A stretch of DNA of 64,000 bases from Falsiroseomonas frigidaquae (lineage in GTDB: Bacteria > Pseudomonadota > Alphaproteobacteria > Acetobacterales > Acetobacteraceae): positions 248,001-312,000 of the forward strand of contig NZ_JAAVTX010000005.1 of NCBI RefSeq assembly GCF_012163145.1, read 5' to 3'. Position numbers and translations under genes: made by a program. This document shows, piece after piece, positions 1 to 64,000 of this stretch; within the stretch, counting starts at the first letter, position 1, and every line of letters begins with the position of its first letter. The notes under the pieces are model-generated. The model saw nothing but the letters and a program-made list of their open reading frames with translations. It ran no database searches and was not told the origin of the DNA.

Positions 1-39
1 GGAGGTGGCCGACGGTCTTGCGGGGGAGGAAGACTGAAC

Positions 40-837
40 TCAGTCGGCGAGAAAATCCCGCACCAGCGCCGCCGTCGCATCCGGGTCGGAGGCGGCGACG
101 TGGTAGCTGTCATTGTCCAGCACGACGAGGCGGGAGCCGGCGATACGCTCCTGCCAGGCCCTCACCTCATCCACCGAGCCGAGGCCGCTGCCCGTGGTGG
201 TGACCACCAGCGTCGGAGCCCGGATGGCCCCCACTTCCGCCGTAACATCGACGCTGGGCACCATCTGGAGAAAACCCTCCAGTGTGGAGGCGGCCGTGCG
301 GCCCATCATCTGCGTCCACCAGGCCAGCGCCGGCGCACTCATCCGCGTCCCCATGCGGCCGGCATTCGATGCCGCGACCCAGGCCGGCACACCCTCCGCC
401 GCGATTTGCGCGCGCCAGCCCGGCGTGCGCCCGGCCATGTTGGTGAGGGACGCCGGGCCGCCGAGCACCGCCAGCTTCTCCACAAGTTCGGGATGCCGCG
501 CGGCCACGGCCAGGGCGATGGTCCCGCCGATCTTGCCGCCGACCAGATGCACGCGCGGCACGCCGAGGTGCCGGATCAGCGCCACCACGTCGTCCACCAG
601 CCGGTCGAAGCGCCAGGGATGATCCGCCGGCATCGGAGTCGATCCGCCATAGCCACGCAGGTCGAGCCGTACCACGCGCGCCTGGCGCGACAGAGCGGGG
701 ACGAAGGCCCGGAACGCCTCGCCGCTCTCGGCCAGGCCGTGCAGCAGCAGCACGGTGGGCGCCGGCGCCCAGGGATCGGTGAAGTCGTCCACCGCATAGG
801 CGAGCGTAACGCCCGGGGAAACCTCGAAATGGGGCAT
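40..837 (-). CDS. Alpha/beta-fold hydrolase, nucleophile serine replaced
   Basis: 265 aa. The fold is recognisable from the HGLAESG oxyanion stretch near residue 30, the RGYGGS segment near 60 and a C-terminal histidine in NDSYHVAA. At the nucleophile elbow, where this superfamily normally reads G-x-S-x-G, the protein reads GGKIG, so lysine replaces the catalytic serine. Ordinary ester hydrolysis is therefore doubtful; some family members act as lyases or have non-canonical roles. The ATG at 837 is chosen because longer versions run into the neighbouring SDR gene. It lies 11 nt downstream of that SDR gene on the same strand, so the two are probably co-transcribed and may act on one substrate. 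Family call is firm, function open. Confidence 0.85.
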   Translation of the reverse strand: MPHFEVSPGVTLAYAVDDFTDPWAPAPTVLLLHGLAESGEAFRAFVPALSRQARVVRLDLRGYGGSTPMPADHPWRFDRLVDDVVALIRHLGVPRVHLVGGKIGGTIALAVAARHPELVEKLAVLGGPASLTNMAGRTPGWRAQIAAEGVPAWVAASNAGRMGTRMSAPALAWWTQMMGRTAASTLEGFLQMVPSVDVTAEVGAIRAPTLVVTTTGSGLGSVDEVRAWQERIAGSRLVVLDNDSYHVAASDPDATAALVRDFLAD

Positions 838-848
838 GGGCCAGAACC

Positions 849-1637
849 TCAGATGCAGCGGGTGCCGCCGCCGTCGATGTCGATGTTGGTGCCGGTGATG
901 AAGCCGGCGCGGTCGGAGCACAGGAAGGCCACCAGGCCGGAGACCTCCTCCGCCGTGCCCAGCCGGCCCATGGCGACGGAGCCGATGGCCGCGGCATTCT
1001 CCGCCTCCGGATCCCGCCCGCTGCCGGCCGCGCCCTGGGCGACCAGCGCATCCCAGCGCGGGGTCGCGATCGGGCCGGGATTCACCCCCACCACCAGCAC
1101 GTTGTCCGGCGCGCAATCCTGCGCCAGCGCATGGGTGAAGCTGAGCAGCGAGGCGTTCACGCTGGAGCCGACGATATAGGTGGCGCGCGGCTGGTGGCCG
1201 GACCGGCCGATGATGTTGATCACCCGCCCCCAGCGCCGCATCCGCATCGGCGGCACCAGCAGCCGGGCGCAGCGCATGTAGCCCATCAGCTTGAGGTCCA
1301 GCGACTTGCGCCAGGTGGCGTCGTCGCTGTCTGCGATGCGGCCCATCGGCGTGGCGCCGGCATTGTTCACCAGGATGTCGATCACCCCGAGCGCCGCTTC
1401 CGCCTGCGCCACGGCCGCTTCCAGCGCCGCGCCATCCACCAGGTCCACCGCGATCGGCACGGTGCGGCTGCCGGTTTCCGCGGCGATGGCGGCGGCGGCC
1501 TCGGCCAGGCGTTCCGCGCCGCGCGCCAGCATGGCAACGGCGACGCCCTCCGCCGCCAATTCGCGGGCGATGGCCCGGCCGATGCCCATGGAGGCGCCGG
1601 TCACCAGCGCCGTCCTGCCCTTCAGGCCGAGTTCCAT
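849..1637 (-). CDS. Short-chain dehydrogenase/reductase (SDR), catalytic lysine missing
   Basis: 262 aa, normal length for a classical SDR. The Rossmann motif TGASMGIG near residue 14 and the NNAG motif near 90 are present, followed by a late NPGP motif. The catalytic segment reads Y-I-V-G-S where classical SDRs have Y-x-x-x-K, so the lysine that lowers the tyrosine pKa is replaced by serine. The ATG at 1637 is preceded by a GGGAAGGG Shine-Dalgarno-like stretch. It forms a two-gene unit with the downstream alpha/beta hydrolase. NAD(P) binding is likely; the reaction cannot be named. Confidence 0.85.
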   Translation of the reverse strand: MELGLKGRTALVTGASMGIGRAIARELAAEGVAVAMLARGAERLAEAAAAIAAETGSRTVPIAVDLVDGAALEAAVAQAEAALGVIDILVNNAGATPMGRIADSDDATWRKSLDLKLMGYMRCARLLVPPMRMRRWGRVINIIGRSGHQPRATYIVGSSVNASLLSFTHALAQDCAPDNVLVVGVNPGPIATPRWDALVAQGAAGSGRDPEAENAAAIGSVAMGRLGTAEEVSGLVAFLCSDRAGFITGTNIDIDGGGTRCI

Positions 1638-1746
1638 GGCCACGCCCTTCCCCGCATTCGCCACCCGCACAGGCCGCGCCCTGGCGCCGCTGTCAACCGG
1701 GGGGCGCTTGCGGAAGCGCGGGTCGCACCTCAGATGGCGCGTGAAG

Positions 1747-2517
1747 ATGCAGATCCTCAAGACCACCCTGACCCTGTTCGCCCTGTTCTTCCTGCTGCCG
1801 CTCGGCGTTTCCGCGGCGATCTACCAATGGGACGGCATCGGCCCGGCCTGGCGGCTGGCGGACCGCAGCAGCGCCGGCCTGCTGCCCCCGGCGGCCGCGA
1901 AGCAGGAGGCGGTGGTGCGGGTCTTCGCCGCCCCCACGGTGCGCTGGCGCGGCATCTTCGCGGTGCATAGCTGGGTGGTGCTGAAGCCCGAGGGGGCGGA
2001 TGCCTATACGCGCTACGACTACACCGCCTGGGGCGACCCGATCCGGGTGAACGGCTTCGAGGCGGATGGCCGCTGGTTCGGCCGCCTGCCGCAACTGGTC
2101 TTCGCCGCGGATGGGCCGGAGGCGGCGGCGATGATCCCGCGCATGCAGGCCGCCATCGCGGACTATGCCTGGCGCAACCGCGGTGACTACCGGGTCTGGC
2201 CTGGCCCCAACTCCAACACCTTCGTCGCCGCCGTGCTGGATGCGGTGCCGGGGGTGCAGGCGGCGCTGCCGCCCAACGCCATCGGCAAGGACTTCCCGCA
2301 TGATGGCCGCTGGCTGCGCTGGACCGGGTCCGGCACCGGCTTCCGGCTGACGCTTGGCGGCTATGCCGGGCTGACCCTGGGCTGGGTGGAGGGGCTGGAG
2401 GTGAACATCCTCGGCGCCGTCGCCGGGCTGGACCTGCGCCGCCCGGCGATCAAGCTGCCCGGTCTCGGGCGGCTCGGGCTGGACCCGGTACCAGAGGCTG
2501 CGGCGGCCCAACCGTAG
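1747..2517 (+). CDS. DUF3750 family protein
   Basis: 256 aa from ATG 1747; an in-frame GTG at 1741 is an alternative start. A hydrophobic N-terminal segment (about residues 5-22) looks like a signal peptide or anchor. The middle matches DUF3750: a VHSWVVLKP-type block, RVNGFEADGRWFG, WPGPNSNTF and NAIGKDF. The family is found in proteobacteria and has no established activity; the conserved H, N and D residues suggest an enzyme, which is inference. The gene starts about 110 nt from the divergent SDR, so the two share an upstream region. Confidence 0.8.
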   Translation: MQILKTTLTLFALFFLLPLGVSAAIYQWDGIGPAWRLADRSSAGLLPPAAAKQEAVVRVFAAPTVRWRGIFAVHSWVVLKPEGADAYTRYDYTAWGDPIRVNGFEADGRWFGRLPQLVFAADGPEAAAMIPRMQAAIADYAWRNRGDYRVWPGPNSNTFVAAVLDAVPGVQAALPPNAIGKDFPHDGRWLRWTGSGTGFRLTLGGYAGLTLGWVEGLEVNILGAVAGLDLRRPAIKLPGLGRLGLDPVPEAAAAQP

Positions 2518-2527
2518 GACAGGCCCG

Positions 2528-2544
2528 GGCTGCGCGGCGCAGCC
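2528..2544 (+). terminator. Short GC palindrome after the DUF3750 gene
   Basis: GGCTGCG and CGCAGCC flank a 3-nt loop just after the stop at 2517. There is no T-run, so it is a weak terminator candidate or simply transcript-end structure. Confidence 0.3.
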
Positions 2545-2706
2545 GCAGGGGCGGGGCGCAGCCGAAACGCAGCCGGTTCAAGCAATTTGAGATGCGGGAT
2601 GAACGAACCGCGCCGGGCGGCGTTGTCACCAGGATGCTTGCGCGCCCGGCACATCGGGCCGGGCGCCTGGCAGGAATGTTCGATCCACTTCCCAAGGAAG
2701 GAAACG

Positions 2707-3153
2707 ATGATGCGCCTTGTGGCAACTGCCGCCGTGCTGGGCCTGTTGGGGGCCTCCGCCGCCTTCGCCCAGGGGCCGCGCGGTCCGGACCGGGAGCCCA
2801 GCGTCACCGACCATGTGCAGACTGTGCGCGATCTCGCTGGCGTCTGCGACCCGGATGTCCGCGGGATGCGCCGGCTTGAGGCGATCGCCTATTGCCAGGG
2901 CTTCCTGACCGGTGCGGGCCAGTTCCACGCGCTGCTCTACCCGGAGGGTGGTCCCGTGCGGCCGCTGTTCTGCGTGACCAGCCCCGGACCTTCCGTCGCG
3001 CAGACCGGCCTCGGCTTCGCGGCCTGGGCGCGGGCCAATCCGCGCTATGCCAATGAGCCCGCGCTGGACGGCTTCCTGCGCTACGCCCAGGCGGAGTTCC
3101 CCTGCGCGACGGCGCCGACCCGGCCCTCGCGTCCGACCCGCCCGAACCGCTGA
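2707..3153 (+). CDS. Secreted Rap1a/Tai-family protein
   Basis: 148 aa. A signal peptide of about 22 residues ends in ASAAFAQ. The mature part has the spaced cysteines and layout of the Rap1a/Tai family: C-D near 46, YCQGFLTGAGQ, FCV, and a final FPC before a Pro/Arg/Thr-rich tail. Family founders are periplasmic immunity proteins against type VI amidase effectors, but no effector or secretion gene is nearby, so a general periplasmic role is as likely. ATG 2707 is preceded by AAGGAAGG, a strong ribosome site. A small lipoprotein gene follows after 17 nt. Confidence 0.65.
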   Translation: MMRLVATAAVLGLLGASAAFAQGPRGPDREPSVTDHVQTVRDLAGVCDPDVRGMRRLEAIAYCQGFLTGAGQFHALLYPEGGPVRPLFCVTSPGPSVAQTGLGFAAWARANPRYANEPALDGFLRYAQAEFPCATAPTRPSRPTRPNR

Positions 3154-3170
3154 GCGAAAGGAGACCCATC

Positions 3171-3464
3171 ATGCGCGCCTTGCGCCTCGTTCTTCCCCTG
3201 GTCGCGGCCCTCGGCCTGTCGGCCTGCGGCGACCTCAACCCAACCCAGCAGCGCGTCGCGACCGGCGCGCTGGGTGGCGGCGCGGCTGGTGGCCTGATTG
3301 GCTCCTTCAGCGGCAATACCGGGCTGGGGGCCCTGCTCGGCGCCGGCGTCGGTGGGGCCGGCGGCTTCCTGTATGACCAGTCGCAGTCCCGCTACGATGA
3401 TCGCCGCGCTCCGCCGCGCTACGACAACCGGCGTCGCGGCGACGACAGGCGCTACCGGCGCTGA
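3171..3464 (+). CDS. Small glycine-zipper lipoprotein
   Basis: 97 aa. A lipoprotein signal ends at the lipobox L-S-A-C with the lipidated cysteine at 19. The next 45 residues are a glycine-zipper-like membrane segment (GALGGGAAGGLIG, then LGALLGAGVGGAGG), followed by a charged Tyr/Asp/Arg-rich tail. Such proteins usually insert in the outer membrane or bind the envelope. AAAGGAG precedes the ATG. It sits 17 nt after the Rap1a-like gene and probably shares its transcript. Confidence 0.8.
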   Translation: MRALRLVLPLVAALGLSACGDLNPTQQRVATGALGGGAAGGLIGSFSGNTGLGALLGAGVGGAGGFLYDQSQSRYDDRRAPPRYDNRRRGDDRRYRR

Positions 3465-3470
3465 GCCTTG

Positions 3471-3512
3471 CCAGCTTCCCGGAATGGCCGCTACGGCCGC
3501 CCGGGAAGCTGG
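3471..3512 (+). promoter_or_regulatory. 11-bp perfect hairpin ending in the next gene's ribosome site
   Basis: CCAGCTTCCCG (3471-3481) pairs perfectly with CGGGAAGCTGG (3502-3512), with an inner GGCCG/CGGCC stem in the loop. The right arm runs into GGAG (3511-3514), the only Shine-Dalgarno sequence of the M23 gene starting at 3521. It may terminate the upstream lipoprotein transcript or mask translation of the peptidase. The following ttt is too short for a classic terminator. Confidence 0.55.
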
Positions 3513-3520
3513 AGTTTCGC

Positions 3521-4009
3521 ATGCGGGCGGTGGCGCTGACGATCTTGCTGCTGTCGGCGCCTGCCCTGGCCGAACCCCGGATGTCCGGGCCGGCACCAGG
3601 CGCGCTGGCTGCTCCCCTGCGCCCCGCCTGCATCTCCTCGCCCTTCGGCCCCCGGGCGGAAGCCGGCCCTCGTGCCTCACGCGAGCATCGCGGCATCGAC
3701 ATTCCCGCCCCGGCCGGCGCCTGGGTGGTGGCGGCCGAGGCCGGCCAGGTGGTGGCCGTACGCCGGCGCGGCGCGGCGGGGCTTGAGGTGGAGATCCGCC
3801 ATGCCGGCGGCCATGCCACCCGCTACGCCCATCTCGGCAGCATCGCCCCGGCGCTCGCCTCCGGCCGGCGCCGGGTGGCGCAGGGCGAAAGGCTGGGCCG
3901 CATCGGCCGCAGCGGCATCACCTACGGAACCCACCTGCATTTCGAGGTTGTGGTGCGTGGCCAACCGGTGGACCCGGCGCGCTTCCTGACACTGCCGCCC
4001 TGCGGCTGA
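3521..4009 (+). CDS. Secreted M23-family metallopeptidase (LytM domain)
   Basis: 162 aa, so mostly signal peptide (about 17 residues, ending PALA) plus one compact LytM domain. The zinc ligands are visible as H56-R-G-I-D60 and the THLHFEV motif near 137-143. Family members cut peptidoglycan cross-links, or regulate amidases if degenerate; here the key His and Asp residues are present, so activity is plausible. There is no coiled coil or LysM domain. It follows the lipoprotein gene after a stable hairpin that overlaps its ribosome site. Confidence 0.85.
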   Translation: MRAVALTILLLSAPALAEPRMSGPAPGALAAPLRPACISSPFGPRAEAGPRASREHRGIDIPAPAGAWVVAAEAGQVVAVRRRGAAGLEVEIRHAGGHATRYAHLGSIAPALASGRRRVAQGERLGRIGRSGITYGTHLHFEVVVRGQPVDPARFLTLPPCG

Positions 4010-4033
4010 CCCTGGCATTGCCGCTCGCGGATG

Positions 4034-4077
4034 GTCGCCGCTCCGCGGCTGGCCGGCCGTCGCCGCTCCGCGGCTGG
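4034..4077 (+). repeat. Two 19-nt direct repeats before the LysR gene
   Basis: GTCGCCGCTCCGCGGCTGG occurs at 4034-4052 and 4059-4077, a 25-nt period. Each copy holds the dyad CCGCGG. They lie between the peptidase stop and the LysR start and could be regulator half sites, or simply a local duplication. Confidence 0.6.
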
Positions 4078-4138
4078 TGCCGCGGAACCAAACGCCCCAT
4101 CGCGGCGAAGCCAGGCCAGCACAGGGTTGGGCACGCCA

Positions 4139-5062
4139 ATGGAACTCCGCGAGATGGGCTACTTCCTGGCGGCGAGCCAGACGCTGCACTTCACCCGCGC
4201 CGCCGCGCTCTGCGGTGTGACGCAGCCCACCCTCACCCGCGGCATCCAGAAGCTGGAGAAGGAACTCGGCGCGCCGCTTTTCGCCCGCGAGGGCGGGACG
4301 ACGCATCTGACGGCGCTCGGCCGCCTGATGCAGCCGCGCATCGAGGATATCGTCGCCCGCAGCCAGTCGGCGCGAAAGCAGGCCTCGCTGCATCTGCGGC
4401 GGCAGGGCTGCGACCTGCGGCTCGGCGTGATGTGCTCGCTCGGGCCGTCGCGCTTCGGGGCGCTGCTCGGGCGGTTCCGGCTGGCGGAGCCGGGCATCGA
4501 CATCAGCCTGTCCGATGCAACGCCCGACCGCTTGGCGGAACAGCTGCTGCAGGGCGATCTCGACGCCGCGCTGATGGTGCAGCCGGAAGCCTACCATGAG
4601 CGGTTGAAGCCGGAGCCGCTCTATGCCGAGCGCTTCCTGGTGGCCTGCGCCCCGAGCCACCCCTTCGCCGCGCGAAGGTCCATCGCCATGCGGGACATGG
4701 ATGGCCAGGCCTATCTGTCGCGGATCAATTGCGAGCATCGCGACGTGCTGCGCGAACATCTGGCCGCCGCCGGCGCCCGGCTGGTCAGCGCCTGCCGCAG
4801 CGAGCGGGAGGACTGGATCCAGTGCCTGGTCGCCGCCGGCATGGGCGTATGCTTCCTGCCCGAATTCAGCGCGGTGCAGAACGGGCTGGTGCTGCGCCCG
4901 GTGGAGGATGCGCCGCTGGCGCGCCAGGTGTGCCTGGTGACGGTGGTCGGCCGCCGCTGGTCCGGCCCCCTGGCGCGCTTCGTGGATGTGCTGCGGCGAA
5001 CACGCTTCGCAGCGCCCGTGGCGAATGACCAGCCCCATGCGCCGCGTGCATTGTTCCGATAG
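4139..5062 (+). CDS. LysR-family transcriptional regulator
   Basis: 307 aa. The winged helix is at the N-terminus (residues 1-60: MELREMGYF, then AALCGVTQPTLTRGIQKLEKELG, LFAREG). A LysR substrate domain follows from about 90, with a late GMGVCFLPE segment typical of ligand-pocket strands. ATG 4139 gives the canonical LysR start; upstream in-frame starts would only add low-complexity sequence. It is not divergent from any gene, so its target cannot be read from position. The 25-nt-spaced repeats just upstream could be autoregulatory sites. Confidence 0.88.
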   Translation: MELREMGYFLAASQTLHFTRAAALCGVTQPTLTRGIQKLEKELGAPLFAREGGTTHLTALGRLMQPRIEDIVARSQSARKQASLHLRRQGCDLRLGVMCSLGPSRFGALLGRFRLAEPGIDISLSDATPDRLAEQLLQGDLDAALMVQPEAYHERLKPEPLYAERFLVACAPSHPFAARRSIAMRDMDGQAYLSRINCEHRDVLREHLAAAGARLVSACRSEREDWIQCLVAAGMGVCFLPEFSAVQNGLVLRPVEDAPLARQVCLVTVVGRRWSGPLARFVDVLRRTRFAAPVANDQPHAPRALFR

Positions 5063-5156
5063 CCGCGACGTATCAGGGCTGCGCTGGCGCGGCGTCATCC
5101 TGAATCCTGGGGTGGACCGTGGCGCCCTGCCGCGGCGCCCTATCGGAGACGCCGAC

Positions 5157-5525
5157 ATGACGACGACCCGCAAGACAATCCTGGCCACCGCCGCGCTGCT
5201 GCTGGCCGCCCCGATCATCACCGCCGGCGCCCTCACCACCAGCGCCGTGGCGCAGAGCTACCCGCGTGTCACCGGCACGGGCGAGAACATGATGGTGGAT
5301 TACGGCCCGATGGGCCAGGGAACCCTGGTCGGCGGCGGCCGCGTGATGGTGTCGGACCCGACCGGCATGGATGTGCGGGTCGTGCATTTCGACGCCGTCT
5401 TCGCGCAGGCGCCGCGCCCCGGCTATGTGCCGCTGACCATCGGCTCCGGTGAATCGCAGCAGACGGTGTATGTTCCCGAAGCGATGGTGGACATGATGCG
5501 CCGCGCGCGCGGCAGCCAGCGCTGA
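5157..5525 (+). CDS. Small secreted protein of unknown function
   Basis: 122 aa. A signal peptide of about 33 residues ends in TSAVAQ. The mature part (YPRVTGTGENMMVDYGP, then GGGRVMV) is short, probably beta-rich, without cysteines. I do not recognise a family. CGGAG eight nt before ATG 5157 supports the start. It lies alone, 94 nt after the LysR gene, and is followed by a strong hairpin. Confidence 0.7.
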   Translation: MTTTRKTILATAALLLAAPIITAGALTTSAVAQSYPRVTGTGENMMVDYGPMGQGTLVGGGRVMVSDPTGMDVRVVHFDAVFAQAPRPGYVPLTIGSGESQQTVYVPEAMVDMMRRARGSQR

Positions 5526-5537
5526 TCTGCGCCCATC

Positions 5538-5581
5538 CGGCCGCACCGCGCGGGCCGCTCATTCCAGTCGCGGTGTGGCCG
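5538..5581 (+). terminator. 13-bp hairpin after the secreted-protein gene
   Basis: The arms 5538-5550 and 5569-5581 pair over 13 bp with one G-T wobble. Only two T follow, so intrinsic termination is possible but not textbook. Confidence 0.5.
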
Positions 5582-5688
5582 TTCACTGCGGGTAAAGGGG
5601 TTCACCCGCAACCTGTTTCCTCCGCCAGGCGTTCCGGACCAGCCGGCTTCGGGCTATGCTGCGATGCGGCATGAGGAGTGGAACAGCA

Positions 5689-5898
5689 ATGACCGAACGG
5701 CAGATCTGGGTGGTCTGGGGTGGCGTCTTCACCGATACCAACTTCACGGTACTGGAGAAGGGGACGGAGGAGCTGCACGGCCCCTACCACGACGAGGCCA
5801 CCGCCAACCGTGCCTGGCAGGACCATATGCGGCGCAAGGTGGATATCGCCACGCACCGGCTGTTCGTGATGCTGGCGACCCCGACCAAAGCCGCCTGA
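5689..5898 (+). CDS. DUF4170 family protein
   Basis: 69 aa from ATG 5689, with GGAG upstream. It matches the short alphaproteobacterial DUF4170 family: an IWVVWGGVFTDTNF start, a G-T-E-E-L-H-G-P-Y middle and a DEATANRAW helix, ending with a RLFVML strand. No function has been assigned to the family. The protein is compact and lacks signal or membrane segments. It is convergent with the sterol-desaturase-like gene 10 nt away. Confidence 0.75.
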   Translation: MTERQIWVVWGGVFTDTNFTVLEKGTEELHGPYHDEATANRAWQDHMRRKVDIATHRLFVMLATPTKAA

Positions 5899-5908
5899 GG
5901 CACCGGGT

Positions 5909-6868
5909 CTACGGCTTCGGCACCTGCGAGGATTTCGGCACCTGCCGGCGCCGCCCGAAGGCGGCGCGCAGCCCGGCCACCTGCTGCGCCAGGAAGCCGC
6001 CGGTGACGATCGCCGGGTCCGCCCCCGGAACCCCGGTGGCGGGAAAATGGCGCCGGTTCCAGTCGGCGGTGCCGAACATCCAGTCCCAGACCGGCAGTAG
6101 CACGCCGTAATTCACCCCCTGCACATCGGTTGCCTGTTCGCCGTGATGCGCGCGGTGGAAGCGGGGCGAGACCAACAGGCGCTCGCCCAGACTCCCGAAA
6201 TGCACCCGCGCATTGGCATGCGACAGCGATTCAACGATCCGCGTGACCAGCACGATCACCGGGAACTGCGCCGGCGGCACGCCGATCACCAGCGCCAGCA
6301 AGCCGAGCCACACCGCGGCAATCACGTCGTCCAGCAGGTGGTTCCGGTCATCGGTCCAGAAGGTCATCTGCTTCTGCGCATGGTGCACCGCATGCAGTTC
6401 CCACCACCAGGGAATGGCGTGCTGCAGCCGGTGGCGCCAGTACTCGCCGAAATCGAGCACCACGATATAGACCGCCAGCGCCACCAGCGGCGCCTGCCGC
6501 AGTGCCGGGAACAGCGATTCCAGCGTCGGCGGCACCGCGCCGAAATCCACGATGGTGCCGTGCAGCCAGACCTGCAGCGGCCGGAACAGCACGAACACCG
6601 CCAGTGGCAGGATGCCGAGGCGGATCAGCAGCGTGTAGAGGATGTCGGTCCGCACCGGCGCATGGTCGTCCCACCGCTCCACCGGTCGCCACTTCTCCAG
6701 TGTGCCGCACAGGACGATGCAGACGCCGATCTGCACCAGGCCGAGCAGCGCGAAGCCCAGCCAGTCGAAGGCCTCCTCCTCCCACGCCATCAGCCCCAGA
6801 TCGTAGAGCGCCGGGATCAGCCAGGCCTCATGGATCGTGGCGCGGATGGCGTCGAGAAGGTCGATCAT
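5909..6868 (-). CDS. Sterol desaturase / fatty acid hydroxylase family membrane protein
   Basis: 319 aa with about four to five hydrophobic segments. The family's histidine clusters, which hold the di-iron centre, are visible: HRLQH near 165, HAVHH near 177 and FHRAHH near 257. These enzymes hydroxylate or desaturate lipids using O2; the substrate here is unknown (hopanoid, ornithine lipid or carotenoid are candidates). The start overlaps the stop of the MntR-type gene by ATGA (6865-6868), so it is translationally coupled to a metal regulator and lies at the end of a metal-transport operon. That suggests expression tied to iron/manganese status. Confidence 0.88.
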   Translation of the reverse strand: MIDLLDAIRATIHEAWLIPALYDLGLMAWEEEAFDWLGFALLGLVQIGVCIVLCGTLEKWRPVERWDDHAPVRTDILYTLLIRLGILPLAVFVLFRPLQVWLHGTIVDFGAVPPTLESLFPALRQAPLVALAVYIVVLDFGEYWRHRLQHAIPWWWELHAVHHAQKQMTFWTDDRNHLLDDVIAAVWLGLLALVIGVPPAQFPVIVLVTRIVESLSHANARVHFGSLGERLLVSPRFHRAHHGEQATDVQGVNYGVLLPVWDWMFGTADWNRRHFPATGVPGADPAIVTGGFLAQQVAGLRAAFGRRRQVPKSSQVPKP

Positions 6869-7359
6869 CCGGGTGCCTTGCCCCCTTCGGCCAGGAAACG
6901 CTCGAAGGCGGCGAGCGTGGCGTCGCTGACATGGTGCTCGATGCCCTCGGCATCCGCCTCCGCGATGTCGGCCGGCACGCCGAGGGCGGCGAGGAAGGCG
7001 ACCACCGTCTGGTGCCGGGCGCGGACGCGGCGGGCCAGTTCGTGCCCCGCCTCGGTCAGGAAGACGCCGCGATAGGGCTTGGAATGGGCCAGCCCGTCAC
7101 GCTTCAGCCGGCCGATGGTCTTGATGGCGGTGGCATGGGTGACGCCGAGGCGGCGGGCAATATCGGTCGGTCGCGCCTCCGCATCCCGCTCCAGCAGATC
7201 CGCGATGATCTCGACATAATCCTCCGCCAACGCGGCGGCGCGGGCGGTGCGGGCGGAGGCGTGGCGCGCGGCCTCATCCGCCCCTTCCGGCCCCCCATGG
7301 TCGGAAAGCTCAGGCAGCTCGGGCGGGTCGGGGTCCGGGCAGGAATCGGCCGTGGTCAT
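6865..7359 (-). CDS. mntR: MntR/DtxR-type manganese-dependent regulator
   Basis: 164 aa. After an acidic N-terminal extension of about 45 residues comes the DtxR-family winged helix (DYVEIIADLLERDAEARPTD, then LGVTHATAIKTIGRLKRDG). The dimerisation helices follow, carrying metal-ligand candidates E and H in EGIEHHVSDATL. This is the E. coli MntR-like layout without an SH3 domain. It is probably the repressor of the adjacent sitABCD-type genes, expressed 83 nt downstream of the last permease. The exact metal is inferred from context. Confidence 0.85.
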   Translation of the reverse strand: MTTADSCPDPDPPELPELSDHGGPEGADEAARHASARTARAAALAEDYVEIIADLLERDAEARPTDIARRLGVTHATAIKTIGRLKRDGLAHSKPYRGVFLTEAGHELARRVRARHQTVVAFLAALGVPADIAEADAEGIEHHVSDATLAAFERFLAEGGKAPG

Positions 7360-7384
7360 GCGGCGGGTTTAGCACCCGGGAATG

Positions 7385-7409
7385 GCCGGTGCCAATTTGT
7401 GGCACCGGC
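7385..7409 (-). terminator. 9-bp hairpin between the last permease and mntR
   Basis: GCCGGTGCC and GGCACCGGC pair perfectly around a 7-nt A/T-rich loop in the 83-nt gap. No T-run follows on the minus strand. It may partly terminate the transporter transcript or stabilise its 3' end so that mntR is made at a lower level. Confidence 0.5.
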
Positions 7410-7442
7410 TTCACATTATGCCAGGCCGGCCCGTCCGAACCG

Positions 7443-8282
7443 TCAGGCCGCGACCCGCCGCCGCCGCAGCAGCCCATGGCGGGGGGAGGCCACCAGCGCC
7501 GCCAGGAAGATCGCCGTCAGCGCCAAAACGATGGACCCGGCGGTGGAGGCATCGAGCATGAAGCTGATCTGGATGCCGACGATGGTCGCAGTGCAGGCAC
7601 TCGCCACCGCCACCCAGACCATGCGGCCGAAGCGGTCTGTCATCAGGATGCCAATGGCGCCCGGTGTGATCAGCAGCGCCACCACCAGGATGACGCCCAC
7701 CGCCTGCACCCCGGCGACGATGCTGGCCGCCAGCACCGTCAGCAACAGCAGCCGCAGCCGGCCGACATGCAGGCCGACGATCCGCGCCTGACCGGGGTCG
7801 AAGCAGAAGAGCACCAGGTCCCGCCCCCGCAATGCCAGCACCAGCAGGGCGGCGGAGGCGATGCCGAGCGTGGTCCAGAAATCCTCCGTCTCGATGCCGA
7901 GGATGCTGCCGAACAGCACATGGGAGAGATGGACGTTGGAGCGCACCTGCGACAGCAGGATCAGCCCGACGGCGAACATGCCGCTGAACACCACGCCCAT
8001 CGCCGCATCCTCCTTGACCCGGGAGGTGGCACGGATGGCGCCGGAGGCGATGGCACAGGCCAGCCCGGCGGCGAAGGCGCCGATCACCAGCGGAATGCCG
8101 ATCAGCCAGGCGCCGACCACGCCGGGCAGGATGGCGTGGCTGACCGCATCGCCCATCAGCGACCAGCCCTTCAGCACCACGAAGCAGGACAGGATGGCGG
8201 ACAGGGTCGCGACCATCAGCCCCACCGCCAGCGCCTGCTGCATGAAGCCGTATTGCCAGGGCTGGATCAGCGCCTCGATCAT
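7443..8282 (-). CDS. sitD: Metal ABC transporter permease (SitD type)
   Basis: 279 aa, an ABC-3 family inner-membrane permease with about eight hydrophobic segments. MQQALAVGLMVATLSAILSC at the N-terminus and the GDAVSHAILPGVV coupling region near 57-70 are diagnostic. It forms the membrane channel with the neighbouring permease and imports Mn2+/Fe2+ delivered by the binding protein. The start overlaps the previous permease's stop by ATGA (8279-8282). sitC/sitD naming follows gene order and is approximate. Confidence 0.88.
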   Translation of the reverse strand: MIEALIQPWQYGFMQQALAVGLMVATLSAILSCFVVLKGWSLMGDAVSHAILPGVVGAWLIGIPLVIGAFAAGLACAIASGAIRATSRVKEDAAMGVVFSGMFAVGLILLSQVRSNVHLSHVLFGSILGIETEDFWTTLGIASAALLVLALRGRDLVLFCFDPGQARIVGLHVGRLRLLLLTVLAASIVAGVQAVGVILVVALLITPGAIGILMTDRFGRMVWVAVASACTATIVGIQISFMLDASTAGSIVLALTAIFLAALVASPRHGLLRRRRVAA

Positions 8283-9136
8283 GCGGGGGTCCCAACAGCC
8301 TTGGCCGCGGCGCGGCGGGTGGCGCGGATGCCGTGCTTCGGCGCGAAGACCAGCACGGCCACGAAGATCGCCGCCTGCAGCGCCACGATGCTGCCGCCGG
8401 TCGAGCCATCCAGGAAGTAGCTGGCATAGGCGCCCACCAGGCCGGTGGAGGCGCCGATGAAGGTGGCGATGGCCGCCATCCGCCCGAAGCGGTCGGCCAG
8501 CAGATAGGCGGTGGCGCCCGGCGTCACCAGCATGCCGATGACCAGCACCGCGCCCACCGCCTGCAGCCCCGCCACCGCGGTCGCCGCCAGCAGCATCAGC
8601 AGCAGGATGCGCATGTGGCCGGGGTTGCCGCCGGCTGCGACGAGCTGCACCGGGTCGAACAGCGACAGCATCAGGTCCCGCCCCCAGATGCCGAGCGCCA
8701 GCGCCACCACGCAGGCGATGATCGCCATCTGGATGATGTCCGCATCGGCGATGCCGAGCACATTGCCGAAGATGATGGTCTGCAGCCGGACATTCGACGG
8801 GAACAGCGACAGCAGGAACAGGCCGAGGCCGAAGAAGCCGGTGAATACCACGCCGATCACCGCATCCTCCCGGATCGGGGTGCGGCCGCGCAGGCCGGCC
8901 ATGGCGAGTGCCGCCAGCATGCCGGAGGCGAAGGCGCCGATCGCGAAGGGGATGCCGCCGAGCCAGGCCAGCACCACGCCAGGCACGATGGCATGGCTCA
9001 GCGCATCACCCATCAGCGACCAGCCCTTCAGCACCACGTAGCAGGATAGCAGCCCGGCGACGGCGCCGACCAGGCCGGCGATGCCCATGGCGCGCAGCAT
9101 GTAGTCGTATTCGAAGGGGATCAGGAGCTCGCTCAT
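8279..9136 (-). CDS. sitC: Metal ABC transporter permease (SitC type)
   Basis: 285 aa from ATG 9136; longer in-frame versions would translate the palindromic repeat upstream and are rejected. Family features: LLSCYVVLKGWSLMGDALSH with the conserved G-D-A-x-S-H, seven to eight hydrophobic segments and a basic C-terminus. It pairs with the next permease, to which it is coupled by a 4-nt overlap. A 157-nt gap containing a palindromic repeat separates it from the ATPase gene upstream. Confidence 0.88.
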   Translation of the reverse strand: MSELLIPFEYDYMLRAMGIAGLVGAVAGLLSCYVVLKGWSLMGDALSHAIVPGVVLAWLGGIPFAIGAFASGMLAALAMAGLRGRTPIREDAVIGVVFTGFFGLGLFLLSLFPSNVRLQTIIFGNVLGIADADIIQMAIIACVVALALGIWGRDLMLSLFDPVQLVAAGGNPGHMRILLLMLLAATAVAGLQAVGAVLVIGMLVTPGATAYLLADRFGRMAAIATFIGASTGLVGAYASYFLDGSTGGSIVALQAAIFVAVLVFAPKHGIRATRRAAAKAVGTPA

Positions 9137-9160
9137 GGGCGGAGCGTTCCGGTCGCGATG

Positions 9161-9274
9161 GCCCCCACCCCAACCCTCCCCCGCAAGCGCGGGGGAGGGA
9201 GCAGCCATGGTCCTCCCCCGCGCTTGCCGGGGGTTGCGGCACTGCCGCGACGCTGAAGGCTGGTCGGGGTGGGG
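9161..9274. repeat. REP-like palindromic intergenic repeat, copy 1
   Basis: The core hairpin has 11-bp arms, CCCTCCCCCGC (9174-9184) and its complement (9189-9199). A second CCCCCG/CGGGGG hairpin follows, and outer CCCCACCCC/GGGGTGGGG arms enclose both. A related element lies at 29354-29443. Here it interrupts the metal-transport operon between the ATPase and permease genes. Confidence 0.75.
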
Positions 9275-9293
9275 AAATCCGTCACGCGCACCC

Positions 9294-10187
9294 TCACAGA
9301 TCCTGCGTCAGGCGGCCGAGCACCCGGCCATCGGGCGCCATCACCAGCGGCCGTTCGTCATCGGACAGCACCACCACGTGGCCTGCTTCCAGCGGCGCAT
9401 GCGCCTTGGCCTGTTCCGGCAGGCTGTGCTGGCGCAGCGCGCCGCCGAAGGCGCGCAGCAGGTTGGGGCCGGTGAAGACCTCCGGCGTCGGCCCGGCGGC
9501 CAGCACGGTGCGGTTCACCAGCACCACATGGTCGCAGAAGGTCGGCACCGAGCCGAGGTTGTGGGTGGAGACCAGGATGATCCGGCCCTCGTCCCGCAAC
9601 TGGGTCAGCAGTTCGACGATCGCATCCTCCGTGGTCACGTCCACGCCGGTGAAGGGCTCGTCCAGCAGCAGCAATTCGCCGCCCTGCGCCAGGGCGCGGG
9701 CCAGGAAGACGCGCTTGCGCTGGCCACCGGACAGCTCGCCGATCTGGCGCTCCGCCAGGTCCAGCATGCCGACGCGCGCCAGCGCCGCATCCACCGCCTG
9801 CCGGTCCGCCGCGCGCGGGATGCGGAGCATGTTCATGTGGCCGTAGCGGCCCATCATCACCACGTCGCGCACGCCGACGGGGAAGGACCAGTCCACCTCC
9901 TCCGCCTGCGGCACATAGGCGACGAGGTTGCGCTTCAGCGCCGCCTGCACCTTCTCCCCACCGATGCGCACCTGCCCGGCCGAGGGCCGCACCAGGCCCA
10001 TGATCGCCTTGAACAGCGTGGATTTGCCGCTGCCATTCACGCCCACCAGCCCGCAGACCGTGCCGGGCTGCAGGCTGAAGCTGGCGTCGCGCAGTGCCAG
10101 GTGGCCGTTCGGATAGGCGACGGAGACGCCTTCCACGGATAGCCCGGCGCGCGTGCCGGGGGGACGCACCAGTGCGCCGTCCATCAA
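9294..10187 (-). CDS. sitB: Metal ABC transporter ATP-binding protein (SitB type)
   Basis: 297 aa. Walker [10 protein letters not shown] near residues 50-58, the Q-loop region [11 protein letters not shown], the signature LSGGQRKRV near 150, and Walker [13 protein letters not shown] near 173 are intact. The [21 protein letters not shown] stretch is typical of Mn/Zn importers. A C-terminal extension of about 50 residues goes beyond the usual 250-aa core. The start overlaps the binding-protein gene by 4 nt, so the two are co-translated. Confidence 0.92.
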
Positions 10188-11107
10188 CGGGGCGCCTGGT
10201 TGCCGAAGAAGCCACGCAGGATGATGTCCGCGTTGACCTCCAGCAGCTTCAGGTAGGTCGGCGCCGGGCCGTCCTCCGCGGTCAGGCTGTCCACGAACAG
10301 CGCACCGCCGTAGCGGGCCCCCGCCTCCCGCGCCACCTGGCGCATCGGGCGGTCATTCACCGTGCTTTCGCAGAACACGGCGGGCACGCGGGTGCGGCGC
10401 ACCGCGTCGATCATCGCGCGGACCTGGCGCGGCGTGCCCTCATCCTCCGCGTTGATCGGCCAGAGATAGGCCTCGCGCAGGTCGTAGTCGCGCGTCAGGT
10501 AGCTGAAGGCGCCCTCGCAGGTGGCGAGCACGCGGCGATCGGCCGGCAGGCGGGCCAGGCTTTCGCGCAGCCTGGCATCTACGGCGCGGATCTGCGCGGC
10601 GTAGCGTTCAGCATTGGCTGCGTAGGTGGCGGCATTGGCGGGGTCGATGCCGGCCAGCGCCTTGCGGATGTTCTCGACATAGACCAGCGCCAGGGTGGGC
10701 GACATCCAGGCATGCGGGTTGGGCTGGTTCTCATAGGGCCCCTGGCCGATGCCGATCGGCGTGATCCCTTCCGTCAGGACCGCCTGCCGGGTGCTGCCGG
10801 CGCGGCTGAAGAAGCGTTCGAACCAGCGCTCCAGCCCCATGCCGTTCCACAGCACCAGGTCCGCGGACCGTGCCCGCACCACGTCGAGCGGCGTCGGCTC
10901 GTAGTCGTGGATCTCGGCGCCCGGGCGGGTCAGGCTTTCGACCAGCGCCGCCTCGCCCGCCACGTTCTGCGCCATGTCGGCGAGCACGGTGAAGGTGGCG
11001 ACGATGCGCTTGGGCGCCTGGGCTGCGCTTGGCGTGGCCACCGCGCCCAGGGCGGCAAGTCCGAGCGTGGTGGCCAGCAGGTGGCGGCGGGTTGCGGCTT
11101 CGGTCAT
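10184..11107 (-). CDS. sitA: Metal ABC transporter substrate-binding protein (SitA type)
   Basis: 307 aa, cluster A-I periplasmic metal binder. A Tat-like signal ([16 protein letters not shown]) ends near residue 29. Ligand positions of the Mn/Fe subgroup are visible: H in [11 protein letters not shown] in NPHAWMSP, E in CEGAFSYL, and D in FVDSL. The [17 protein letters not shown] block is characteristic of SitA/MntC rather than ZnuA, and there is no His-rich loop. ATG 11107 gives the signal peptide. It is the first gene of the operon; a palindromic candidate operator lies 99-114 nt upstream. Confidence 0.9.
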
Positions 11108-11452
11108 GCGAATCCCTTGATCGAGGATGGGCGAAGGAGCCTTGGGCGTGTCTCGGCTACAGATAAATGTCGTCTCTGGTTGATGATCTTGCTCGGCCGT
11201 CAGTATGTAGCCAAGGCTACAGGTGTCGCAAGGCCCTTGCAGATCGCAGAAGCGCGAGCGACGCACCAACTGGCTCGAAGAGCTTGCAATCCCGCCCCGC
11301 AGCCGTCATATCAGTCGGGTCATCGTCGTTTGGTTCGGCCTGCTCCTCCTGCTCAACCCCTTGAGTGCCGAGCCTGGTGTCCGTTTCCCCTCAGCGTGAT
11401 CCGCAGCGCGATGTCGCGATGCGGCCTCCCTCATGAACGGAACACCTCCATC
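11108..11452. promoter_or_regulatory. 345-nt divergent intergenic region, sitA and cold-shock gene
   Basis: No convincing ORF. The sitA side carries the TGTAGCC dyad. The csp side probably supplies the 5' leader of the cold-shock mRNA; it has small GC-rich repeats (GCGATG twice near 11409-11421) but no strong Shine-Dalgarno before ATG 11453. Confidence 0.6.
11155..11221 (-). promoter_or_regulatory. Candidate MntR operator and promoter for the sit operon
   Basis: TGTAGCCAAGGCTACA (11206-11221) is a perfect 7-bp dyad with a 2-nt centre. The half site recurs at 11155-11161. Read on the minus strand, the dyad falls between a TTGCGA -35-like and a TACATA -10-like hexamer with 16-nt spacing. The TAGC core resembles the E. 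coli MntR box, but the spacer differs. Assignment to MntR is inference from position. Confidence 0.5.
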
Positions 11453-11659
11453 ATGGCTATCGGCACTGTTAAGTGGTTCAACGCGACCAAGGGCTACGGC
11501 TTCATCCAGCCGGAAGACGGCTCCAAGGACGTCTTCCTGCACATCTCCGATGTGCAGCGCGCCGGTCTGCAGGACCCGCGCGAGGGCGACAAGATCGAGT
11601 ACGAGATCCAGCGCGGCCAGCAGGGCAAGGAATCTGCCGGCAACCTGAAGCGCGTCTGA
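11453..11659 (+). CDS. Cold-shock protein (CspA family)
   Basis: 68 aa, one cold-shock domain. The RNA-binding motifs are [11 protein letters not shown] (RNP1 type) and DVFLHIS (RNP2 type), with a leading GTVKWFN. Such proteins melt RNA structure and act as transcription antiterminators. It is monocistronic and followed by two hairpins, the second with a T-run. The ATG is preceded by only weak ribosome-site similarity (GGAA 10 nt upstream), which is compatible with structure-dependent initiation. Confidence 0.95.
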
Positions 11660-11664
11660 TGCGC

Positions 11665-11735
11665 CGGGCCGGTTGATCCGGCCCGCGTTTCAAGCCTTCC
11701 AGCGGCCCCGTTGCCTTGTGCGACGGGGCCGTTTT
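11665..11735 (+). terminator. Tandem hairpins ending in TTTT after the cold-shock gene
   Basis: Hairpin 1: CGGGCCGG/CCGGCCCG (11665-11685). Hairpin 2: CGGCCCCGT/ACGGGGCCG (11703-11731), extendable to 12 bp with one wobble, then TTTT. The second is a good intrinsic terminator for the cold-shock gene. Confidence 0.8.
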
Positions 11736-11783
11736 GCTGTCCGCAGCCTTGCTGTCTGTGTTCGGCCTGTTGGATCTGCCGCG

Positions 11784-11806
11784 GGGGGGCGACGGGATCG
11801 CCCCCC
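11784..11806 (-). terminator. 9-bp hairpin after the peptide ABC operon
   Basis: GGGGGGCGA and TCGCCCCCC around a 5-nt loop, 18 nt past the stop of the last operon gene. No T-run; probably a transcript-end structure. Confidence 0.5.
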
Positions 11807-11824
11807 TCCGGCCCGCCCGATGGA

Positions 11825-12880
11825 TCAGGCGGCGTCGTTCAGATGGCAGGCGCTGCGCTGGCCGGGCGCGATCTCCCGCAGCTTCGGCACCTCCACCCGG
11901 CAGCGGTCGAAGGCGTGCGGGCAGCGCGGATGGAAGTGGCAGCCGGGCGGCGGGTTCAGCGGCGACGGGATTTCCCCCTTCACCGTGGCGAAGGCCCGCT
12001 TGCGATTGCCGATGCGCGGCACGCTGGCCAACAGCGACTGCGTATAGGGGTGGTTGGCGGCGGCGAAGACGCGCTCGGTCGGCGCTTCCTCGACCACCCG
12101 GCCGAGATACATGATCACCACCCGGTCGCTCAGATGTTCCACCACGCCGAGATCGTGGCTGATGAACAGGTAGGTGAGGTCCAGGTCCTTCCGCAACTGC
12201 ATGAACAGGTTGAGGATCTGCGCCTGGATCGACACGTCCAGCGCCGCCACCGCCTCGTCGCAGACGATGAATTCCGGCGCTACCGCCAGCGCCCGGGCGA
12301 TGCCGATTCGCTGGCGCTGGCCGCCGGAGAACTGGTGCGGGTAGCGCCGCTTGAAGGCCGGGTCGAGGCCGGCGCGGCGCATCTGCTCATCGACATAGGC
12401 ATCGAAATTGGCGCGCGTCGCCAGCCCATGCACCAGCGGCGCCTCGCCGACGATGTCCGCCACCCGCATGCGTGGGTTGAGGCTGGCATAGGGGTCCTGG
12501 AAGATCATCTGCCGGCGCAGCTTGCCGATCTTCGCGGCCTCGCCCTGCATCGCGGCGACGTTCTGGCCGTTCCAGAACACCTCGCCCTCGGATTGCGGCA
12601 GGATGCCCGCGACGATCCGGCCGAGCGTCGACTTGCCGCAGCCGGATTCACCGACCAGGCCGACCACCTCGCCCTTGCGGACGCGGAGATCCACATGGTC
12701 CACCGCGTGGACGATCTCCTCCTTCACCGAGGCGCCGAGGCGACGCGCCAGCTTAGCGGCGATGTCGAGCTTCTTCGAGAAGCGGCGGGAGACCTGCCGC
12801 AGTTCGATCATCGGCGTCTCGCTATCCGCGAAGACGCGCGGTGCATCCGGCACCTGGGTCTGCATCTGGCTCTGGCTCAT
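11825..12880 (-). CDS. dppF: Dipeptide/oligopeptide ABC transporter ATPase (DppF type)
   Basis: 351 aa. Walker A GESGCGKSTLG near 97, signature FSGGQRQRIGIARAL near 198, Walker B FIVCDEAVAALDVS near 220, and the peptide-type C-terminus NPPPGCHFHPRCPHAFDRC with its cysteine cluster (often a 4Fe-4S-like site). It pairs with the preceding ATPase. ATG 12880 overlaps that gene's stop by ATGA, so a longer reading upstream is rejected. Last gene of the operon. Confidence 0.92.
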   Translation of the reverse strand: MSQSQMQTQVPDAPRVFADSETPMIELRQVSRRFSKKLDIAAKLARRLGASVKEEIVHAVDHVDLRVRKGEVVGLVGESGCGKSTLGRIVAGILPQSEGEVFWNGQNVAAMQGEAAKIGKLRRQMIFQDPYASLNPRMRVADIVGEAPLVHGLATRANFDAYVDEQMRRAGLDPAFKRRYPHQFSGGQRQRIGIARALAVAPEFIVCDEAVAALDVSIQAQILNLFMQLRKDLDLTYLFISHDLGVVEHLSDRVVIMYLGRVVEEAPTERVFAAANHPYTQSLLASVPRIGNRKRAFATVKGEIPSPLNPPPGCHFHPRCPHAFDRCRVEVPKLREIAPGQRSACHLNDAA

Positions 12881-13908
12881 GCCGACTCCACCTCCTCGAG
12901 ATGCGGGTGGTGGCAGCGTGCCAGGCGGTTCGGCAGCCAGGGATGCAGGGTGGGCATGACGATGCAATCCTCCGCCGCGCGCGGGCAGCGGGCACGGAAG
13001 GAACAGCCTTCCGGCAGGTTGAGCAACGACGGCGTCATGCCCGGAATCTGCCGCAGCGGCACGCCGCGCTTGTTGCGCGACGGCACGCTGCCGATCAGGC
13101 CATGCGTGTAGGGGTGCAGCGGCGCGTCCAGCACCTCCCCCACATCGCCGTATTCGACGACCCGGCCGGCGTACATGACGGCGATGTCGTCGGCGAGGCC
13201 GGCAACCACGGACAGGTCATGGGTGATCCACAGCATCGCCGTGCCGGTGGTGGCGCAAAGCTTCTGCACCTCCGCCAGGATCTGGCCCTGGATGGTCACG
13301 TCCAGCGCCGTGGTAGGCTCGTCCGCCACGATCAGGTCGGGCCGGTGAAGCAGGGCAATGGCGATGGCGACGCGCTGGCGCATGCCGCCGGAGAATTGGT
13401 GCGGATAGGATTTCAGGCGTTCATCCGGGGACGGGATGCCAACCATGCCGAGCGCATCGCGCGCCCGGGCGCGGGCATCGGCATCCGAAACCTTCTCATG
13501 CGCCTGCACCGTCTCGATCATCTGCGTGTCGATGCGCAGGACCGGGTTCAGCGTCATCATCGGATCCTGGAAGATCATGGCGATGCGGTTGCCTCGCAGG
13601 GTCCGCATCTCCTCCTCAGACAGGGTCGCGAGGTCGCGCCCCTGGAACAGGATGGACCCGCCGACAATGCGGCCGGGCGGATCTATCAGCTTCATGATGG
13701 AGAAGCCGGTCACCGTCTTGCCGGAGCCGCTTTCGCCGACCAGCCCCAGCACCTTGCCGCGGCCGATGGTGAAGGACACGTCGTTCACCGCCTTCACCAC
13801 CCCGGCGCGGGTGAAGAAGTGGGTCTGGAGGTTCCGGACCTCCAGCGTCGGCGCCGCAGCCTGTGCGGCGACCAGCGTCGGCGCCGAGGTGTTCGTGGTA
13901 TCAGCCAT
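12877..13908 (-). CDS. dppD: Dipeptide/oligopeptide ABC transporter ATPase (DppD type)
   Basis: 343 aa from ATG 13908 (a GTG two codons upstream is possible). Walker [12 protein letters not shown], signature [15 protein letters not shown], Walker [15 protein letters not shown] and the C-terminal [14 protein letters not shown] cluster are all intact. It energises uptake together with the DppF-type subunit. AAGGGTG provides the ribosome site. It starts 8 nt after the DppC-type gene. Confidence 0.92.
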
Positions 13909-13916
13909 GGGCACCC

Positions 13917-14846
13917 TTACTTCTGCAGCCGCGGGTTCAACACGTCGCGCAACTGGTCACCGACCAGGTTGATGGCGACGATGGTCACCAGCAGCGCGAT
14001 GCCTGGATAGAACGAGATCCAGTACTTGCCCGACAGCATGTATTCATAGCCGTTTGCGATCAGCAGGCCGAGCGAGGGCTCGGTGATCGGCACGCCAAGG
14101 CCGAGGAAGGACAGCGTCGCCTCCAGCGCGATGGCGCGTGCCACCTGCATGGTGCCGATGACGATCAGCGGCGGCAGGCAGTTCGGCAGCAGGTGGCGGA
14201 ACAGGATGCGGTAGCGCGGCAGCGCCAGGCATTCCGCCGCCTCGATGTATTCGCGCCGACGTTCGACCAGCGCGGTGCCGCGCACCGTTCGGGCATAATA
14301 CGCCCATTCCACAACCACGATCGCAATCACCACATTGGTGACCGACTTGCCGAGAAACGCCAAAATCATCAGCGCGACGAGGATCGACGGGAAGGACAGC
14401 TGCAGGTCGACGATGCGCATGATGATGCTGTCGGTCTTGCCGCCGGCATAGGCCGCGGCGAGGCCGAGCGAAGCACCGACCATGCAGGCGATGAAGGCGG
14501 AGCCGGCGCCGACGGTCAGCGAGATCCGCAGCCCGTACATGATGCCGGAAAGCATGTCCCGCCCCTGGTCATCGGTGCCGAGCCAGTAGGTGATGGCGCC
14601 GTCGCCGGATTGGGCGCCGGGTTCCAGCCGCCCATCCATGATGTCCAGCACCGCAAGGTCGTAGGGGTCCTGCGGCGAGATGAAGGGCGCCAGGATCGCC
14701 ACCACGATGATGATGGAGATCACGATCAAGCCGCCCAGGGCGAGCTTCGATTCGGCGAATTCCGAGCAGAAGCGCCGGAACGGCGTTTCCACCTTGACCT
14801 TGGCGGGATCCTCGATGGGAGCTCCCTGGCCGACGACCGCGCTCAT
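13917..14846 (-). CDS. dppC: Peptide-type ABC transporter permease (DppC type)
   Basis: 309 aa. A cytoplasmic N-terminus with RFCSEFAESKLALGG is followed by about six membrane segments. The EAA loop near 200-220 reads EYIEAAECLALPRYRILFRHLLPN, the usual contact with the ATPase. GTDDQGRDMLSG after the first segment is a DppC hallmark. It forms a heterodimer with the DppB-type protein, 13 nt upstream. Confidence 0.9.
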   Translation of the reverse strand: MSAVVGQGAPIEDPAKVKVETPFRRFCSEFAESKLALGGLIVISIIIVVAILAPFISPQDPYDLAVLDIMDGRLEPGAQSGDGAITYWLGTDDQGRDMLSGIMYGLRISLTVGAGSAFIACMVGASLGLAAAYAGGKTDSIIMRIVDLQLSFPSILVALMILAFLGKSVTNVVIAIVVVEWAYYARTVRGTALVERRREYIEAAECLALPRYRILFRHLLPNCLPPLIVIGTMQVARAIALEATLSFLGLGVPITEPSLGLLIANGYEYMLSGKYWISFYPGIALLVTIVAINLVGDQLRDVLNPRLQK

Positions 14847-14859
14847 GCCGCGCTCCCCT

Positions 14860-15831
14860 TCACTTGCTGTCCAGCCGCACGCGCGGGTCGAGCACCGAAT
14901 ACATCAGGTCCACCACCAGGTTGATGGTGATGAACATCAGCACGACGATCATCAGGTAGGCGACGATGACCGGGCGATCGAGCACGTTGATGCTGTCGAT
15001 GATGAGCTTGCCCATGCCGGGCCAGGCGAAAATGCTCTCCGTCACGACGGAGAAGGCGATGGTGCTGCCGAACTCCAGCCCAGTGACGGTGACGACCGGG
15101 ATCAGGATGTTCTTGAAGACGTGCACGAAGGTCACGCGGAACGGGCTCAGCCCCTTGGCGCGGGCGAACTTCACGTAGTCCATCAGCATGGTCTCCCGCA
15201 CCCCCGCGCGGGTCAGGCGGATGACCAGGCTGATCTTGAACAGCGCGAGGTTCAGCGCCGGCATCGCCAGATGCGTCAGCCCGTCCCAGGTCAGGAAGGA
15301 CCAGCGCGTGCCGAGGATCTCCACCGTCTCGCCACGCCCCGTCGAGGGCAGCCAGCCGAGCTGGACGGCGAACACCATGATGAGCATCAGCCCGACCCAG
15401 AAGGTGGGCAGCGAGAAGCCGAGGATCGACCCCGCCATGATGCCCTTGCTGGCGAGGCTGTTCGGCTTCAGCCCGGCATAGAGGCCGAGCGGCAGGCCGA
15501 TCAGGATCGCGCCGAAGGTGGCCGCGAAGGCCAGCTCCAGCGTCGCCGGCATGCGCTGCAGGATCAGTTCCAGCGCCGGCTCGTTGAACACGAAGGACCG
15601 GCCCAGATCGCCCTGCACCGCCTTGCCCAGGAAGATCAGGTATTGCTGCCAGAGCGGCAGATCGAGGCCGAGCGCCGCGATCGCGCGCTCACGCTCCATC
15701 TGGTCGGCATCCGGGCTGATCAGGATCTCGACCGGGTCGCCGATGGCGAAGACGCCAACGAAGACGATGATCGACATCGCCAGCACCACGCCGGCGGCCT
15801 GGATCAGCCGCCGCAGCAAATAGACGCTCAT
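14860..15831 (-). CDS. dppB: Peptide-type ABC transporter permease (DppB type)
   Basis: 323 aa. The N-terminal MSVYLLRRLIQAAGVVLAMS segment, six predicted membrane spans, and the VKFARAKGLSPFRVTFVHVF EAA loop identify a DppB/OppB permease. FPDPDQ-type periplasmic loop residues are replaced by ISPDADQMER. It lies 35 nt after the binding-protein gene in the five-gene operon. Confidence 0.9.
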   Translation of the reverse strand: MSVYLLRRLIQAAGVVLAMSIIVFVGVFAIGDPVEILISPDADQMERERAIAALGLDLPLWQQYLIFLGKAVQGDLGRSFVFNEPALELILQRMPATLELAFAATFGAILIGLPLGLYAGLKPNSLASKGIMAGSILGFSLPTFWVGLMLIMVFAVQLGWLPSTGRGETVEILGTRWSFLTWDGLTHLAMPALNLALFKISLVIRLTRAGVRETMLMDYVKFARAKGLSPFRVTFVHVFKNILIPVVTVTGLEFGSTIAFSVVTESIFAWPGMGKLIIDSINVLDRPVIVAYLMIVVLMFITINLVVDLMYSVLDPRVRLDSK

Positions 15832-15866
15832 CCCGGTCCCCTTACTCTACCCGCTTGCCGCCCGCC

Positions 15867-17456
15867 TCAGCGGGCCGCGGCCGGGCGCGTGTCCTGCGCC
15901 CTGGTCAGTTCATCGACGCGCGCCTGGTGCGTAAAGCCGCGACGCGTCGCCCAGATGTTGGTCTGGATGTGCAGCGGGATCACCGCAACTTCCTCCGCCG
16001 CGATGCGCTGCGCACGGATCAGCAGCTGCTCGCGCTTCTCATTGTCCAGTTCGGACAGGGACTGCGTCAGCAGCGCATCGACCTCGGCGTTGGAGAAGCG
16101 CCCGCGGTTCGAGGCACCCCAGCCACGCTCCCGGCTATAGGTCGCCAGGATGTTGCGCAGCGGGTGGCTGCCATCCGGGTTTGAGCCCCAGCCGATCAGG
16201 AAGGAGGAGAATTCCTGGCGGCCGGCGCGGCCGACGAAGGTGGACCAGGTCTGCGCCTCCACCGCGGTGCGGACGCCGATGCGCGTCCACATCTGGCCGA
16301 CCGCCTGGATGATGCGGCTGTCGTTGATGTAGCGGTCGTTCGGGCCGGACAGCGTGATGCGGAAGCCGTTCGGATAGCCGGCCTCGGCCAGCAGGCGGCG
16401 CGCCGCATCGGCGTCGTATTCCGGCGCCTCCAGGCCCGGCACGTGGCTATAGGTGCCCGGCGGCAGGAACTGGCCGGACGGCGTCGCGGCCCCTTCCATC
16501 ACCCGCTCCGCGATCGCCTTGCGGTCGATCGCGATCGACAGCGCGCGACGCACGCGCACGTCGCGCAGCGGATTGCGGCCCAGCGGGCGGCCTTCATTGT
16601 CGGTGATCTGCGGCGAATTCTCATCCGGCGCGCGCAGGTGATCCAGGCCGAGGAAGACCAGGCGCAGGCCGACCGTCTCGGCCAGGCTGATGTTGGGGTC
16701 GCGGCGCAGGCGGGTCAGGTCGCTGGTCGGCACCTGGTCGATGACGTCAAGGTCGCCCGACAGCAGCGACGCGGTGCGCGTCGCGTCGTTGGTGACCATG
16801 CGGTAGTTCACCCGCTCGAAGGCCGGCTTGTCGCCCCAGTAGTTGTCGTTGCGCGCGAATTCGATCCGGTCGCCGTTGCGGTGGTTGACCACGCGCCACG
16901 GGCCGGTGCCGATGGCGGCGCGACCGCTGTTGAAATCCTCGGTCGCCGCATTCGCATGCGTCTCGGAATCGAGGATGCGGACATTCGTCATGTCCAGCGG
17001 CATCAGCGGATAGGGCTCCCGGGTGTGGAAGCGGATCGTCAGTGGATCGACGATCTCCATCCGCACGATCGGCCGCGCATAGGCGGCGTAGGAGGACGGG
17101 CTGTTCGGCACATTGGGCAGGCGCTGGATGGTGAAGACGACGTCTTCCGCCGTGAACGCATTGCCGTTGTGGAAGGTCACGTTCGGCCGCAGCTTGAATT
17201 CCCAGACGGTCGGGGCGACGGCACGCCACTCGGTCGCAAGGCCGGGGATGTTGCGCGCCGCGGAATCGGTGCCGACGAGCTTGTCGAAGATCATGTCGCT
17301 GACGGCGTTGTTCGGCGACAGCTGGTGGTAATGCGGATCGAGCGAGGTGACCGGCGAACCAACACCCATGTTCAGCGTCTGGGCCTGTGCCGCGGGCAAC
17401 CCCACGGCCATCACGGACACCGCCGCCATGGCGGTCTTGCGGATGCTGTTTCGCAT
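15867..17456 (-). CDS. Peptide/nickel-type ABC transporter substrate-binding protein
   Basis: 529 aa, SBP family 5. The signal peptide ends in LPAAQAQ near 26. Family landmarks: SLDPHYHQLSPN, LATEWRAVAPTVWEFKLRPNVTFHNG, TGPWRV, RRALSIAIDRKAIAERVM and FLPPGT. Start is ATG 17456 with GAGGAG upstream; the preceding GTG is disfavoured. It heads the operon and delivers the ligand to DppBC. It is clearly paralogous to the divergent gene at 17560. The ligand may be a peptide, glutathione or an opine; sequence does not decide. Confidence 0.9.
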   Translation of the reverse strand: MRNSIRKTAMAAVSVMAVGLPAAQAQTLNMGVGSPVTSLDPHYHQLSPNNAVSDMIFDKLVGTDSAARNIPGLATEWRAVAPTVWEFKLRPNVTFHNGNAFTAEDVVFTIQRLPNVPNSPSSYAAYARPIVRMEIVDPLTIRFHTREPYPLMPLDMTNVRILDSETHANAATEDFNSGRAAIGTGPWRVVNHRNGDRIEFARNDNYWGDKPAFERVNYRMVTNDATRTASLLSGDLDVIDQVPTSDLTRLRRDPNISLAETVGLRLVFLGLDHLRAPDENSPQITDNEGRPLGRNPLRDVRVRRALSIAIDRKAIAERVMEGAATPSGQFLPPGTYSHVPGLEAPEYDADAARRLLAEAGYPNGFRITLSGPNDRYINDSRIIQAVGQMWTRIGVRTAVEAQTWSTFVGRAGRQEFSSFLIGWGSNPDGSHPLRNILATYSRERGWGASNRGRFSNAEVDALLTQSLSELDNEKREQLLIRAQRIAAEEVAVIPLHIQTNIWATRRGFTHQARVDELTRAQDTRPAAAR

Positions 17457-17559
17457 CACTCTCTCCTCAACAAAGCTTCCCCGAAGCGGCTTGTATAGCA
17501 GCCTGATACGTGAGCGGCTAGGCTGGCAGCCCGTTCATGTCGTCCCGAAGAGGTTCTCA

Positions 17560-19152
17560 ATGAGTTTCGTTCGCCAGCGTACCGGCCGGGTGCTGCTTTC
17601 CGCTGCCCTGCTGGCCATGGCCGCGCCGGCCCTGGCGCAGGACCGCAACCTGACCATCGGCATCGGCGGGTCGCCCACCTCGCTGGACCCGCATTTCTAC
17701 AATGCCTCGCCCAACATCAGCCTGACCATGCACCTGTTCGACCGCCTGACGGAGCAGGACGCGCAGGCGCGCATCCAGCCGGCGCTGGCGGAAAGCTGGC
17801 GCGCGGTGTCGGCGACGGTGTGGGAATTCAAGCTGCGCCCCGGCGTGAAGTGGCATGACGGGCGGGACTTCACCGCCGACGACGTCGCCTTCACCATCGG
17901 CCGAGCGCCCAACGTGCCGAACAGCCCGGGCGGCTTCGGCGGCTTCGTCCGCGCCATCACCCGCGTCGAGGTGGTGGACCCGCTGACCATCCGCTTCCAC
18001 ACCGCCGCGGCGCATCCGCTGCTGCCGACGGAACTGGCCTCGATCCAGATCATCTCCCGCCATGTCGGCGAGGGTGCGGCGACGGAGGACTACAATGCCG
18101 GCCGCGCCGCCATCGGCACCGGCCCCTATCGCCTGGTCTCCTATCGCCCCGGCGACCGCACCGAATTCGCCCGCAACGACGCCTATTGGAAGGGCGCGGA
18201 GCCGTGGTCGCGCGTGTCCTACCGCTTCGTCGCCAATGACGCGGCGCGCACCGCGGGCATCCTGGCCGGCGACCTCGACGTGATCGACCAGGTGCCGTCG
18301 ACCGACATCGCGCGCCTGCGCCGCGACAACCGCCTCAGCATCGCGGAGATCCAGGGCCTGCGCCTGATCTACCTGATGACCGACTTCTCCCGCACTGACA
18401 CGGCGCCGGTGCTGGTCAGCGACAATGAAGGCCGGCCGCTGGCGCGCAACCCGATGCTGGATTCCCGCGTGCGCCGCGCGCTGTCCATCGCCATCGACCG
18501 TGAGGCGCTGGCCGACCGGATCATGGAAGGCACGGCGAAGCCCACCGGCCAGTGGCTGCCGCCCGGCTCCTTCTCTTACAACCCGGCTGTGCAGACGCCG
18601 CGCCACGATCCGGAGGGTGCCCGCCGCCTGCTGGCCGAGGCCGGCTTCCCGCAGGGCTTCCGGCTGACCCTGACGACGCCGAACGACCGCTACCCGAATG
18701 ATGCCCGCACCGCGCAGGCCGTGGCGCAGATGTGGAGCCGCGTCGGCGTGCGGACCGCCGTCGATGCGCTGCCCTGGACCAGCTATGCGGCGCGCAATTC
18801 CCGCCAGGAATTCAATGCCCGCCTCGCCGGCTGGGGCAGCGTGACTGGCGAGGCCAGCTACATGCTGGTGAACATCTTCGGCACCTACAACCGCGAACGC
18901 CGCACCGGCGCCTCCAACAATTCCCGCTATTCGAATGCGGAGCTCGATGCGCTGACGGCGCGCGCCGCCGGTACGCTGGACGATGCGGAGCGGGAGAAGC
19001 TGCTGCAGGAGGCGGTGGCGATGGTGGACCGCGAGACGGCGATGATCCCGCTGTTCCAGCTGGTGAATTTCTGGGCCACCCGCCGCGGCATCACCTATGA
19101 GCCGCGCATGGATGAGCGCACCGTCGCCATGGGCGCGCGCCCGGCGAACTGA
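17560..19152 (+). CDS. Second, divergent SBP family 5 substrate-binding protein
   Basis: 530 aa, signal peptide ending PALAQ near 27. It shares the same landmarks as its divergent neighbour, residue for residue in many blocks (TSLDPHFYNASPN, AVSATVWEFKLRPGVKWHDG, LDVIDQVPSTDIARLRR, VRRALSIAIDREALADRIM), and nearly the same length. This points to a duplication within the locus. No permease or ATPase accompanies it, so it probably uses the operon opposite with a different ligand range. The 103-nt gap between the pair must hold both promoters. Confidence 0.9.
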   Translation: MSFVRQRTGRVLLSAALLAMAAPALAQDRNLTIGIGGSPTSLDPHFYNASPNISLTMHLFDRLTEQDAQARIQPALAESWRAVSATVWEFKLRPGVKWHDGRDFTADDVAFTIGRAPNVPNSPGGFGGFVRAITRVEVVDPLTIRFHTAAAHPLLPTELASIQIISRHVGEGAATEDYNAGRAAIGTGPYRLVSYRPGDRTEFARNDAYWKGAEPWSRVSYRFVANDAARTAGILAGDLDVIDQVPSTDIARLRRDNRLSIAEIQGLRLIYLMTDFSRTDTAPVLVSDNEGRPLARNPMLDSRVRRALSIAIDREALADRIMEGTAKPTGQWLPPGSFSYNPAVQTPRHDPEGARRLLAEAGFPQGFRLTLTTPNDRYPNDARTAQAVAQMWSRVGVRTAVDALPWTSYAARNSRQEFNARLAGWGSVTGEASYMLVNIFGTYNRERRTGASNNSRYSNAELDALTARAAGTLDDAEREKLLQEAVAMVDRETAMIPLFQLVNFWATRRGITYEPRMDERTVAMGARPAN

Positions 19153-19180
19153 GCGGGCGGGAGGGGCGCAGGCCCCTCCC

Positions 19181-19645
19181 CTACTCTTCCTCGGCCTCGG
19201 CGACCGGCAGGATGGCGGTTTCCTTGGGCGAGGCCAGCGCCAGGATGGTCTCCGTCCGCGCCACGCCGGCCTGGCCGCGCACCACCTCGGAAACGAAACT
19301 TTCCAGCGTGGCGATGTCAGGCAGCCGCAGCTTCAGCAGATAGCACCAGGCGCCGGTGACGGTGTGGCACTCGAGCACCGCCTCGCGCTGCTTCATCGTG
19401 GCCACGAAGCCGGCATCGCCATCACTTGGGTGCATGGCGACGAAGACGAAGGCGAGCAGCGGGCAGCCGGCGGCGACGGGGTCGAGGTCGATCCGCCAGC
19501 CGCGGATCACATGCCGCTCCTCCAGCCGCTTCACCCGCTCCGCGGTGGCGGAGACGGACAGGCCGGCAACCTTGGAGAGTTCCGCGAGGCCGGCCGCCCC
19601 GTTTTCCTGAAGGGCGACGACGAGGTTGCGGTCAATTTCATCCAT
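19181..19645 (-). CDS. Lrp/AsnC-family transcriptional regulator
   Basis: 154 aa. The helix-turn-helix (LDEIDRNLV-type start, LSKVAGLSVSATAERVKRLEE) is followed by a RAM ligand-sensing domain (LLAFVFVAMHP, ECHTVTGAWCYLLKLR). Typical targets are amino-acid genes. It is transcribed in the same direction as the decarboxylase upstream but separated from it by a strong terminator, so it has its own promoter. Neighbouring peptide transport and decarboxylase genes are plausible targets. Confidence 0.9.
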   Translation of the reverse strand: MDEIDRNLVVALQENGAAGLAELSKVAGLSVSATAERVKRLEERHVIRGWRIDLDPVAAGCPLLAFVFVAMHPSDGDAGFVATMKQREAVLECHTVTGAWCYLLKLRLPDIATLESFVSEVVRGQAGVARTETILALASPKETAILPVAEAEEE

Positions 19646-19668
19646 GACGGCAACCTAGCCCAGTCACG

Positions 19669-19701
19669 CCAAAAAAAGAAACGGCGGGCTCGCGCCCGCC
19701 G
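19669..19701 (-). terminator. Intrinsic terminator of the ODC/LDC gene
   Basis: CGGCGGGC (19682-19689) and GCCCGCCG (19694-19701) form an 8-bp stem with a TCGC loop. On the minus strand it is followed by TTTCTTTTTTT. It sits 32 nt after the decarboxylase stop and is the clearest rho-independent terminator in the window. Confidence 0.92.
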
Positions 19702-19732
19702 CATATTTTCCGGCCAATCCGGGGAAGCTGCC

Positions 19733-20863
19733 TCAGATGTAGTGCTCGGCCAGCGGGCGGAAGCCGTTGAAGGCCTGGCTCGCATAGGTCGTCACATAGG
19801 CACCGGTGGACAGCAGCTGCACCTGGTCGCCGGCGTCGAGCGCCATCGGCAGGCGGTAGTTGGACTTCTCATACAGCGTGTCCGTGCTGTCGCAGGTCGG
19901 GCCGGCGATGGTCACGGGGCCTTCCGCGGCGCCGTCATACGGCGTGCGGAACTCGTAGCGGATGGACTCGCCCTCCGTCTCGGCCAGGCCGCCGAAGCGG
20001 CCGATGTCGAGATAGACCCAGCGCACGGGGTCATCCTCGGCCTTGCGGGAGACCAGCACGACCTCGGAAGACACCACGCCGGCATCGCCCACCATGAAGC
20101 GGCCCGGCTCGATCACCATCTCCGGCAGCGCATTGCCGAAATGCTCGGTCATGGCGCCCATGATGGCGTCGCCGAAGGCGTCGATCTCCGGCACTTCCGC
20201 CCGGTAGCGCACCGGGTAGCCGCCGCCTAGATTGACCATCCGCAGGTTGATGCCGGCGTCCTTCAGGTCCGTGAAGATCATCGCCACGCGGGCGATCGCC
20301 GCCTCATAGGCGCCGGTCTGGGTCTGCTGGCTGCCGACATGGAAGGAGATGCCATAGGGGTCGAGACCCCATGCGGCCGCCTTCACCATCAGCTCCTTCG
20401 CCATCGCGGCCTCGCAGCCGAACTTGCGCGAGAGCGGCCATTCGGCACCCTTGTTCTCGACGAGAATCCGGCAGTAGACGCGCGCCCCGGGAGCGGAACG
20501 GGCGAGCTTCCGCAACTCCGGCTCGCTGTCGAAGGCGAACATGGTCACGCCGGCGGCGAAGGCGGCCTTGATGGCGGATTCCTTCTTCACCGTGTTGCCG
20601 AAGGAGATGTCGGCCGCACGCGCGCCGGCCTCCAGGCAGGCCTGGATCTCTTCCCACGACGCGGCATCAAAGGACGAGCCGAGCCCGGACAGCCGATCCA
20701 GGATCGGCGCGGCCGGGTTGGCCTTCACGGCGTAGTAGACGCGCGCCAGCGGCATCGCGGCCTTCAGCCGGCTGTAATTCTGCTCAACGCGATCCACGTC
20801 CAGCACCAGACACGGCGTGGCGGGCGCATGGTCGCGCAGATACGAAGCGATTTTCGGGTTCAT
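19733..20863 (-). CDS. Type III PLP-dependent ornithine/lysine decarboxylase
   Basis: 376 aa, alanine-racemase-fold decarboxylase as in eukaryotic ODC. The PLP lysine is in YYAVKANP near 50. The glycine loop is NLGGGYP near 215, EPGR follows near 252, and the late CDSTDTLY motif supplies the other subunit's catalytic cysteine. It would make putrescine and/or cadaverine; the alphaproteobacterial group is often bifunctional. ATG 20863 is preceded by GGGGAG. A long structured upstream region and a strong terminator mark it as a single-gene transcript. Confidence 0.92.
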   Translation of the reverse strand: MNPKIASYLRDHAPATPCLVLDVDRVEQNYSRLKAAMPLARVYYAVKANPAAPILDRLSGLGSSFDAASWEEIQACLEAGARAADISFGNTVKKESAIKAAFAAGVTMFAFDSEPELRKLARSAPGARVYCRILVENKGAEWPLSRKFGCEAAMAKELMVKAAAWGLDPYGISFHVGSQQTQTGAYEAAIARVAMIFTDLKDAGINLRMVNLGGGYPVRYRAEVPEIDAFGDAIMGAMTEHFGNALPEMVIEPGRFMVGDAGVVSSEVVLVSRKAEDDPVRWVYLDIGRFGGLAETEGESIRYEFRTPYDGAAEGPVTIAGPTCDSTDTLYEKSNYRLPMALDAGDQVQLLSTGAYVTTYASQAFNGFRPLAEHYI

Positions 20864-21117
20864 CGCGCCCGTACTCCCCTGCAAACAGTGGAGACTGCCC
20901 CTGTGGGGACTGCCCCTAGATTGACGAAACGGTCGAACGAACCAGCGACCAAGTGAGGCCGGCGGGGTGAGCCGCCGGGGTTGCCAGAACGCTGACGTCG
21001 TTGCGTTAACCTTGCGCCGCGGTGACCCTGTTCATGAGCAGATCATGATCGGGTTCCGTGGGCCTGGGGCCTTCGGCACGTGCGTACTGCGTCTGCGGCG
21101 CATATAGGCGCCGCGTG
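20864..21117 (-). promoter_or_regulatory. Long structured leader of the decarboxylase gene, speF-type candidate
   Basis: No ORF on either strand looks real here. It holds two tandem 15-nt units (20888-20902 and 20903-20917; GTGGAGACTGCCCCT and GTGGGGACTGCCCCT) and a 7-bp CCGGCGG/CCGCCGG hairpin (20959-20978). A conserved RNA leader (Rfam speF) is known upstream of ODC genes in alphaproteobacteria, which is why this is suspected. Match to that model was not tested. Confidence 0.4.
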
Positions 21118-21159
21118 CCGGGGGGGAAAGCGGAAAATCGCCCCCCGGCCGTTTTTTTT
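21118..21159 (+). terminator. Orphan plus-strand terminator with 8 T
   Basis: CCGGGGGG (21118-21125) pairs with CCCCCCGG (21141-21148), then CCG and eight T. No plus-strand gene ends upstream, so it would terminate an unannotated RNA or antisense transcript. The T-run also sits in the loop of a CCGGCCG/CGGCCGG stem, so it may be only local structure. Confidence 0.45.
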
Positions 21160-21271
21160 CCGCGGCCGGCGATGAATGGCCGGAAACCGCCATGGTGCCC
21201 CCGGGGGGCAGGCCGGGAAGCCTCCGGAGAATCGCGCTGTTGTCGCGCGAATCCGCCGGAACGGGTTTTCC

Positions 21272-21640
21272 TCAGTTCGCCCGCAGCCCGCTGTTGGTCA
21301 CCGTGATCCGGCTGGCGACGCAGACATTGATCCGCCGCAGTTCCGCCGCCTGGCCGTTGTTCCAGATCACCCGGAAATCGTAGTTGCCGGTGTTGGCGGC
21401 GCGGTAGCTCACCTGCCGCCCCGGCAGCAGGACGGAGGAGCCGAGCTGGTCGTTGCCCCAGCCATTCATGCTGGAATGGCTGAAATACAGCCGCTCCACG
21501 GTGCGGGAGGAGGCGTTGACCACGCGGAAAGCCGTGTTGCAGCTCTGCGACGGCACCACGACCACGCTGCGCTGCGGTTCCTGGACGCAGCCGCTCAGCG
21601 CCAGGGCCGCGGCACCCAGCGCTCCAATCCGGCGATTCAT
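21272..21640 (-). CDS. Small lipoprotein of unknown function
   Basis: 122 aa. The lipobox A-L-S-G-C places the lipidated cysteine at 18. The mature part has two further cysteines (SQSCNTAF and INVCVASR) likely to form a disulfide, and alternating strands (FRVVNASSRTVERLYFSH, YDFRVIWNNGQAAELRRINV). It resembles small secreted beta proteins of alphaproteobacteria, but I do not recognise a named family. It stands alone. Confidence 0.7.
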   Translation of the reverse strand: MNRRIGALGAAALALSGCVQEPQRSVVVVPSQSCNTAFRVVNASSRTVERLYFSHSSMNGWGNDQLGSSVLLPGRQVSYRAANTGNYDFRVIWNNGQAAELRRINVCVASRITVTNSGLRAN

Positions 21641-21741
21641 CTCATGCTCCCGTCATGTGACATCGTTGTAACGGGAGACAAATTAGAACGCTGAAAGTTC
21701 GATCCACAAGCCGCGGCGCGGCCCATTTGTATCCAACTGTT

Positions 21742-22563
21742 TCAGCGGATCAGGCCGGAGGTGGGGGAAGATGGGTCGGCCGCGGTGCTGCGCGGCATGC
21801 GCCCGGCCAGGAAGGCATCCCGCCCCGCCTCCACCGCCGCCTTCATCGCACGCGCCATACGAACAGGGTCGCGGGCATGGGCGATGGCGGAGTTCAGCAG
21901 CACCGCGTCGCAGCCCAGCTCCATGGCCAGCGCGGCGTCGGATGCGGTGCCGATGCCCGCATCGACCAGCACCGGCACGCGGGCCTGGGCGATGATCGCC
22001 TTGATCATGAAGGGGTTGGCGACGCCGAGGCCGCTGCCGATCGGCGCACCAAGCGGCATGATGGCGACGCAGCCCATCTCCTCCAGCCGCTTCGCCGCAA
22101 CCGGGTCGTCGGCGCAGTAGACCATCACCTCGAAGCCATCGGCCAGCAGCGCCGCTGCCGCCTCGAAGGTGGCGGCCATGTCCGGGTACAGGAAGGGCGG
22201 CGGGCCGAGCACCTCCAGCTTCACCAGGTTCCAGCCCCCGGCCTCCCGCGCCAGGCGCAGGGTGCGGACGGCGTCCTGGGCGGTGAAGCAGCCGGCGGTA
22301 TTGGGCAGGTAGGTGAAGCGGTCCGGCGAGACGAAATCCTGCAGCATCGGCTGCGAGGCATCGGACAGGTTCACCCGCCGCACGGCGACCGTGACAATCT
22401 CGGCGCCGGAGGCCTCGATCGCCGCCTTGGTCTCCGGCAGGTCCTTGTAGCGGCCGGTGCCGACGATGAGGCGGGAGCGGAAATGGCGACCGGCGACGGT
22501 CCAACCTTCCTCCACCCGGCCTTCCTCCACCCGGCCTTCATCGGCCTGCATGATCTGGTCCAT
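21742..22563 (-). CDS. thiG: Thiazole synthase ThiG
   Basis: 273 aa. It makes the thiazole phosphate moiety of thiamine from DXP, dehydroglycine and ThiS thiocarboxylate. Hallmarks: [12 protein letters not shown], the Schiff-base lysine in [10 protein letters not shown] near 120, [11 protein letters not shown], and [29 protein letters not shown]. The N-terminal 22 residues are extra compared with E. coli ThiG and carry a tandem GRVEE repeat. ATG 22563 follows the thiS stop by one base; a GTG at 22572 would overlap. thiO and thiE are not adjacent. Confidence 0.95.
22507..22536 (-). repeat. Two tandem 15-nt units inside thiG
   Basis: TTCCTCCACCCGGCC on the plus strand occurs at 22507-22521 and again at 22522-22536. 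It encodes GRVEE twice just before the conserved ThiG core, in frame, so it is length-neutral to the enzyme. Confidence 0.7.
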
Positions 22564-22564
22564 C

Positions 22565-22816
22565 TCAGCCACCCCCGATGAAGTGCACGATCTCCAGCCG
22601 GTCGCCCTCGGCGAGCGGCGTCGTGGCCCAGGCGGAACGCGGCACGATCTCCAGGTTGCGCTCCACCGCCACCTTGGGCGCGGCCAGGCCGATCAGCCCG
22701 AGCAGCTCCGCGACCGAGGCGCCCTGCGGCACCTGCCGGCGCTCGCCATTCACCTCGACCGCGATCTGCCCGGCGTCGATCTGTGCGTTGATCTGTTGGG
22801 CCTCGGTCTGCGTCAT
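22565..22816 (-). CDS. thiS: Sulfur carrier protein ThiS
   Basis: 83 aa. The ubiquitin-like core ([21 protein letters not shown], then [12 protein letters not shown]) ends in the required C-terminal Gly-Gly (FIGGG), which is adenylated and thiocarboxylated. About 17 residues precede the core. ATG 22816 has GCGGGA upstream; ATG 22831 is an alternative start. The stop lies one base before thiG, so the pair is translationally coupled. No TPP aptamer was found upstream. Confidence 0.9.
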
Positions 22817-23016
22817 CTGATGTCCCGCCATGCTCGAAAGATGGCGGGCGCGGCGGCCGCGAACAAGACGCGACGGGTGCAGGGCAGGCATCCCGCCGGC
22901 TCGCGCCCCGGCCCGCGCCCCGGCCCGCCTTCCGGCACGCGGCTTGCCCCTGCGGATCGGAGCGTGCTAGCCCGGCGCCCTGCCAGATATGGCCCTGCAA
23001 AACCTGGGACTCCCCC

Positions 23017-23472
23017 GTGAACCCGCCGCTGATCGTTGTCCTGAACGGCCCCAACCTGAATCTGCTCGGCACCCGCCAGCCGGAGATCTACGGCGCCGCG
23101 ACGCTGGACGATGTGGAGGCGCTGTGCGCCGAGACGGCGGACCAGCTCGGGCTGGCGATCGATTTCCGCCAGACCAATGGCGAGGGCGAGCTGATCACCT
23201 GGGTGCAGGAATGCCGCGGCCGCGCCGCCGGCATCATCATCAACCCGGCCGGCTACAGCCACACCTCCATCGCCCTGATGGATGCGCTGAAGGCGACCGA
23301 CCTGCCGATCATCGAGGTCCATATTTCCAACATCCATCGCCGGGAGGAATTCCGGCACCTCAGCTATGTGTCCAAGGCGGCCACGGGCGTCATCGCGGGT
23401 CTCGGCATCGGCGGCTATGCGCTGGCGCTGCAGGCGATCGCGGACCTGGTTGCCGAAGAAGGAGAGCCCTGA
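23017..23472 (+). CDS. aroQ: Type II 3-dehydroquinate dehydratase
   Basis: 151 aa, third step of the shikimate pathway (3-dehydroquinate to 3-dehydroshikimate). Motifs: [19 protein letters not shown] with the catalytic Tyr near 26, the lid arginine in this loop, NPAGYSHTS, and [14 protein letters not shown] with the catalytic His. The start is GTG 23017. The stop overlaps the accB start (TGATG), a conserved alphaproteobacterial arrangement. Confidence 0.95.
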
Positions 23473-23933
23473 TGTCGGGCGTGCATTTCGACGCGGCGGC
23501 GATCCGTGAACTCGCCAAGATCCTGCGGGAAACCGACCTCACCGAAATCGAGCTGGTGGAGAAGGACAGCCGCATCCGCGTGGCGCGGCAGATCACCGTG
23601 ACGCAGGTGGCGCATATTCCAGCAGCCGGCGCGCCGGCCACCGCGGCGCCGGCCGTTGCCGCAGCCGCGGTGGCGGAGCCGGTCTCGGATGCCACGCATC
23701 CGGGGCTGATCGCCTCCCCCATGGTGGGCGTCGCCTATCTGTCGCCGGAACCCGGCGCGGCGGCCTTCGTGACGGTCGGTGCCAAGGTCAGCCAGGGCCA
23801 GACCCTGATGCTGATCGAGGCGATGAAGACCTTCAACCAGATCCGCGCCCCCCGCGCCGGCACCGTCACCCGCATCCTGGTCGAGGGCGGGTCGCCGGTG
23901 GAATACGGCGAACCGCTGATGATCATTGAATGA
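23472..23933 (+). CDS. accB: Acetyl-CoA carboxylase biotin carboxyl carrier protein
   Basis: 153 aa. A short N-terminal helical part and an Ala/Pro-rich linker (about residues 55-80) lead to the biotinyl domain. Biotin attaches to K119 in E-A-M-K-T. SPMVGVAYLSPEPGA forms the thumb region. It carries CO2 between the biotin carboxylase and the carboxyltransferase in fatty-acid synthesis. It is coupled to aroQ by a 1-nt overlap, with accC 97 nt downstream. Confidence 0.96.
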   Translation: MSGVHFDAAAIRELAKILRETDLTEIELVEKDSRIRVARQITVTQVAHIPAAGAPATAAPAVAAAAVAEPVSDATHPGLIASPMVGVAYLSPEPGAAAFVTVGAKVSQGQTLMLIEAMKTFNQIRAPRAGTVTRILVEGGSPVEYGEPLMIIE

Positions 23934-24030
23934 CGGCGGCAGCCGTCAGCCGCCTGATGATGGAAGGGCCGCGGGCCCCGACATCTGAGACAGCGGATTT
24001 CCGCACGCCGCGCAGCGGCGGAAGGACAGC

Positions 24031-25377
24031 ATGATGTTCAAGAAGGTCCTCATCGCGAATCGCGGCGAGATCGCGCTGCGGGTGCATCGCGCCTGCCAGG
24101 AAATGGGCATCCGCACCGTCGCCGTGCACTCCACGGCCGACAACACCGCGATGCATGTGCGGCTGGCGGATGAAAGCGTCTGCATCGGCCCGCCCTCCGC
24201 CCGCGACAGCTACCTGAACATGGCGGCGATCCTGTCCGCCGCCGCGATCACGGGGGCGGAGGCGATCCACCCCGGCTACGGCTTCCTGTCCGAGAACGCG
24301 AACTTCGCCGAGATGGTGGAAGCGCACGGCCTGGCCTTCATTGGCCCGACCGCGGCGCATATCCGCATGATGGGTGACAAGATCGCGGCCAAGGATGCCA
24401 TGCGCTCGCTCGGCGTGCCGCTGGTGCCGGGCTCGCTCGGTGCGCTCGACAGCCTCGAGGAAGCCCGCGCCGTCGCGGAAGAAATCAAGTACCCGGTGCT
24501 GATCAAGGCCGCCGCCGGTGGCGGTGGCCGCGGCATGAAGGTGGCGCGTTCGGCGGATGAGCTGGAGGAAGCCTGGCGCGTCGCGCGCACGGAGTCCAAG
24601 GCCGCCTTCGGCGATGACAGCGTCTACATGGAAAAGTACCTGGACCGCCCGCGGCACATCGAGCTGCAGGTGATGGCCGACATGCACGGCAACGTCGTGC
24701 ATTTCGGCGAGCGGGACTGTTCCCTGCAGCGCCGCCACCAGAAGCTGGTGGAGGAAGCCGGCAGCCCGGTGCTGACGGCCGATGAGCGGGATGCACTCGG
24801 CGCCCAGGTCACCAAGGGCCTGCGCCAGCTCGGCTACCGCAACGCCGGCACGCTGGAATTCCTCTGGCAGGACGGCCAGTTCGCCTTCATCGAGATGAAC
24901 ACCCGCCTGCAGGTCGAACACCCGGTGACGGAGATGGTCTGCAACGTCGACCTGGTGAAGGAACAGCTGCGCGTCGCGGCCGGGGAGAAGCTGGGCTACA
25001 CCCAGGACGAGATCCGCTTCTCCGGCCACGCCATCGAATGCCGAATCACGGCGGAAGATCCCGAGACCTTCGTGCCGAACCCCGGCCGGGTGGATATGTA
25101 CCACGCCCCGGGCGGCCTCGGCGTGCGCGTCGATAGCGCGCTGTATTCCGGCTACACCGTGCCATCCAACTACGACAGCCTGGTTGCCAAGCTGGTGGTG
25201 CACGGCCAGACCCGGGCCGAGGCGATCGCCCGGCTGAAGCGGGCGCTGGCGGAGATGGTGATCTCCGGCATCAAGACCACGCTGCCGCTGCACCAGCGGA
25301 TCGTCGCGGACCCGGAATTCCAGGCCGGCGACTACACGATCCACTGGCTGGAGAACTTCGTCGCCCGCCAGGGCTGA
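24031..25377 (+). CDS. accC: Acetyl-CoA carboxylase biotin carboxylase subunit
   Basis: 448 aa, full length. KVLIANRGEIALRVHRACQEMG begins the first domain. The ATP-grasp glycine loop is KAAAGGGGRGMK near 160, and EMNTRLQVEHPVTE near 290 holds the metal and catalytic residues. It carboxylates biotin on AccB using ATP and bicarbonate. GAAGGA precedes twin ATGs at 24031 and 24034. Confidence 0.97.
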   Translation: MMFKKVLIANRGEIALRVHRACQEMGIRTVAVHSTADNTAMHVRLADESVCIGPPSARDSYLNMAAILSAAAITGAEAIHPGYGFLSENANFAEMVEAHGLAFIGPTAAHIRMMGDKIAAKDAMRSLGVPLVPGSLGALDSLEEARAVAEEIKYPVLIKAAAGGGGRGMKVARSADELEEAWRVARTESKAAFGDDSVYMEKYLDRPRHIELQVMADMHGNVVHFGERDCSLQRRHQKLVEEAGSPVLTADERDALGAQVTKGLRQLGYRNAGTLEFLWQDGQFAFIEMNTRLQVEHPVTEMVCNVDLVKEQLRVAAGEKLGYTQDEIRFSGHAIECRITAEDPETFVPNPGRVDMYHAPGGLGVRVDSALYSGYTVPSNYDSLVAKLVVHGQTRAEAIARLKRALAEMVISGIKTTLPLHQRIVADPEFQAGDYTIHWLENFVARQG

Positions 25378-25456
25378 TCCTGGCGGCGACCTTTCCTGAC
25401 ACCGAGTGAAACAGGCTGCCCTCGCGATGCCGCGTTGATTGCCGCATAGTGGGCGC

Positions 25457-26125
25457 GTGAGCAGGCGCCAGTTCGAGATCACCCCTGACCTGATGCTCCG
25501 CGCCTATCGAGCGGGGTTGTTTCCCATGGCCGAGACCCGGCGGGGAGACCGGCTGTACTGGCTGGACCCGGAGCTTCGCGGCGTATTGCCGCTGGACCGC
25601 TTCCACCTGCCCCGCCGGCTGCGCCGTACCGTGCTGTCCGGCCCCTTCACCGTCACCACCAACCGGGATTTCCACGGTGTCATCGCCGCCTGTGCCGCCC
25701 CCGGCGAGGGACGCGAGGACACCTGGATCAACCCGGAGATCGAGCGCCTGTTCGGCGCCCTGCACCGCATGGGCCACGCGCATTCGGTGGAGGCCTGGCT
25801 GCCCGGCGAGGGCGGGCCGCAACTGGCCGGTGGGCTGTATGGCGTGGCCCTCGGCGGCGCCTTCTTCGGGGAGAGCATGTTCAGCCGGGCGCGCGATGCC
25901 TCGAAGGTCGCGCTGGTGCATCTGGTTGCGCGGCTGCGGCTGTTCGGCTTCACCCTGCTGGACGCGCAGTTCCAGACCGCTCACCTGGCGCAGTTCGGCT
26001 GCCAGGAAGTGCCGCGCCAGGCCTATAAGCGCCTGCTGTCGGAGGCGGTGGAGGAACAGGCGCGCTGGCAGGATGCGGTGGCGGCCGAGTCGGTGGCCGA
26101 GGAAATCCGTCGCCTCGGCGCTTGA
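25457..26125 (+). CDS. aat: Leucyl/phenylalanyl-tRNA-protein transferase
   Basis: 222 aa. It adds Leu/Phe to N-terminal Lys/Arg of proteins, creating N-degrons read by ClpS-ClpA, both of which are encoded at 38.4-41.3 kb in this window. Motifs: [10 protein letters not shown], a WWSP-type position reading YWLDP, and [20 protein letters not shown]. The start is GTG 25457. It is convergent with the DUF2155 gene, 13 nt apart. Confidence 0.94.
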
Positions 26126-26138
26126 CCAGGGCGTGCGG

Positions 26139-26504
26139 CTACGGCTGCGCCCGGCATTCCAGGATGCGGATGTCATAGACCGGGTGCAGCAGCATGTTCA
26201 CGCCCGGCGCCTCGGCGAACATCCAGCCGCGGAATACCGGGTTCTGCTCGGCCGGCAGCCGGCTGTCGCTGATCTCCATCCAGGCTGCCGCGTCCGGCAC
26301 CTCATCCGGCGGGCGGGCATGGCAGGCGCGCACGGTGATGGTCAGGCTGCCGAAGCGCTCCGGCTGGTTCAGCGCGGCGCGCAGCACGGTGATCCGCGCC
26401 GTCACCTTGTCCAGCGCCTGCAGCACGGCGAGGCGCCGCGGCTGCCATTCCTGGGCGTAGACCGGGGTCGCGAGCAGCAGGAACGCAAGGGCCCAGCGCA
26501 TCAT
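26139..26504 (-). CDS. DUF2155 family secreted protein
   Basis: 121 aa. The signal peptide ends in PVYAQ near 18. The DUF2155 core is clear: LDKVTARITVL, FGSLTITVRACHARPPDE, RGWMFAEAPGVNMLLHPVYDIRILEC. It is alphaproteobacterial and of unknown function. It is the last gene of a minus-strand group NDUFA12-mlaD-71 aa-DUF2155 and overlaps the 71-aa gene by ATGA. Confidence 0.88.
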   Translation of the reverse strand: MMRWALAFLLLATPVYAQEWQPRRLAVLQALDKVTARITVLRAALNQPERFGSLTITVRACHARPPDEVPDAAAWMEISDSRLPAEQNPVFRGWMFAEAPGVNMLLHPVYDIRILECRAQP

Positions 26505-26716
26505 GGCCGCTTCGGGCTCGGCAGCGCGGCAACCAGGTCAGCCAGCACCTTGCGCATCGCGGTCTCATCCACGCCCATCAGCACGGCATCCTCGAAGGCG
26601 TCACGCAGCACCTGGGCGGCCTCCCGGTGGTTCTCGGCCAGCACCTTCAGCTTCTCCCGGCAGGATAGCGGCGCACCATCCGCGCCGGGCCAGGTGGCCG
26701 GCGGGTCGAGGCTCAT
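26501..26716 (-). CDS. Small hypothetical protein
   Basis: 71 aa, helical and charged (SCREKLKVLAENHREAAQVLRDAFEDAVLMG). No signal or membrane segment and no family recognised. Its position between mlaD (10 nt gap) and DUF2155 (4-nt overlap) supports it as a real, co-translated gene. Confidence 0.65.
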   Translation of the reverse strand: MSLDPPATWPGADGAPLSCREKLKVLAENHREAAQVLRDAFEDAVLMGVDETAMRKVLADLVAALPSPKRP

Positions 26717-26726
26717 GGCGGGGGGC

Positions 26727-27242
26727 TCATGGCTGGGCCGGGGTGCCGAGGCTCGGCGCGGCGGGGGCGGCCTCGCCCCGGCTGGGCTGGCCCTCGGTCA
26801 TCGAGAAGATGAAGCGGCCGAGCAGGCTTTCCAGGCTGATGGCGGATTGCGTGATGGTGATCTCCGCGCCATCGGCCAGGATGCGCTCCGACCCGCCCGG
26901 CACGAGGGAGACGAAGCGCCCGCCTAGCAGGCCCTCGCTGGCGATCTCGGCGGAGCTGTCGGAGGGCATGCGGAGGCTTGCATCGATGCGCATGGTCAGC
27001 ACGGCGAGGAAGGTCTGCGGGTCGATCCGCTGGTCCACCACGCTGCCGACCTTCACGCCCGCGACGCGCACATCGGCGCCGGGCGCCAGCCCGTCGATCC
27101 GGTCGAACTTGGCGGAAAGCGTCAGCGCCGGGCCGGAGAAGCCGCCGCGGCCACTATTCGTCACGGCATAGGCGAGGAAGCTGCCGGCCACGAGCAGCAC
27201 CAGCGCGCCGGCCAGGATCTCGGCGTAGGAACGGCCCTTCAT
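26727..27242 (-). CDS. mlaD: MlaD/MCE-domain lipid transport protein
   Basis: 171 aa. One N-terminal membrane anchor (AEILAGALVLLVAGSFLAYAV) is followed by a single MCE domain (LTLSAKFDRIDGLAPGADVRVAGVKVGSV, ASEGLLGGRFVSLVPGG) and a short Ala/Pro-rich tail. MlaD hexamers bind phospholipids moving between the membranes. The other mla genes are not here; a separate mlaD in this alphaproteobacterial gene cluster is common. Confidence 0.92.
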   Translation of the reverse strand: MKGRSYAEILAGALVLLVAGSFLAYAVTNSGRGGFSGPALTLSAKFDRIDGLAPGADVRVAGVKVGSVVDQRIDPQTFLAVLTMRIDASLRMPSDSSAEIASEGLLGGRFVSLVPGGSERILADGAEITITQSAISLESLLGRFIFSMTEGQPSRGEAAPAAPSLGTPAQP

Positions 27243-27270
27243 ATCTGTCGATCCCGGTTGGGGCGGTTCA

Positions 27271-27627
27271 TCAGGAGCCGGGCGTCCAGGCCTCGTAGTC
27301 GCCGGTCGTCACCTGCCGGCGGCCACCGGAATAATCATGGCCGGCAGGGTGCCAGGCGAGCGCGGTGCCGGTCGGGTTCGGGCGATGCTCGGCCATCCAG
27401 GGATAGCGCTTTTGCTCCGGCATCGGCACGGCAGCGGTGTGATGTAGCCAGCCATGCCATTCCGGCGGGACGGAGGTCGGGTCGGGGGCGCCGGCAAACA
27501 GCACCCAGCGGCGCTTGCGGCCGTATTGCAGATAGTCCCGGCGGGACTCGTAATAGGCGTTGCCGAAGCGGTCCGTGCCGACCTTGCGGCCGGACAGGGC
27601 GGTGGTCAGGCGCATCATCAGCGACAT
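27271..27627 (-). CDS. NDUFA12-family complex I accessory protein
   Basis: 118 aa from ATG 27627. Family hallmarks: GTDRFGNAYYESR, KRRWVLFAG, PPEWHGWLHHTAA and the late YEAWTPG. This is one of the supernumerary subunits that alphaproteobacterial complex I shares with mitochondria; it binds the peripheral arm. The longer upstream reading is unsupported. It heads the minus-strand group ending with DUF2155. Confidence 0.92.
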   Translation of the reverse strand: MSLMMRLTTALSGRKVGTDRFGNAYYESRRDYLQYGRKRRWVLFAGAPDPTSVPPEWHGWLHHTAAVPMPEQKRYPWMAEHRPNPTGTALAWHPAGHDYSGGRRQVTTGDYEAWTPGS

Positions 27628-27808
27628 GTGCGGTCCTTGGTCACGGCGCGGGAGGGGGCCGTCCTGGCATCTGCCGGGCCCCGCAGTTTCGCACAACCGG
27701 CCGGGCCACGCAAAACCATGTGTTGTCCACAGGATGTTGGGGATGCGGCGCGTTTTGCCCACCAGATACGGCTTCCGCCCTGCCGCCAGGGCCTTTAGGC
27801 TTCACGCC

Positions 27809-29341
27809 ATGACAACACTCGCCGGAACGCTGTGGGACCAGGTAGGGCTGTGGCGGGTGCGCGCCGCGCCCGATCCCGACGCCACCCCCCGCCCGATTGC
27901 GCTGCCCGTTTCCTGGGATGAACAGGCGGCGGAGGCACTGGCCGCCCTGGCCCCGGGCAGCGGCCCGGTGGTGTTCCCGAAGCTGGCCGAGGGCTGGATC
28001 AGCCGGTTGGCGTTGCGCGGGCGGGAACTCGGCTTGCTCGCCGATGCCGCCGCGCAGGATGGCTTCGCCCACGCGCTGCGCGCCCTGTTGCTGTCCCGCC
28101 GGGGTGCGCCCGGCGTGGCGATCTGGCGCGCGGAAGCGCGCGGCGCATCCCGCTTCGTGCTGAACCTGCCGGCCTTCCTGGAGGCCGATGGCGGCTTCGA
28201 CACCGCGCGCTACGCGGCCGCCGTGGCGCTGGCGGTGCGCGCGCTGGATATCTGGACCGGCGCCAAGGCGCCGCGGCTGTGTGTCGGCTATGCCGATCTT
28301 GCCGGCATGCTGGCCAGCCTCGGCCTGCGCTATGGCAGTGCGGAGGCGCGCGCCGTCGGTGCCGCCGTCGCCGCCCTGACCCGTGGCGCGGCGGAAGCCG
28401 AATCGGGAAGGCTCGCCGACATCCTGGGCGCGAAGGAGCCGCTGGCGCTGTTCGCCCCCGCCCCGCCGGGTGCCACGGTGGTGCCGGGCCTGGCGGAAGC
28501 CGCGCGCGCGGCGCTGGAGGCCGCGGCCGGCAGCCTCGGCCTGCGGCACCAGGCGCTGGTGGCGCTGGCCGCGCCGGATTGCGTTGAGGCGCTGCTGGGT
28601 GCCGAGACCGGCGGCCTCGCCCCCGCCCCCGGCGCCACCCGCCTGGCGCTGGACCAGCACGGATGGGTGGCGGAGGTGCCGAGTCGCGCCGCGCTGCGCA
28701 TCGGCCGCGCGCAGGCGGAGGCGCTGCTGGCGCCCGTGCCGGATGCCGATTGGATCGCGATGGCGCAGGCCGCCGCGCCCTTCCTGCACCTGCCGCCGCC
28801 GATGCCGGTGGCCGAGGCCGCCCCGGCCCGCGCCGCCCCGCCGCTGCCGGAACGCGCGGCGACGCAGCCGCTGCGGCCCTCGGGGTCCGTCTGGCGGGTC
28901 TCGGTCGGCGGCCACAAGGTGGTGCTGCGGACGGCAGAGGACCAGCAGGGCCGGCTTTCCGAGGTCACCATCGCGCTGACCAAGGAGTCCGCCGCCTATC
29001 GCAGCCTGATGGACGCGATGCTGCAGGCGGTCTCGATCGGGCTGGCCTCCGGCGTGAAGCTGGACAGCTTCATCGAGGCCTATGCCTATACCCGCTTCGG
29101 TCCGGCCGGCACGGTGGAGGGCGACCCGGCGATCCGCCGCGCCACCTCGGTGCTGGACTGGGCCTTCCGGCGGCTGGCGCTGGATTATCTCGGGCGGCGC
29201 GACCTGGCGGACCCGTCGGAGGAGGATTGCGCGCCGGATGCCACGGGGCATGCGGCGGAACAGCTGCCCCTGCTGCCGATGGACCTGCCGGAGACCCCCA
29301 CGCCGCGGGCGCGGCGGCGGCAGTTGAAGCTGGTGGGGTAA
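27809..29341 (+). CDS. Degenerate B12-dependent ribonucleotide reductase relative with TSCPD-type domain
   Basis: 510 aa. Residues about 360-470 (VGGHKVVLRT, ESAAYRSLMDAMLQAVSIGL, YTRFGPAGTVEGDP, SVLDWAFRRLALDYLGR) match the C-terminal region of class II ribonucleotide reductase NrdJ. Upstream, FVLNLPAFLEADGGFD and CVGYADLAGMLASLGLRYGS resemble the later part of the NrdJ barrel. The N-terminal half, the N-x-C-x-E radical-cysteine motif and the C-terminal zinc/cysteine tail are all absent. It is probably a non-catalytic paralogue, perhaps regulatory, with a full nrdJ elsewhere. ATG 27809. Confidence 0.7.
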   Translation: MTTLAGTLWDQVGLWRVRAAPDPDATPRPIALPVSWDEQAAEALAALAPGSGPVVFPKLAEGWISRLALRGRELGLLADAAAQDGFAHALRALLLSRRGAPGVAIWRAEARGASRFVLNLPAFLEADGGFDTARYAAAVALAVRALDIWTGAKAPRLCVGYADLAGMLASLGLRYGSAEARAVGAAVAALTRGAAEAESGRLADILGAKEPLALFAPAPPGATVVPGLAEAARAALEAAAGSLGLRHQALVALAAPDCVEALLGAETGGLAPAPGATRLALDQHGWVAEVPSRAALRIGRAQAEALLAPVPDADWIAMAQAAAPFLHLPPPMPVAEAAPARAAPPLPERAATQPLRPSGSVWRVSVGGHKVVLRTAEDQQGRLSEVTIALTKESAAYRSLMDAMLQAVSIGLASGVKLDSFIEAYAYTRFGPAGTVEGDPAIRRATSVLDWAFRRLALDYLGRRDLADPSEEDCAPDATGHAAEQLPLLPMDLPETPTPRARRRQLKLVG

Positions 29342-29353
29342 AGGGGCGCGTAG

Positions 29354-29443
29354 GCCCCCACCCCGACCCTCCCCCGCTGCGCAGGGGAGGGAGAAGATGC
29401 GCTTCCCTCCCCCGCGCTTGCGGGGGAGGGTCAGGGTGGGGGC
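29354..29443. repeat. REP-like palindromic intergenic repeat, copy 2
   Basis: A 24-nt outer arm beginning GCCCCCACCCC pairs with the other end of the 90-bp element with one mismatch. Two inner CCCTCCCCC-type hairpins lie between. It is related to the element at 9161-9274 and lies between the NrdJ-like gene and ridA. Confidence 0.75.
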
Positions 29444-29483
29444 AGCAGCCTCGCGACCACCCATCTCAACAAGGACCGCAAAA

Positions 29484-29948
29484 ATGCCCGGCACCGTCGA
29501 CGCCAACCTCGCCAAGCTCGGCATCACCCTGCCGCAGGCGCCCGCGCCCGTCGCGAACTACATCGGCTTCAACCAGGTCGGGAACCTGCTGGTCGTCTCC
29601 GGCCAGATTCCGCTGGTGGATGGCAAGATCAGCACCACCGGCAAGCTCGGCGCCGGCGTCTCGATCGAGGAAGGTCAGGCCGCCGCGCGCACCTGCTTCA
29701 TCAACCTGGTGGCGCAGGTGAAGGCGGCGGTGGGCGACCTGGACCGGGTGAAGCGCGTGGTGCGCCTCGGCGGCTTCATCGCCTGCGGGCCCGAATTCAC
29801 GCAGCATGCGCTGGTGATGAATGGCGCCTCCGACATGGCCGTCGCGGTGTTCGGCGATGCCGGGCGCCATGCGCGCAGCACCATCGGCGTTCCCTCCCTG
29901 CCCGGCGATGCGGCGGTGGAAGTGGAAGGCATGTTCGAGATCGGCTGA
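29484..29948 (+). CDS. RidA/YjgF-family protein
   Basis: 154 aa. Family elements: VANYIGFNQVGNLLVVSGQIPLVDG, AAARTCFINLVAQVKAAVGDLDRVKRVVRL, and HARSTIGVPSLPGDAAVEVE with the conserved arginine. It is the longer YjgF subgroup (about 150 aa) and should deaminate reactive enamines/imines. ATG 29484 has AAGGA upstream. A 39-nt gap precedes the FemAB-like gene. Confidence 0.9.
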   Translation: MPGTVDANLAKLGITLPQAPAPVANYIGFNQVGNLLVVSGQIPLVDGKISTTGKLGAGVSIEEGQAAARTCFINLVAQVKAAVGDLDRVKRVVRLGGFIACGPEFTQHALVMNGASDMAVAVFGDAGRHARSTIGVPSLPGDAAVEVEGMFEIG

Positions 29949-29987
29949 GGCATTGCCGCGGCTCGGGCGCGCCCAATTTTGAGCGGC

Positions 29988-31139
29988 ATGCCCGAACTCA
30001 GCCTGTCCCTGCACCGCGCCATCGCGGATATCCCGCCGCTGGACTGGGATGCCTGCGCCGGCGGCGGCAACCCCTTCGTCAGCCACGCCTTCCTCCTCGC
30101 CCTGGAGGAATCCGGCAGCATCGGCGGGCGCAGCGGCTGGCTGCCGCAGCATGCGGCGTTGCGCAACGAGGCCGGCCGCCTGCTGGCCTGCGCGCCCTGC
30201 TACGCCAAGGCGCATAGCCAGGGCGAATATGTCTTCGACCATGGCTGGGCCGATGCCTTCGAGCGGGCCGGTGGCCGCTACTATCCGAAGCTGCAGGTCG
30301 CCGCCCCCTTCAGCCCGGTGCCCGGGCCGCGGCTGCTGGTGCGGCCGGATGCGGGCATCGGGGTGGAGGCGCTGGCGCAGGGCCTGGTGCAGGCCTGCGG
30401 GCAGCTCGATCTCTCGTCCGTTCACTGTACCTTCTGCACGCCGGGCGAGTGGGAAGCCCTGGGCGAGGCCGGCTGGCTGCAGCGCATCGGCACGCAATTC
30501 CATTGGTCCAATGCCGGCTATGGGTGTTTCGACGATTTCCTCGCGGCGCTGTCCAGCCGCAAGCGCAAGCAGATCAGGCGCGAGCGGCGCGATGCCGAGC
30601 AGTCCGGCTTCGTGCTGAAGACGCTACGCGGGCATGAGATCACGCCGCGGCACTGGGAGGCGTTTCATCGATTCTACGTCTCGACCTCCGACAAGAAATG
30701 GGGCCGCAGCGCCTATTTGAAAAAGTCCTTCTGGCCGCTGCTGGGCGAACGACTCGGTGACAGGGTCGTGCTGATGGTGGCGGAGCAGGACGGCGAGCCG
30801 GTGGCCGGCGCGCTGAACCTGCTGGGCGCGGATGCACTGTATGGCCGCAACTGGGGCTGCCTGGTGGACGCGCCCTTCCTGCATTTCGAGCTATGCTACT
30901 ACCGCGCCATCGACTTCGCGATCGAGCACAAGCTGCCCCGCGTCGAGGCCGGCGCGCAGGGCGAGCACAAGATCCAGCGCGGCTACCTTCCGGTGCCGAC
31001 CTATTCCGCGCATTGGATCCAGCATCCGGGCCTGCGCCGCGCGGTGGCCGATTTCCTGTCCCAGGAGCGCCCGGCGATGCTGGCGGAGATCGAGGCGCTG
31101 CACGAGCTTTCGCCCTTCAAGCGCGAGGGCGAGGGGTAG
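29988..31139 (+). CDS. FemAB-like GNAT-fold acyltransferase (PF04339 type)
   Basis: 383 aa. Landmarks: GNPFVSHAFLLALEESGS near 25, EYVFDHGWADAFE, YYPKLQVAAPFSPVPGPRLLV, SSRKRKQIRRERRD near 195, and GRNWGCLVDAPFLHFELCYYRAIDFAI near 285. The family is described as peptidogalycan/GNAT-like, and its acceptor is not established. No signal peptide, so it acts in the cytoplasm. ATG 29988 is preferred over TTG 29979. The next gene starts one base after its stop, showing tight coupling. Confidence 0.85.
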   Translation: MPELSLSLHRAIADIPPLDWDACAGGGNPFVSHAFLLALEESGSIGGRSGWLPQHAALRNEAGRLLACAPCYAKAHSQGEYVFDHGWADAFERAGGRYYPKLQVAAPFSPVPGPRLLVRPDAGIGVEALAQGLVQACGQLDLSSVHCTFCTPGEWEALGEAGWLQRIGTQFHWSNAGYGCFDDFLAALSSRKRKQIRRERRDAEQSGFVLKTLRGHEITPRHWEAFHRFYVSTSDKKWGRSAYLKKSFWPLLGERLGDRVVLMVAEQDGEPVAGALNLLGADALYGRNWGCLVDAPFLHFELCYYRAIDFAIEHKLPRVEAGAQGEHKIQRGYLPVPTYSAHWIQHPGLRRAVADFLSQERPAMLAEIEALHELSPFKREGEG

Positions 31140-31140
31140 C

Positions 31141-32019
31141 GTGCTGACGGCCTATGCGCAGCTTGCGTCCTCCATGGCGCTGGTCGGCGCCAATGTCGGC
31201 GTCGCCAAGCTGCTCGCGGCCTCCCTGCCCATTCCGATGATCGCCGGGCTGCGCTGCCTGCTGGCGGTGGCGGTGCTGTTTCCGCTGGCGCGGGTGATGG
31301 AAGGCGGCGTGCGGCCGGACCGGCGCAGCCTGTGGAACCTGGCCTGGCAGGCCGCCTTCGGCACGGTGATCTACAATGCCGGGCTGCTGGCGGGACTGCG
31401 TCTGACGACGGCGCTGGAGGCCGGGCTGGTGCTGGCCACGCTGCCCGCCGTGGTCGCCATCGGCAGCGCGCTATGGCTGCGGGAGACGCTGCCGCCACGG
31501 CAATGGGCGGCGGTGGCGCTGGCCGCTTTTGGCATGGCGGCGATCACGCTCGCCCGCACCGGCGCGGAAGGCAGCGGCAGCCTGCTGGGCAATTTGCTGG
31601 TGTTCGGCGGGGTGTGCGGGGAGGCGATGTATGTGCTGCTGGCCAAGCGCATCGCCGGCCGCGTGCCGGTGGTGACGGCCAGCCTGTGGATGCAGGGTTT
31701 CTCGGTGCTGTTCCTGCTGCCCTTCTGCCTGCCGGTGCTGGGCAGCGTCGCCGCGCTGGCCGACCCCGCTGTGGCCGGGCTGCTGGTGTTCCACAGCCTG
31801 ACCACGAGCGTGATCTGCCTGCTGCTCTGGTATGCCGGCATGAAGCGCGCGCCGGCCGGCATCGCCGGCATCTTCACGGCCTTCCTGCCGGCGACGGCGG
31901 CGCTGGTGGCGGTGGGCTTCCTCGGCGAGACCTTCTCCGCCGTGCATGCGGCAGGCTTCGTGCTGCTGACCGGCAGCATGCTGCTGGCCACCTGGCCATC
32001 CCGGAGGCGAAACGCCTAG
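31141..32019 (+). CDS. EamA-family (DMT superfamily) transporter
   Basis: 292 aa, ten hydrophobic segments in two EamA repeats of about 140 residues. The first repeat has ASMALVGANVGVAKLL, the second GGVCGEAMYVLLAKRIAG. These export or exchange small metabolites such as amino acids. The start is GTG 31141, 2 nt after the preceding stop, so longer readings overlap the acyltransferase and are rejected. Confidence 0.9.
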   Translation: MLTAYAQLASSMALVGANVGVAKLLAASLPIPMIAGLRCLLAVAVLFPLARVMEGGVRPDRRSLWNLAWQAAFGTVIYNAGLLAGLRLTTALEAGLVLATLPAVVAIGSALWLRETLPPRQWAAVALAAFGMAAITLARTGAEGSGSLLGNLLVFGGVCGEAMYVLLAKRIAGRVPVVTASLWMQGFSVLFLLPFCLPVLGSVAALADPAVAGLLVFHSLTTSVICLLLWYAGMKRAPAGIAGIFTAFLPATAALVAVGFLGETFSAVHAAGFVLLTGSMLLATWPSRRRNA

Positions 32020-32028
32020 GCTGTGCCG

Positions 32029-34098
32029 ATGCGCGCCTGGTTCGACTGCACCGGTTCCGAATTGCTGGCCCTGACACCGGATGCGGTGGCGAATGCCCTG
32101 GCCGCCAGCCAGATGTCCCGTCGCCTGTCCGGCGAACCGGCGCAGCTCCGCGCCTGGCAGGAACAGGTGCGCCTGTTGCAGGAATGCGTGCGGCACTGCG
32201 ATGGCCAGGGCTGGACCATCGCGCTGGAATTCGACCTGCTGCGGCTGGAGAAGCGCATCGACGTGGTGCTGCTGACCGACTCCGCCATCCTGGTGCTGGA
32301 GTTCAAGGTCGGCGCCCGGGCGATCAGCAATGCCGACCGTGCCCAGGTCTCCGACTACGCCGAGGATCTGCGCGACTTCCACGCCGGCAGCCGGCGCCAC
32401 CCGATGCAGCCCATCCTGGTCGCGACCGGGTTCGCGACGCCCGCCACGCCGCAGATCCCGCTGCCCATCCCCGGCGTGCTGCCGGTGGCGGAAGCCAATG
32501 CCGCGACGCTGCCCGGCCTGCTCGCCACGCTGCGCGACGCCCTGAAGGGGCCAAGGCTCGACGGGCGCGCCTGGCTGGCCGCCGCCTATCAGCCGGTACC
32601 GAGCATCATCGAGGCCGCAGCCACCCTGTTCGCCCGCAACAGCGTGGCGGAGATCGCGGCCGCCCGCGCCGACACCGTTAACCTGACCCGCACCACCGCC
32701 GCCATCGAAGCCGCGCTGGACGCGGCAGCGGCGGAGGGCGCTCGGGTGGTGGTCTTCGTCACGGGAATTCCGGGGGCCGGCAAGACGCTGTGCGGCCTAA
32801 ACGTGGTGTTCGGCGACCGGCGGCGCGACGGCAGCGCCTTCCTCACCGGCAACAGCCCGCTGGTCGCCGTGCTGCGGGAGGCGCTGGCCTGCAATCGGGC
32901 CGGCATCGACCTGGCGCGCGGCCCCAGCGCGGACCCGGAACGCCGGCGCCTCGCGCCAAGGCTGCGCAAGGCGCGGCACGAATCGGAGGCGGCGCTGCAG
33001 AACGTGCACCGCTTCCTGGCCGACAATGCCGGGCGCGAGGCGCCACCGGCGGAGCGCGTGATCGTCTTCGACGAGGCGCAGCGCGCCTGGGATGCGGCGC
33101 AGGCCACGCGCGACACGCAGCGCCGCGTCAGCACATTGCACATGAGCGAGCCCGCCCATGCGCTGGAAATCATGGGGCGCCACAGCGGCTTCGCCGCCAT
33201 CGTCGCCCTGATCGGCAATGGGCAGGAGATCAACACCGGGGAGGCCGGACTGCGCGAATGGGGCAGCGTGATCGCCGCGACGCCCGGCTGGCGCGCCGTC
33301 GCCGCCCGGCGGGTGCTGGACGCGGCGGAGCCGGCGCAGCGCCTGGCGGAAGGCCATCCCGACTGGCTGCGGCTGGACCCGGCGCTGGACCTCACCGTCT
33401 CGCTCCGCAGCGTTCGATCGGAAGCCGCGGCCGGCTGGGTGGATGCCGTGCTGCGCGGTGCCGTGGCCGAGGCACGCGCGACGGCGGAGGGGGCGCCGGA
33501 GGGCCTGCCCTTCCTGCTGACGCGCTCGCTCGACGACGCGCGCCGCGCCCTGCGCCAGATGACGCCGGGGCTGCGCCGCGCCGGCTTCGTGCGATCCTCC
33601 GGCGCCCGCCGGCTGCGGGCGGAAGGCTTCGATGCGCAGCTTGTCGGCACGGAGGAGCCGGTCGCCTGGTTCCTGGAGCGCTGGCCGGATATCCGCGCCT
33701 CGGACGCGCTGGAGGTCGCAGCCACCGAATACGCCTGCCAGGGGCTGGAACTGGATACGGTCGGCCTGGCCTGGGGCGGCGATTTCCGGCGTGGCGCCGA
33801 TGGGCAGACAGGCGGTTGGCAGGCGCGGCGCTTTGCCGGGGCGGGCTGGCAGCTGGTGCGCAATCCGGCCGAGGCCGAATTCACCCGCAACACCTACCGC
33901 GTGCTGCTGACCCGCGCCCGCTACGAGACGGTGATCTGGGTACCGCCGGGCAGCCCGCGCGACGACCCGTTCCACGACCCGACCCGCGACGCGGCGGAGA
34001 TGGATGCCATCGCCGATTTCCTCACCGCCTGCGGCGCCCGGCCGCTGCCCGAAGCCGCCCCGCCACCACAGGACACCGCCCCCGCCCTGCTGCTATAG
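32029..34098 (+). CDS. Schlafen-group-3/DUF2075-type helicase with nuclease-like N-terminus
   Basis: 689 aa. Residues 60-100 carry E67, D78 and E91-x-K93 in an RIDVVLL...LVLEFKVG context, which fits a PD-(D/E)xK nuclease core. An SF1-like ATPase follows: Walker A TGIPGAGKT (245-253), Walker B VIVFDEAQR (344-352), ECACQGLE-like ATEYACQGLELD, and a final RVLLTRAR motif VI. This matches the DUF2075/SLFN-g3 helicase family, found in bacterial immunity and repair proteins. Neighbours are housekeeping genes, so a defence role is only a possibility. ATG 32029. Confidence 0.8.
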   Translation: MRAWFDCTGSELLALTPDAVANALAASQMSRRLSGEPAQLRAWQEQVRLLQECVRHCDGQGWTIALEFDLLRLEKRIDVVLLTDSAILVLEFKVGARAISNADRAQVSDYAEDLRDFHAGSRRHPMQPILVATGFATPATPQIPLPIPGVLPVAEANAATLPGLLATLRDALKGPRLDGRAWLAAAYQPVPSIIEAAATLFARNSVAEIAAARADTVNLTRTTAAIEAALDAAAAEGARVVVFVTGIPGAGKTLCGLNVVFGDRRRDGSAFLTGNSPLVAVLREALACNRAGIDLARGPSADPERRRLAPRLRKARHESEAALQNVHRFLADNAGREAPPAERVIVFDEAQRAWDAAQATRDTQRRVSTLHMSEPAHALEIMGRHSGFAAIVALIGNGQEINTGEAGLREWGSVIAATPGWRAVAARRVLDAAEPAQRLAEGHPDWLRLDPALDLTVSLRSVRSEAAAGWVDAVLRGAVAEARATAEGAPEGLPFLLTRSLDDARRALRQMTPGLRRAGFVRSSGARRLRAEGFDAQLVGTEEPVAWFLERWPDIRASDALEVAATEYACQGLELDTVGLAWGGDFRRGADGQTGGWQARRFAGAGWQLVRNPAEAEFTRNTYRVLLTRARYETVIWVPPGSPRDDPFHDPTRDAAEMDAIADFLTACGARPLPEAAPPPQDTAPALLL

Positions 34099-34106
34099 CG
34101 CGCGCC

Positions 34107-34976
34107 ATGCGCCGCATCCTGACCCTGTTGTTCCTGCTCCTCGCCATCCCCGCCGGGGCGCAGGAGATCAAGATCGCCACCTGGAACATCGCTTGGCTGA
34201 CGCTGAAACCCTCCGGCCACCCCGACCTGCCGCGCAATGTGGATGCCCGCGCGCCCGAGGATTTCCGGTTGCTGCGCGACTATGCCAATCGCCTCGATGC
34301 GGATGTGGTGGCCCTGCAGGAAATCGACGGGGCGGAGGCCGCCGCGCGCGTCTTCGACCCGACGCAATGGGCCATCCACCTGACGGATGAGCCGGACGTC
34401 CAGCGCCCCGGCTTTGCCATTCGCCGCGCCCTCCGCGTCACGCCGCAGCCGGACCTGCGGGCGCTGGACCTGTTTCCGCGCGCCCGATACAGCCTGCGCC
34501 GCGGCGCCGATATCCTGGTGGAGGCGCCGGGCGGGGCGCGGCTGCGCCTGCTTTCGGTGCATCTGGACGCCGGTTGCCGGGAAGATGCCTTCAGCCGCGA
34601 CTCCAGCCGGGATTGCCAGCAGCTCGAGCGCCAGGCGCGGATCCTGGCGGATTGGGCGCAGGCACGGCAGCGGGAGGGGGTGGGCTTCGCCATCCTCGGC
34701 GACTTCAACCGCCGCATGGGCGAGCAGGACGATTTCCTGGCGATCCTGGAAGCGGCGGCCCCGCTGGTCCGGGCAACGCAGGGCCTGTCCTCCCCCTGCT
34801 GGGCGGATAGCCGCGGCGGGCGGCCCTTCATCAGCCACCTGCTGCTCGGCGGCCCGGCGCGGGACTGGCTGGTGCCGCGCAGCCTGGCGGTGATGGTCTA
34901 TGCGGAGCGCGCGCGGCGCTACCGGCAAAGCCTGTCAGACCATTGCCCGGTGAGTGTCCGCCTGCGGCTCCCCTGA
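34107..34976 (+). CDS. Secreted endonuclease/exonuclease/phosphatase-family protein
   Basis: 289 aa. Signal peptide ending IPAGAQ near 19. EEP-fold residues: ATWNIAWL, VVALQEID with the metal-binding Glu, SVHLDAGC, LGDFNRR and the terminal SDHCPV histidine. Substrates could be nucleic acid or a phosphoester. It starts 8 nt after the helicase stop, so the two may share a transcript although this product is exported. An extra cysteine pair (CREDAF and RDCQQ) suggests a disulfide. Confidence 0.88.
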   Translation: MRRILTLLFLLLAIPAGAQEIKIATWNIAWLTLKPSGHPDLPRNVDARAPEDFRLLRDYANRLDADVVALQEIDGAEAAARVFDPTQWAIHLTDEPDVQRPGFAIRRALRVTPQPDLRALDLFPRARYSLRRGADILVEAPGGARLRLLSVHLDAGCREDAFSRDSSRDCQQLERQARILADWAQARQREGVGFAILGDFNRRMGEQDDFLAILEAAAPLVRATQGLSSPCWADSRGGRPFISHLLLGGPARDWLVPRSLAVMVYAERARRYRQSLSDHCPVSVRLRLP

Positions 34977-35003
34977 TCCGCGCGGCCGTGCCAGGATAAG
35001 GGC

Positions 35004-36224
35004 ATGCGCCTTTTCGCCCGGATCACGCTTCCCCTCGCCGGGCTGAACTTCGTCAACCAGGCGTCCCGCACCATGATTGCGACCCTCGGGCCGCTGCTGG
35101 CGCTGGAATTCGCACTCTCGGCCAGTGAGCTGGGGTTGCTCGCCGCCATGTTCTTCGCGGCCTATGCGGCGGCGCAGCTTCCGGTGGGGCTGGCGATCGA
35201 TTTGTGGGGCTCGCGCCGGGTTCAGACGGTGCTGGGGCTGGTCGCGGCGCTCGGCTTCGTCATCTGCGCGCTGGCGACCGGCCCGTTCGGCCTGGCCTTC
35301 GGGCGGGTGGTGACCGGGGTCGGCATCTCGGCCGGCTTGATCGCCATGATCAAGGTCAACACGCAGTGGTACGCGCGGGACCAGGTGGCGGGGATGACCG
35401 GGCTGGGCGTGCTGGTCGGCTCCATGGGCAGCATCGTGGCGACGGTGCCGGTGACGCTGCTGGTGCCGGAGATCGGCTGGCGCGGCGTGTTCGGGCTGCT
35501 GGCACTGATGTCGCTGGGCGTTTCCGCCTGGATCTGGGCCTCCGTCCCGGAACGCGGGCCGGGCGCACCGCCGCCGCCGCGCCGGGCTTTCGGGGCGGAG
35601 GTGGCGGAATTCGGCCGCATCTTCCGCCACCCCACCTTCCTTCGCTTCGCGCCCTCCGTCGCGCTGCTCTCGGCGATGAACTTCACCTATCAGGGCCTCT
35701 GGGCCGGGCCGTGGCTGCGCGACGTGGCGGGGCTGGAGGAAGCGGCACGGGCGGTGCTGCTGCTGTGCTATGCGGGCGGGCTGATGGCCGGCAGCGTCGG
35801 CACCGGCCAGGCGGCGTCCTTCCTGCAACGGCGCGGCGGGCACCCGATGCTGGTGCCCTGCATCTCCATGGGCGGGATTGCCGTGATGCAATTGCTGCTG
35901 ATGACGCAGCCGGTCGGCAACCTGGCGGTGCTCGGCGCGATCTGGTTCCTGTTCGCCCTGTTCAGCGCCGCGGGGCCGGCCGGCTATGCCGCGATCGGCC
36001 AGCGCTTTGGCGCCGAGCTGGCCGGGCGGGTGGCCACTGCCATCAACGTCACCATGTTGGTGCTGGTCTTCCTGCTGCAGAACGCCATCGGCTGGATCCT
36101 GGATCTGTGGCCGCGCACCGCATCCGGCGGCTGGGATGCGGCGGGGTATGGCTGGGCGCTGGGGATGACGCTGGCGCTGCAGGCGGTGGCGGCGCTGCGG
36201 ATGTTGCGACCGGAACGAGGATGA
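35004..36224 (+). CDS. MFS transporter
   Basis: 406 aa with about twelve hydrophobic segments. The loop 2-3 motif reads GLAIDLWGSRRVQTVLG, the usual MFS motif A. A central cytoplasmic loop (SVPERGPGAPPPPRRAFG) divides the halves. Substrate not recognisable. It ends 7 nt before the PPK2 gene on the same strand. Confidence 0.9.
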   Translation: MRLFARITLPLAGLNFVNQASRTMIATLGPLLALEFALSASELGLLAAMFFAAYAAAQLPVGLAIDLWGSRRVQTVLGLVAALGFVICALATGPFGLAFGRVVTGVGISAGLIAMIKVNTQWYARDQVAGMTGLGVLVGSMGSIVATVPVTLLVPEIGWRGVFGLLALMSLGVSAWIWASVPERGPGAPPPPRRAFGAEVAEFGRIFRHPTFLRFAPSVALLSAMNFTYQGLWAGPWLRDVAGLEEAARAVLLLCYAGGLMAGSVGTGQAASFLQRRGGHPMLVPCISMGGIAVMQLLLMTQPVGNLAVLGAIWFLFALFSAAGPAGYAAIGQRFGAELAGRVATAINVTMLVLVFLLQNAIGWILDLWPRTASGGWDAAGYGWALGMTLALQAVAALRMLRPERG

Positions 36225-36231
36225 GGACTGG

Positions 36232-37113
36232 ATGGAAGAACGGATCGAGTCGGTGCTGTCCCGCTTCCGGGTGGAGGAGGGGCAAGGCTTCCACCTGAAG
36301 GACCACAAGCCGGACGACACCGGCGGCCTGTCGATGACGAAGTCGGATGCGCCCGCCCTGCTGAAGCGCGGAGTCGAAATTCTCGCGGCGCAGCAGGACA
36401 TGCTCTACGCGCAGGACCGCTGGGCGGTGCTCTGCATCTTCCAGGCGATGGACGCGGCGGGCAAGGACGGCGCCATCAAGCATGTCTTCTCCGGCGTGAA
36501 CCCGCAGGGCTGCCATGTGGTGTCCTTCAAGGCGCCGAACGCGATCGAGCTGGATCACGACTTTCTCTGGCGCCACGCCGCGGCCCTGCCGACGCGCGGG
36601 CAGATCGGCATCCACAACCGGTCCTGGTACGAGGAAGTGCTGGTGGCCCGCGTGCACCCCAAGGTGCTGGATTCGCAGAAGCTGCCACCGCGCCTGCGGA
36701 CGGAGCGTATATGGGAGGAGCGGCTGGAGGATATCGCCGCCTTCGAACGCTACCTCGGCCGGCAGGGCGTGGTGGTGCTGAAGTTCTTCCTGAACGTGAG
36801 CCCGGAGGAACAGCGCAAGCGCTTCCTCAAGCGGATCGAGGAGCCGGAGAAGAACTGGAAGTTCAGCGCCAACGACGTGGTCGAGCGCCGGCACTGGGAC
36901 GACTATCAGGCAGCCTATGAGGCGGCGATCCGTGCCACCGCAACGCCGGACGCGCCCTGGTACGTGGTGCCGGCGGACCGGAAGTGGTTCACCCGCCTGG
37001 TCGTCGCCGCCGCCATCGCCCGGACGCTGGAATCGCTGGACCTGCACTACCCTGTGGTCACGGAGACGCAGAAGCGCGCCCTGGTGCAGGCGGGCGAGGA
37101 ACTCGGCGCCTGA
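36232..37113 (+). CDS. ppk2: Polyphosphate kinase 2 (PPK2), class III-like
   Basis: 293 aa, single PPK2 domain. Walker A MDAAGKDG (73-80), Walker B-like IHNRSWYEEVLVARVHP near 127, and lid residues KRIEEPEKNWKFS near 200. KHVFSGVNPQGCHVVSFKAPN resembles class III enzymes that phosphorylate both AMP and ADP using polyphosphate. Substrate range is inferred. ATG 36232. The following hydrolase appears translationally coupled through its stop codon. Confidence 0.93.
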   Translation: MEERIESVLSRFRVEEGQGFHLKDHKPDDTGGLSMTKSDAPALLKRGVEILAAQQDMLYAQDRWAVLCIFQAMDAAGKDGAIKHVFSGVNPQGCHVVSFKAPNAIELDHDFLWRHAAALPTRGQIGIHNRSWYEEVLVARVHPKVLDSQKLPPRLRTERIWEERLEDIAAFERYLGRQGVVVLKFFLNVSPEEQRKRFLKRIEEPEKNWKFSANDVVERRHWDDYQAAYEAAIRATATPDAPWYVVPADRKWFTRLVVAAAIARTLESLDLHYPVVTETQKRALVQAGEELGA

Positions 37114-37961
37114 TCCGGCGGCGTGCCCTGGGGCTGGCGCTGCTCGCCGGCGCCTGTTCGCCGAATGACGTCGCCAACCTGGCGACGCCGCGGCGCGGCA
37201 CCATGCTGCTGGAGGGGCTGCGCTACGGCCCCCTGCCCCGCCACCTTCTGGACCTGACCCTGCCGCCGATGCCGCTGCCGGACACGCCGCTGGTGGTGTT
37301 CATCCATGGCGGCGGGTGGGAGATGGGCGATCGTGGGCAATACGCCTTCGTCGCCCGGCGCCTGGCCGCGCTGGGCATGGCGGTGGCGGTGCCGGACTAC
37401 CGGCTGTGGCCGGCGGCGCGCTGGCCGGATTTCGTCGAGGATGCCGCGCGCGCCGTGGCCTGGCTGCGCGCCACGCCGGATATGCCGCGGGGCCCGCTTT
37501 TCGTCATGGGCCATTCCGCCGGCGGCTTCATCGCCGCCGCCCTGGCGCTGGACCCGCGCTGGCTAGCCTCGGCCGGGCTGCCCGGCGGGCGCGGGGCGCT
37601 GGCCGGCGGCATCCTGCTGGCCGCGCCGATTTCCTGGCAGCCGACCGATGAGCCGGTGGTGAGTATTTTTGCGAATGCCCCGGGCGGCCGGATCGAGGCG
37701 GCGCCCGACCCGACGACGCTGGCCGGCGCGCCGCCCATGCTGCTGCTGCATGGGGAGGCGGATACCATCGTCGGCGCGCTGCATTCGCGGGAATTGGCGG
37801 CCGCGCTGCGAGCCAATGGGCGGCCGGTGCGGCTACGGCTGTATGACGGCGTCGGCCATATCGGCATCATGACCGGCTTTGTCCCCGGCGCCGGTCTGGT
37901 CGGGCTGACCACGGCGCCGGTGGTGGCGGAGGTACGGGACTTCGTCGCCGCACCAGGCTGA
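37110..37961 (+). CDS. Alpha/beta hydrolase (esterase-type) lipoprotein, probable CTG start
   Basis: 283 aa if started at CTG 37110. HGGGWEMGD (oxyanion), the nucleophile elbow MGHSAGG near 134, an Asp in HGEADTIVG and His in GVGHIG form an intact triad of the BD-FAE/esterase type. No ATG, GTG or TTG gives an N-terminus in the right place. CTG 37110 overlaps the PPK2 stop (CTGA), has GAGGA 9 nt upstream, and yields RRRALGLALLAGAC, an arginine-led lipoprotein signal. The next ATG (37203) would remove the signal peptide. Start is inference, product is firm. Confidence 0.8.
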   Translation: MIRRRALGLALLAGACSPNDVANLATPRRGTMLLEGLRYGPLPRHLLDLTLPPMPLPDTPLVVFIHGGGWEMGDRGQYAFVARRLAALGMAVAVPDYRLWPAARWPDFVEDAARAVAWLRATPDMPRGPLFVMGHSAGGFIAAALALDPRWLASAGLPGGRGALAGGILLAAPISWQPTDEPVVSIFANAPGGRIEAAPDPTTLAGAPPMLLLHGEADTIVGALHSRELAAALRANGRPVRLRLYDGVGHIGIMTGFVPGAGLVGLTTAPVVAEVRDFVAAPG

Positions 37962-37965
37962 TCGG

Positions 37966-38325
37966 TCAGCCCTGCCCGGTCCCGTCCATCGCATCCAGCA
38001 CATGCAGCGAATAGGTCAGCGCCGCGCCGGCGTTCAGCGCGATGGCGACGCCCAGCGCCTCCGCCACCTCCTCCTTCGTCGCCCCGGCGGCCTTGGCCTT
38101 GCGGGCATGGGCATCGATGCAGCCCTGGCAGCGGGTGGTGACGGCCACCGCCAGGGCGATGAATTCGCGGGTCTTGGCGTCGATATGCGTGGTGGTTGAA
38201 GCGCCGCGGTTCAGCGCCATGAAGCCCTTCATCACCTCGGGATGCAGCGCGCCCAGTTCCTTGCCGCGTTCCCGCAGCCCGGCGCTGTAGCCATCCCAAT
38301 CCTCGATCCGCGTATCCGTCGTCAC
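37966..38325 (-). CDS. Carboxymuconolactone decarboxylase/AhpD-family protein
   Basis: 119 aa. HIDAKTREFIALAVAVTTRCQGCIDAHARKA carries the AhpD-type C-x-x-C with the trailing histidine, so a peroxidase/disulfide role is more likely than decarboxylation. The start is GTG 38325 with GGGGGAG upstream; longer forms would read through the clp terminator. It is convergent with the hydrolase, 4 nt apart. Confidence 0.88.
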   Translation of the reverse strand: MTTDTRIEDWDGYSAGLRERGKELGALHPEVMKGFMALNRGASTTTHIDAKTREFIALAVAVTTRCQGCIDAHARKAKAAGATKEEVAEALGVAIALNAGAALTYSLHVLDAMDGTGQG

Positions 38326-38344
38326 TGACCCATCTCCCCCTGGC

Positions 38345-38380
38345 AAAAAGAAAGGTGTCCCCCTTCCGGGAGACACCTTT
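38345..38380 (-). terminator. Intrinsic terminator of clpS-clpA
   Basis: AAAGGTGTC (38351-38359) and GACACCTTT (38372-38380) pair perfectly, with CCC/GGG extending the stem. On the minus strand CTTTTTG follows. It lies 31 nt after the clpA stop. Confidence 0.88.
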
Positions 38381-38410
38381 CCAACTTCGAACGCGGCAGC
38401 GTCCCGAAAA

Positions 38411-40765
38411 CTACTCGGCGGTTTCCGGTTCCTTCTCGGACTCGCCGTCGCCGCTATCCTCGGGCTTCGGCAAGGCGGGCGGGGCGGCTTCGAAATAGTC
38501 GAAGACCAGCGTGCCGTCCTTGAGGCCGACCTTCACCGAGCCACCCTTCACCAGCTTGCCGAACAGCAGTTCCTCGGCCAGCGGCTTCTTCACCACCTCC
38601 TGGATCACGCGGCCCAGCGGACGCGCGCCATAGAGCGGGTCGTAGCCACGTTCGGAGAGCCATTCGCGCGCCGCGGAGGACAGCTCGATGGTCACGTTGC
38701 GGTCGGCCAGCTGAGCCTCGAGCTGCATGATGAACTTGTCCACCACCCGCGCGACGGTCTCCGGCGTCAGGCCGGCGAAGCCGATCACCGCATCCAGCCG
38801 GTTGCGGAATTCCGGGGTGAACAGCCGCTTGATGGCGTCCTCATCCTCCCCGGTGCGCTTGTCGCGCCCGAAGCCGATGCTGTTCTTCGCCATGTCGGAG
38901 GCGCCGGCATTGGTGGTCATGATCAGGATGACGTTGCGGAAGTCGACGGTCTTGCCGTTGTGGTCCGTCAGCTTCCCGTGGTCCATCACCTGCAGCAGGA
39001 TGTTGTACAGGTCCTGGTGCGCCTTCTCGATCTCATCGAGCAGCAGCACGCAATGCGGGTGCTGGTCGATGCCATCGGTCAGCAGGCCGCCCTGGTCGAA
39101 GCCGACATAGCCCGGCGGCGCGCCGATCAGCCGGCTGACGCTGTGCCGCTCCATGTATTCCGACATGTCGAAGCGGATCAGCTCGATGCCCAGCGTCTTC
39201 GCCAGCTGCTTGGCCACTTCCGTCTTGCCGACGCCGGTGGGGCCGGAGAACAGGTAGTTGCCGATCGGCTTCTCCGAGTCGCGCAGCCCGGCGCGGGACA
39301 GCTTGATGGCGGCGGACAGGGCATCGATGGCCTTGTCCTGGCCGAACACCATGCCCTTCAGGTCGCGCTCCAGGTTCCGCAGCGTCTCCTTGTCGTCGGA
39401 GCTGACGGATTTCGGGGGAATGCGTGCGATCTTCGCCACGATCTCCTCGACATCCTTCAGCGTCACCGTCTTCCGGCGCTTGTGCTCCGGCTGCAGCATG
39501 CGGCTGGCACCGACCTCGTCGATCACGTCGATCGCCTTGTCCGGCAGCTTCCGGTCATGGATGTACTTGGCCGACAGCTCCACCGCCGCGCGGATGGCTT
39601 CCGGCGTGTAGCGGACCTTGTGGTGCTTCTCGTAGTTCGTCTTGAGGCCCTGCAGGATCTTCACCGCGTCTTCGACGTTCGGCTCGTTCACGTCGATCTT
39701 CTGGAAGCGCCGCACCAAAGCGCGGTCCTTCTCGAAGTGCTGCCGGTATTCCTTGTAGGTCGTGCTGCCAATGCAGCGCAGCGTGCCCTGGGCCAGCGCC
39801 GGCTTCAGCAGGTTGGACGCGTCCATCGCACCGCCGGAGGTGGCGCCGGCGCCGATCACCGTGTGGATCTCGTCGATGAACAGGATGGAGCCGGGCTGCT
39901 GCTCCAGCTCGTTCACCACGGCCTTCAGCCGTTCCTCGAAATCGCCGCGGTAGCGGGTGCCGGCGAGCAGGCTGCCCATGTCGAGCGCGAAGATGGTCGA
40001 CTTGGCCAGCACCTCGGGCACGTCGCCCTCGATGATCCGCTTCGCCAAGCCTTCCGCGATCGCGGTCTTGCCGACGCCCGGATCACCCACATAGAGCGGG
40101 TTGTTCTTGGTGCGGCGGCACAGGATCTGGATGGTGCGCTCGATTTCCGAGTCGCGACCGATCAGCGGGTCGATCTTCCCGGCCTGGGCCTTTTTGTTCA
40201 GGTTGACGCAGTAGTTGGAGAGCGCGTCCTGGCCGCGCGGGGCGCCGCCGCGGGCGGGCTTCTCCTCCTTCTCCGTCGGTTCCTCCGGCGTCTGGGCGCT
40301 GCCCTGGACCGGGCGGGTCTGGCTGCGGCCGGGCGCCTTGGCAATGCCGTGGCTGATGAAGTTCACCGCATCCAGCCGGGTCATGTCCTGCAGCTGCAGG
40401 AAATACACCGCATGGCTTTCCCGTTCGGAGAACAGGGCCACGAGCACATTGGCGCCCGAGACCTCGTCCCGGCCGGAGGATTGCACATGGATCGCGGCGC
40501 GCTGCACCACGCGCTGGAAACCGGCGGTGGGCTTGGCGTCCCCGGCGCGGTCGGAGACCAGGCCGGCCAGATCCTTGTCGAGGAATTCGGCCAGGTCGCG
40601 CTTCAGTTTCTCGCTGTCGACACCGCAGGCGCGCAGCACGGTGGCGGCGTCCACGTCATCGGCGAGGGCAAGCAGCAAGTGTTCGAGCGTCGCGTATTCG
40701 TGCCGGCGGTCGTTGGCGAGGCCGAGGGCGCGGTGGAGCGTCTGCTCGAGGTTGCGGGACAGCAT
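38411..40765 (-). CDS. clpA: ATP-dependent Clp protease ATP-binding subunit ClpA
   Basis: 784 aa. An N-terminal double Clp-N repeat ([29 protein letters not shown]) binds ClpS. Two AAA+ modules follow, with Walker A lysines K233 ([13 protein letters not shown]) and K514 ([12 protein letters not shown]). NSIGFGRDK provides the IGF-type loop that docks ClpP. An acidic tail ends the protein. It unfolds N-degron substrates for ClpP. It lies 155 nt downstream of clpS, with a terminator after it. Confidence 0.97.
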
Positions 40766-40920
40766 GGTCTGACGCTCCCTATCGGGTGGCCTGGATGCTC
40801 AAAGCAGCATCCTGGCACGGGTTGCCCTCAATGTGGTCGCTACCTACCCCCGGGGCCAGCCCCCAGGGGCATGAACCCTGCCCTATCAAAGTGTAACCGA
40901 GGGGCAGCGCGGGCCACGGC

Positions 40921-41280
40921 TCATTCTTTTTCAATCGTGCATTGCAGAGGGTGCTGGTTCTGGCGCGCCAGGTCCATCACCTGCGTCACCTTGGTCTCCG
41001 CCACCTCATAGGTATAGACGCCGCAGACGCCGACGCCCCGCCTGTGGACATGCAGCATGATGCGGGTCGCCTCCTCCCGGCTCTTCTGGAAGAAGCGCTC
41101 CAGCACATGCACGACGAACTCCATCGGCGTGTAGTCGTCGTTCAGCATCAGGACCTTGTACATGGCGGGCTTGCGGGTGCGCGGGCGCGCCTTGACCACC
41201 ACGCCGGTGTTCGGGCCCTCGGTTCCGTTGCTGCCCTGCCCCGCATTGCCTTGCCCGGGGCGCTTGTCGCTGTCGCTCAT
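40921..41280 (-). CDS. clpS: ClpS N-recognin adaptor
   Basis: 119 aa. A flexible Gly/Asn-rich N-terminal tail of about 35 residues precedes the ClpS core: [24 protein letters not shown] with the hydrophobic-pocket and Asn-Asp-Asp residues, [23 protein letters not shown] with the binding histidine. It delivers Leu/Phe/Tyr/Trp N-end substrates to ClpA. Together with Aat in this window it completes the bacterial N-degron pathway. ATG 41280. Confidence 0.96.
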
Positions 41281-41641
41281 GCCTGCCTTGGTTGCTATCC
41301 GGAATTCGGGCCGGCTGGTTGGCCGGGGAGTGCTGGCCCGGCTCTGGTGGGGCCGGGACTGTTCTGACCGGTTATGGTGGCCGAAGACCGGCACCTTAAT
41401 CCAACCAAGATATCGGAGCGCGGGGGCGCACGGAAAGGGCTTGACGCATTTCTCAGCGCAGATGAGCGGATTTGGGTTACCGCACCGGCAACAGCAAGCC
41501 TGGAAAGGTGGCGGACACCGGCGAGGCCAGGAACGCCGAAGGCCCGCCGAACCGCCGCGCCGGCCCCGAAGGGCGGCGACGACGGCCCGGACGGGCCTCG
41601 GTTCAGCGTCCTGGCCCGGCCCTTCCGGGCCGGAGCAAGGC
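41281..41641. other. 361-nt region between clpS and the phasin gene, no gene seen
   Basis: It contains the clpS upstream region and the 3' flank of the phasin gene. A 7-bp GGCCCGG/CCGGGCC hairpin (41613-41631) may end the phasin mRNA. Short ORFs here have no family features, ribosome sites or consistent codon bias. No sigma-32-type promoter could be made out. Confidence 0.5.
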
Positions 41642-42343
41642 TCAGGCGGCGAGCGGCTTGGAGAACTTCTCCACCGCCAGCGTCATGCGGGCGGCCAGCG
41701 GCGCGCCGGCCTGCTCGGCCAGGCGGTAGGCGGCTTCCTGCAGCTTCGCCGTCTCGGACATCGTCCGCTCCATCGAAGCCTTGGCGAAGGCGGCCTGGAT
41801 GTCGGCGGCTTCCTTCAGGCTCTTCACGCCGGACAGCGCCTTGGCGCTTTCCATGGCATGCTCGCCGAGCGCCTGCGACATGGCAAAATACTGCTTGCTG
41901 AGCTCCTGCATGCCCGAGGTCAGGGTCTGCGTCGCCCGGGTCATCGCCTCAAGGTTGCCACGGCCGAATTCAGCGGCCTCCTCGGCGGCCTTGTAGAAGC
42001 CTTCGGTGGTCTTGGTCATCTGCTGCATGCCCTGCTCCATCTTGACGCGCGCCTGGCTGGCACCGTCTTCCATCATCTTCTTCGCGGCAGCCGCGCCGGC
42101 AGCTGCGGCCTGCATGCCACCCTGGGCGGTACCCTGGACGGCCTGCGTTGCATTCTTCGCCGCGGCCTCGGCCGCGTTGGTTGCGGCGGCCGGCGCGGTG
42201 CCGCTGATCGCGGCCTGCGTGCTGGTGCTCGCGGCCTGCGCCGCGCCGCTGGTCGCGGCCTGCGCCGTGCTGGTGGCGGGCTGCGCCGCGTTTTCCACCA
42301 CGGTCATGCCGCGCTTGCCGTCGGTCTTCTGTTCTGCCGCCAT
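41642..42343 (-). CDS. phaP: Phasin family protein
   Basis: 233 aa. The first 95 residues are an Ala/Thr/Gln-rich low-complexity stretch. The second half is a long amphipathic helix region ([58 protein letters not shown]-like) typical of phasins that coat PHA granules. No cysteines or signal. It is monocistronic and faces a divergent region with a PhaR-like operator. The Ala-rich N-terminus is longer than in most phasins and may mediate oligomerisation. Confidence 0.88.
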
Positions 42344-42691
42344 GTATCCAGTTCCTTCAGGGTTGCTCGCCGGCGCATGCGCCAGGGCGGGAGCCTGTGA
42401 CCCGGCTCCAGGGCTGTTTTGCTGCGGTGCAGCACGACCGCTTTTTAGCCAATGCCGACGTCATTTCGCAAGATTTTTTTGCAGTGCAGCATGGGATTTC
42501 GGCATTGTCGGGCGATGGGACGCGCCTCATGCGATAGAGCGCAGATCGCCGGATGGTGCAGCTCCACCGCCCAAGTGCTTGCATTAACTTGGTGTTCCGC
42601 ATTCGTCCTTGTGGACAGCGCCCCCCCGACCTCACTAGCTTGTCCTTCTGGCGGCGCACGGGGGGTGGGCCGCCCAGGGGGTTCAGCATCC
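42344..42691. promoter_or_regulatory. 348-nt divergent region, phasin and D,D-carboxypeptidase
   Basis: It is less GC-rich than the genes, with T-runs at 42442-42446 and 42474-42480. The phasin half holds the PhaR-like dyad. The carboxypeptidase half contains TTGCATTAACTTGGTG (42580-42595), a possible promoter area. No ORF supported. Confidence 0.55.
42420..42491 (-). promoter_or_regulatory. PhaR-like operator upstream of the phasin gene
   Basis: TGCTGCGGTGCAGCA (42420-42434) is a perfect dyad of the form CTGC-N3-GCAG, the site reported for the PHA repressor PhaR of Paracoccus. A second TGC-rich element, TGCAGTGCAGCA, lies at 42480-42491 next to a T7 run. They are 77 and 137 nt upstream of the phasin start, where PhaR autoregulation of phaP is expected. 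Confidence 0.65.
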
Positions 42692-43951
42692 ATGTTCATT
42701 CGGCTCAGGCCCATGGTCGCCCTGGCGGCCAGCCTGTTCGCCGCCATTGCTCCGGCCGCCTTCGCGCCGGCGCAGGCGCAGATCGGCAGCGAACGCTACG
42801 CCGCCATCGTGGTGGACCATCGCAATGGCAACATCCTGGTGGCCGCCAATCCGGACGAGACGCGGCACCCGGCCTCGCTCACCAAGATGATGACCCTTTA
42901 CATGGTGTTCGAGGCGCTGCGCGACGGCCGCCTCTCGCTCGGCTCCGCCGTGCCGATCTCGGAGGAGGCGGCGTCCCGCCCCCCCTCGAAGCTCGGTATC
43001 CCGGCCGGCGGCCAGGTGACCGTGGAGCAGGGCATCCTGGCGCTGGTCACCAAATCCGCCAACGACGTCGCCGCCGCCTTCGGCGAGCTGCTCGGCGGGG
43101 ATGAGGCGCGGTTCGGCCAGTTGATGACGCAGCGCGCCAGATCCCTGGGCATGACCCGCACCACCTTCCGCAACGCCTCCGGCCTGCCCGACTGGGACCA
43201 GGTGACCACGGCGCGGGACATGGCGACGCTCGGCCGCCGCCTGATGCTCGATTTTCCCGATCGCTACCACTATTTCGGCCGCACCGAGGCGGCTTTCCGT
43301 GGCCTGCGCCTGCGCAGCCACAACCGCATGCTGACCAGCTATGAGGGCGTGGACGGCATCAAGACCGGCTACATCCGGGCCAGCGGCTTCAACATCGTCA
43401 CCAGCGCCAGCCGCGACGGGCATCGCGTGGTCGGCGCCGTCTTCGGCGGCAGTTCCTGGGTCGAGCGCGACCAGCACATGACGGCACTGCTCGACCAGAG
43501 CTTCGACCGTCTCGGTGCCAACCCGCGCGTGATGGTGCAGGCGCCGCCGACGGTGCTCATGCGCCGCGCCCAGGCCGCCACCGCCAGCCGCAATCCGCGC
43601 GCTGCGGCGCGGGCGGTGCCGGCGCGTACCGCTGCCCGCCAGGCCGCGAACCGCCGGGCCGCCAGCGCGCCGGCCGCCCGCCAGGTCAGCCGCACCGCAC
43701 CGCGGACGGCAGCACGCACCACCGCCCGCGCCGCCAACCGGCCGGCGGCCCGCCGTGCGCCGCCGGCGCGCGCCCGCGCCGCCGTCCGCGCGCCGGTGCG
43801 CACGGCCCAGCCGCCGCGGGGCGCGGTCCGCACCGCCACCACCCGGACCGCCGCCACCAGCCGCAGCGCCGCGCGCAGCCCGGTTGCCACGCGCAGCGCC
43901 ATTGCGCCGCGCGGCCGCACCCCGATCGCCCCGCCGCAGCCGCGGCGCTAG
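42692..43951 (+). CDS. D-alanyl-D-alanine carboxypeptidase (PBP5/6 type) with basic tail
   Basis: 419 aa. Signal peptide ends near 30 (APAQAQ). The S11 triad motifs are S62-L-T-K65, S122-A-N124 and K224-T-G226. It trims the terminal D-Ala of peptidoglycan stem peptides in the periplasm. Residues 290-419 are a low-complexity Ala/Arg/Pro tail with more than 25 arginines and no amphipathic anchor. The usual PBP5 C-terminal domain and SPOR domain are not recognisable. The tail may bind anionic polymers. The stop region is triplicated. Confidence 0.93.
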   Translation: MFIRLRPMVALAASLFAAIAPAAFAPAQAQIGSERYAAIVVDHRNGNILVAANPDETRHPASLTKMMTLYMVFEALRDGRLSLGSAVPISEEAASRPPSKLGIPAGGQVTVEQGILALVTKSANDVAAAFGELLGGDEARFGQLMTQRARSLGMTRTTFRNASGLPDWDQVTTARDMATLGRRLMLDFPDRYHYFGRTEAAFRGLRLRSHNRMLTSYEGVDGIKTGYIRASGFNIVTSASRDGHRVVGAVFGGSSWVERDQHMTALLDQSFDRLGANPRVMVQAPPTVLMRRAQAATASRNPRAAARAVPARTAARQAANRRAASAPAARQVSRTAPRTAARTTARAANRPAARRAPPARARAAVRAPVRTAQPPRGAVRTATTRTAATSRSAARSPVATRSAIAPRGRTPIAPPQPRR

Positions 43952-44002
43952 GAAATCCGCCCGCAGCCGCGGCGCTAGGAAATCAGCCGCAGCCGCGGCG
44001 CT
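43934..44002 (+). repeat. Triplicated stop-codon segment
   Basis: CCGCAGCCGCGGCGCTAG with GAAATC occurs at 43934-43957 and 43961-43984, and a partial copy (43987-44002) follows. The first copy carries the carboxypeptidase stop codon; the second repeats it. This looks like recent slippage or duplication. Confidence 0.85.
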
Positions 44003-44014
44003 GAGAGTATCAGG

Positions 44015-44041
44015 GCAGCCCGCCCGGTCCGGGCGGGCTGC
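44015..44041 (+). terminator. Near-perfect 13-bp palindrome between convergent genes
   Basis: GCAGCCCGCCCGG and CCGGGCGGGCTGC flank a single T. It lies between the converging carboxypeptidase and OB-fold genes and could act as a bidirectional terminator, although neither strand has a T-run. Confidence 0.6.
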
Positions 44042-44055
44042 GGCACGCGGCAGGT

Positions 44056-44454
44056 TCAGGCCGGCGCGAACATCGGCACCGGCGCCCCGGGCTCGCCTTC
44101 CGCCGTCTGGCTCGGCTTGAACACCACCCGCACCCTCATGCCGATGCGGATCTCATCGAAATCGCAATCGACGATGTTCGTGAAGATGCGCGGGCCTTCC
44201 TCCAGCTCGACATAGGCGCAGGCATAGGGCTGGGCGACGCGCATCACCGTGTAGCTGTAGATGGTGCCGCGGCCGCTGGCCTGCACCAGCTCCACATTCG
44301 ACGACAGGGTGAAGGGCGAGGCGCCGCGCGGGTAGTAGAAGTGCCTCCCCGTATCCCGGCACCGGCCGATCAGCAGGCGCCCTTCGGCCGCCGCATCCCA
44401 GACCGGCTTCGTGGAGGGATCGACGACCGGGGCGGCAATGATGCGTTCGGACAT
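44056..44454 (-). CDS. DUF35/OB-fold protein partner of thiolase
   Basis: 132 aa. An N-terminal helix, then the rubredoxin-like zinc-ribbon position reading GRCRDTGRHFYYPRG with only one cysteine, and an OB-fold (ASGRGTIYSYTVMRV, VELEEGPRIFTNIVDCD). The zinc site therefore looks lost. Such proteins bind acyl-CoA and form complexes with thiolases. It follows the thiolase gene after 5 nt. Confidence 0.88.
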   Translation of the reverse strand: MSERIIAAPVVDPSTKPVWDAAAEGRLLIGRCRDTGRHFYYPRGASPFTLSSNVELVQASGRGTIYSYTVMRVAQPYACAYVELEEGPRIFTNIVDCDFDEIRIGMRVRVVFKPSQTAEGEPGAPVPMFAPA

Positions 44455-44459
44455 CGGGG

Positions 44460-45632
44460 TCACTCCCTTTCCATGATGAGCGTGGCGCTGCCATGCCGGT
44501 GGCCGAGCAGCCCGCCCGTGCCATGCGCCAGCGCCAGGCCGCAATCGGCCACCTGCACCGCGGGGTGGGCTTCGCCGCGCAGCTGCCGCACCGCCTCGAT
44601 CACCTTCGTCATGCCGCCCCGATTGGCCGGATGGTTGTTGCACAGCCCGCCGCCATCCGTGTTGAAGGGCAGCTTCCCCACGCCGGAGATCAGGTTGCCG
44701 TCGCGCACGAACTTTCCTCCGTCTCCCTTCGCGCAGAAGCCGAGATCCTCAAGCTGGATCAGGACCGTGATGGTGAAGCTGTCGTAGATGCTGGCGTAGC
44801 GGATATCGGAGGGCGTTACGCCGGCCTCCTCGAAGGCCCGGGCGCCGGAGAAGCGGGCGCCGGAGAAGGTGAGGTCCGGATAGCCGCCGAACTGGCCCTT
44901 CACCGCCTCACCGGTCCCGCGGATGCTGACCACCGGGCGCTTCAGGGACCGCGCGATCTCCGGCCGGGCGACGATCAGCGCGCCGCCGCCATCGGAGATG
45001 ACGCAGCAATCCAGGCGATGCAGCGGGTCCGCCACCATGGGCGAATTCACCACCTCCTCCACCGTCACGGGCTTCTTCAGCATGGCGTGCGGGTTGTGCT
45101 GGGCGTGCTGGCTGGCGGCCACCTTGATCCAGGCCAGATCCTCGCTGGTGGTGCCGAATTCGTGCATGTGGCGCATGGCGCACAGCGCGTAGCTGCCGGC
45201 CACGGTGCGGCCCATCGGGATCTCGAAGGGATCATCCGGCACGGTGGCGTTCTGGGCGCGGGCGCCGGTGCCGGTGGCCTGGCCCTCGCTGCGTGGCCGG
45301 CCGGCCAGCGTGATCAGCGCGATGTTGCAGCGGCCGAGCGCGATGGCCGCCGCCGCATGGGCGACATGGGCGAGGTAGGAGCTGCCGCCGATATCGGTGG
45401 AATCGACATGGCTCAGCCGGTCCAGACCCAGATAGTCGGCCATGGCCAGCGGGCCCATGCCGGGCGCGTCGCCGGCGCAGAAATAGCCGTCGACGTCGGC
45501 CTTGGTCAGCCCGGCATCCTCCAGGGCGCCGAAGGCGACCTCCGCATGCAGCTGCGCCACGGATTTGTCGGGCGCCTTGCGGGTCGGGTGTTCATAGGCG
45601 CCGACGATGCAGGCGCGGCCGCGTAGGCTCAT
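44460..45632 (-). CDS. Thiolase-family protein (SCPx type), N-terminal cysteine replaced
   Basis: 390 aa. Thiolase landmarks: ACIVGAYEHPTRKAPD, DGYFCAGDAPGM, a central DCCVISDGGGALIV, and the C-terminal DCGLALAHGTGG histidine/glycine region. The usual acyl-accepting cysteine position reads DIGGSSYLAHVAHAAAA, serine instead of cysteine. Such variants occur with DUF35 partners and may catalyse retro-aldol-type or non-thiolytic steps. ATG 45632. Operon of two with the OB-fold gene; divergent from hmgA. Confidence 0.88.
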   Translation of the reverse strand: MSLRGRACIVGAYEHPTRKAPDKSVAQLHAEVAFGALEDAGLTKADVDGYFCAGDAPGMGPLAMADYLGLDRLSHVDSTDIGGSSYLAHVAHAAAAIALGRCNIALITLAGRPRSEGQATGTGARAQNATVPDDPFEIPMGRTVAGSYALCAMRHMHEFGTTSEDLAWIKVAASQHAQHNPHAMLKKPVTVEEVVNSPMVADPLHRLDCCVISDGGGALIVARPEIARSLKRPVVSIRGTGEAVKGQFGGYPDLTFSGARFSGARAFEEAGVTPSDIRYASIYDSFTITVLIQLEDLGFCAKGDGGKFVRDGNLISGVGKLPFNTDGGGLCNNHPANRGGMTKVIEAVRQLRGEAHPAVQVADCGLALAHGTGGLLGHRHGSATLIMERE

Positions 45633-45746
45633 CTGGGGGCGTTCCTGGCGTTGTTCGGCGGGCAAACTGCCGCCACCGCGCGCGCGCGTCCAGCATCCCC
45701 AGCCGCCACGGATGCGCTATGCTGATCCCATCGAGGGGAGGCGAGC

Positions 45747-47087
45747 ATGGATATCACGCCGCAACAGACGCTGATCAGCGCAGCCAATGCCGGCTACATG
45801 TCCGGCTTCGGCAATGGCTTCGAGACGGAGGCCCTGCCCGGCGCCCTGCCGGTCGGCCGCAATTCGCCACAGCGCTGCGCCTATGGGCTCTATGCCGAGC
45901 AGCTCTCCGGCTCCCCCTTCACCGCGCCGCGGGCCAGCAATGCGCGGTCCTGGCTGTATCGCATCCGCCCGACCGTCGCGCATATCGGCCGCTTCGCGCC
46001 GCGCGATGCCGGGCTGTGGCGCAGCGCGCCCTGCGCGGAGGAGACCGGCCTGCCGATCCAGCCGCTGCGCTGGGACCCGCTGCCGATCCCGGATACGGGC
46101 GAGACCTTCCTGACCGGCATGCGCACCATCACCACCTGCGGCGATGTCGCTGGCCAGACCGGCATGGCGGCCAGCATCGCGCTGGTGACTCGCAGCATGG
46201 TGGACGAGACCTTCTGGAACTCCGACGCGGAGATGCTGGTGATCCCCCAGCAGGGCCGGCTGCGTTTTCGGACCGAATTCGGCGTGATCGAGGTGGCGCC
46301 CGGTGAGGTCGCTGTCCTGCCGCGCGGCGTGAAGTTCCGGGTGGAGCTGATCCACGAGCAGCCGGCGCGGGCCTATGTCTGCGAGAACTACGGCGGCGCC
46401 TTCACCCTGCCGGAGCGCGGCCCGATCGGCGCCAATTGCCTGGCGAACCAGCGCGATTTCCTGTCGCCTGTCGCGGCTTACGAGGATGTGGAGCGGCCGC
46501 AGCTTGTCGTGGTGAAATGGGGCGGGCAGCTCTGGCAGGCGGAGATCGGGCATTCGCCGCTGGATGTGGTGGCCTGGCACGGCAACTACGCGCCGCACAA
46601 ATACGACCTGTCCCGCTTCTCGCCGGTCGGGCCGCTGCTGTTCGACCACGCGGACCCGTCGATCTTCACGGTGATGACGGCGCCGTCGGAGACGCCCGGC
46701 ACGGCGAATATCGACTTCGTGCTGTTCCCGGAGCGCTGGATGGTGGCGGAAAACACCTTCCGGCCGCCCTGGTACCACATGAACCTGATGAGCGAGTTCA
46801 TGGGCCTGATCCTCGGCCAGTACGACGCCAAGCCGCAGGGTTTCGTTCCTGGCGGCTTCAGCCTGCACAATTGCATGCTGCCGCATGGCCCGGATGCGGA
46901 GGCCTTCGAGAAGGCGAGCACGGTGGAACTCGCGCCGCACAAGCTGGCCAATACCATGGCCTTCATGCTGGAGACGCGGCTGCCGCAGCGCGTCACAGCC
47001 TATGCCGCCGGCGTGGCGCAGCGCCAGCCGGACTACGAGGCCTGCTGGTCCGGGCTGGTCAAGAAATTCGATCCGACGAGGCGGTGA
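45747..47087 (+). CDS. hmgA: Homogentisate 1,2-dioxygenase
   Basis: 446 aa, full length. It opens homogentisate to maleylacetoacetate using Fe2+ and O2. Landmarks: [19 protein letters not shown] at the start, a cupin-like iron site with [16 protein letters not shown] and [10 protein letters not shown] supplying histidine and glutamate ligands. ATG 45747 with GAGGGGAGG upstream. It is followed after 5 nt by the fumarylacetoacetase gene. maleylacetoacetate isomerase is not in the window. Confidence 0.96.
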
Positions 47088-47092
47088 CCTGG

Positions 47093-48349
47093 ATGCTCGA
47101 TGCAACTCATGACGCGGCCCGGCGCAGCCGCGTCGCCTCCGCCAATGGCCATGCGGATTTCCCGATCCAGAACCTGCCGTTGGGCGTGTTCGCGCCGCCC
47201 GGCGGGGCGAAGCGGGCGGGTGTGGCGATCGGCGACAGCATCCTGGAGCTGGCCAGCGCGCCGCTGACGGGTGTGGCGGCGGAGGCCGTGGCATCGATGG
47301 CGGATGGCACGCTGAACGGCTTCTTCGCGCTCGGCGCCGCGCCGCGGAAGGCGTTGCGTGCGCAACTCTCGGAGCTGCTTTCGGAAGGCAGTACGGCCGA
47401 GCTGGTCCTGCATGACTCGGGAAAATGCACGCTGCATCTGCCGGCGCGCATCGGGGACTACACGGATTTCTATGCCGGCATCCAGCACGCCACCAATGTC
47501 GGCGCGCTGTTCCGCCCGGACCAGCCGCTGATGCCGAACTACAAGCATGTGCCGATCGGCTATCACGGCCGCGCCAGCTCCATCGTGCCCTCCGGCACCG
47601 CGCTGCGGCGGCCGAACGGGCAGCGCAAGCCGGCCGCCGAGACGCAGCCGAGCTTCGGGCCGAGCCGTAACCTGGATTACGAGCTGGAGCTCGGCATCTG
47701 GATCGGGCCGGGCAATTCGCTGGGCGAGCCCATCCCGATCGCCCAGGCCGCGGGGCATATTGCGGGCTACTGCCTGCTGAACGACTGGTCGGCGCGCGAC
47801 ATCCAGGGGTGGGAATACCAACCGCTCGGCCCCTTCCTGGCGAAGAATTTCGGCTCGACCATCAGCCCCTGGGTGGTGACGCCGGAAGCGCTGGCGCCTT
47901 TTCGGGTGGCGCAGCCGGCACGACCGGAGGGCGATCCGAAGCCGATGGCGTATCTGTGGGACGAGACGGACCAAGCGGAGGGCGCGCTGGCGCTGGAGCT
48001 GGAAGTCTGGCTGACCGTGCCGGGCGCGGCGCCCCATCGCCTGTCCACCAGCGATGCGCGCGGCCTGTACTGGACCCCGGCGCAGATGGTGGCGCATCAC
48101 AGCTGCGGCGGCTGCAACCTGCAGCCGGGCGATCTGTTCGGCAGCGGCACCATCTCCACCGAGGCCGGCTATGGCTCGCTGCTGGAAATCACCCAGGGCG
48201 GACGCAAGCCGCTGACCTTGCCATCCGGCGCCACGCGCCGTTTCCTGGAAGACGGCGACAGCATCACGCTGCGCGCCCGCGCCCGCCGCGACGGCTTTGC
48301 CGGCATCGGCTTCGGCGATTGCACGGGCACCATTCTCGCGGCGCCCTGA
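47093..48349 (+). CDS. fahA: Fumarylacetoacetase
   Basis: 418 aa. It hydrolyses fumarylacetoacetate to fumarate and acetoacetate, the last step of tyrosine degradation. The SH3-like N-terminal domain (FPIQNLPLGVFA) precedes the FAH core with DYTDFYAGIQHATNVG, PIGYHGRASSIVPSG, LDYELELGIWIG, LNDWSARDIQGWEY and KNFGSTISPWVV. Metal-binding acidic residues are in place. It is co-transcribed with hmgA. Confidence 0.96.
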   Translation: MLDATHDAARRSRVASANGHADFPIQNLPLGVFAPPGGAKRAGVAIGDSILELASAPLTGVAAEAVASMADGTLNGFFALGAAPRKALRAQLSELLSEGSTAELVLHDSGKCTLHLPARIGDYTDFYAGIQHATNVGALFRPDQPLMPNYKHVPIGYHGRASSIVPSGTALRRPNGQRKPAAETQPSFGPSRNLDYELELGIWIGPGNSLGEPIPIAQAAGHIAGYCLLNDWSARDIQGWEYQPLGPFLAKNFGSTISPWVVTPEALAPFRVAQPARPEGDPKPMAYLWDETDQAEGALALELEVWLTVPGAAPHRLSTSDARGLYWTPAQMVAHHSCGGCNLQPGDLFGSGTISTEAGYGSLLEITQGGRKPLTLPSGATRRFLEDGDSITLRARARRDGFAGIGFGDCTGTILAAP

Positions 48350-48361
48350 GGGAGAACGACC

Positions 48362-49333
48362 ATGTCCGACCGGCCAAAGAAGGTCGAGTTCCTCGAGGAA
48401 GGCCCGCGCGAGGGCTTCCAGATCGAAAAGACCATCTTCCCTCTGGCGGAGCGTGTGAAGCTGGTGGAGGCGCTGGCGGAAACCGGGCTGCACCACATCC
48501 AGGTCGCCAGCTTCGTCAGCCCGAAGCATGTGCCGCAGATGGCCGACAGCGCCGAATTTTTCGCCGCCATCCGCAAGAAGCCGGGCGTGCACTATGCCGG
48601 GCTGTGGCTGAATGAGCAGGGGTTCGAACGCGCCCGCGCCACCGGGCATGTCGACCTCCAGGGCAAGATTTCGCTCTACGCCTCGGACGCCTTCGCGCAG
48701 CGCAACAACCGCTGCTCGGCGGCGGAGATGGCGGAGCGGCAGAAGGGCTGGCTGGACCGCTATGCGGAAGCGGGCGTGAAGCCGGACTACGCCATCATCA
48801 TGGCCGCCTTCGGCTGCAACTATGAGGGCGACATCCCGCCCGAACGCGTCGTCGCCCTGGCGCGCTACGCCCACGACATCTGCGCCGAGCGTGGCGAGAA
48901 ACTCCCGCAGGTCTTCCTCGCGGACACCATGGGCTGGGGCAATCCGGAGCAGACGCGGCGCCTGGTCGGCATGGTGCGGGACGCGCTGCCGGAGGTGCGG
49001 ATCGGCCTGCATCTGCACGACACGCGCGGCCTCGGCACCGCCAATGTGCTGGCGGCGCTGGAGATGGGGGTGGATCTGTTCGACAGCAGCGTCGCAGGCC
49101 TCGGCGGTTGCCCCTTCGCCGCGCATGGCGATGCCGGTGCGGCGGGCAATGTGTGCACGGAGGACCTGGTGTTCCTCTGCCACGAACTCGGCATCGAGAC
49201 CGGCATCGACCTGGAGGCGCTGGTGGAATGCGCCCGCATGGCGGAGCGCCTGATCGGCCGCCGGTTGAACGGCCGCGTCATGCATGCGGGGACATTGGCG
49301 AAGTATCGGGCGAAGCGGGACGTGGCGGCGTGA
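48362..49333 (+). CDS. Hydroxymethylglutaryl-CoA lyase family protein
   Basis: 323 aa, HMGL-like TIM barrel. The N-terminal motif reads EEGPREGFQ rather than the usual D-x-x-x-R-D-x-x-Q; ASFVSPKHVPQMAD, LHLHDTRGLGTANVLAAL and GGCPFAAHGDAGAAGNVCTED hold the catalytic His and Cys regions. It would split a 3-hydroxy-3-methyl acyl-CoA into acetyl-CoA or pyruvate plus a ketone/acid. The stop overlaps the next gene (GTGA). Substrate may differ from HMG-CoA given the altered first motif and the CoA-transferase partner. Confidence 0.88.
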   Translation: MSDRPKKVEFLEEGPREGFQIEKTIFPLAERVKLVEALAETGLHHIQVASFVSPKHVPQMADSAEFFAAIRKKPGVHYAGLWLNEQGFERARATGHVDLQGKISLYASDAFAQRNNRCSAAEMAERQKGWLDRYAEAGVKPDYAIIMAAFGCNYEGDIPPERVVALARYAHDICAERGEKLPQVFLADTMGWGNPEQTRRLVGMVRDALPEVRIGLHLHDTRGLGTANVLAALEMGVDLFDSSVAGLGGCPFAAHGDAGAAGNVCTEDLVFLCHELGIETGIDLEALVECARMAERLIGRRLNGRVMHAGTLAKYRAKRDVAA

Positions 49334-50469
49334 AGCCTCTGGATGGCGTGAAGGTGGTGGAGATCGGCCAGGTCTTCGCGGGCCCCTATGCGGGTGCGAT
49401 CCTGGCGGATCTCGGCGCCGATGTGATCAAGGTGGAGAAGCCGCAGGGCGGCGATGATGCGCGGCAGATGGGCCGCGAATTCCGCCGCGGCGATGCGCTG
49501 GTCTTCCACGAGTTCAACCGCGGCAAACGCAGCGTGGCGCTGGACCTGAAATCCGCCGAGGGCATGGCAGCACTGCATGCGCTGTTGGAGCAGGCCGATA
49601 TCCTGCTGCACAACATGCGGCCCGGCGTGCCGGAAACGCTCGGGCTGGGCGGGGCGGAGACCACGGCGCGGCACACCCGCCTGATCTATTGCGAGATGGG
49701 CGCCTTCGGCCATCAGGGACCGATGAAGGACCACCCCGGCTATGAGCCGCTGCTGCAGGCTTTTTCCGGATTGTCCTCCATCACGGGCGAGCCGGGCGGC
49801 AAGCCGGTACGCATGGGCGCCAGCGTGGTGGACCAGGGCACCGGCATGTGGACGGTGATCGGCGCCCTGGCGGCGCTGCGGCAGCGGGAGGTGACGGGGC
49901 GCGGCTGCGTCATCAACACCTCCCTCTTCGAGACCGCCTTCGCCTGGGCCAACCAGAAGGTTTCGGCCTTCGTGAACCAGAGGGAGCAGCCGGTGCGGCA
50001 TGCGTCGGGGCACCCCGGCTTCGTGCCCTACGAGGCCTTCGACGCGTCCGATTCACCGCTGCTGGTCTGCTGCGGCAATGACCGGCTGTTCGCGAAGTTT
50101 GCCCGCGTGCTGGGCCATTCGGAATGGCCCGCGGACCCGCGCTTCCTCACCAACCGCGACCGCATCGCGCACAAGGATGCGCTGCTGCCGATGATCCGGG
50201 AGATCATGCTGGGGCGCCGCCGCGTGGAATGGCTCGGCCTACTGGTGGAGGCCGGCGTGCCCTGCGCGCCGATCAACACGATCGAGGAAATGCTGGCCGA
50301 GCCTCAGGCCGCGGCGATGCAGATGCTGGCGACGCCGCCGGGCGAGGATTTCGCCGTGGTCGCCACGCCGATCAGCTTCGACGGTGTCCGCCCGCTGCCG
50401 CCGCGCGGCGCGCCGCGGCTGGACGAGCATGCGGGTGCTGGGTTCAGCCCAGGACCTTCGGGGCGCTGA
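49330..50469 (+). CDS. Class III (CaiB/BaiF-type) CoA-transferase
   Basis: 379 aa. VKVVEIGQVFAGPYAGAILADLGADVIKVEKPQGGDDAR is the family N-terminus; the catalytic aspartate is D168 in VVDQGTGM. It moves CoA between acids, probably activating the substrate of the lyase it overlaps by 4 nt. The start is GTG 49330. Its last 26 bases overlap the convergent DUF6285 gene, an unusual tail-to-tail overlap. Confidence 0.92.
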   Translation: MKPLDGVKVVEIGQVFAGPYAGAILADLGADVIKVEKPQGGDDARQMGREFRRGDALVFHEFNRGKRSVALDLKSAEGMAALHALLEQADILLHNMRPGVPETLGLGGAETTARHTRLIYCEMGAFGHQGPMKDHPGYEPLLQAFSGLSSITGEPGGKPVRMGASVVDQGTGMWTVIGALAALRQREVTGRGCVINTSLFETAFAWANQKVSAFVNQREQPVRHASGHPGFVPYEAFDASDSPLLVCCGNDRLFAKFARVLGHSEWPADPRFLTNRDRIAHKDALLPMIREIMLGRRRVEWLGLLVEAGVPCAPINTIEEMLAEPQAAAMQMLATPPGEDFAVVATPISFDGVRPLPPRGAPRLDEHAGAGFSPGPSGR

Positions 50470-50749
50470 CGGCAGCGCGCGCGCGGGCGTAATCGCGCAG
50501 GAAAGCCGCCACCTGCGCGTGGCTTTCCGTGCCGGGATCGTGCCGCCCGGCGCGGATTTCGGCGGCCAGCGCGGCCAGATCCGCCTCCGACATCGGCGGC
50601 GCCGCGGCCTGGCGTAGCGCGAGGGCGATGGCGGCGGCGACCATGCGGGCGGCGATCGCCTTTTCCGGCCGCAAGGCGGGCAGCAACTCGTTCAGCACCA
50701 CCTCCCGCGCCGTGGCGAGCAGATCGGCGGCGTCGGGCTTTTCCTGCAT
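50444..50749 (-). CDS. DUF6285 protein, LvaB-like
   Basis: 101 aa, all-helical (DLLATAREVVLNELLPALRPEKAIAARMVAAAIALALRQ). It is coupled to the upstream kinase gene by a TGATG overlap. Small proteins of this type accompany APH-like kinases; LvaB of the P. putida levulinate operon is a similarly sized partner required by the kinase LvaA. That assignment rests on size, order and family, not on a catalytic motif. No signal or membrane segment. Confidence 0.78.
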   Translation of the reverse strand: MQEKPDAADLLATAREVVLNELLPALRPEKAIAARMVAAAIALALRQAAAPPMSEADLAALAAEIRAGRHDPGTESHAQVAAFLRDYARARAAVSAPKVLG

Positions 50750-51729
50750 CACAGCGCCTCCGCCATCGCCAGCACGTCCCATTCCAACTCCGGCACCATA
50801 TGGCCCGTCAGCGCCAGTTCCAGGCTGCGTTCCTGGCCGGAGAGGTGCCGCGCCGCCTGGTCGGCCGCGATGACGGCCCAGCGGATGGTCGCCAGCAATT
50901 CCCACCAGGGCAGCCGCGCTGCATCCACCGGCCTGCCATAGCCGGCCAGGAAGGCGTCCCGCGGGCCGATGCCGCCGGCCTCCTGCGCCACCTGGCCGAA
51001 GCGCCAGCATTTCGCGCAGAACCAGCCGAGATCGGCATGCGGATCGCCCCAGCCGGCGAATTCCCAGTCCAGCACGGCGGCCACGCCCTGCGCGTCCAGC
51101 ATGATGTTGCCGGTGCGGAAGTCGTTGTGGCAGAGCACGGGCGGCAGCGGCGCGGGCGCCTTGCGTTCCAGCGCGCGCAGCCCCCATTCCAGCACCGGCC
51201 GCGGCGTGCCGGCCGCATCCAGCCGCGCGCGCAGCCCCCCGATGGCGGCCAGCGCCGCATCCGCCTGCGGATCGCCGAGGAAATCCAGATCGGCGCGCGG
51301 CGGGCGGATGGCGTGGATGCGCGCCAATTCGCGCCCGAGCGCCGCGACGCAGGCCTCCCGCCCGCCGCCCAGCGTTGCGTCCTTCACCACGCGATGCGGC
51401 GCGGCGATGCCCTCCACCCGCGCCATGACGAAGAAGGGGCGGCCGATGACGGCGGGATCCTCGCAGAGGAACAGCGGGGCCGGCACCGTCACGCCTGCCT
51501 CACGCGCCGCGCGCAGCAGCGCGAATTCCTGCGGCCGGGTGTGGCTGACGGCGAGCACCGCCGGCGCATCCGTGCGCAGCACCCAGCGCAGCGCTTGGCC
51601 CGCAACCTCCACATCCAGCGCCCAGTTCTGCTGGATGGCGCCGCCCGAAAGCCGCGTCAGCGCGGTGATGCGCAGCGCGTCGTCGCCTGACGCCCGTGCC
51701 AGCCAGCCGCGGAGCGCCGCCTCATCCAT
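50749..51729 (-). CDS. APH-type phosphotransferase, LvaA/ACAD11-like
   Basis: 326 aa. Kinase motifs: catalytic loop H201-N-D203-F-R-T-G-N208, and metal-binding D221-W-E. The GGAIQQNW nucleotide loop is near 30. WVLRTDAP is the ATP-binding lysine/arginine position. This is not an antibiotic-resistance gene by context: it overlaps an acyl-CoA dehydrogenase gene by 8 nt and DUF6285 by 1 nt. Known relatives phosphorylate 4-hydroxyacyl-CoA so that the dehydrogenase partner can eliminate phosphate. Confidence 0.88.
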   Translation of the reverse strand: MDEAALRGWLARASGDDALRITALTRLSGGAIQQNWALDVEVAGQALRWVLRTDAPAVLAVSHTRPQEFALLRAAREAGVTVPAPLFLCEDPAVIGRPFFVMARVEGIAAPHRVVKDATLGGGREACVAALGRELARIHAIRPPRADLDFLGDPQADAALAAIGGLRARLDAAGTPRPVLEWGLRALERKAPAPLPPVLCHNDFRTGNIMLDAQGVAAVLDWEFAGWGDPHADLGWFCAKCWRFGQVAQEAGGIGPRDAFLAGYGRPVDAARLPWWELLATIRWAVIAADQAARHLSGQERSLELALTGHMVPELEWDVLAMAEAL

Positions 51730-52924
51730 GCGCGCCCCATTGGAAAAACTCGCGGCCCTCGCGGCGCAGGAAATTGGCCAGCACCATGCGGTGCACCTCG
51801 CTCGCGCCATCCACCAGGCGCGCCTGGCGGGCGTAGCGGTACATCCACTCCACCGGCGTGTCCTTGGAATAGCCGCGCGCCCCGAGCAGCTGCAGCGCGG
51901 TATCCACGGATTTGTGCAGCGCGTCGGCGACGACGATCTTCGCCATCGAGACCTCCTTCCGCGCGAAGCCGCCCTGATCCAGCACCCAGGCCGCCTTCAT
52001 GGTCAGCAGCCGCCCGATCTCCAGCTCCATCGCCGCCTGGCCGACCAGGCCCTGCACGGATTCACGGTCGATCAGCTTCTGGCCGAAGCTCTCGCGAACC
52101 GCGATGCGCTCCATCGCAATCTCCAGCGCGCGGCGGCCCATGCCGAGCCAGCGCATGCAATGCGTCAGCCGCGCGGTGCCGAGGCGGATCTGCGTCAGCT
52201 TCAGCCCGTCGCCAACGCCCATCAGCACGTTCTCGTCGGGAATCTCCAGCCCGTCGAAGGCGATCTCGCAATGCCCGCCATGTTCCTCAGGCCCCATGAT
52301 CGGGATGCGGCGGATGATGCGCCAACCGGGCTGGTCGGCGTGGAACAGGAAGCAGGTCAGCCCCTTGCGGTCATCGTCGCTGGTGCGGGCGATCAGCAGG
52401 AAATGCTTCGATTCCCCGGCACCCGTGATGTAGTGCTTGCGGCCCGTGACGCGCCAGCCGCCCTGCACCTTCTCGGCACGGGTATAGGTCAGCGAGGGGT
52501 CGCTGCCGCAGCCATCGGGCTCGGTCATCGCGAAGCTGGACTGCACCTCGCCATCGACGATCGGCTGCAGCCAGCGCGCCTTCTGCGCCTCGGTCGCCAC
52601 CTTCTCCAGCACGATCATATTGCCGTCGTCGGGGGCCGCGCTGTTGAAGACGACGGGGCCGAAGATGGAGCGGTTCATCTCCTCATAACAGGCCGCCATG
52701 CCGACCACGGGCAGGCCGCCGCCGCCACGGCTTTTCGGCATCTGCAGGGCCCAAAGGCCCTCCGCCTTCGCCGCCGCCCGCATCCGCTTCAACACATCAG
52801 GGTGGATGTTCTCGTGCTCGTCGAAATTGGCGCGGTCGGATTCCAGCGGGATCAGGCGGGTATCCACGAAATCCCGCACCCGCTTCCGGATGGCGTCGAT
52901 CTCGGGCGGCAGGGCGAAGTCCAT
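51722..52924 (-). CDS. Acyl-CoA dehydrogenase, LvaC/ACAD11-like
   Basis: 400 aa. The FAD-binding strand reads FAMTEPDGCGSDPS near 135, the substrate loop GAGESKHFLLIAR near 170, and the C-terminal helix GARGYSKDTPVEWMYRYARQARLVDGASEVHRMV near 355, with the usual glutamate position D or E in this group. It would convert a 4-phospho-acyl-CoA to the 2-enoyl or 3-hydroxyacyl-CoA in the lva scheme. 12 nt after the SDR gene. Confidence 0.92.
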   Translation of the reverse strand: MDFALPPEIDAIRKRVRDFVDTRLIPLESDRANFDEHENIHPDVLKRMRAAAKAEGLWALQMPKSRGGGGLPVVGMAACYEEMNRSIFGPVVFNSAAPDDGNMIVLEKVATEAQKARWLQPIVDGEVQSSFAMTEPDGCGSDPSLTYTRAEKVQGGWRVTGRKHYITGAGESKHFLLIARTSDDDRKGLTCFLFHADQPGWRIIRRIPIMGPEEHGGHCEIAFDGLEIPDENVLMGVGDGLKLTQIRLGTARLTHCMRWLGMGRRALEIAMERIAVRESFGQKLIDRESVQGLVGQAAMELEIGRLLTMKAAWVLDQGGFARKEVSMAKIVVADALHKSVDTALQLLGARGYSKDTPVEWMYRYARQARLVDGASEVHRMVLANFLRREGREFFQWGAHG

Positions 52925-52936
52925 GCGGGGCGTGTC

Positions 52937-53689
52937 CTACAGGCTGTTGATGGAATGGCCGCCATCGACGGTCAGCACGCTGCCCGTCATATGCGCGCCG
53001 GCCTCCGAGGCAAGCAGCAGCAGCGGGCCGGTCAGGTCCTGCACCTGGCCCAGCCGGCGCTGCGGAATGCGCTTCACCAGCGCCTGGCCGGCGTCGCTGG
53101 CGAAGAAATCGGCGTTGATCTCCGTGGCGATATAGCCCGGCGCCAGGGCGTTCACCCGGATGCGGTGCCGCGCGAGTTCCACCGCCATCTGCCGCGTCAG
53201 CTGGATCAGCCCGGCCTTGGCGGCGGAATAGCCGGCCACGCCCGGGATCACCCGCGCCCCCAGGATGGAAGCGACGTTGACGATCGCACCCCCCTGCCCC
53301 GCCGCCACCATCGCCCGCGCCACGGCCTGCGCCACGCGGAAGGCACCGCGGAGGTCCACGGCCATCACCTGGTCCCAATCCTCCTCGGTATGGTCCAGGA
53401 AGGGGCGCGTCGCGGCGATACCGGCATTGTTCACCAGGATGGTGGGCGAGCCGAAGCCGGATTGGGCCGCCGCCAGCGCCGCGGCGATGCTGGCCTCCTG
53501 CGTCACATCCAGCGCCACGGTCATGGCGTTCGCTCCGAGTTCCCCGGCCAGCGCCGCCACCGCCTCCGGCCGCCGCGCCGCCAGCACCACGCGCGCACCG
53601 GCGCCGTGCAGCACCCTCGCGAAATGCCGGCCGAGCGCGCCCGACGCGCCGGTCACCAGCGCCACCTGCCCCGCCAGGGAGAATACCAT
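52937..53689 (-). CDS. Short-chain dehydrogenase/reductase, LvaD-like position
   Basis: 250 aa, classical SDR. TGASGALGRHFARVL (Rossmann), NNAG near 88, and an intact YSAAK catalytic motif near 155. It probably oxidises a hydroxy or reduces a keto group on the acyl-CoA handled by the next three genes. It begins 30 nt after the response-regulator stop on the same strand. Confidence 0.9.
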   Translation of the reverse strand: MVFSLAGQVALVTGASGALGRHFARVLHGAGARVVLAARRPEAVAALAGELGANAMTVALDVTQEASIAAALAAAQSGFGSPTILVNNAGIAATRPFLDHTEEDWDQVMAVDLRGAFRVAQAVARAMVAAGQGGAIVNVASILGARVIPGVAGYSAAKAGLIQLTRQMAVELARHRIRVNALAPGYIATEINADFFASDAGQALVKRIPQRRLGQVQDLTGPLLLLASEAGAHMTGSVLTVDGGHSINSL

Positions 53690-53719
53690 GTTCCGTTCCG
53701 TCCGCCGCCCGGCGGCAGC

Positions 53720-54091
53720 TTATGGTCCCGGAAGCAGCTTGCGAAGCGCCGCCAGCACCGCATCCATGTCCAGCGGCTTGGCGAACAGCGCGACCGGGCC
53801 CTCTCCCTGCCTGGCGAAGGCCCCGGCGCCGCCGGCCGGGGCGTAGCCGGTCATCACCACCACCGGCAGGGCCGGCCGGGAGGATCGCAGCGCGCGGATC
53901 AGCCCGGCACCGTCCAGCCTCGGCATGCGCAGGTCGGTCAGCAGCAGGTCGGGCGGCTGCTGCGCCGCGGCTTCCAGCGCGGCCTGACCGTCTGGGGCCA
54001 GCACCACCTCATAGCCCTCGCGCAGCAATTCATCCTCGATCGCCATCGCGGCGAGACCTTCATCCTCGGCAACCAGGATGCGCCAGGCCAT
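53720..54091 (-). CDS. Single-domain response regulator
   Basis: 123 aa, receiver domain only. Acidic pocket E9-D10, phosphoacceptor D53 in LLLTDLRMP, the switch T in VVVMTGYAP and K in LFAKPLD. With no output domain it signals through protein contact or a phosphorelay (CheY/DivK-like). It is coupled to the kinase by TGATG. The cognate kinase is the ETR1-like protein upstream. Confidence 0.93.
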   Translation of the reverse strand: MAWRILVAEDEGLAAMAIEDELLREGYEVVLAPDGQAALEAAAQQPPDLLLTDLRMPRLDGAGLIRALRSSRPALPVVVMTGYAPAGGAGAFARQGEGPVALFAKPLDMDAVLAALRKLLPGP

Positions 54092-55653
54092 CAGTTCCTT
54101 GCCTCCTCCGTGGTCAGCAGGCACGACAATGGCGCCAGGGCGAGCCGCATGGTGAACACGGCGCCACCCTCGGGCGCGTTGTGGCAATAGATCCGGCCGC
54201 CCATGCCACGCGCCACGGCGGCTGCCAGGGGCAGGCCCAGGCCGCTGCCATGGCCGGGGTCGCGGGTGGTGAAGAACGGGTCGAAGATGGCATCGCGCAG
54301 CGCCTCCGGCACGCCGGTGCCGGCATCCTGTACCTCCACCACCGCCTCCCCGGCTTCCTCCCGCAGCGTCACGCTGATCTGGCCGGAACTGGCGGGGTCG
54401 CTGGCGCGCCTGTCCTGAACCGCATCCCGGGCGTTGGCCAGCAATTGCAGCAGCGCCTGTTCTAGGCGGGCGGGCGCCCCGCGGACCGGCAGCGGATCCG
54501 GGTGGTTGCGCAGGGCAATCTCGATACCCTCGGGCCCATACTGGCCGGCTGCAGTGCGGATGGCGGCCTCGGCGGTGCGGGTCGCATCGAAGACATGGGT
54601 GGCGCCGGCCTCCTCACCCGGCAGGGCGCGGATGCGCGCCACCAGGTCGCCGGCCCGGCGAAGCTGGCCCTCGACCACGCCGAAGGCGGTGTTCAGCCGC
54701 GCCACCTGCGTCTCGGGCTGCATCCCATCCGCGGCGGCGCGGGCATTGCGGAGCCAGAGTATCGCGGCGTTCAGCGGCTGGCTGGTTTCATGCGCCAGGC
54801 CGGCGCACATGGTACCGACCGTCGCCAGCTTGGCGCTCTGCAGCAGATCCGCCTGCAGGCGGCGCGTCATGGTGATGTCCCGAGCCGAGCCGAGGAGGCG
54901 TTCCACCTGCCCGTCCGGCCCCACCATCGGCACCAGCACGGTCTGCCAGACCCGCCAGCCGGCCGGGGTCTCGGCTTCCATCACATACTCTGCCGGCTGG
55001 CGCTCGGCCGCCGCCTGGCGCCAATGCGGCAGGGCGGCGGCCAGCAGGGCGGCTGGCACCACGGTCTCGATCGGCTTGTGTCGCATCGCGTCACCGCTGA
55101 TGCCGAACAGGCGCTCGAAGGCCGGGTTGACGGTTTCGGCCTGGAAGCCGCCATCTGGCAGCACGCGGATGACGAAAAGCGCTTCCGCCAGATGGGCGAT
55201 GAAGGCGGCGCTGCGGGCCTCGCTCGCCAGCGCCCGGGCTTCCGCGGCCCGCCGCTCATCCACCTCGCGCGCCATGGCCTCGGGGCTGGGCAAAGCGAGC
55301 AATCGCGGCAGCAGCGGCCACAACACGATGGCGGTGGTGACGGACACGGCGGCGGTGATCGCCTTGATCAGCCCCTCCGCCTCATAGGCCGGGGTGAACA
55401 TGGTCCAGGCATGCATCAGGTGCGTGGCGCCGCAGGCGATGATGAAGGCGGCGAAAAGCGCGAAGACCCAGGGATACGCCAGGTCGCGCCGGCGCAGCGC
55501 GAACACCATCAGGGCGGCGGGGATCGACAGGTAGGCGAGGCCCGTGGCGACATCCGAAATCAGGTGCAGCCAGATCAGGTCGGGATCGACAAGCGTACAC
55601 AGCCCCGGCGGTAGGAGGAGTGGCGCCGGTAGAAGAAGAGGATCAAGTGCCAT
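54091..55653 (-). CDS. Sensor histidine kinase with ethylene-receptor-like membrane domain
   Basis: 520 aa. Three N-terminal membrane helices (about 27-120) match the ETR1 ethylene/copper domain: D34, Y41, I71, C74 and H78 align with ETR1 D25, Y32, I62, C65 and H69 at identical spacing, in LISDVATGLAYLSIP and FIIACGATHLMHAW. A short coiled region and a PAS domain (about 150-265) lead to the kinase core: H288 in GLAHETSQPL, N box NARDAVQD, DAGTG and GSGLGLPLA. It should bind copper and perhaps ethylene or another small olefin/gas. Coupled to its regulator. Confidence 0.88.
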   Translation of the reverse strand: MALDPLLLPAPLLLPPGLCTLVDPDLIWLHLISDVATGLAYLSIPAALMVFALRRRDLAYPWVFALFAAFIIACGATHLMHAWTMFTPAYEAEGLIKAITAAVSVTTAIVLWPLLPRLLALPSPEAMAREVDERRAAEARALASEARSAAFIAHLAEALFVIRVLPDGGFQAETVNPAFERLFGISGDAMRHKPIETVVPAALLAAALPHWRQAAAERQPAEYVMEAETPAGWRVWQTVLVPMVGPDGQVERLLGSARDITMTRRLQADLLQSAKLATVGTMCAGLAHETSQPLNAAILWLRNARAAADGMQPETQVARLNTAFGVVEGQLRRAGDLVARIRALPGEEAGATHVFDATRTAEAAIRTAAGQYGPEGIEIALRNHPDPLPVRGAPARLEQALLQLLANARDAVQDRRASDPASSGQISVTLREEAGEAVVEVQDAGTGVPEALRDAIFDPFFTTRDPGHGSGLGLPLAAAVARGMGGRIYCHNAPEGGAVFTMRLALAPLSCLLTTEEARN

Positions 55654-55779
55654 TCAGTGGCCGCGCACACGCTATGCAGTTTGACGAGTGTGTATCAGCG
55701 CATGAGGGTAAGCGTCGCCCCGCACGATGTTTCAAATCAATTACTCACGCTTGGTTGAAGGCGTGCAGCTCGGCGAGGG

Positions 55780-56157
55780 TCAGCTGTCCAGCGGCATCAT
55801 GCTGACATGTGCGGCCACCACTCGCCAACCCTCCGCGTGACGCACCCATGTCTGGCTCTGCCGCCCAACCCGACCATTGCGCTCAAAGGTCGTATTGGCC
55901 GTGGCGAAATCCCGTCCATGGGTCGTGATGACGGTCCGCAACAAGCGCCGGTCCAGGCCGACGGATGGGCGGCCGGCGCGGAACGCCATGATCTCGGCAT
56001 AGCCGTGCAGGATCTCGGTCGCGCCATATCGTATCGTTCTGATGTCATTCCAGAACAGCTCGTCGAGCACTGTCACGTCATTGGCGACCAGCGCCTTCTC
56101 ATACCGCATGAAGGCAGCGGTCACCTCGGCCACGATCTCGGGGATGTCGATCTGCAT
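55780..56157 (-). CDS. AtzH-like/HpxZ-type (DUF3225) SnoaL-fold protein
   Basis: 125 aa. [74 protein letters not shown] and [21 protein letters not shown] are typical. The family is linked to oxalurate/biuret catabolism, but no such genes are present, so function is open. Stands alone; divergent from the Usp gene. Confidence 0.85.
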
Positions 56158-56325
56158 CGGGCGTGGTCCTAGCGCGCAGGCTGGCCGGGGGCAGCCACGA
56201 AAACGTGTAGCGGCACAGCCGGTCGCGGAACAGATCGTGCGCGGCGGGATGATGCGGATCAAGGCCCGCTCCGGCGCCCTCGATCATGCTGGCCTCGGTC
56301 ACACCGCATGGGGAAGGACGTAGAC

Positions 56326-57171
56326 ATGGCCTTGCAGGATCTGCTGGTACATCTGGACGGCACCGCGCGCGCGACGAAGCGGCTGGAATTCGCCGCTGCC
56401 CTCGCGGCGCGCCACGATGCGCATCTGATTGGCTTGCATGCGGTGGAGGCATCCCTGCCGATCGGGCTGACCGGCGAACTGGGCGGTGCCGCGCTCGGCG
56501 AGCTGGCGGCACGTTTGCGGGCGGAGGCCGCCGCATCCGCCACCCGGACCCGTGCGACCTTTGAGGACAGGCTGCGCCGCGACGGGCTGCGCGGCGAATG
56601 GCGCGAAAGCGACACGCTGCCGGCGGAGGCCGTGGCGCTGCATGCGCGCTATGCCGACCTGGTGGTGCTCGGCCAGCCGGACCCGGAGAGCCTGGACGCG
56701 CAGCAGGATGAGGCGACACTGGAATATGTTCTGTTCCAGTCCGGTCGCCCGGTGCTGATGGTGCCCTATTCCGGCGCCTTCCACACGGCGCCGGAACGTG
56801 TGCTGGTGGCCTGGAATGCGGGGCGGGAGGCGACGCGTGCGGTGCATGATGCGCTGCCGCTGCTGCATGCCGCGCGCGAGGTGACGGTACTGGCGATCAA
56901 TCCGCGCCGGGGCATTGGCGGCCATGGCGACGTGCCGGCAGCCGACATCGCCCTGCACCTGGCCCGCCACGGCGTGAAGGCGACAGCGGAGCATATGGTG
57001 ACAGATGAGGTGCCGGAGGCCGATGTGCTGCTGAACGAAGTGGCCGATTCAGACATCGGCCTGATCGTCATGGGCGCCTACGGCCATTCCCGCCTGCGCC
57101 AGCTGATCCTGGGTGGCGTCACGCGCGGCATCCTCGGGCGCATGACGGTACCGGTGCTGATGTCGCACTGA
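56326..57171 (+). CDS. Tandem universal stress protein (UspA family)
   Basis: 281 aa, two Usp domains of about 140 residues. The first has DLLVHLDGTARATKRLEFAAALA; the second, VLVAWNAGREATRAVHDALPLL, retains an ATP-type G-x2-G-x9-G-S/T end (GAYGHSRLRQLILGGVTRGIL). ATG 56326 is preceded by GGAAGGA; an upstream ATG at 56308 is less good. Probable stress adaptation protein. Confidence 0.9.
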   Translation: MALQDLLVHLDGTARATKRLEFAAALAARHDAHLIGLHAVEASLPIGLTGELGGAALGELAARLRAEAAASATRTRATFEDRLRRDGLRGEWRESDTLPAEAVALHARYADLVVLGQPDPESLDAQQDEATLEYVLFQSGRPVLMVPYSGAFHTAPERVLVAWNAGREATRAVHDALPLLHAAREVTVLAINPRRGIGGHGDVPAADIALHLARHGVKATAEHMVTDEVPEADVLLNEVADSDIGLIVMGAYGHSRLRQLILGGVTRGILGRMTVPVLMSH

Positions 57172-57173
57172 GC

Positions 57174-58082
57174 TCAGTCGAGGCCAAACAACGCCGCCGG
57201 GTTGGTCGAAGTCATCCGGCGGATCTCGGCTTCGGTGAAGCCTTCGCTCTGCACCAGCAGCAGGTATTCGCGGAAGCACTCCACCGGTGGCGGCAACAGG
57301 AAGACGCCGCCATCGGATGACAGGATGCAGTGGTCGCCGGCGGCGCGGATGCGCGGCGTGAAATCCTGGATGGTGCTGGCGGAGGCGATCTTGTGCTTCT
57401 CCTCATCCACATGGGTCAGCCCGACCTGCGTTGCATGGGTCAGGATGAAGAAGGACAGCTCCACATAGCCGCCGAGGGCGGTGATCGCCTGGATCTGATC
57501 GATGGCGTAGCGCGACCCATGCGTGCGGATGCGGGTGACGCCGCGGCGCCTGCATTCCTCGGCGAGCGCCACCGCCTCCCGCCCCGAGACATGGCCGCAG
57601 TCGAACACCACATCCTTCTCCGCACAGAGATCCATGATGGCGCAGACCACGTCGGGCACCTTGCCCGAATCCGGCACCTGGAATGTGGTCTCCAGGAAGG
57701 CCGGGCTGCGGCCCTCGCGCTCGGCGATGTAGCGCGTGTGGTGCGTGGGCAGGGAGACGAAGCGCGCGCCGGTGCCGGGGCCGTAGCCATAGCCGATGGC
57801 GGCCTTCGCCACTTCCAGCGTCACGCCGCCGGCGGTGGGCTGCATGATGACGCCACCGAACGCCTTGCAGCCGAGATGGCCGAGTTCGTCATTCACCAGC
57901 GCGGCGAAGCCCGAGGTATTCTGGAAATTGCACATGATGCCGATGGCGCGCATGCCCGCGGCGGCCGCCTGGCGCACTGCCTCGAACACGTTCACCGAGC
58001 GGCCGTTCAGATGCGGCGCGCAATGCACATGCGGGTCGATGGCGCCCTGCAGCAGATGCGTGCCGGGCATGACATAGGGCAT
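57174..58082 (-). CDS. DUF6282 putative metal-dependent hydrolase
   Basis: 302 aa. The amidohydrolase-like start IDPHVHCAPH and later H-x-H-type and D motifs (FDCGHVSG, RTHGSR, SSDGGVFLLP) fit a metal-dependent TIM-barrel hydrolase. No activity is established for the family. It is the last gene of the polar amino-acid transporter operon, 11 nt after a permease, suggesting it acts on the imported compound. Confidence 0.82.
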   Translation of the reverse strand: MPYVMPGTHLLQGAIDPHVHCAPHLNGRSVNVFEAVRQAAAAGMRAIGIMCNFQNTSGFAALVNDELGHLGCKAFGGVIMQPTAGGVTLEVAKAAIGYGYGPGTGARFVSLPTHHTRYIAEREGRSPAFLETTFQVPDSGKVPDVVCAIMDLCAEKDVVFDCGHVSGREAVALAEECRRRGVTRIRTHGSRYAIDQIQAITALGGYVELSFFILTHATQVGLTHVDEEKHKIASASTIQDFTPRIRAAGDHCILSSDGGVFLLPPPVECFREYLLLVQSEGFTEAEIRRMTSTNPAALFGLD

Positions 58083-58093
58083 GGCGTGGATCC

Positions 58094-58774
58094 TCAGCGT
58101 CGGGCGAGGCGGCGTTCAAGCCGCTCGCCGAAATGTTTGGTGGGCCAGCAGATCAGGAAGTACAGCAGCAGGATCGTGCCGAAGCACAACAGGGCGGAGA
58201 AGCCACGGGTGTTCAGGATCTTCGCCGCATAGGTCAGTTCCATCACGCCGATCTGGCTGGCGATGGAGGTGCTTTTGATGAAGCCGACCGTGTAGCCGAA
58301 CAGTGGCGGCAGCACGATCCGAAAGCTTTGCGGCGCCACCACGCGCCATAGCGTGCGCCAGCGGCCGAAATTCATCGCCTCCGCCGCGTCCCATTGCGGG
58401 GCGGGGATGGATTCGAGGCCGGCGCGCGCAATCTCCGCCGCGAAGGCCGCCGCCGAAAGCACCACGGTGACCAGCGCGATGGTGAACAGCGAGGCCTGTG
58501 CGCCCGAAAGCTGGAAGGCGAAGAAGACGCACATCAGCTTCACCAGGAAGGGGATGCGGCGGAACAGCTCGACATACAGCGTGGCCAGGATGCGCAAAGG
58601 CAGCAGCCCGAACAGGCGCGGGTGACGGCAGATGGCGAACAGGAAGCCGAAGCCGAAGCCCACCGTGGCGCCGATCCAGGACAGCAGCAGCGTGTTGACC
58701 AGCGCCTCCCCGATGAAGATCAGGTTGTAGTAACCGAAGAAGCGCGGCGCTTCCTCCACCACCTGGTCCCACAT
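58094..58774 (-). CDS. Polar amino-acid ABC transporter permease (HisM/GlnP family), second
   Basis: 226 aa with five membrane segments. The family loop reads ESIPAPQWDAAEAMNFGRWRTLWRVVAPQSFRIVLPP, and the N-terminal LVNTLLLSWIGATVGFGFGFL is typical. It pairs with the permease 3 nt upstream to form the channel. Confidence 0.9.
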   Translation of the reverse strand: MWDQVVEEAPRFFGYYNLIFIGEALVNTLLLSWIGATVGFGFGFLFAICRHPRLFGLLPLRILATLYVELFRRIPFLVKLMCVFFAFQLSGAQASLFTIALVTVVLSAAAFAAEIARAGLESIPAPQWDAAEAMNFGRWRTLWRVVAPQSFRIVLPPLFGYTVGFIKSTSIASQIGVMELTYAAKILNTRGFSALLCFGTILLLYFLICWPTKHFGERLERRLARR

Positions 58775-58777
58775 CGC

Positions 58778-59452
58778 TCAGAACACCTTCGCGTTGACGC
58801 GGAACAGCCAGCGCCCGAGCAGGGCCAGCGCCAGGCTGCAGAGGATGGTCAGCGCGATGTAGATGACGGCGGTGATGGAGAAGACCTCCAGCGCGCGGAA
58901 CGTCAGCGAGTTCACGTTGTAGGCGCGGCCGGTCAGCTCCTCGACCGCGAAGATCGCGGCGATGGAGGTGGTCATCACCTGGATGATGAACTGGTTTGCC
59001 AGTGGCGGGTACAGCGCCTTCGCGATATGCGGCAGCACCACGTACCAGATGGTCTGCACCAGGCTGAAGCCCATCGCCGCCGCCGCATCCATCTCCGCCC
59101 GCCGCAGGCTGCCGAAGCCGGCGCGCTGGATTTCCGTGAGGTAGGCGCCGGCATTAAGCGACATGCCGATGGCGACCGCGGCATAGGGTGACAGCAGGAT
59201 GCCCATGTCGGGCAGCACGAAGAAGATGAAGAAGATCTGCACCAGCAGCGGCGTGTTGATGAAGAAGGTCACATAGGCCCGCACCGCCATCCGCGCCGGC
59301 CTGGGTCCGTAGGCCAGCACCGCCGCATTCACCAGCCCGATTCCCCAGCCGATGAAGAAGGAGATGCAGGCCAGTTGCAGCGTCAGCCAGGCACCGGCCA
59401 GCAGATAGGGAATATGGCCGGAAACCTGCGAATAGATGAGCGTGTAGCTCAT
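58778..59452 (-). CDS. Polar amino-acid ABC transporter permease (HisM/GlnP family), first
   Basis: 224 aa. Permease signature GSLRRAEMDAAAAMGFSLVQTIWYVVLPHIAKALYPPLANQ and YVTFFINTPLLVQIFFIFFVLP. It starts 3 nt after the binding-protein stop. Together with the neighbouring permease it moves an amino acid or related cation/zwitterion. Confidence 0.9.
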   Translation of the reverse strand: MSYTLIYSQVSGHIPYLLAGAWLTLQLACISFFIGWGIGLVNAAVLAYGPRPARMAVRAYVTFFINTPLLVQIFFIFFVLPDMGILLSPYAAVAIGMSLNAGAYLTEIQRAGFGSLRRAEMDAAAAMGFSLVQTIWYVVLPHIAKALYPPLANQFIIQVMTTSIAAIFAVEELTGRAYNVNSLTFRALEVFSITAVIYIALTILCSLALALLGRWLFRVNAKVF

Positions 59453-59455
59453 CGT

Positions 59456-60280
59456 TCAGAAGAACGGGCTTGCCGGAACCTTGGTGAACATCGGCCCGTC
59501 GAACCACTTCTCCCACGCCCGCTCGATCGTACCGTCCATGTGCAGCTCATACAGCGCGATGTTCAGCCAGTTGCGGAGGGAATGGTTGTTCTTGGCGACG
59601 CCAAGACCGGAATAGGTGACGCCGAAGGACGGCACGGCCGTCACCTCCCACTGCACCTGGCGGAAGGGGCGTAGCGCGAAGCGTACGGAATCAATGCCGT
59701 CGAAGCTGGCCTGGGCGCGACCCTGGGCGATGGCGCGGTTGCGGTCCGGGTAGTTGTCCAGCAGCAACACCTGCGCGTTCGGCAGGGCACGCGCAATGTA
59801 GGGGATGGCGGTGGTGCCGCGCACCTGCGCCAGCGTGACATCGGGCTTGTTCAGCGCCTCCAGCGTGGTGTGGCCACGGCCCTGGACGGCGACGATGCCG
59901 TAATTCTCGGAATGCACCGGCACGGTGTAGTCGATGACCTTGGCGCGCTCGCTGGTGCGGGACATCGCGCCCATCACGAAGTCGATGCGGCCGGAAGCCA
60001 CCATCGGGATGCGGTCCGGCGAGCCCACCGTCTGCAGCGTCAGCGGCACGCCCAGCTTGCGCGCGATGGCGGCGGCGACCTCCGGCTCGAAGCCGTCGAT
60101 CTGGTTGCGGTCGTTGTACAGCGCACGCGGCGGCAAGGTGGGGTTCACACCGACGCGCAGCTCATTCGCGCGCAGCACATCTTCCAGCGGCCTCGCGGAT
60201 GCCTCGCCCGGCGCGAACAGGGCGGCGCCGGCGGCGGCCGCGGCGGCACCCCCAACGAAAAGCGAGCGACGATCGGTCAT
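59456..60280 (-). CDS. Polar amino-acid ABC transporter substrate-binding protein
   Basis: 274 aa, SBP family 3. A twin-arginine-like start (MTDRRSLFVGGAAAAAAGAALFAPGEASA) forms the signal. The ligand-pocket strands read LRVGVNPTLPPRALYNDRNQIDGFEPEVAAAIARKLGV and GAMSRTSERAKVIDYTVPVH. It should capture an amino acid; sequence context suggests hydroxyproline or an opine, which is inference. Confidence 0.92.
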   Translation of the reverse strand: MTDRRSLFVGGAAAAAAGAALFAPGEASARPLEDVLRANELRVGVNPTLPPRALYNDRNQIDGFEPEVAAAIARKLGVPLTLQTVGSPDRIPMVASGRIDFVMGAMSRTSERAKVIDYTVPVHSENYGIVAVQGRGHTTLEALNKPDVTLAQVRGTTAIPYIARALPNAQVLLLDNYPDRNRAIAQGRAQASFDGIDSVRFALRPFRQVQWEVTAVPSFGVTYSGLGVAKNNHSLRNWLNIALYELHMDGTIERAWEKWFDGPMFTKVPASPFF

Positions 60281-60294
60281 GGCGATGGCTCTCC

Positions 60295-61035
60295 CTAATG
60301 CCGCAGGATGCGGGCGGTGAAGTCACGCAGGCGCGGGCTTTGCGGCGCATCGAAGATCTGCGCCGGCGGGCCGACCTCCACCACGCGGCCCTGGTCCATG
60401 AAGACGACGGTGGTCGCGACCTCGCGGATGAAGGCCATCTCGTGGCTGACGATCAGCATGGTGATGCCTTCGGCGTGCAGCGCACGGATGGTATCCAGCA
60501 CCTCGCCCACCAATTCCGGATCGAGCGCGCTGGTCACTTCGTCCAGCAGCAGGATGTCGGGGTGCAGCGCCAGCGCGCGGGCGATGGCGACGCGCTGCTG
60601 CTGCCCGCCCGAAAGCTCGTCCGGATAGGCGTTGAACTTTTCGCCGAGCCCGACCTTGGTAAGCAGGCTGCGCGCCTCTGCCTCCACCTCCGCCGCCTTG
60701 CGCTTTTTCACCAGCGTCGGCGCGATGGCGACGTTGCGCAGCGCCGTCATGTTCTGGAACAGGTTGTATTGCTGGAAGACGATGGCAAAGCGGTCCCGCG
60801 CCGCACGCAACGATTGGCGACTGCCGTAGTCCACTGCCTCACCGCCCAACGTCACCTGACCGGCACGCGGCTTCAGCAGCCCGACCAATGCGCGCAACAG
60901 CGAGGATTTTCCCGAGCCCGAAGGGCCGATCAGCCCCACCACCTCGCCCTTCGCGAAGTTCAGCGTGACGTCGCTGAGCACGTCCTTGGCGCCACCATAG
61001 CTGGCGCATAGCCCATCAAGCGCGAGGAAGGCCAA
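60295..61035 (-). CDS. Polar amino-acid ABC transporter ATP-binding protein
   Basis: 246 aa. Walker A GPSGSGKSSLLRAL, signature LSGGQQQRVAIARAL, Walker B ILLLDEVTSALDPE and the switch histidine in VSHEMAF are intact. The start is TTG 61035; there is no nearby ATG. It is the first gene of the five-gene operon, divergent from the dehydrogenase genes across 105 nt. Confidence 0.93.
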   Translation of the reverse strand: MAFLALDGLCASYGGAKDVLSDVTLNFAKGEVVGLIGPSGSGKSSLLRALVGLLKPRAGQVTLGGEAVDYGSRQSLRAARDRFAIVFQQYNLFQNMTALRNVAIAPTLVKKRKAAEVEAEARSLLTKVGLGEKFNAYPDELSGGQQQRVAIARALALHPDILLLDEVTSALDPELVGEVLDTIRALHAEGITMLIVSHEMAFIREVATTVVFMDQGRVVEVGPPAQIFDAPQSPRLRDFTARILRH

Positions 61036-61140
61036 GCCGCGGTCCCCACTTCCCTGTCTGTTGCAGGCAAGTGTCTTTGCGTAACCATCGTGCCGTCAAG
61101 CAACATTGCGGGCATGGACGTGATCGCGAAGCACGATAGG

Positions 61141-61428
61141 ATGAAAGATGTGGCACACACCCTCCGCATCGCAGGCATTTCGCGCCCCGCCGACGTGACC
61201 TTCAGCTTTGAAGGCACGTCGCTTTCCGCGCCAGAAGGCGAGAACCTCGCTGCGGCATTGATCGCATGCGGTATACGACGCCTTGGCGAAGGGCAGGATG
61301 CGGCGCGGCCGCGCGTGGCGCTCTGCATGATGGGCGTGTGCCAGCAATGCCTGCTGCGTGTGGATGGCCGGCTGGCACAGGCCTGCATCACGCCGATCCG
61401 CGCCGGCATGGTGGTGACGGCGGCATGA
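61141..61428 (+). CDS. [2Fe-2S] ferredoxin-like subunit (HcnA-like)
   Basis: 95 aa from ATG 61141 (ATG 61114 gives nine more). FSFEGTSLSAPEGENLAAALIACG is the beta-grasp start; the cluster cysteines are in LCMMGVCQQCLLRVDG plus a distal ACITP. It is the small subunit of HcnABC/opine-oxidase/hydroxyproline-dehydrogenase-like complexes. It overlaps the next gene by ATGA. Confidence 0.9.
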   Translation: MKDVAHTLRIAGISRPADVTFSFEGTSLSAPEGENLAAALIACGIRRLGEGQDAARPRVALCMMGVCQQCLLRVDGRLAQACITPIRAGMVVTAA

Positions 61429-62834
61429 TGCACGACATCGCCGTGCTGGGCGGCGGGCCTGCCGGCATGGCCGCGGCGACGGAAGCGGCACGCCGCGGCG
61501 CGCGCGTGGTGCTGCTGGAGGAGAGCGCGGCGCCGGGCGGGCAGGTGTATCGCGCGCCACCCACGGGCTTCGTGGTGCCGGCCGATGCCGATAGCCGTGT
61601 CGGTGACGCGCTGCGCGCGGCGCTGCGGCAATCGGGGGCGGAGATCCGCCCCGGTTGCCGCGTCTGGGGCGTCGGCGGCGGACCGCTGGTGCCACAGGGC
61701 ATGGCGGCCGCGCCGTTCCGCCTGGACGCGCTGGCACCGGATGGGCAGAGCTTCGCGGTGGAGGCGCGCGCGCTGGTGCTCTGCACCGGCACGCATGAAC
61801 GCATCATCGCCTTTCCTGGCTGGACGCTGCCCGGCGTGCTCGGCCTGGCGGCGGCGACCATCCTGTTGAAGGCGCATGGTGTGCTGCCGGGGCGGCGCGT
61901 GGTGGTGGCGGGTGCGGGGCCGCTGCTCTACGCGGTGGCGGCGAAGTTGTTGAAGGCGGGTGCCGAGGTCGCGGCGGTGGTGGATCTGGCGCACAGCCGT
62001 GAATGGGTGCGCGCCCTGCCCGCGCTGGCGGCGCGGCCCGATCTGCTGGCGCGTGGCGTGGCGTGGCGCGCGAAGCTGCTGGCGCGTGGCATTCGCGTGA
62101 TGGCCGGTGCGCAGGTCAGCGCGGCGGCGGGTGGAGAGGTGCTGGAACGCGCGCGGGTCGGCGACACATGGATCGATTGCGACGCGCTATGCGTCGGCCA
62201 CGGCCTGGTGCCGGCGACGGAAGCCACCCGCGCGTTTCGCGCCGCACATCGCTACGCCGCAGCGGAAGGCGGCTGGGTGCCGGTGCTGGATGCGGATCAG
62301 CGTTGCTCCGTGCCCTTCCTCTACGCGGCCGGTGATGGCGCCGGTGTGCGTGGCGCGGCGGCGGCGCCGGCCTCCGGTCGCCTCGCCGCGCTGGCGGCAC
62401 TGCACGACCTCGGCATGCTGCCGGACCATGCCGCGGCACGCGCCGCGCCGGCACGGGATCTGGCGCGCGCGGCCAGGGCGGGTGGCGCCATGGCGCGGAT
62501 GATGGCGTTGCGGCCGGAGCTGGTGCAGGCGATTCCGCCGGAGACGGTGGTGTGCCGCTGCGAGGGCGTGACACGCGCGGAGATCGATGCCGCCTGCGCT
62601 GATGGTGCCGGCGACATGAACCAGATGAAGCAGTTCACCCGCTGCGGCATGGGGCCCTGCCAGGGCCGGCTCTGCGGCGAGACGGCGGCGGAACTGGTGG
62701 CCATGCATTGCGGCGGGCGTGAGCGCGCCGGCTTCGCCACCGGGCGCCTGCCGCTGCGGCCGGTGGCGATGGACGCGCTGCTCGGCGATTTCGACTATGC
62801 CGATATCCCCGTGCCCAATGCGGCGCCGATCTGA
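61425..62834 (+). CDS. FAD/NAD(P)-binding subunit with BFD-like [2Fe-2S] tail (HcnB-like)
   Basis: 469 aa. Rossmann motif LGGGPAGMAAATEAA at the N-terminus, a second dinucleotide site VVVAGAGPLLYAVAAKLL near 160, and a C-terminal BFD-type cluster domain, VVCRCEGVTRAEID and CGMGPCQGRLCG. This is the alpha subunit of HcnABC-type amine dehydrogenases, which passes electrons from the flavin subunit. Twin ATG at 61425/61428; overlaps both neighbours. Confidence 0.92.
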   Translation: MMHDIAVLGGGPAGMAAATEAARRGARVVLLEESAAPGGQVYRAPPTGFVVPADADSRVGDALRAALRQSGAEIRPGCRVWGVGGGPLVPQGMAAAPFRLDALAPDGQSFAVEARALVLCTGTHERIIAFPGWTLPGVLGLAAATILLKAHGVLPGRRVVVAGAGPLLYAVAAKLLKAGAEVAAVVDLAHSREWVRALPALAARPDLLARGVAWRAKLLARGIRVMAGAQVSAAAGGEVLERARVGDTWIDCDALCVGHGLVPATEATRAFRAAHRYAAAEGGWVPVLDADQRCSVPFLYAAGDGAGVRGAAAAPASGRLAALAALHDLGMLPDHAAARAAPARDLARAARAGGAMARMMALRPELVQAIPPETVVCRCEGVTRAEIDAACADGAGDMNQMKQFTRCGMGPCQGRLCGETAAELVAMHCGGRERAGFATGRLPLRPVAMDALLGDFDYADIPVPNAAPI

Positions 62835-63934
62835 TGTTCGATGTCGCGATCATCGGCGCGGGCGTGATGGGATGCTCCACGGCGCTGTTCCTGGCGCGCG
62901 CCGGCATGAAGGTGGTGCTGCTGGATCGCGGCGCGATCTGTCGCGAGGCCTCCGGCGTCAATGCCGGCACGCTGACCATGCAGATGACGCGCGCGGCGCT
63001 GATCCCCTATGCGCTGCGGGCGCATGAGATGTGGCTGCGCATGCCGGAATGGTGCAATGGCGGCCATGTGCTCGCCACCGCCTGCCCGGGCCTCTCCGTC
63101 GCCTTCACCGAGCATGAGGCGGCGATGCTGGAGGAACGCGCGCATTTTCGGCGGCAGGCTGGGGCGCCGATCGAGCTGGTGACGCCGGCGCGGGCGCAGG
63201 AGATCGAGCCAAGGCTGTCAGGGGGCGTGATCGCGGCCGGGCATTGCCCCATCGACGGTTTTACGAGTGCCTATCTCACGGGACGGGCCTTCCGGCCGGC
63301 GCTGCTGAATGCCGGCGTGGAGCTGCGGGAGAATTGCGCGGTGCGCGGCATCGCAGCCGGCTTCGTGCTGGATACGCTGGCGGGTGAGGTGCAGGCGAAG
63401 CGCATCGTGCTGGCGGGCGGCGTGTGGCTGCAGGACATGGCGGCCTGGCTCGGCGTGACGCTGCCGATCAAGGTGCTGGTCAACCAGCTTGTGGTGACGG
63501 AACGCATGGCGCCGGTGATGCGCACGGTGCTCGGCGTCGCCTCCGGCCTGTTGTCGTTGAAGCAATATGCCAATGGCTCCGTGCTGATCGGCGGCGGCTG
63601 GCAGGGCATCGGCGACCGCGTGCGGGGCGGGCTGGCGGTGAAACCGGAGAGCTTCCTCGGCAATGTGCGGCTGGCCGCCCATGCCGTGCCGGCGCTGCGC
63701 GAAGCGCGGGTGCTGCGCGCCTGGCTGGGGCTGGAGGCCGAGACGGCGGATGCACTGCCGGCCATCGGGCCCATCCCCGGCATCGAGGATGCCTGGATCA
63801 TCGGCAGCGTGCATTCCGGCTATACCAGCGGGCCCTATCTCGGGAAGCTGCTGGCCCAGGCCATCTGCGGCCGGGCGCCGGAACTGCCGCTGTTTCCCAT
63901 CGACCGTTTGCTTGCGCAGGAGAAGGCGGCGTGA
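62834..63934 (+). CDS. FAD-dependent amine/D-amino-acid dehydrogenase subunit (HcnC-like)
   Basis: 366 aa, DAO/GlcD-type. FAD-binding IIGAGVMGCSTALFLARAGMKVVLLD, SGVNAGTLTMQMTRAA covalent/flavin loop region, and the C-terminal GLEAETADALPAIGPIPGIEDAWIIGSVHSGYTSGPYLGK block. It oxidises the C-N bond of the substrate, likely D-hydroxyproline or an opine. TGATG overlap with the previous gene; GTGA overlap with the next. Confidence 0.92.
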   Translation: MFDVAIIGAGVMGCSTALFLARAGMKVVLLDRGAICREASGVNAGTLTMQMTRAALIPYALRAHEMWLRMPEWCNGGHVLATACPGLSVAFTEHEAAMLEERAHFRRQAGAPIELVTPARAQEIEPRLSGGVIAAGHCPIDGFTSAYLTGRAFRPALLNAGVELRENCAVRGIAAGFVLDTLAGEVQAKRIVLAGGVWLQDMAAWLGVTLPIKVLVNQLVVTERMAPVMRTVLGVASGLLSLKQYANGSVLIGGGWQGIGDRVRGGLAVKPESFLGNVRLAAHAVPALREARVLRAWLGLEAETADALPAIGPIPGIEDAWIIGSVHSGYTSGPYLGKLLAQAICGRAPELPLFPIDRLLAQEKAA

Positions 63935-64000
63935 AGCCCCAATCATTCCACGGGATCTATCCCTCCACCGTACTGCCGATGCGCAGCGACTACAGCGTGG
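63931..64000 (+). CDS. DapA-family aldolase/deaminase, 5' end only
   Basis: Only the first 23 residues are present, starting GTG 63931 (MKPQSFHGIYPSTVLPMRSD), cut by the window edge. The HGIYPSTVLPM start fits the dihydrodipicolinate synthase/N-acetylneuraminate lyase family. In hydroxyproline pathways this family supplies the pyrroline-4-hydroxy-2-carboxylate deaminase. It overlaps the flavin subunit gene by 4 nt. Confidence 0.7.
   Translation, partial: MKPQSFHGIYPSTVLPMRSDYSV

Follow-up and report, generated by a model that had tools for sequence, protein, structure and literature searches.

Gene organization of the locus

The window analysed here, a 64,000-nt stretch of Falsiroseomonas frigidaquae DNA, contains six consecutive genes on the minus strand, in which those for a histidine kinase and a receiver-only regulator are followed by four genes of lva type (Table 1). 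The genes are closely packed: the ATG of the receiver gene and the stop codon of the kinase gene share 1 nt, 30 nt separate the receiver from the SDR gene and 12 nt the SDR from the acyl-CoA dehydrogenase (ACAD) gene, while ACAD and APH overlap by 8 nt and APH and DUF6285 by 1 nt. An earlier note, made from the sequence, had described six genes on one strand with overlaps or gaps of at most 30 nt; coordinates and domains confirm this description, and the layout fits the co-transcription implied by its operon-like joining. In the 30-nt junction, a terminator- or promoter-like match was not found. Since the scan performed at the level of shuffled sequences (no promoter-like sites in 9.5 kb against 0.8 in shuffles, three terminator-like sites against 2.5), this result is uninformative rather than negative. 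The convergent plus-strand neighbours, a CoA-transferase and an HMG-CoA-lyase gene, were considered as the CoA-activating step and are not counted as parts, because several Falsiroseomonas members do not have them next to the block.

Table 1. Genes and other features of the six-gene block and its upstream region
Feature	Position in window	Strand	Basis or remark
Histidine kinase of AzoEtr1 ethylene-receptor type, 520 aa	54091-55653	minus	Pfam, residue mapping
Receiver-only response regulator, 123 aa	53720-54091	minus	Pfam, Response_reg alone
SDR oxidoreductase, LvaD type	52937-53689	minus	Pfam adh_short
Acyl-CoA dehydrogenase (ACAD), LvaC/ACAD10/11 class	51722-52924	minus	Pfam Acyl-CoA_dh, signature, PDB match
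APH-fold kinase, LvaA type	50749-51729	minus	Pfam APH, PDB matches
DUF6285 small protein, 101 aa, probable LvaB counterpart	50444-50749	minus	Weak Pfam score, adjoins LvaA-type kinase
Receiver-SDR junction, 30 nt	53690-53719	minus	Without terminator-like or promoter-like match
Cis-element TTCAACCAAGCGTGA, TCAA-N5-CGTG core	55745-55759	minus	Conserved upstream of kinase

Receptor kinase, receiver and upstream element

The kinase comprises an ETR1_N domain (residues 26-121, 124 bits), a PAS domain (PAS_4, 162-265) and an HATPase domain (HATPase_c, 393-506). Its H288, a phospho-acceptor-type histidine, is invariant across 15 aligned kinases. The pocket was checked against the seven AtETR1 residues that ethylene binding requires (D25, Y32, I35, P36, I62, C65 and H69), and against K91 for output. 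All eight positions are intact in the kinase, as D34, Y41, I44, P45, I71, C74 and H78 in the pocket and K97 for output, and the positions and spacing of D, C, H and K agree with those in PMC11819568. The receiver possesses D10, D53, T81 and K105, and a Pfam search for an output domain returned Response_reg alone; a receiver-only regulator directly downstream of the kinase is also the arrangement of AzoEtr1-type systems. Judged by domains and residues, the kinase is of the AzoEtr1 receptor type and probably senses ethylene.

The element TTCAACCAAGCGTGA occupies the stretch from 106 to 92 nt before the start of the kinase gene, and its TCAA-N5-CGTG core precedes the kinase in all 15 Falsiroseomonas genomes that have a full kinase gene, while it is absent from the Azospirillum loci of the survey. 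The pattern TTCAANNNNGCGTGA occurs a single time in the 6.08-Mb genome and thus, in this form, marks no regulon; the element offers a handle on the regulator. No convincing match to the sigma-54 or sigma-70 consensus was present upstream of the kinase, the best matches carrying 3-5 and 3-6 mismatches, respectively.

A catabolic module of the LvaD/C/A/B type

The ACAD carries the R...HCMR plus Asp signature of LvaC and ACAD11, with HCMR at residues 255-258, R247 and a catalytic-type D372. This aspartate follows the HCMR histidine by 117 residues, compared with 119 in ACAD11 by the numbers available from PMC12440821, and the best PDB match is ACAD11 itself (8v3u, E 2e-68). The APH kinase is recognized by Pfam with 142 bits and its PDB matches include the kinase domain of ACAD11, which makes it LvaA-type by fold only. 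Similarly, the SDR is certain as to family (adh_short) and LvaD-type by class only. The DUF6285 protein scores weakly against a Pfam cut-off of 28.1 bits, namely 21.3 bits in an over-long ORF and, in the genome search, 23 bits or 29.9 bits with its neighbours in the frame; this score and its place beside the LvaA-type kinase make it a probable LvaB counterpart. With this one weak score, the identities given in the earlier note (ETR1-like kinase, receiver and lva-type enzymes) are borne out by Pfam, the pocket residues and the ACAD signature. The four genes thus resemble an LvaD/C/A/B-type 4-hydroxyacyl-CoA module and appear capable of degrading 4-hydroxy acids. A scan of 19 genes of the window, from 44.4 to 62.8 kb, detected no AMP-binding, acetate-symporter or sigma-54 activator domain, and the closest relative of the AMP-binding ligase found in outgroup loci is encoded on another contig of the genome (56% identity).

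Conservation within Falsiroseomonas

Gene order was compared in 10 of the 15 other Falsiroseomonas genomes. The receiver-SDR order is kept in nine of them and that of the other four block pairs in all ten, whereas the 33 further pairs of adjacent genes compared in the 26-64 kb interval keep their order in 0-8 genomes, and the flanks are rearranged on both sides of the block. Because the six genes are found together throughout the genus and most of their neighbours are not, chance does not account for the way they are ordered and spaced. The linkage, whose lack in relatives had been named as an argument against the arrangement, is accordingly conserved within the genus.

The distance from the receiver to the projected SDR start is 28-100 nt in 11 of the 16 genomes. 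In G011, G013 and G006, 1.1-3.4 kb with a gene for a TctC protein separate the two, and in two of these genomes the spacer also has PrpF-like content, namely a gene in G011 and a region in G013. The halves lie on different contigs in G005, in which the 4.3 kb before the SDR contain no receiver. The eight ETR1 positions are intact in 13 of the 16 genomes; the pocket has decayed by loss of residues in G003, G013 and G006, which nevertheless retain the receiver and the catabolic genes. G004, which is outside the ten compared genomes, presents the receptor pair and the upstream element, and the LvaC-type ACAD is absent. Together with the lack of an output domain in the receiver, the missing ACAD of G004 and the decayed receptor domain of three relatives are points against tight coupling.

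The two halves outside the genus

Beyond Falsiroseomonas, the expectation that the six genes recur together did not hold. Kinase and receiver are present together in 51 of the 52 survey loci. The survey includes Azospirillum loci as 40-43% relatives, and catabolic genes were found near none of the 38 orthologous kinase-receiver loci of other genera within the available flanks. Most genomes checked outside the genus that have the receptor pair carry the ACAD elsewhere. Here, the LvaC-type ACAD is commoner in genomes with this kinase type (12/15) than in the others (45/181); counted by genus, a step that is the only correction for kinship, it occurs in 6/7 with the kinase and 24/94 without (Fisher p 0.003). 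The cut-off for the kinase in this count, E 1e-60, missed G174, in which the kinase match is split over two frames and which has the pair and the ACAD. Neither APH nor DUF6285 accompanies the ACAD in five of the 12 co-occurring genomes (G051, G078, G135, G185 and G199). The co-occurrence is therefore with the ACAD and not with the whole module.

The ACAD loci of other Acetobacteraceae (n = 24) served as the outgroup. All four genes in the order SDR-ACAD-APH-DUF6285 are present in 12 loci, so that the four-gene module is not general among them; eight contain SDR and ACAD but neither APH nor DUF6285, three are without SDR and one is truncated where its contig stops. In 21 loci the SDR gene stands in front of the ACAD. 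An AMP-binding ligase comes after in 15, and seven have a TctC-type binding protein ahead. A divergent outgroup gene, c7, was considered as a LysR regulator, but its Pfam match is an NMT1/THI5-like binding protein, and a scenario in which the pair took the place of a regulator was therefore dropped. None of the 24 loci contains an AzoEtr1-type pair. Only G188 has a kinase, of another type; it is the sole non-genus genome among 200 in which an ETR1 domain and the ACAD lie no more than 10 kb apart, and it was rejected as the same arrangement, its kinase being 33% identical over part of the length and no receiver match being found.

Interpretation of the arrangement

With moderate confidence, the locus is best explained by an AzoEtr1-type pair that was placed directly upstream of a four-gene 4-hydroxyacyl-CoA module, probably in a Falsiroseomonas ancestor. 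In this position the six genes probably share one transcript, which would start at a promoter before the kinase. The kinase would hold Cu(I) at C74/H78 and bind ethylene there, which would lower its autophosphorylation and the phosphotransfer to the receiver, and the receiver would not act on DNA but via a protein partner. On the enzyme side, a 4-oxo/4-hydroxyacyl-CoA would be converted by the SDR, by APH with DUF6285 and by the ACAD, passing through a 4-phospho intermediate and ending as an enoyl-CoA that can enter beta-oxidation; an enzyme encoded elsewhere would supply the CoA activation. Shared expression is the simplest link between the halves; that ethylene controls the catabolism of 4-hydroxyacids is a possibility.

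Less probable is a juxtaposition without functional coupling, in which the modules became neighbours once and were co-inherited, a shared transcript being inconsequential read-through. The pair standing alone elsewhere (51/52 loci with kinase and receiver, lva genes at 0/38 outside the genus), the 24 outgroup ACAD loci without it, the retention of the pair in G004 without the ACAD and the retention of catabolic genes behind the decayed sensors of G003, G013 and G006 all accord with this explanation. Against it stand the conservation of the block, which exceeds that of each of the 33 further gene pairs compared and contrasts with rearranged flanks on either side, and the co-occurrence of kinase and ACAD outside the genus.

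A stronger form of coupling, in which the kinase detects ethylene and 4-hydroxyacyl-CoA breakdown goes up or down in response, via control by the receiver of the operon or of an enzyme, is unlikely. The layout and conservation of the block and the co-occurrence with the ACAD favour it, as does the altered carbon metabolism with PHB accumulation described for Azospirillum under ethylene in PMC11819568. Its standing is lowered by a co-occurrence that concerns the ACAD and not the complete set of enzyme genes (APH and DUF6285 have no part in it in 5/12 genomes), and the receiver without an output domain and the decayed pockets of three relatives also count against it. It is likewise unlikely that in Falsiroseomonas ethylene, via a copper-dependent receptor, sets the catabolism of 4-hydroxyacids (levulinate, gamma-lactones and lipid-peroxidation 4-hydroxy acids) from one transcription unit with a dedicated promoter element. 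If true, this would connect a catabolic operon to a plant hormone that is a gas, and the genus itself would provide natural variants that have lost the sensor.

The earlier proposal that the signal could be a small molecule related to the pathway (an olefin or a lactone-derived acid would be examples) draws only on the position of the kinase before the enzyme genes and is very improbable, given that all seven ethylene-binding positions of the copper pocket are intact and that the intermediates of the pathway, being CoA thioesters, do not resemble what an ETR1-type domain binds. Moreover, the pair matches AzoEtr1/AzoRR-etr1, of which AzoEtr1, with the same architecture, binds ethylene in Azospirillum brasilense according to PMC11819568, and the Azospirillum loci are without lva neighbours.

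A receptor pair that in one genus adjoins a single defined catabolic module, with relatives lacking the pocket (G003, G013, G006) or the ACAD (G004), makes targets of bacterial ethylene sensing directly testable.

Comparison with known systems

Among the matches listed from the open-licence literature, none describes a receptor pair with an lva-type arrangement. Each half is already known, and the locus is read as a Falsiroseomonas-specific joining of the two into a likely operon. SynEtr1/Slr1213 of Synechocystis, as told in PMC11819568, likewise combines an ethylene-binding histidine kinase with a response regulator; SynEtr1 is also light-sensing and Slr1213 activates a small RNA, whereas the receiver here is without an output domain. 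Closer is AzoEtr1/AzoRR-etr1 of A. brasilense, for which the same source gives an ethylene-binding domain, PAS and histidine kinase in a protein of 525 aa (520 here), D/C/H/K at 35/75/79/98 (34/74/78/97 here, with equal spacing) and a receiver-only regulator of 135 aa (123 here) overlapping the kinase stop (PMC11819568). The Azospirillum loci of the survey differ in having neither adjoining 4-hydroxyacyl-CoA genes nor TCAA-N5-CGTG. The LvaC-type clusters of other Acetobacteraceae share the order SDR-ACAD-APH-DUF6285 where all four genes were found and are without an AzoEtr1-type pair. Finally, the lva operon of Pseudomonas putida resembles the block in its SDR, its APH kinase and, probably, its small partner protein (PMC6692424, PMC12440821, PMC11342911) and in LvaC, an ACAD with HCMR and the catalytic-type Asp (PMC12440821). 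Compared with this operon, the neighbours scanned here are without the LvaE ligase, LvaFG (LvaG being of acetate-symporter type) and the sigma-54 regulator LvaR, while a sensor pair stands in front and the gene order is D-C-A-B.

Gene order within the genus

The six minus-strand genes at 50444..55653, whose identity and spacing as claimed by the earlier note are borne out by gene calls and Pfam domains, probably represent two known modules, a kinase-receiver pair and an lva-type module (SDR-ACAD-APH-DUF6285), joined as an operon in one genus. Conservation of this block in the genus is real. Among 16 Falsiroseomonas genomes (G000-G015; the window genome measures 6.08 Mb), 15 carry an ETR1_N domain and 15 an LvaC-type ACAD, which G004 lacks. 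With the SDR start set by projecting the window protein, the receiver-SDR distance comes to 28–100 nt in 11 of the 16 (G000, G001, G002, G003, G007, G008, G009, G010, G012, G014 and G015), 1058 nt in G006, 2770 nt in G013 and 3376 nt in G011; in G005, pair and module are separated onto two contigs. All three longer spacers encode a TctC-type binding protein, to which G011 adds a PrpF-like gene and G013 a PrpF-like region. Since seven of 24 outgroup ACAD loci from other Acetobacteraceae also have a TctC gene ahead of the SDR, this protein is possibly an ancestral neighbour of the SDR.

A synteny control covered 10 of the 15 other genus genomes, omitting G004 for lack of the ACAD, G005, G006 and G011 for their short contigs, and G012 because of a nearby contig end. 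Receiver-SDR adjacency is kept in 9 of these 10, with the tenth within 4 kb, in a sample that favours the block because of the genomes omitted (9 of 11 once G004 is included). The four remaining block pairs are kept in all 10, and the 33 other adjacent pairs in only 0–8. In a tree built from ACAD plus SDR, with G004 absent and some nodes weakly supported, tight linkage and an intact predicted ethylene-binding pocket characterize an eight-genome clade and G002/G009; genomes with looser linkage or a decayed receptor fall in a second clade.

Next to the block, genes for homogentisate dioxygenase, fumarylacetoacetase, an HMG-CoA-lyase-like protein and a class III CoA-transferase lie in series (window 45747-50469, plus strand), convergent with DUF6285 and overlapping it by 26 nt. 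Upstream of the kinase and on its strand is an AtzH-like/SnoaL protein (window 55780-56262, minus strand), an adjacency that recurs in 6 of 10 compared relatives.

Association outside the genus

A survey of named records yielded 52 loci, the genus records being Falsiroseomonas and Roseomonas species plus MAGs. Kinase and receiver occur together in 51; L115 is a distant match without the kinase. The recurrence of all six genes around homologous kinases, raised by the earlier note, holds inside the genus, where lva-type genes lie downstream in 11 of 13 loci (nine tight, two with an insert; the other two comprise one without lva-type genes and one at a contig end), and fails outside it, with none in 38 loci (L077–L114), six of which have clearly less than 9 kb of downstream sequence (L108 less than 2 kb). 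Module genes are likewise absent near ten orthologous pairs from other family genomes, partly the same genomes. The ACAD is located elsewhere in all 11 searchable survey genomes.

Scored at E <= 1e-60, a kinase of this type occurs in 19 of 200 family genomes. With the genus excluded, ACAD is present in 12 of 15 kinase-bearing genomes versus 45 of 181 without the kinase; counted by genus, the figures are 6 of 7 versus 24 of 94 (p 0.003, kinship being handled by the genus step only and genome size uncorrected). Because five of the 12 co-occurring genomes (G051, G078, G135, G185 and G199) have no APH or DUF6285 beside the ACAD, this association concerns the ACAD, not the whole module. That result slightly raised the weight given to a plain juxtaposition of two modules with no functional coupling, a tentative but credible account, and slightly lowered that of an ethylene gate, in which ethylene sensed by the kinase controls 4-hydroxyacyl-CoA catabolism and which appears unlikely. 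For the probable reading of two joined modules, the exceptions warn against assuming a functional link between pair and module. At L045:5522-15356, G188 has a TctC-SDR-ACAD-APH-DUF6285 cluster whose SDR is preceded, at a distance of about 5 kb, by a different type of ETR1_N kinase, with no receiver match.

Receptor variants and upstream element

The window kinase contains ETR1_N (124 bits), PAS and HATPase domains, and the regulator consists of a receiver domain with no further domain. In an alignment with the AtETR1 sequence, D34, Y41, I44, P45, I71, C74, H78 and K97 correspond to AtETR1 D25, Y32, I35, P36, I62, C65, H69 and K91. The full set of eight residues is present in 13 of the 16 kinases of the genus and in 8 of 11 other kinases examined, the latter eight including the G188 kinase, which is of another type. 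By the same alignment (AtETR1 numbering), tightly linked G003 has lost Y32, I35, P36, I62, C65 and K91, and G013 has lost Y32, I35, P36 and I62 while retaining C65 and H69; the G006 kinase is a 214-aa remnant without Pfam match. The receiver persists in all three. Such decay speaks against an ethylene input that is indispensable wherever the catabolic genes are kept. Ethylene sensing has apparently been lost repeatedly among receptor orthologs. Second, divergent ETR1_N proteins occur in G001, G015 and G008 (L024:8486-10093 and L030:3661-5028, both in the range of 31-33% identity to the window kinase, and L019, G008:C88:74813-75088).

Every genus genome with a full kinase, 15 in all, has the element TCAA-N5-CGTG upstream of that gene. 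It belongs to the receptor gene, since G004 keeps it. Counted from two bases before the motif, its distance to the kinase start is 99–109 nt in 11 genomes; in the other four, where the start is uncertain, it is 36–85 nt. Its eight bases make up 8 of 9 invariant alignment columns, in sequences cut around the element, which favours this result. A nearly invariant T about 50 nt downstream in the genus alignment may mark a -10 region. Scans did not find the motif in G006 or upstream of the kinase in 10 and 38 non-genus loci (genomes partly shared); elsewhere it occurs twice in 16 genus loci (about 238 kb) and once in the 24 outgroup ACAD loci. The stricter form TTCAANNNNGCGTGA has a single occurrence in the window genome, at this site.

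Coordinates of inserts, altered receptors and the upstream element
Feature	Position	Strand	Remark
TctC-type inserts between receiver and SDR	L032:1584-3686, L034:4474-5956, L062:2503-3501		PrpF-like sequence in two
Ethylene-receptor orthologs with lost pocket residues (C65, H69 or Y32 equivalents among them)	L036:7364-8947, L034:7386-8921, L062:3939-4580, L057:6277-7860, L058:7073-8638		receiver retained
TCAA-N5-CGTG element before receptor gene	window 55745-55759	-	conserved in genus

Comparison with known systems

No description of the combined arrangement turned up in searches of an open-licence library; one paper (PMC4686702) reportedly treats ethylene and Komagataeibacter. For the enzyme half, ACAD11 is the top match of the window ACAD among solved structures, and its kinase domain ranks second for the window APH kinase, after another APH-fold chain. 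The window ACAD carries the R...HCMR signature and Asp that excerpts of PMC12440821 describe for LvaC and ACAD10/11. Functions of LvaA-E follow excerpts of PMC6692424 and PMC11342911; counterparts of the ligase, LvaG and LvaR are absent among 19 window genes scanned. In the outgroup ACAD loci, all four module genes stand in the window's order in 12 of 24, eight combine SDR and LvaC-type ACAD without APH or DUF6285 nearby (L139, L142, L143, L145, L146, L149, L152 and L155), three have no SDR and one is truncated at the end of its contig. An AMP-binding ligase lies downstream in 15 of the 24, and its nearest relative (55–58% identity) is on another contig in all 15 ACAD-bearing genus genomes.

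Judged by sequence, the kinase-receiver pair belongs to a known kind, because AzoEtr1, as excerpts of PMC11819568 describe it, is a 525-aa protein that binds ethylene directly, shares the layout of the window kinase, overlaps the gene of a 135-aa receiver-only regulator, as in the window pair, and has the corresponding D, C, H and K residues (D35, C75, H79 and K98).
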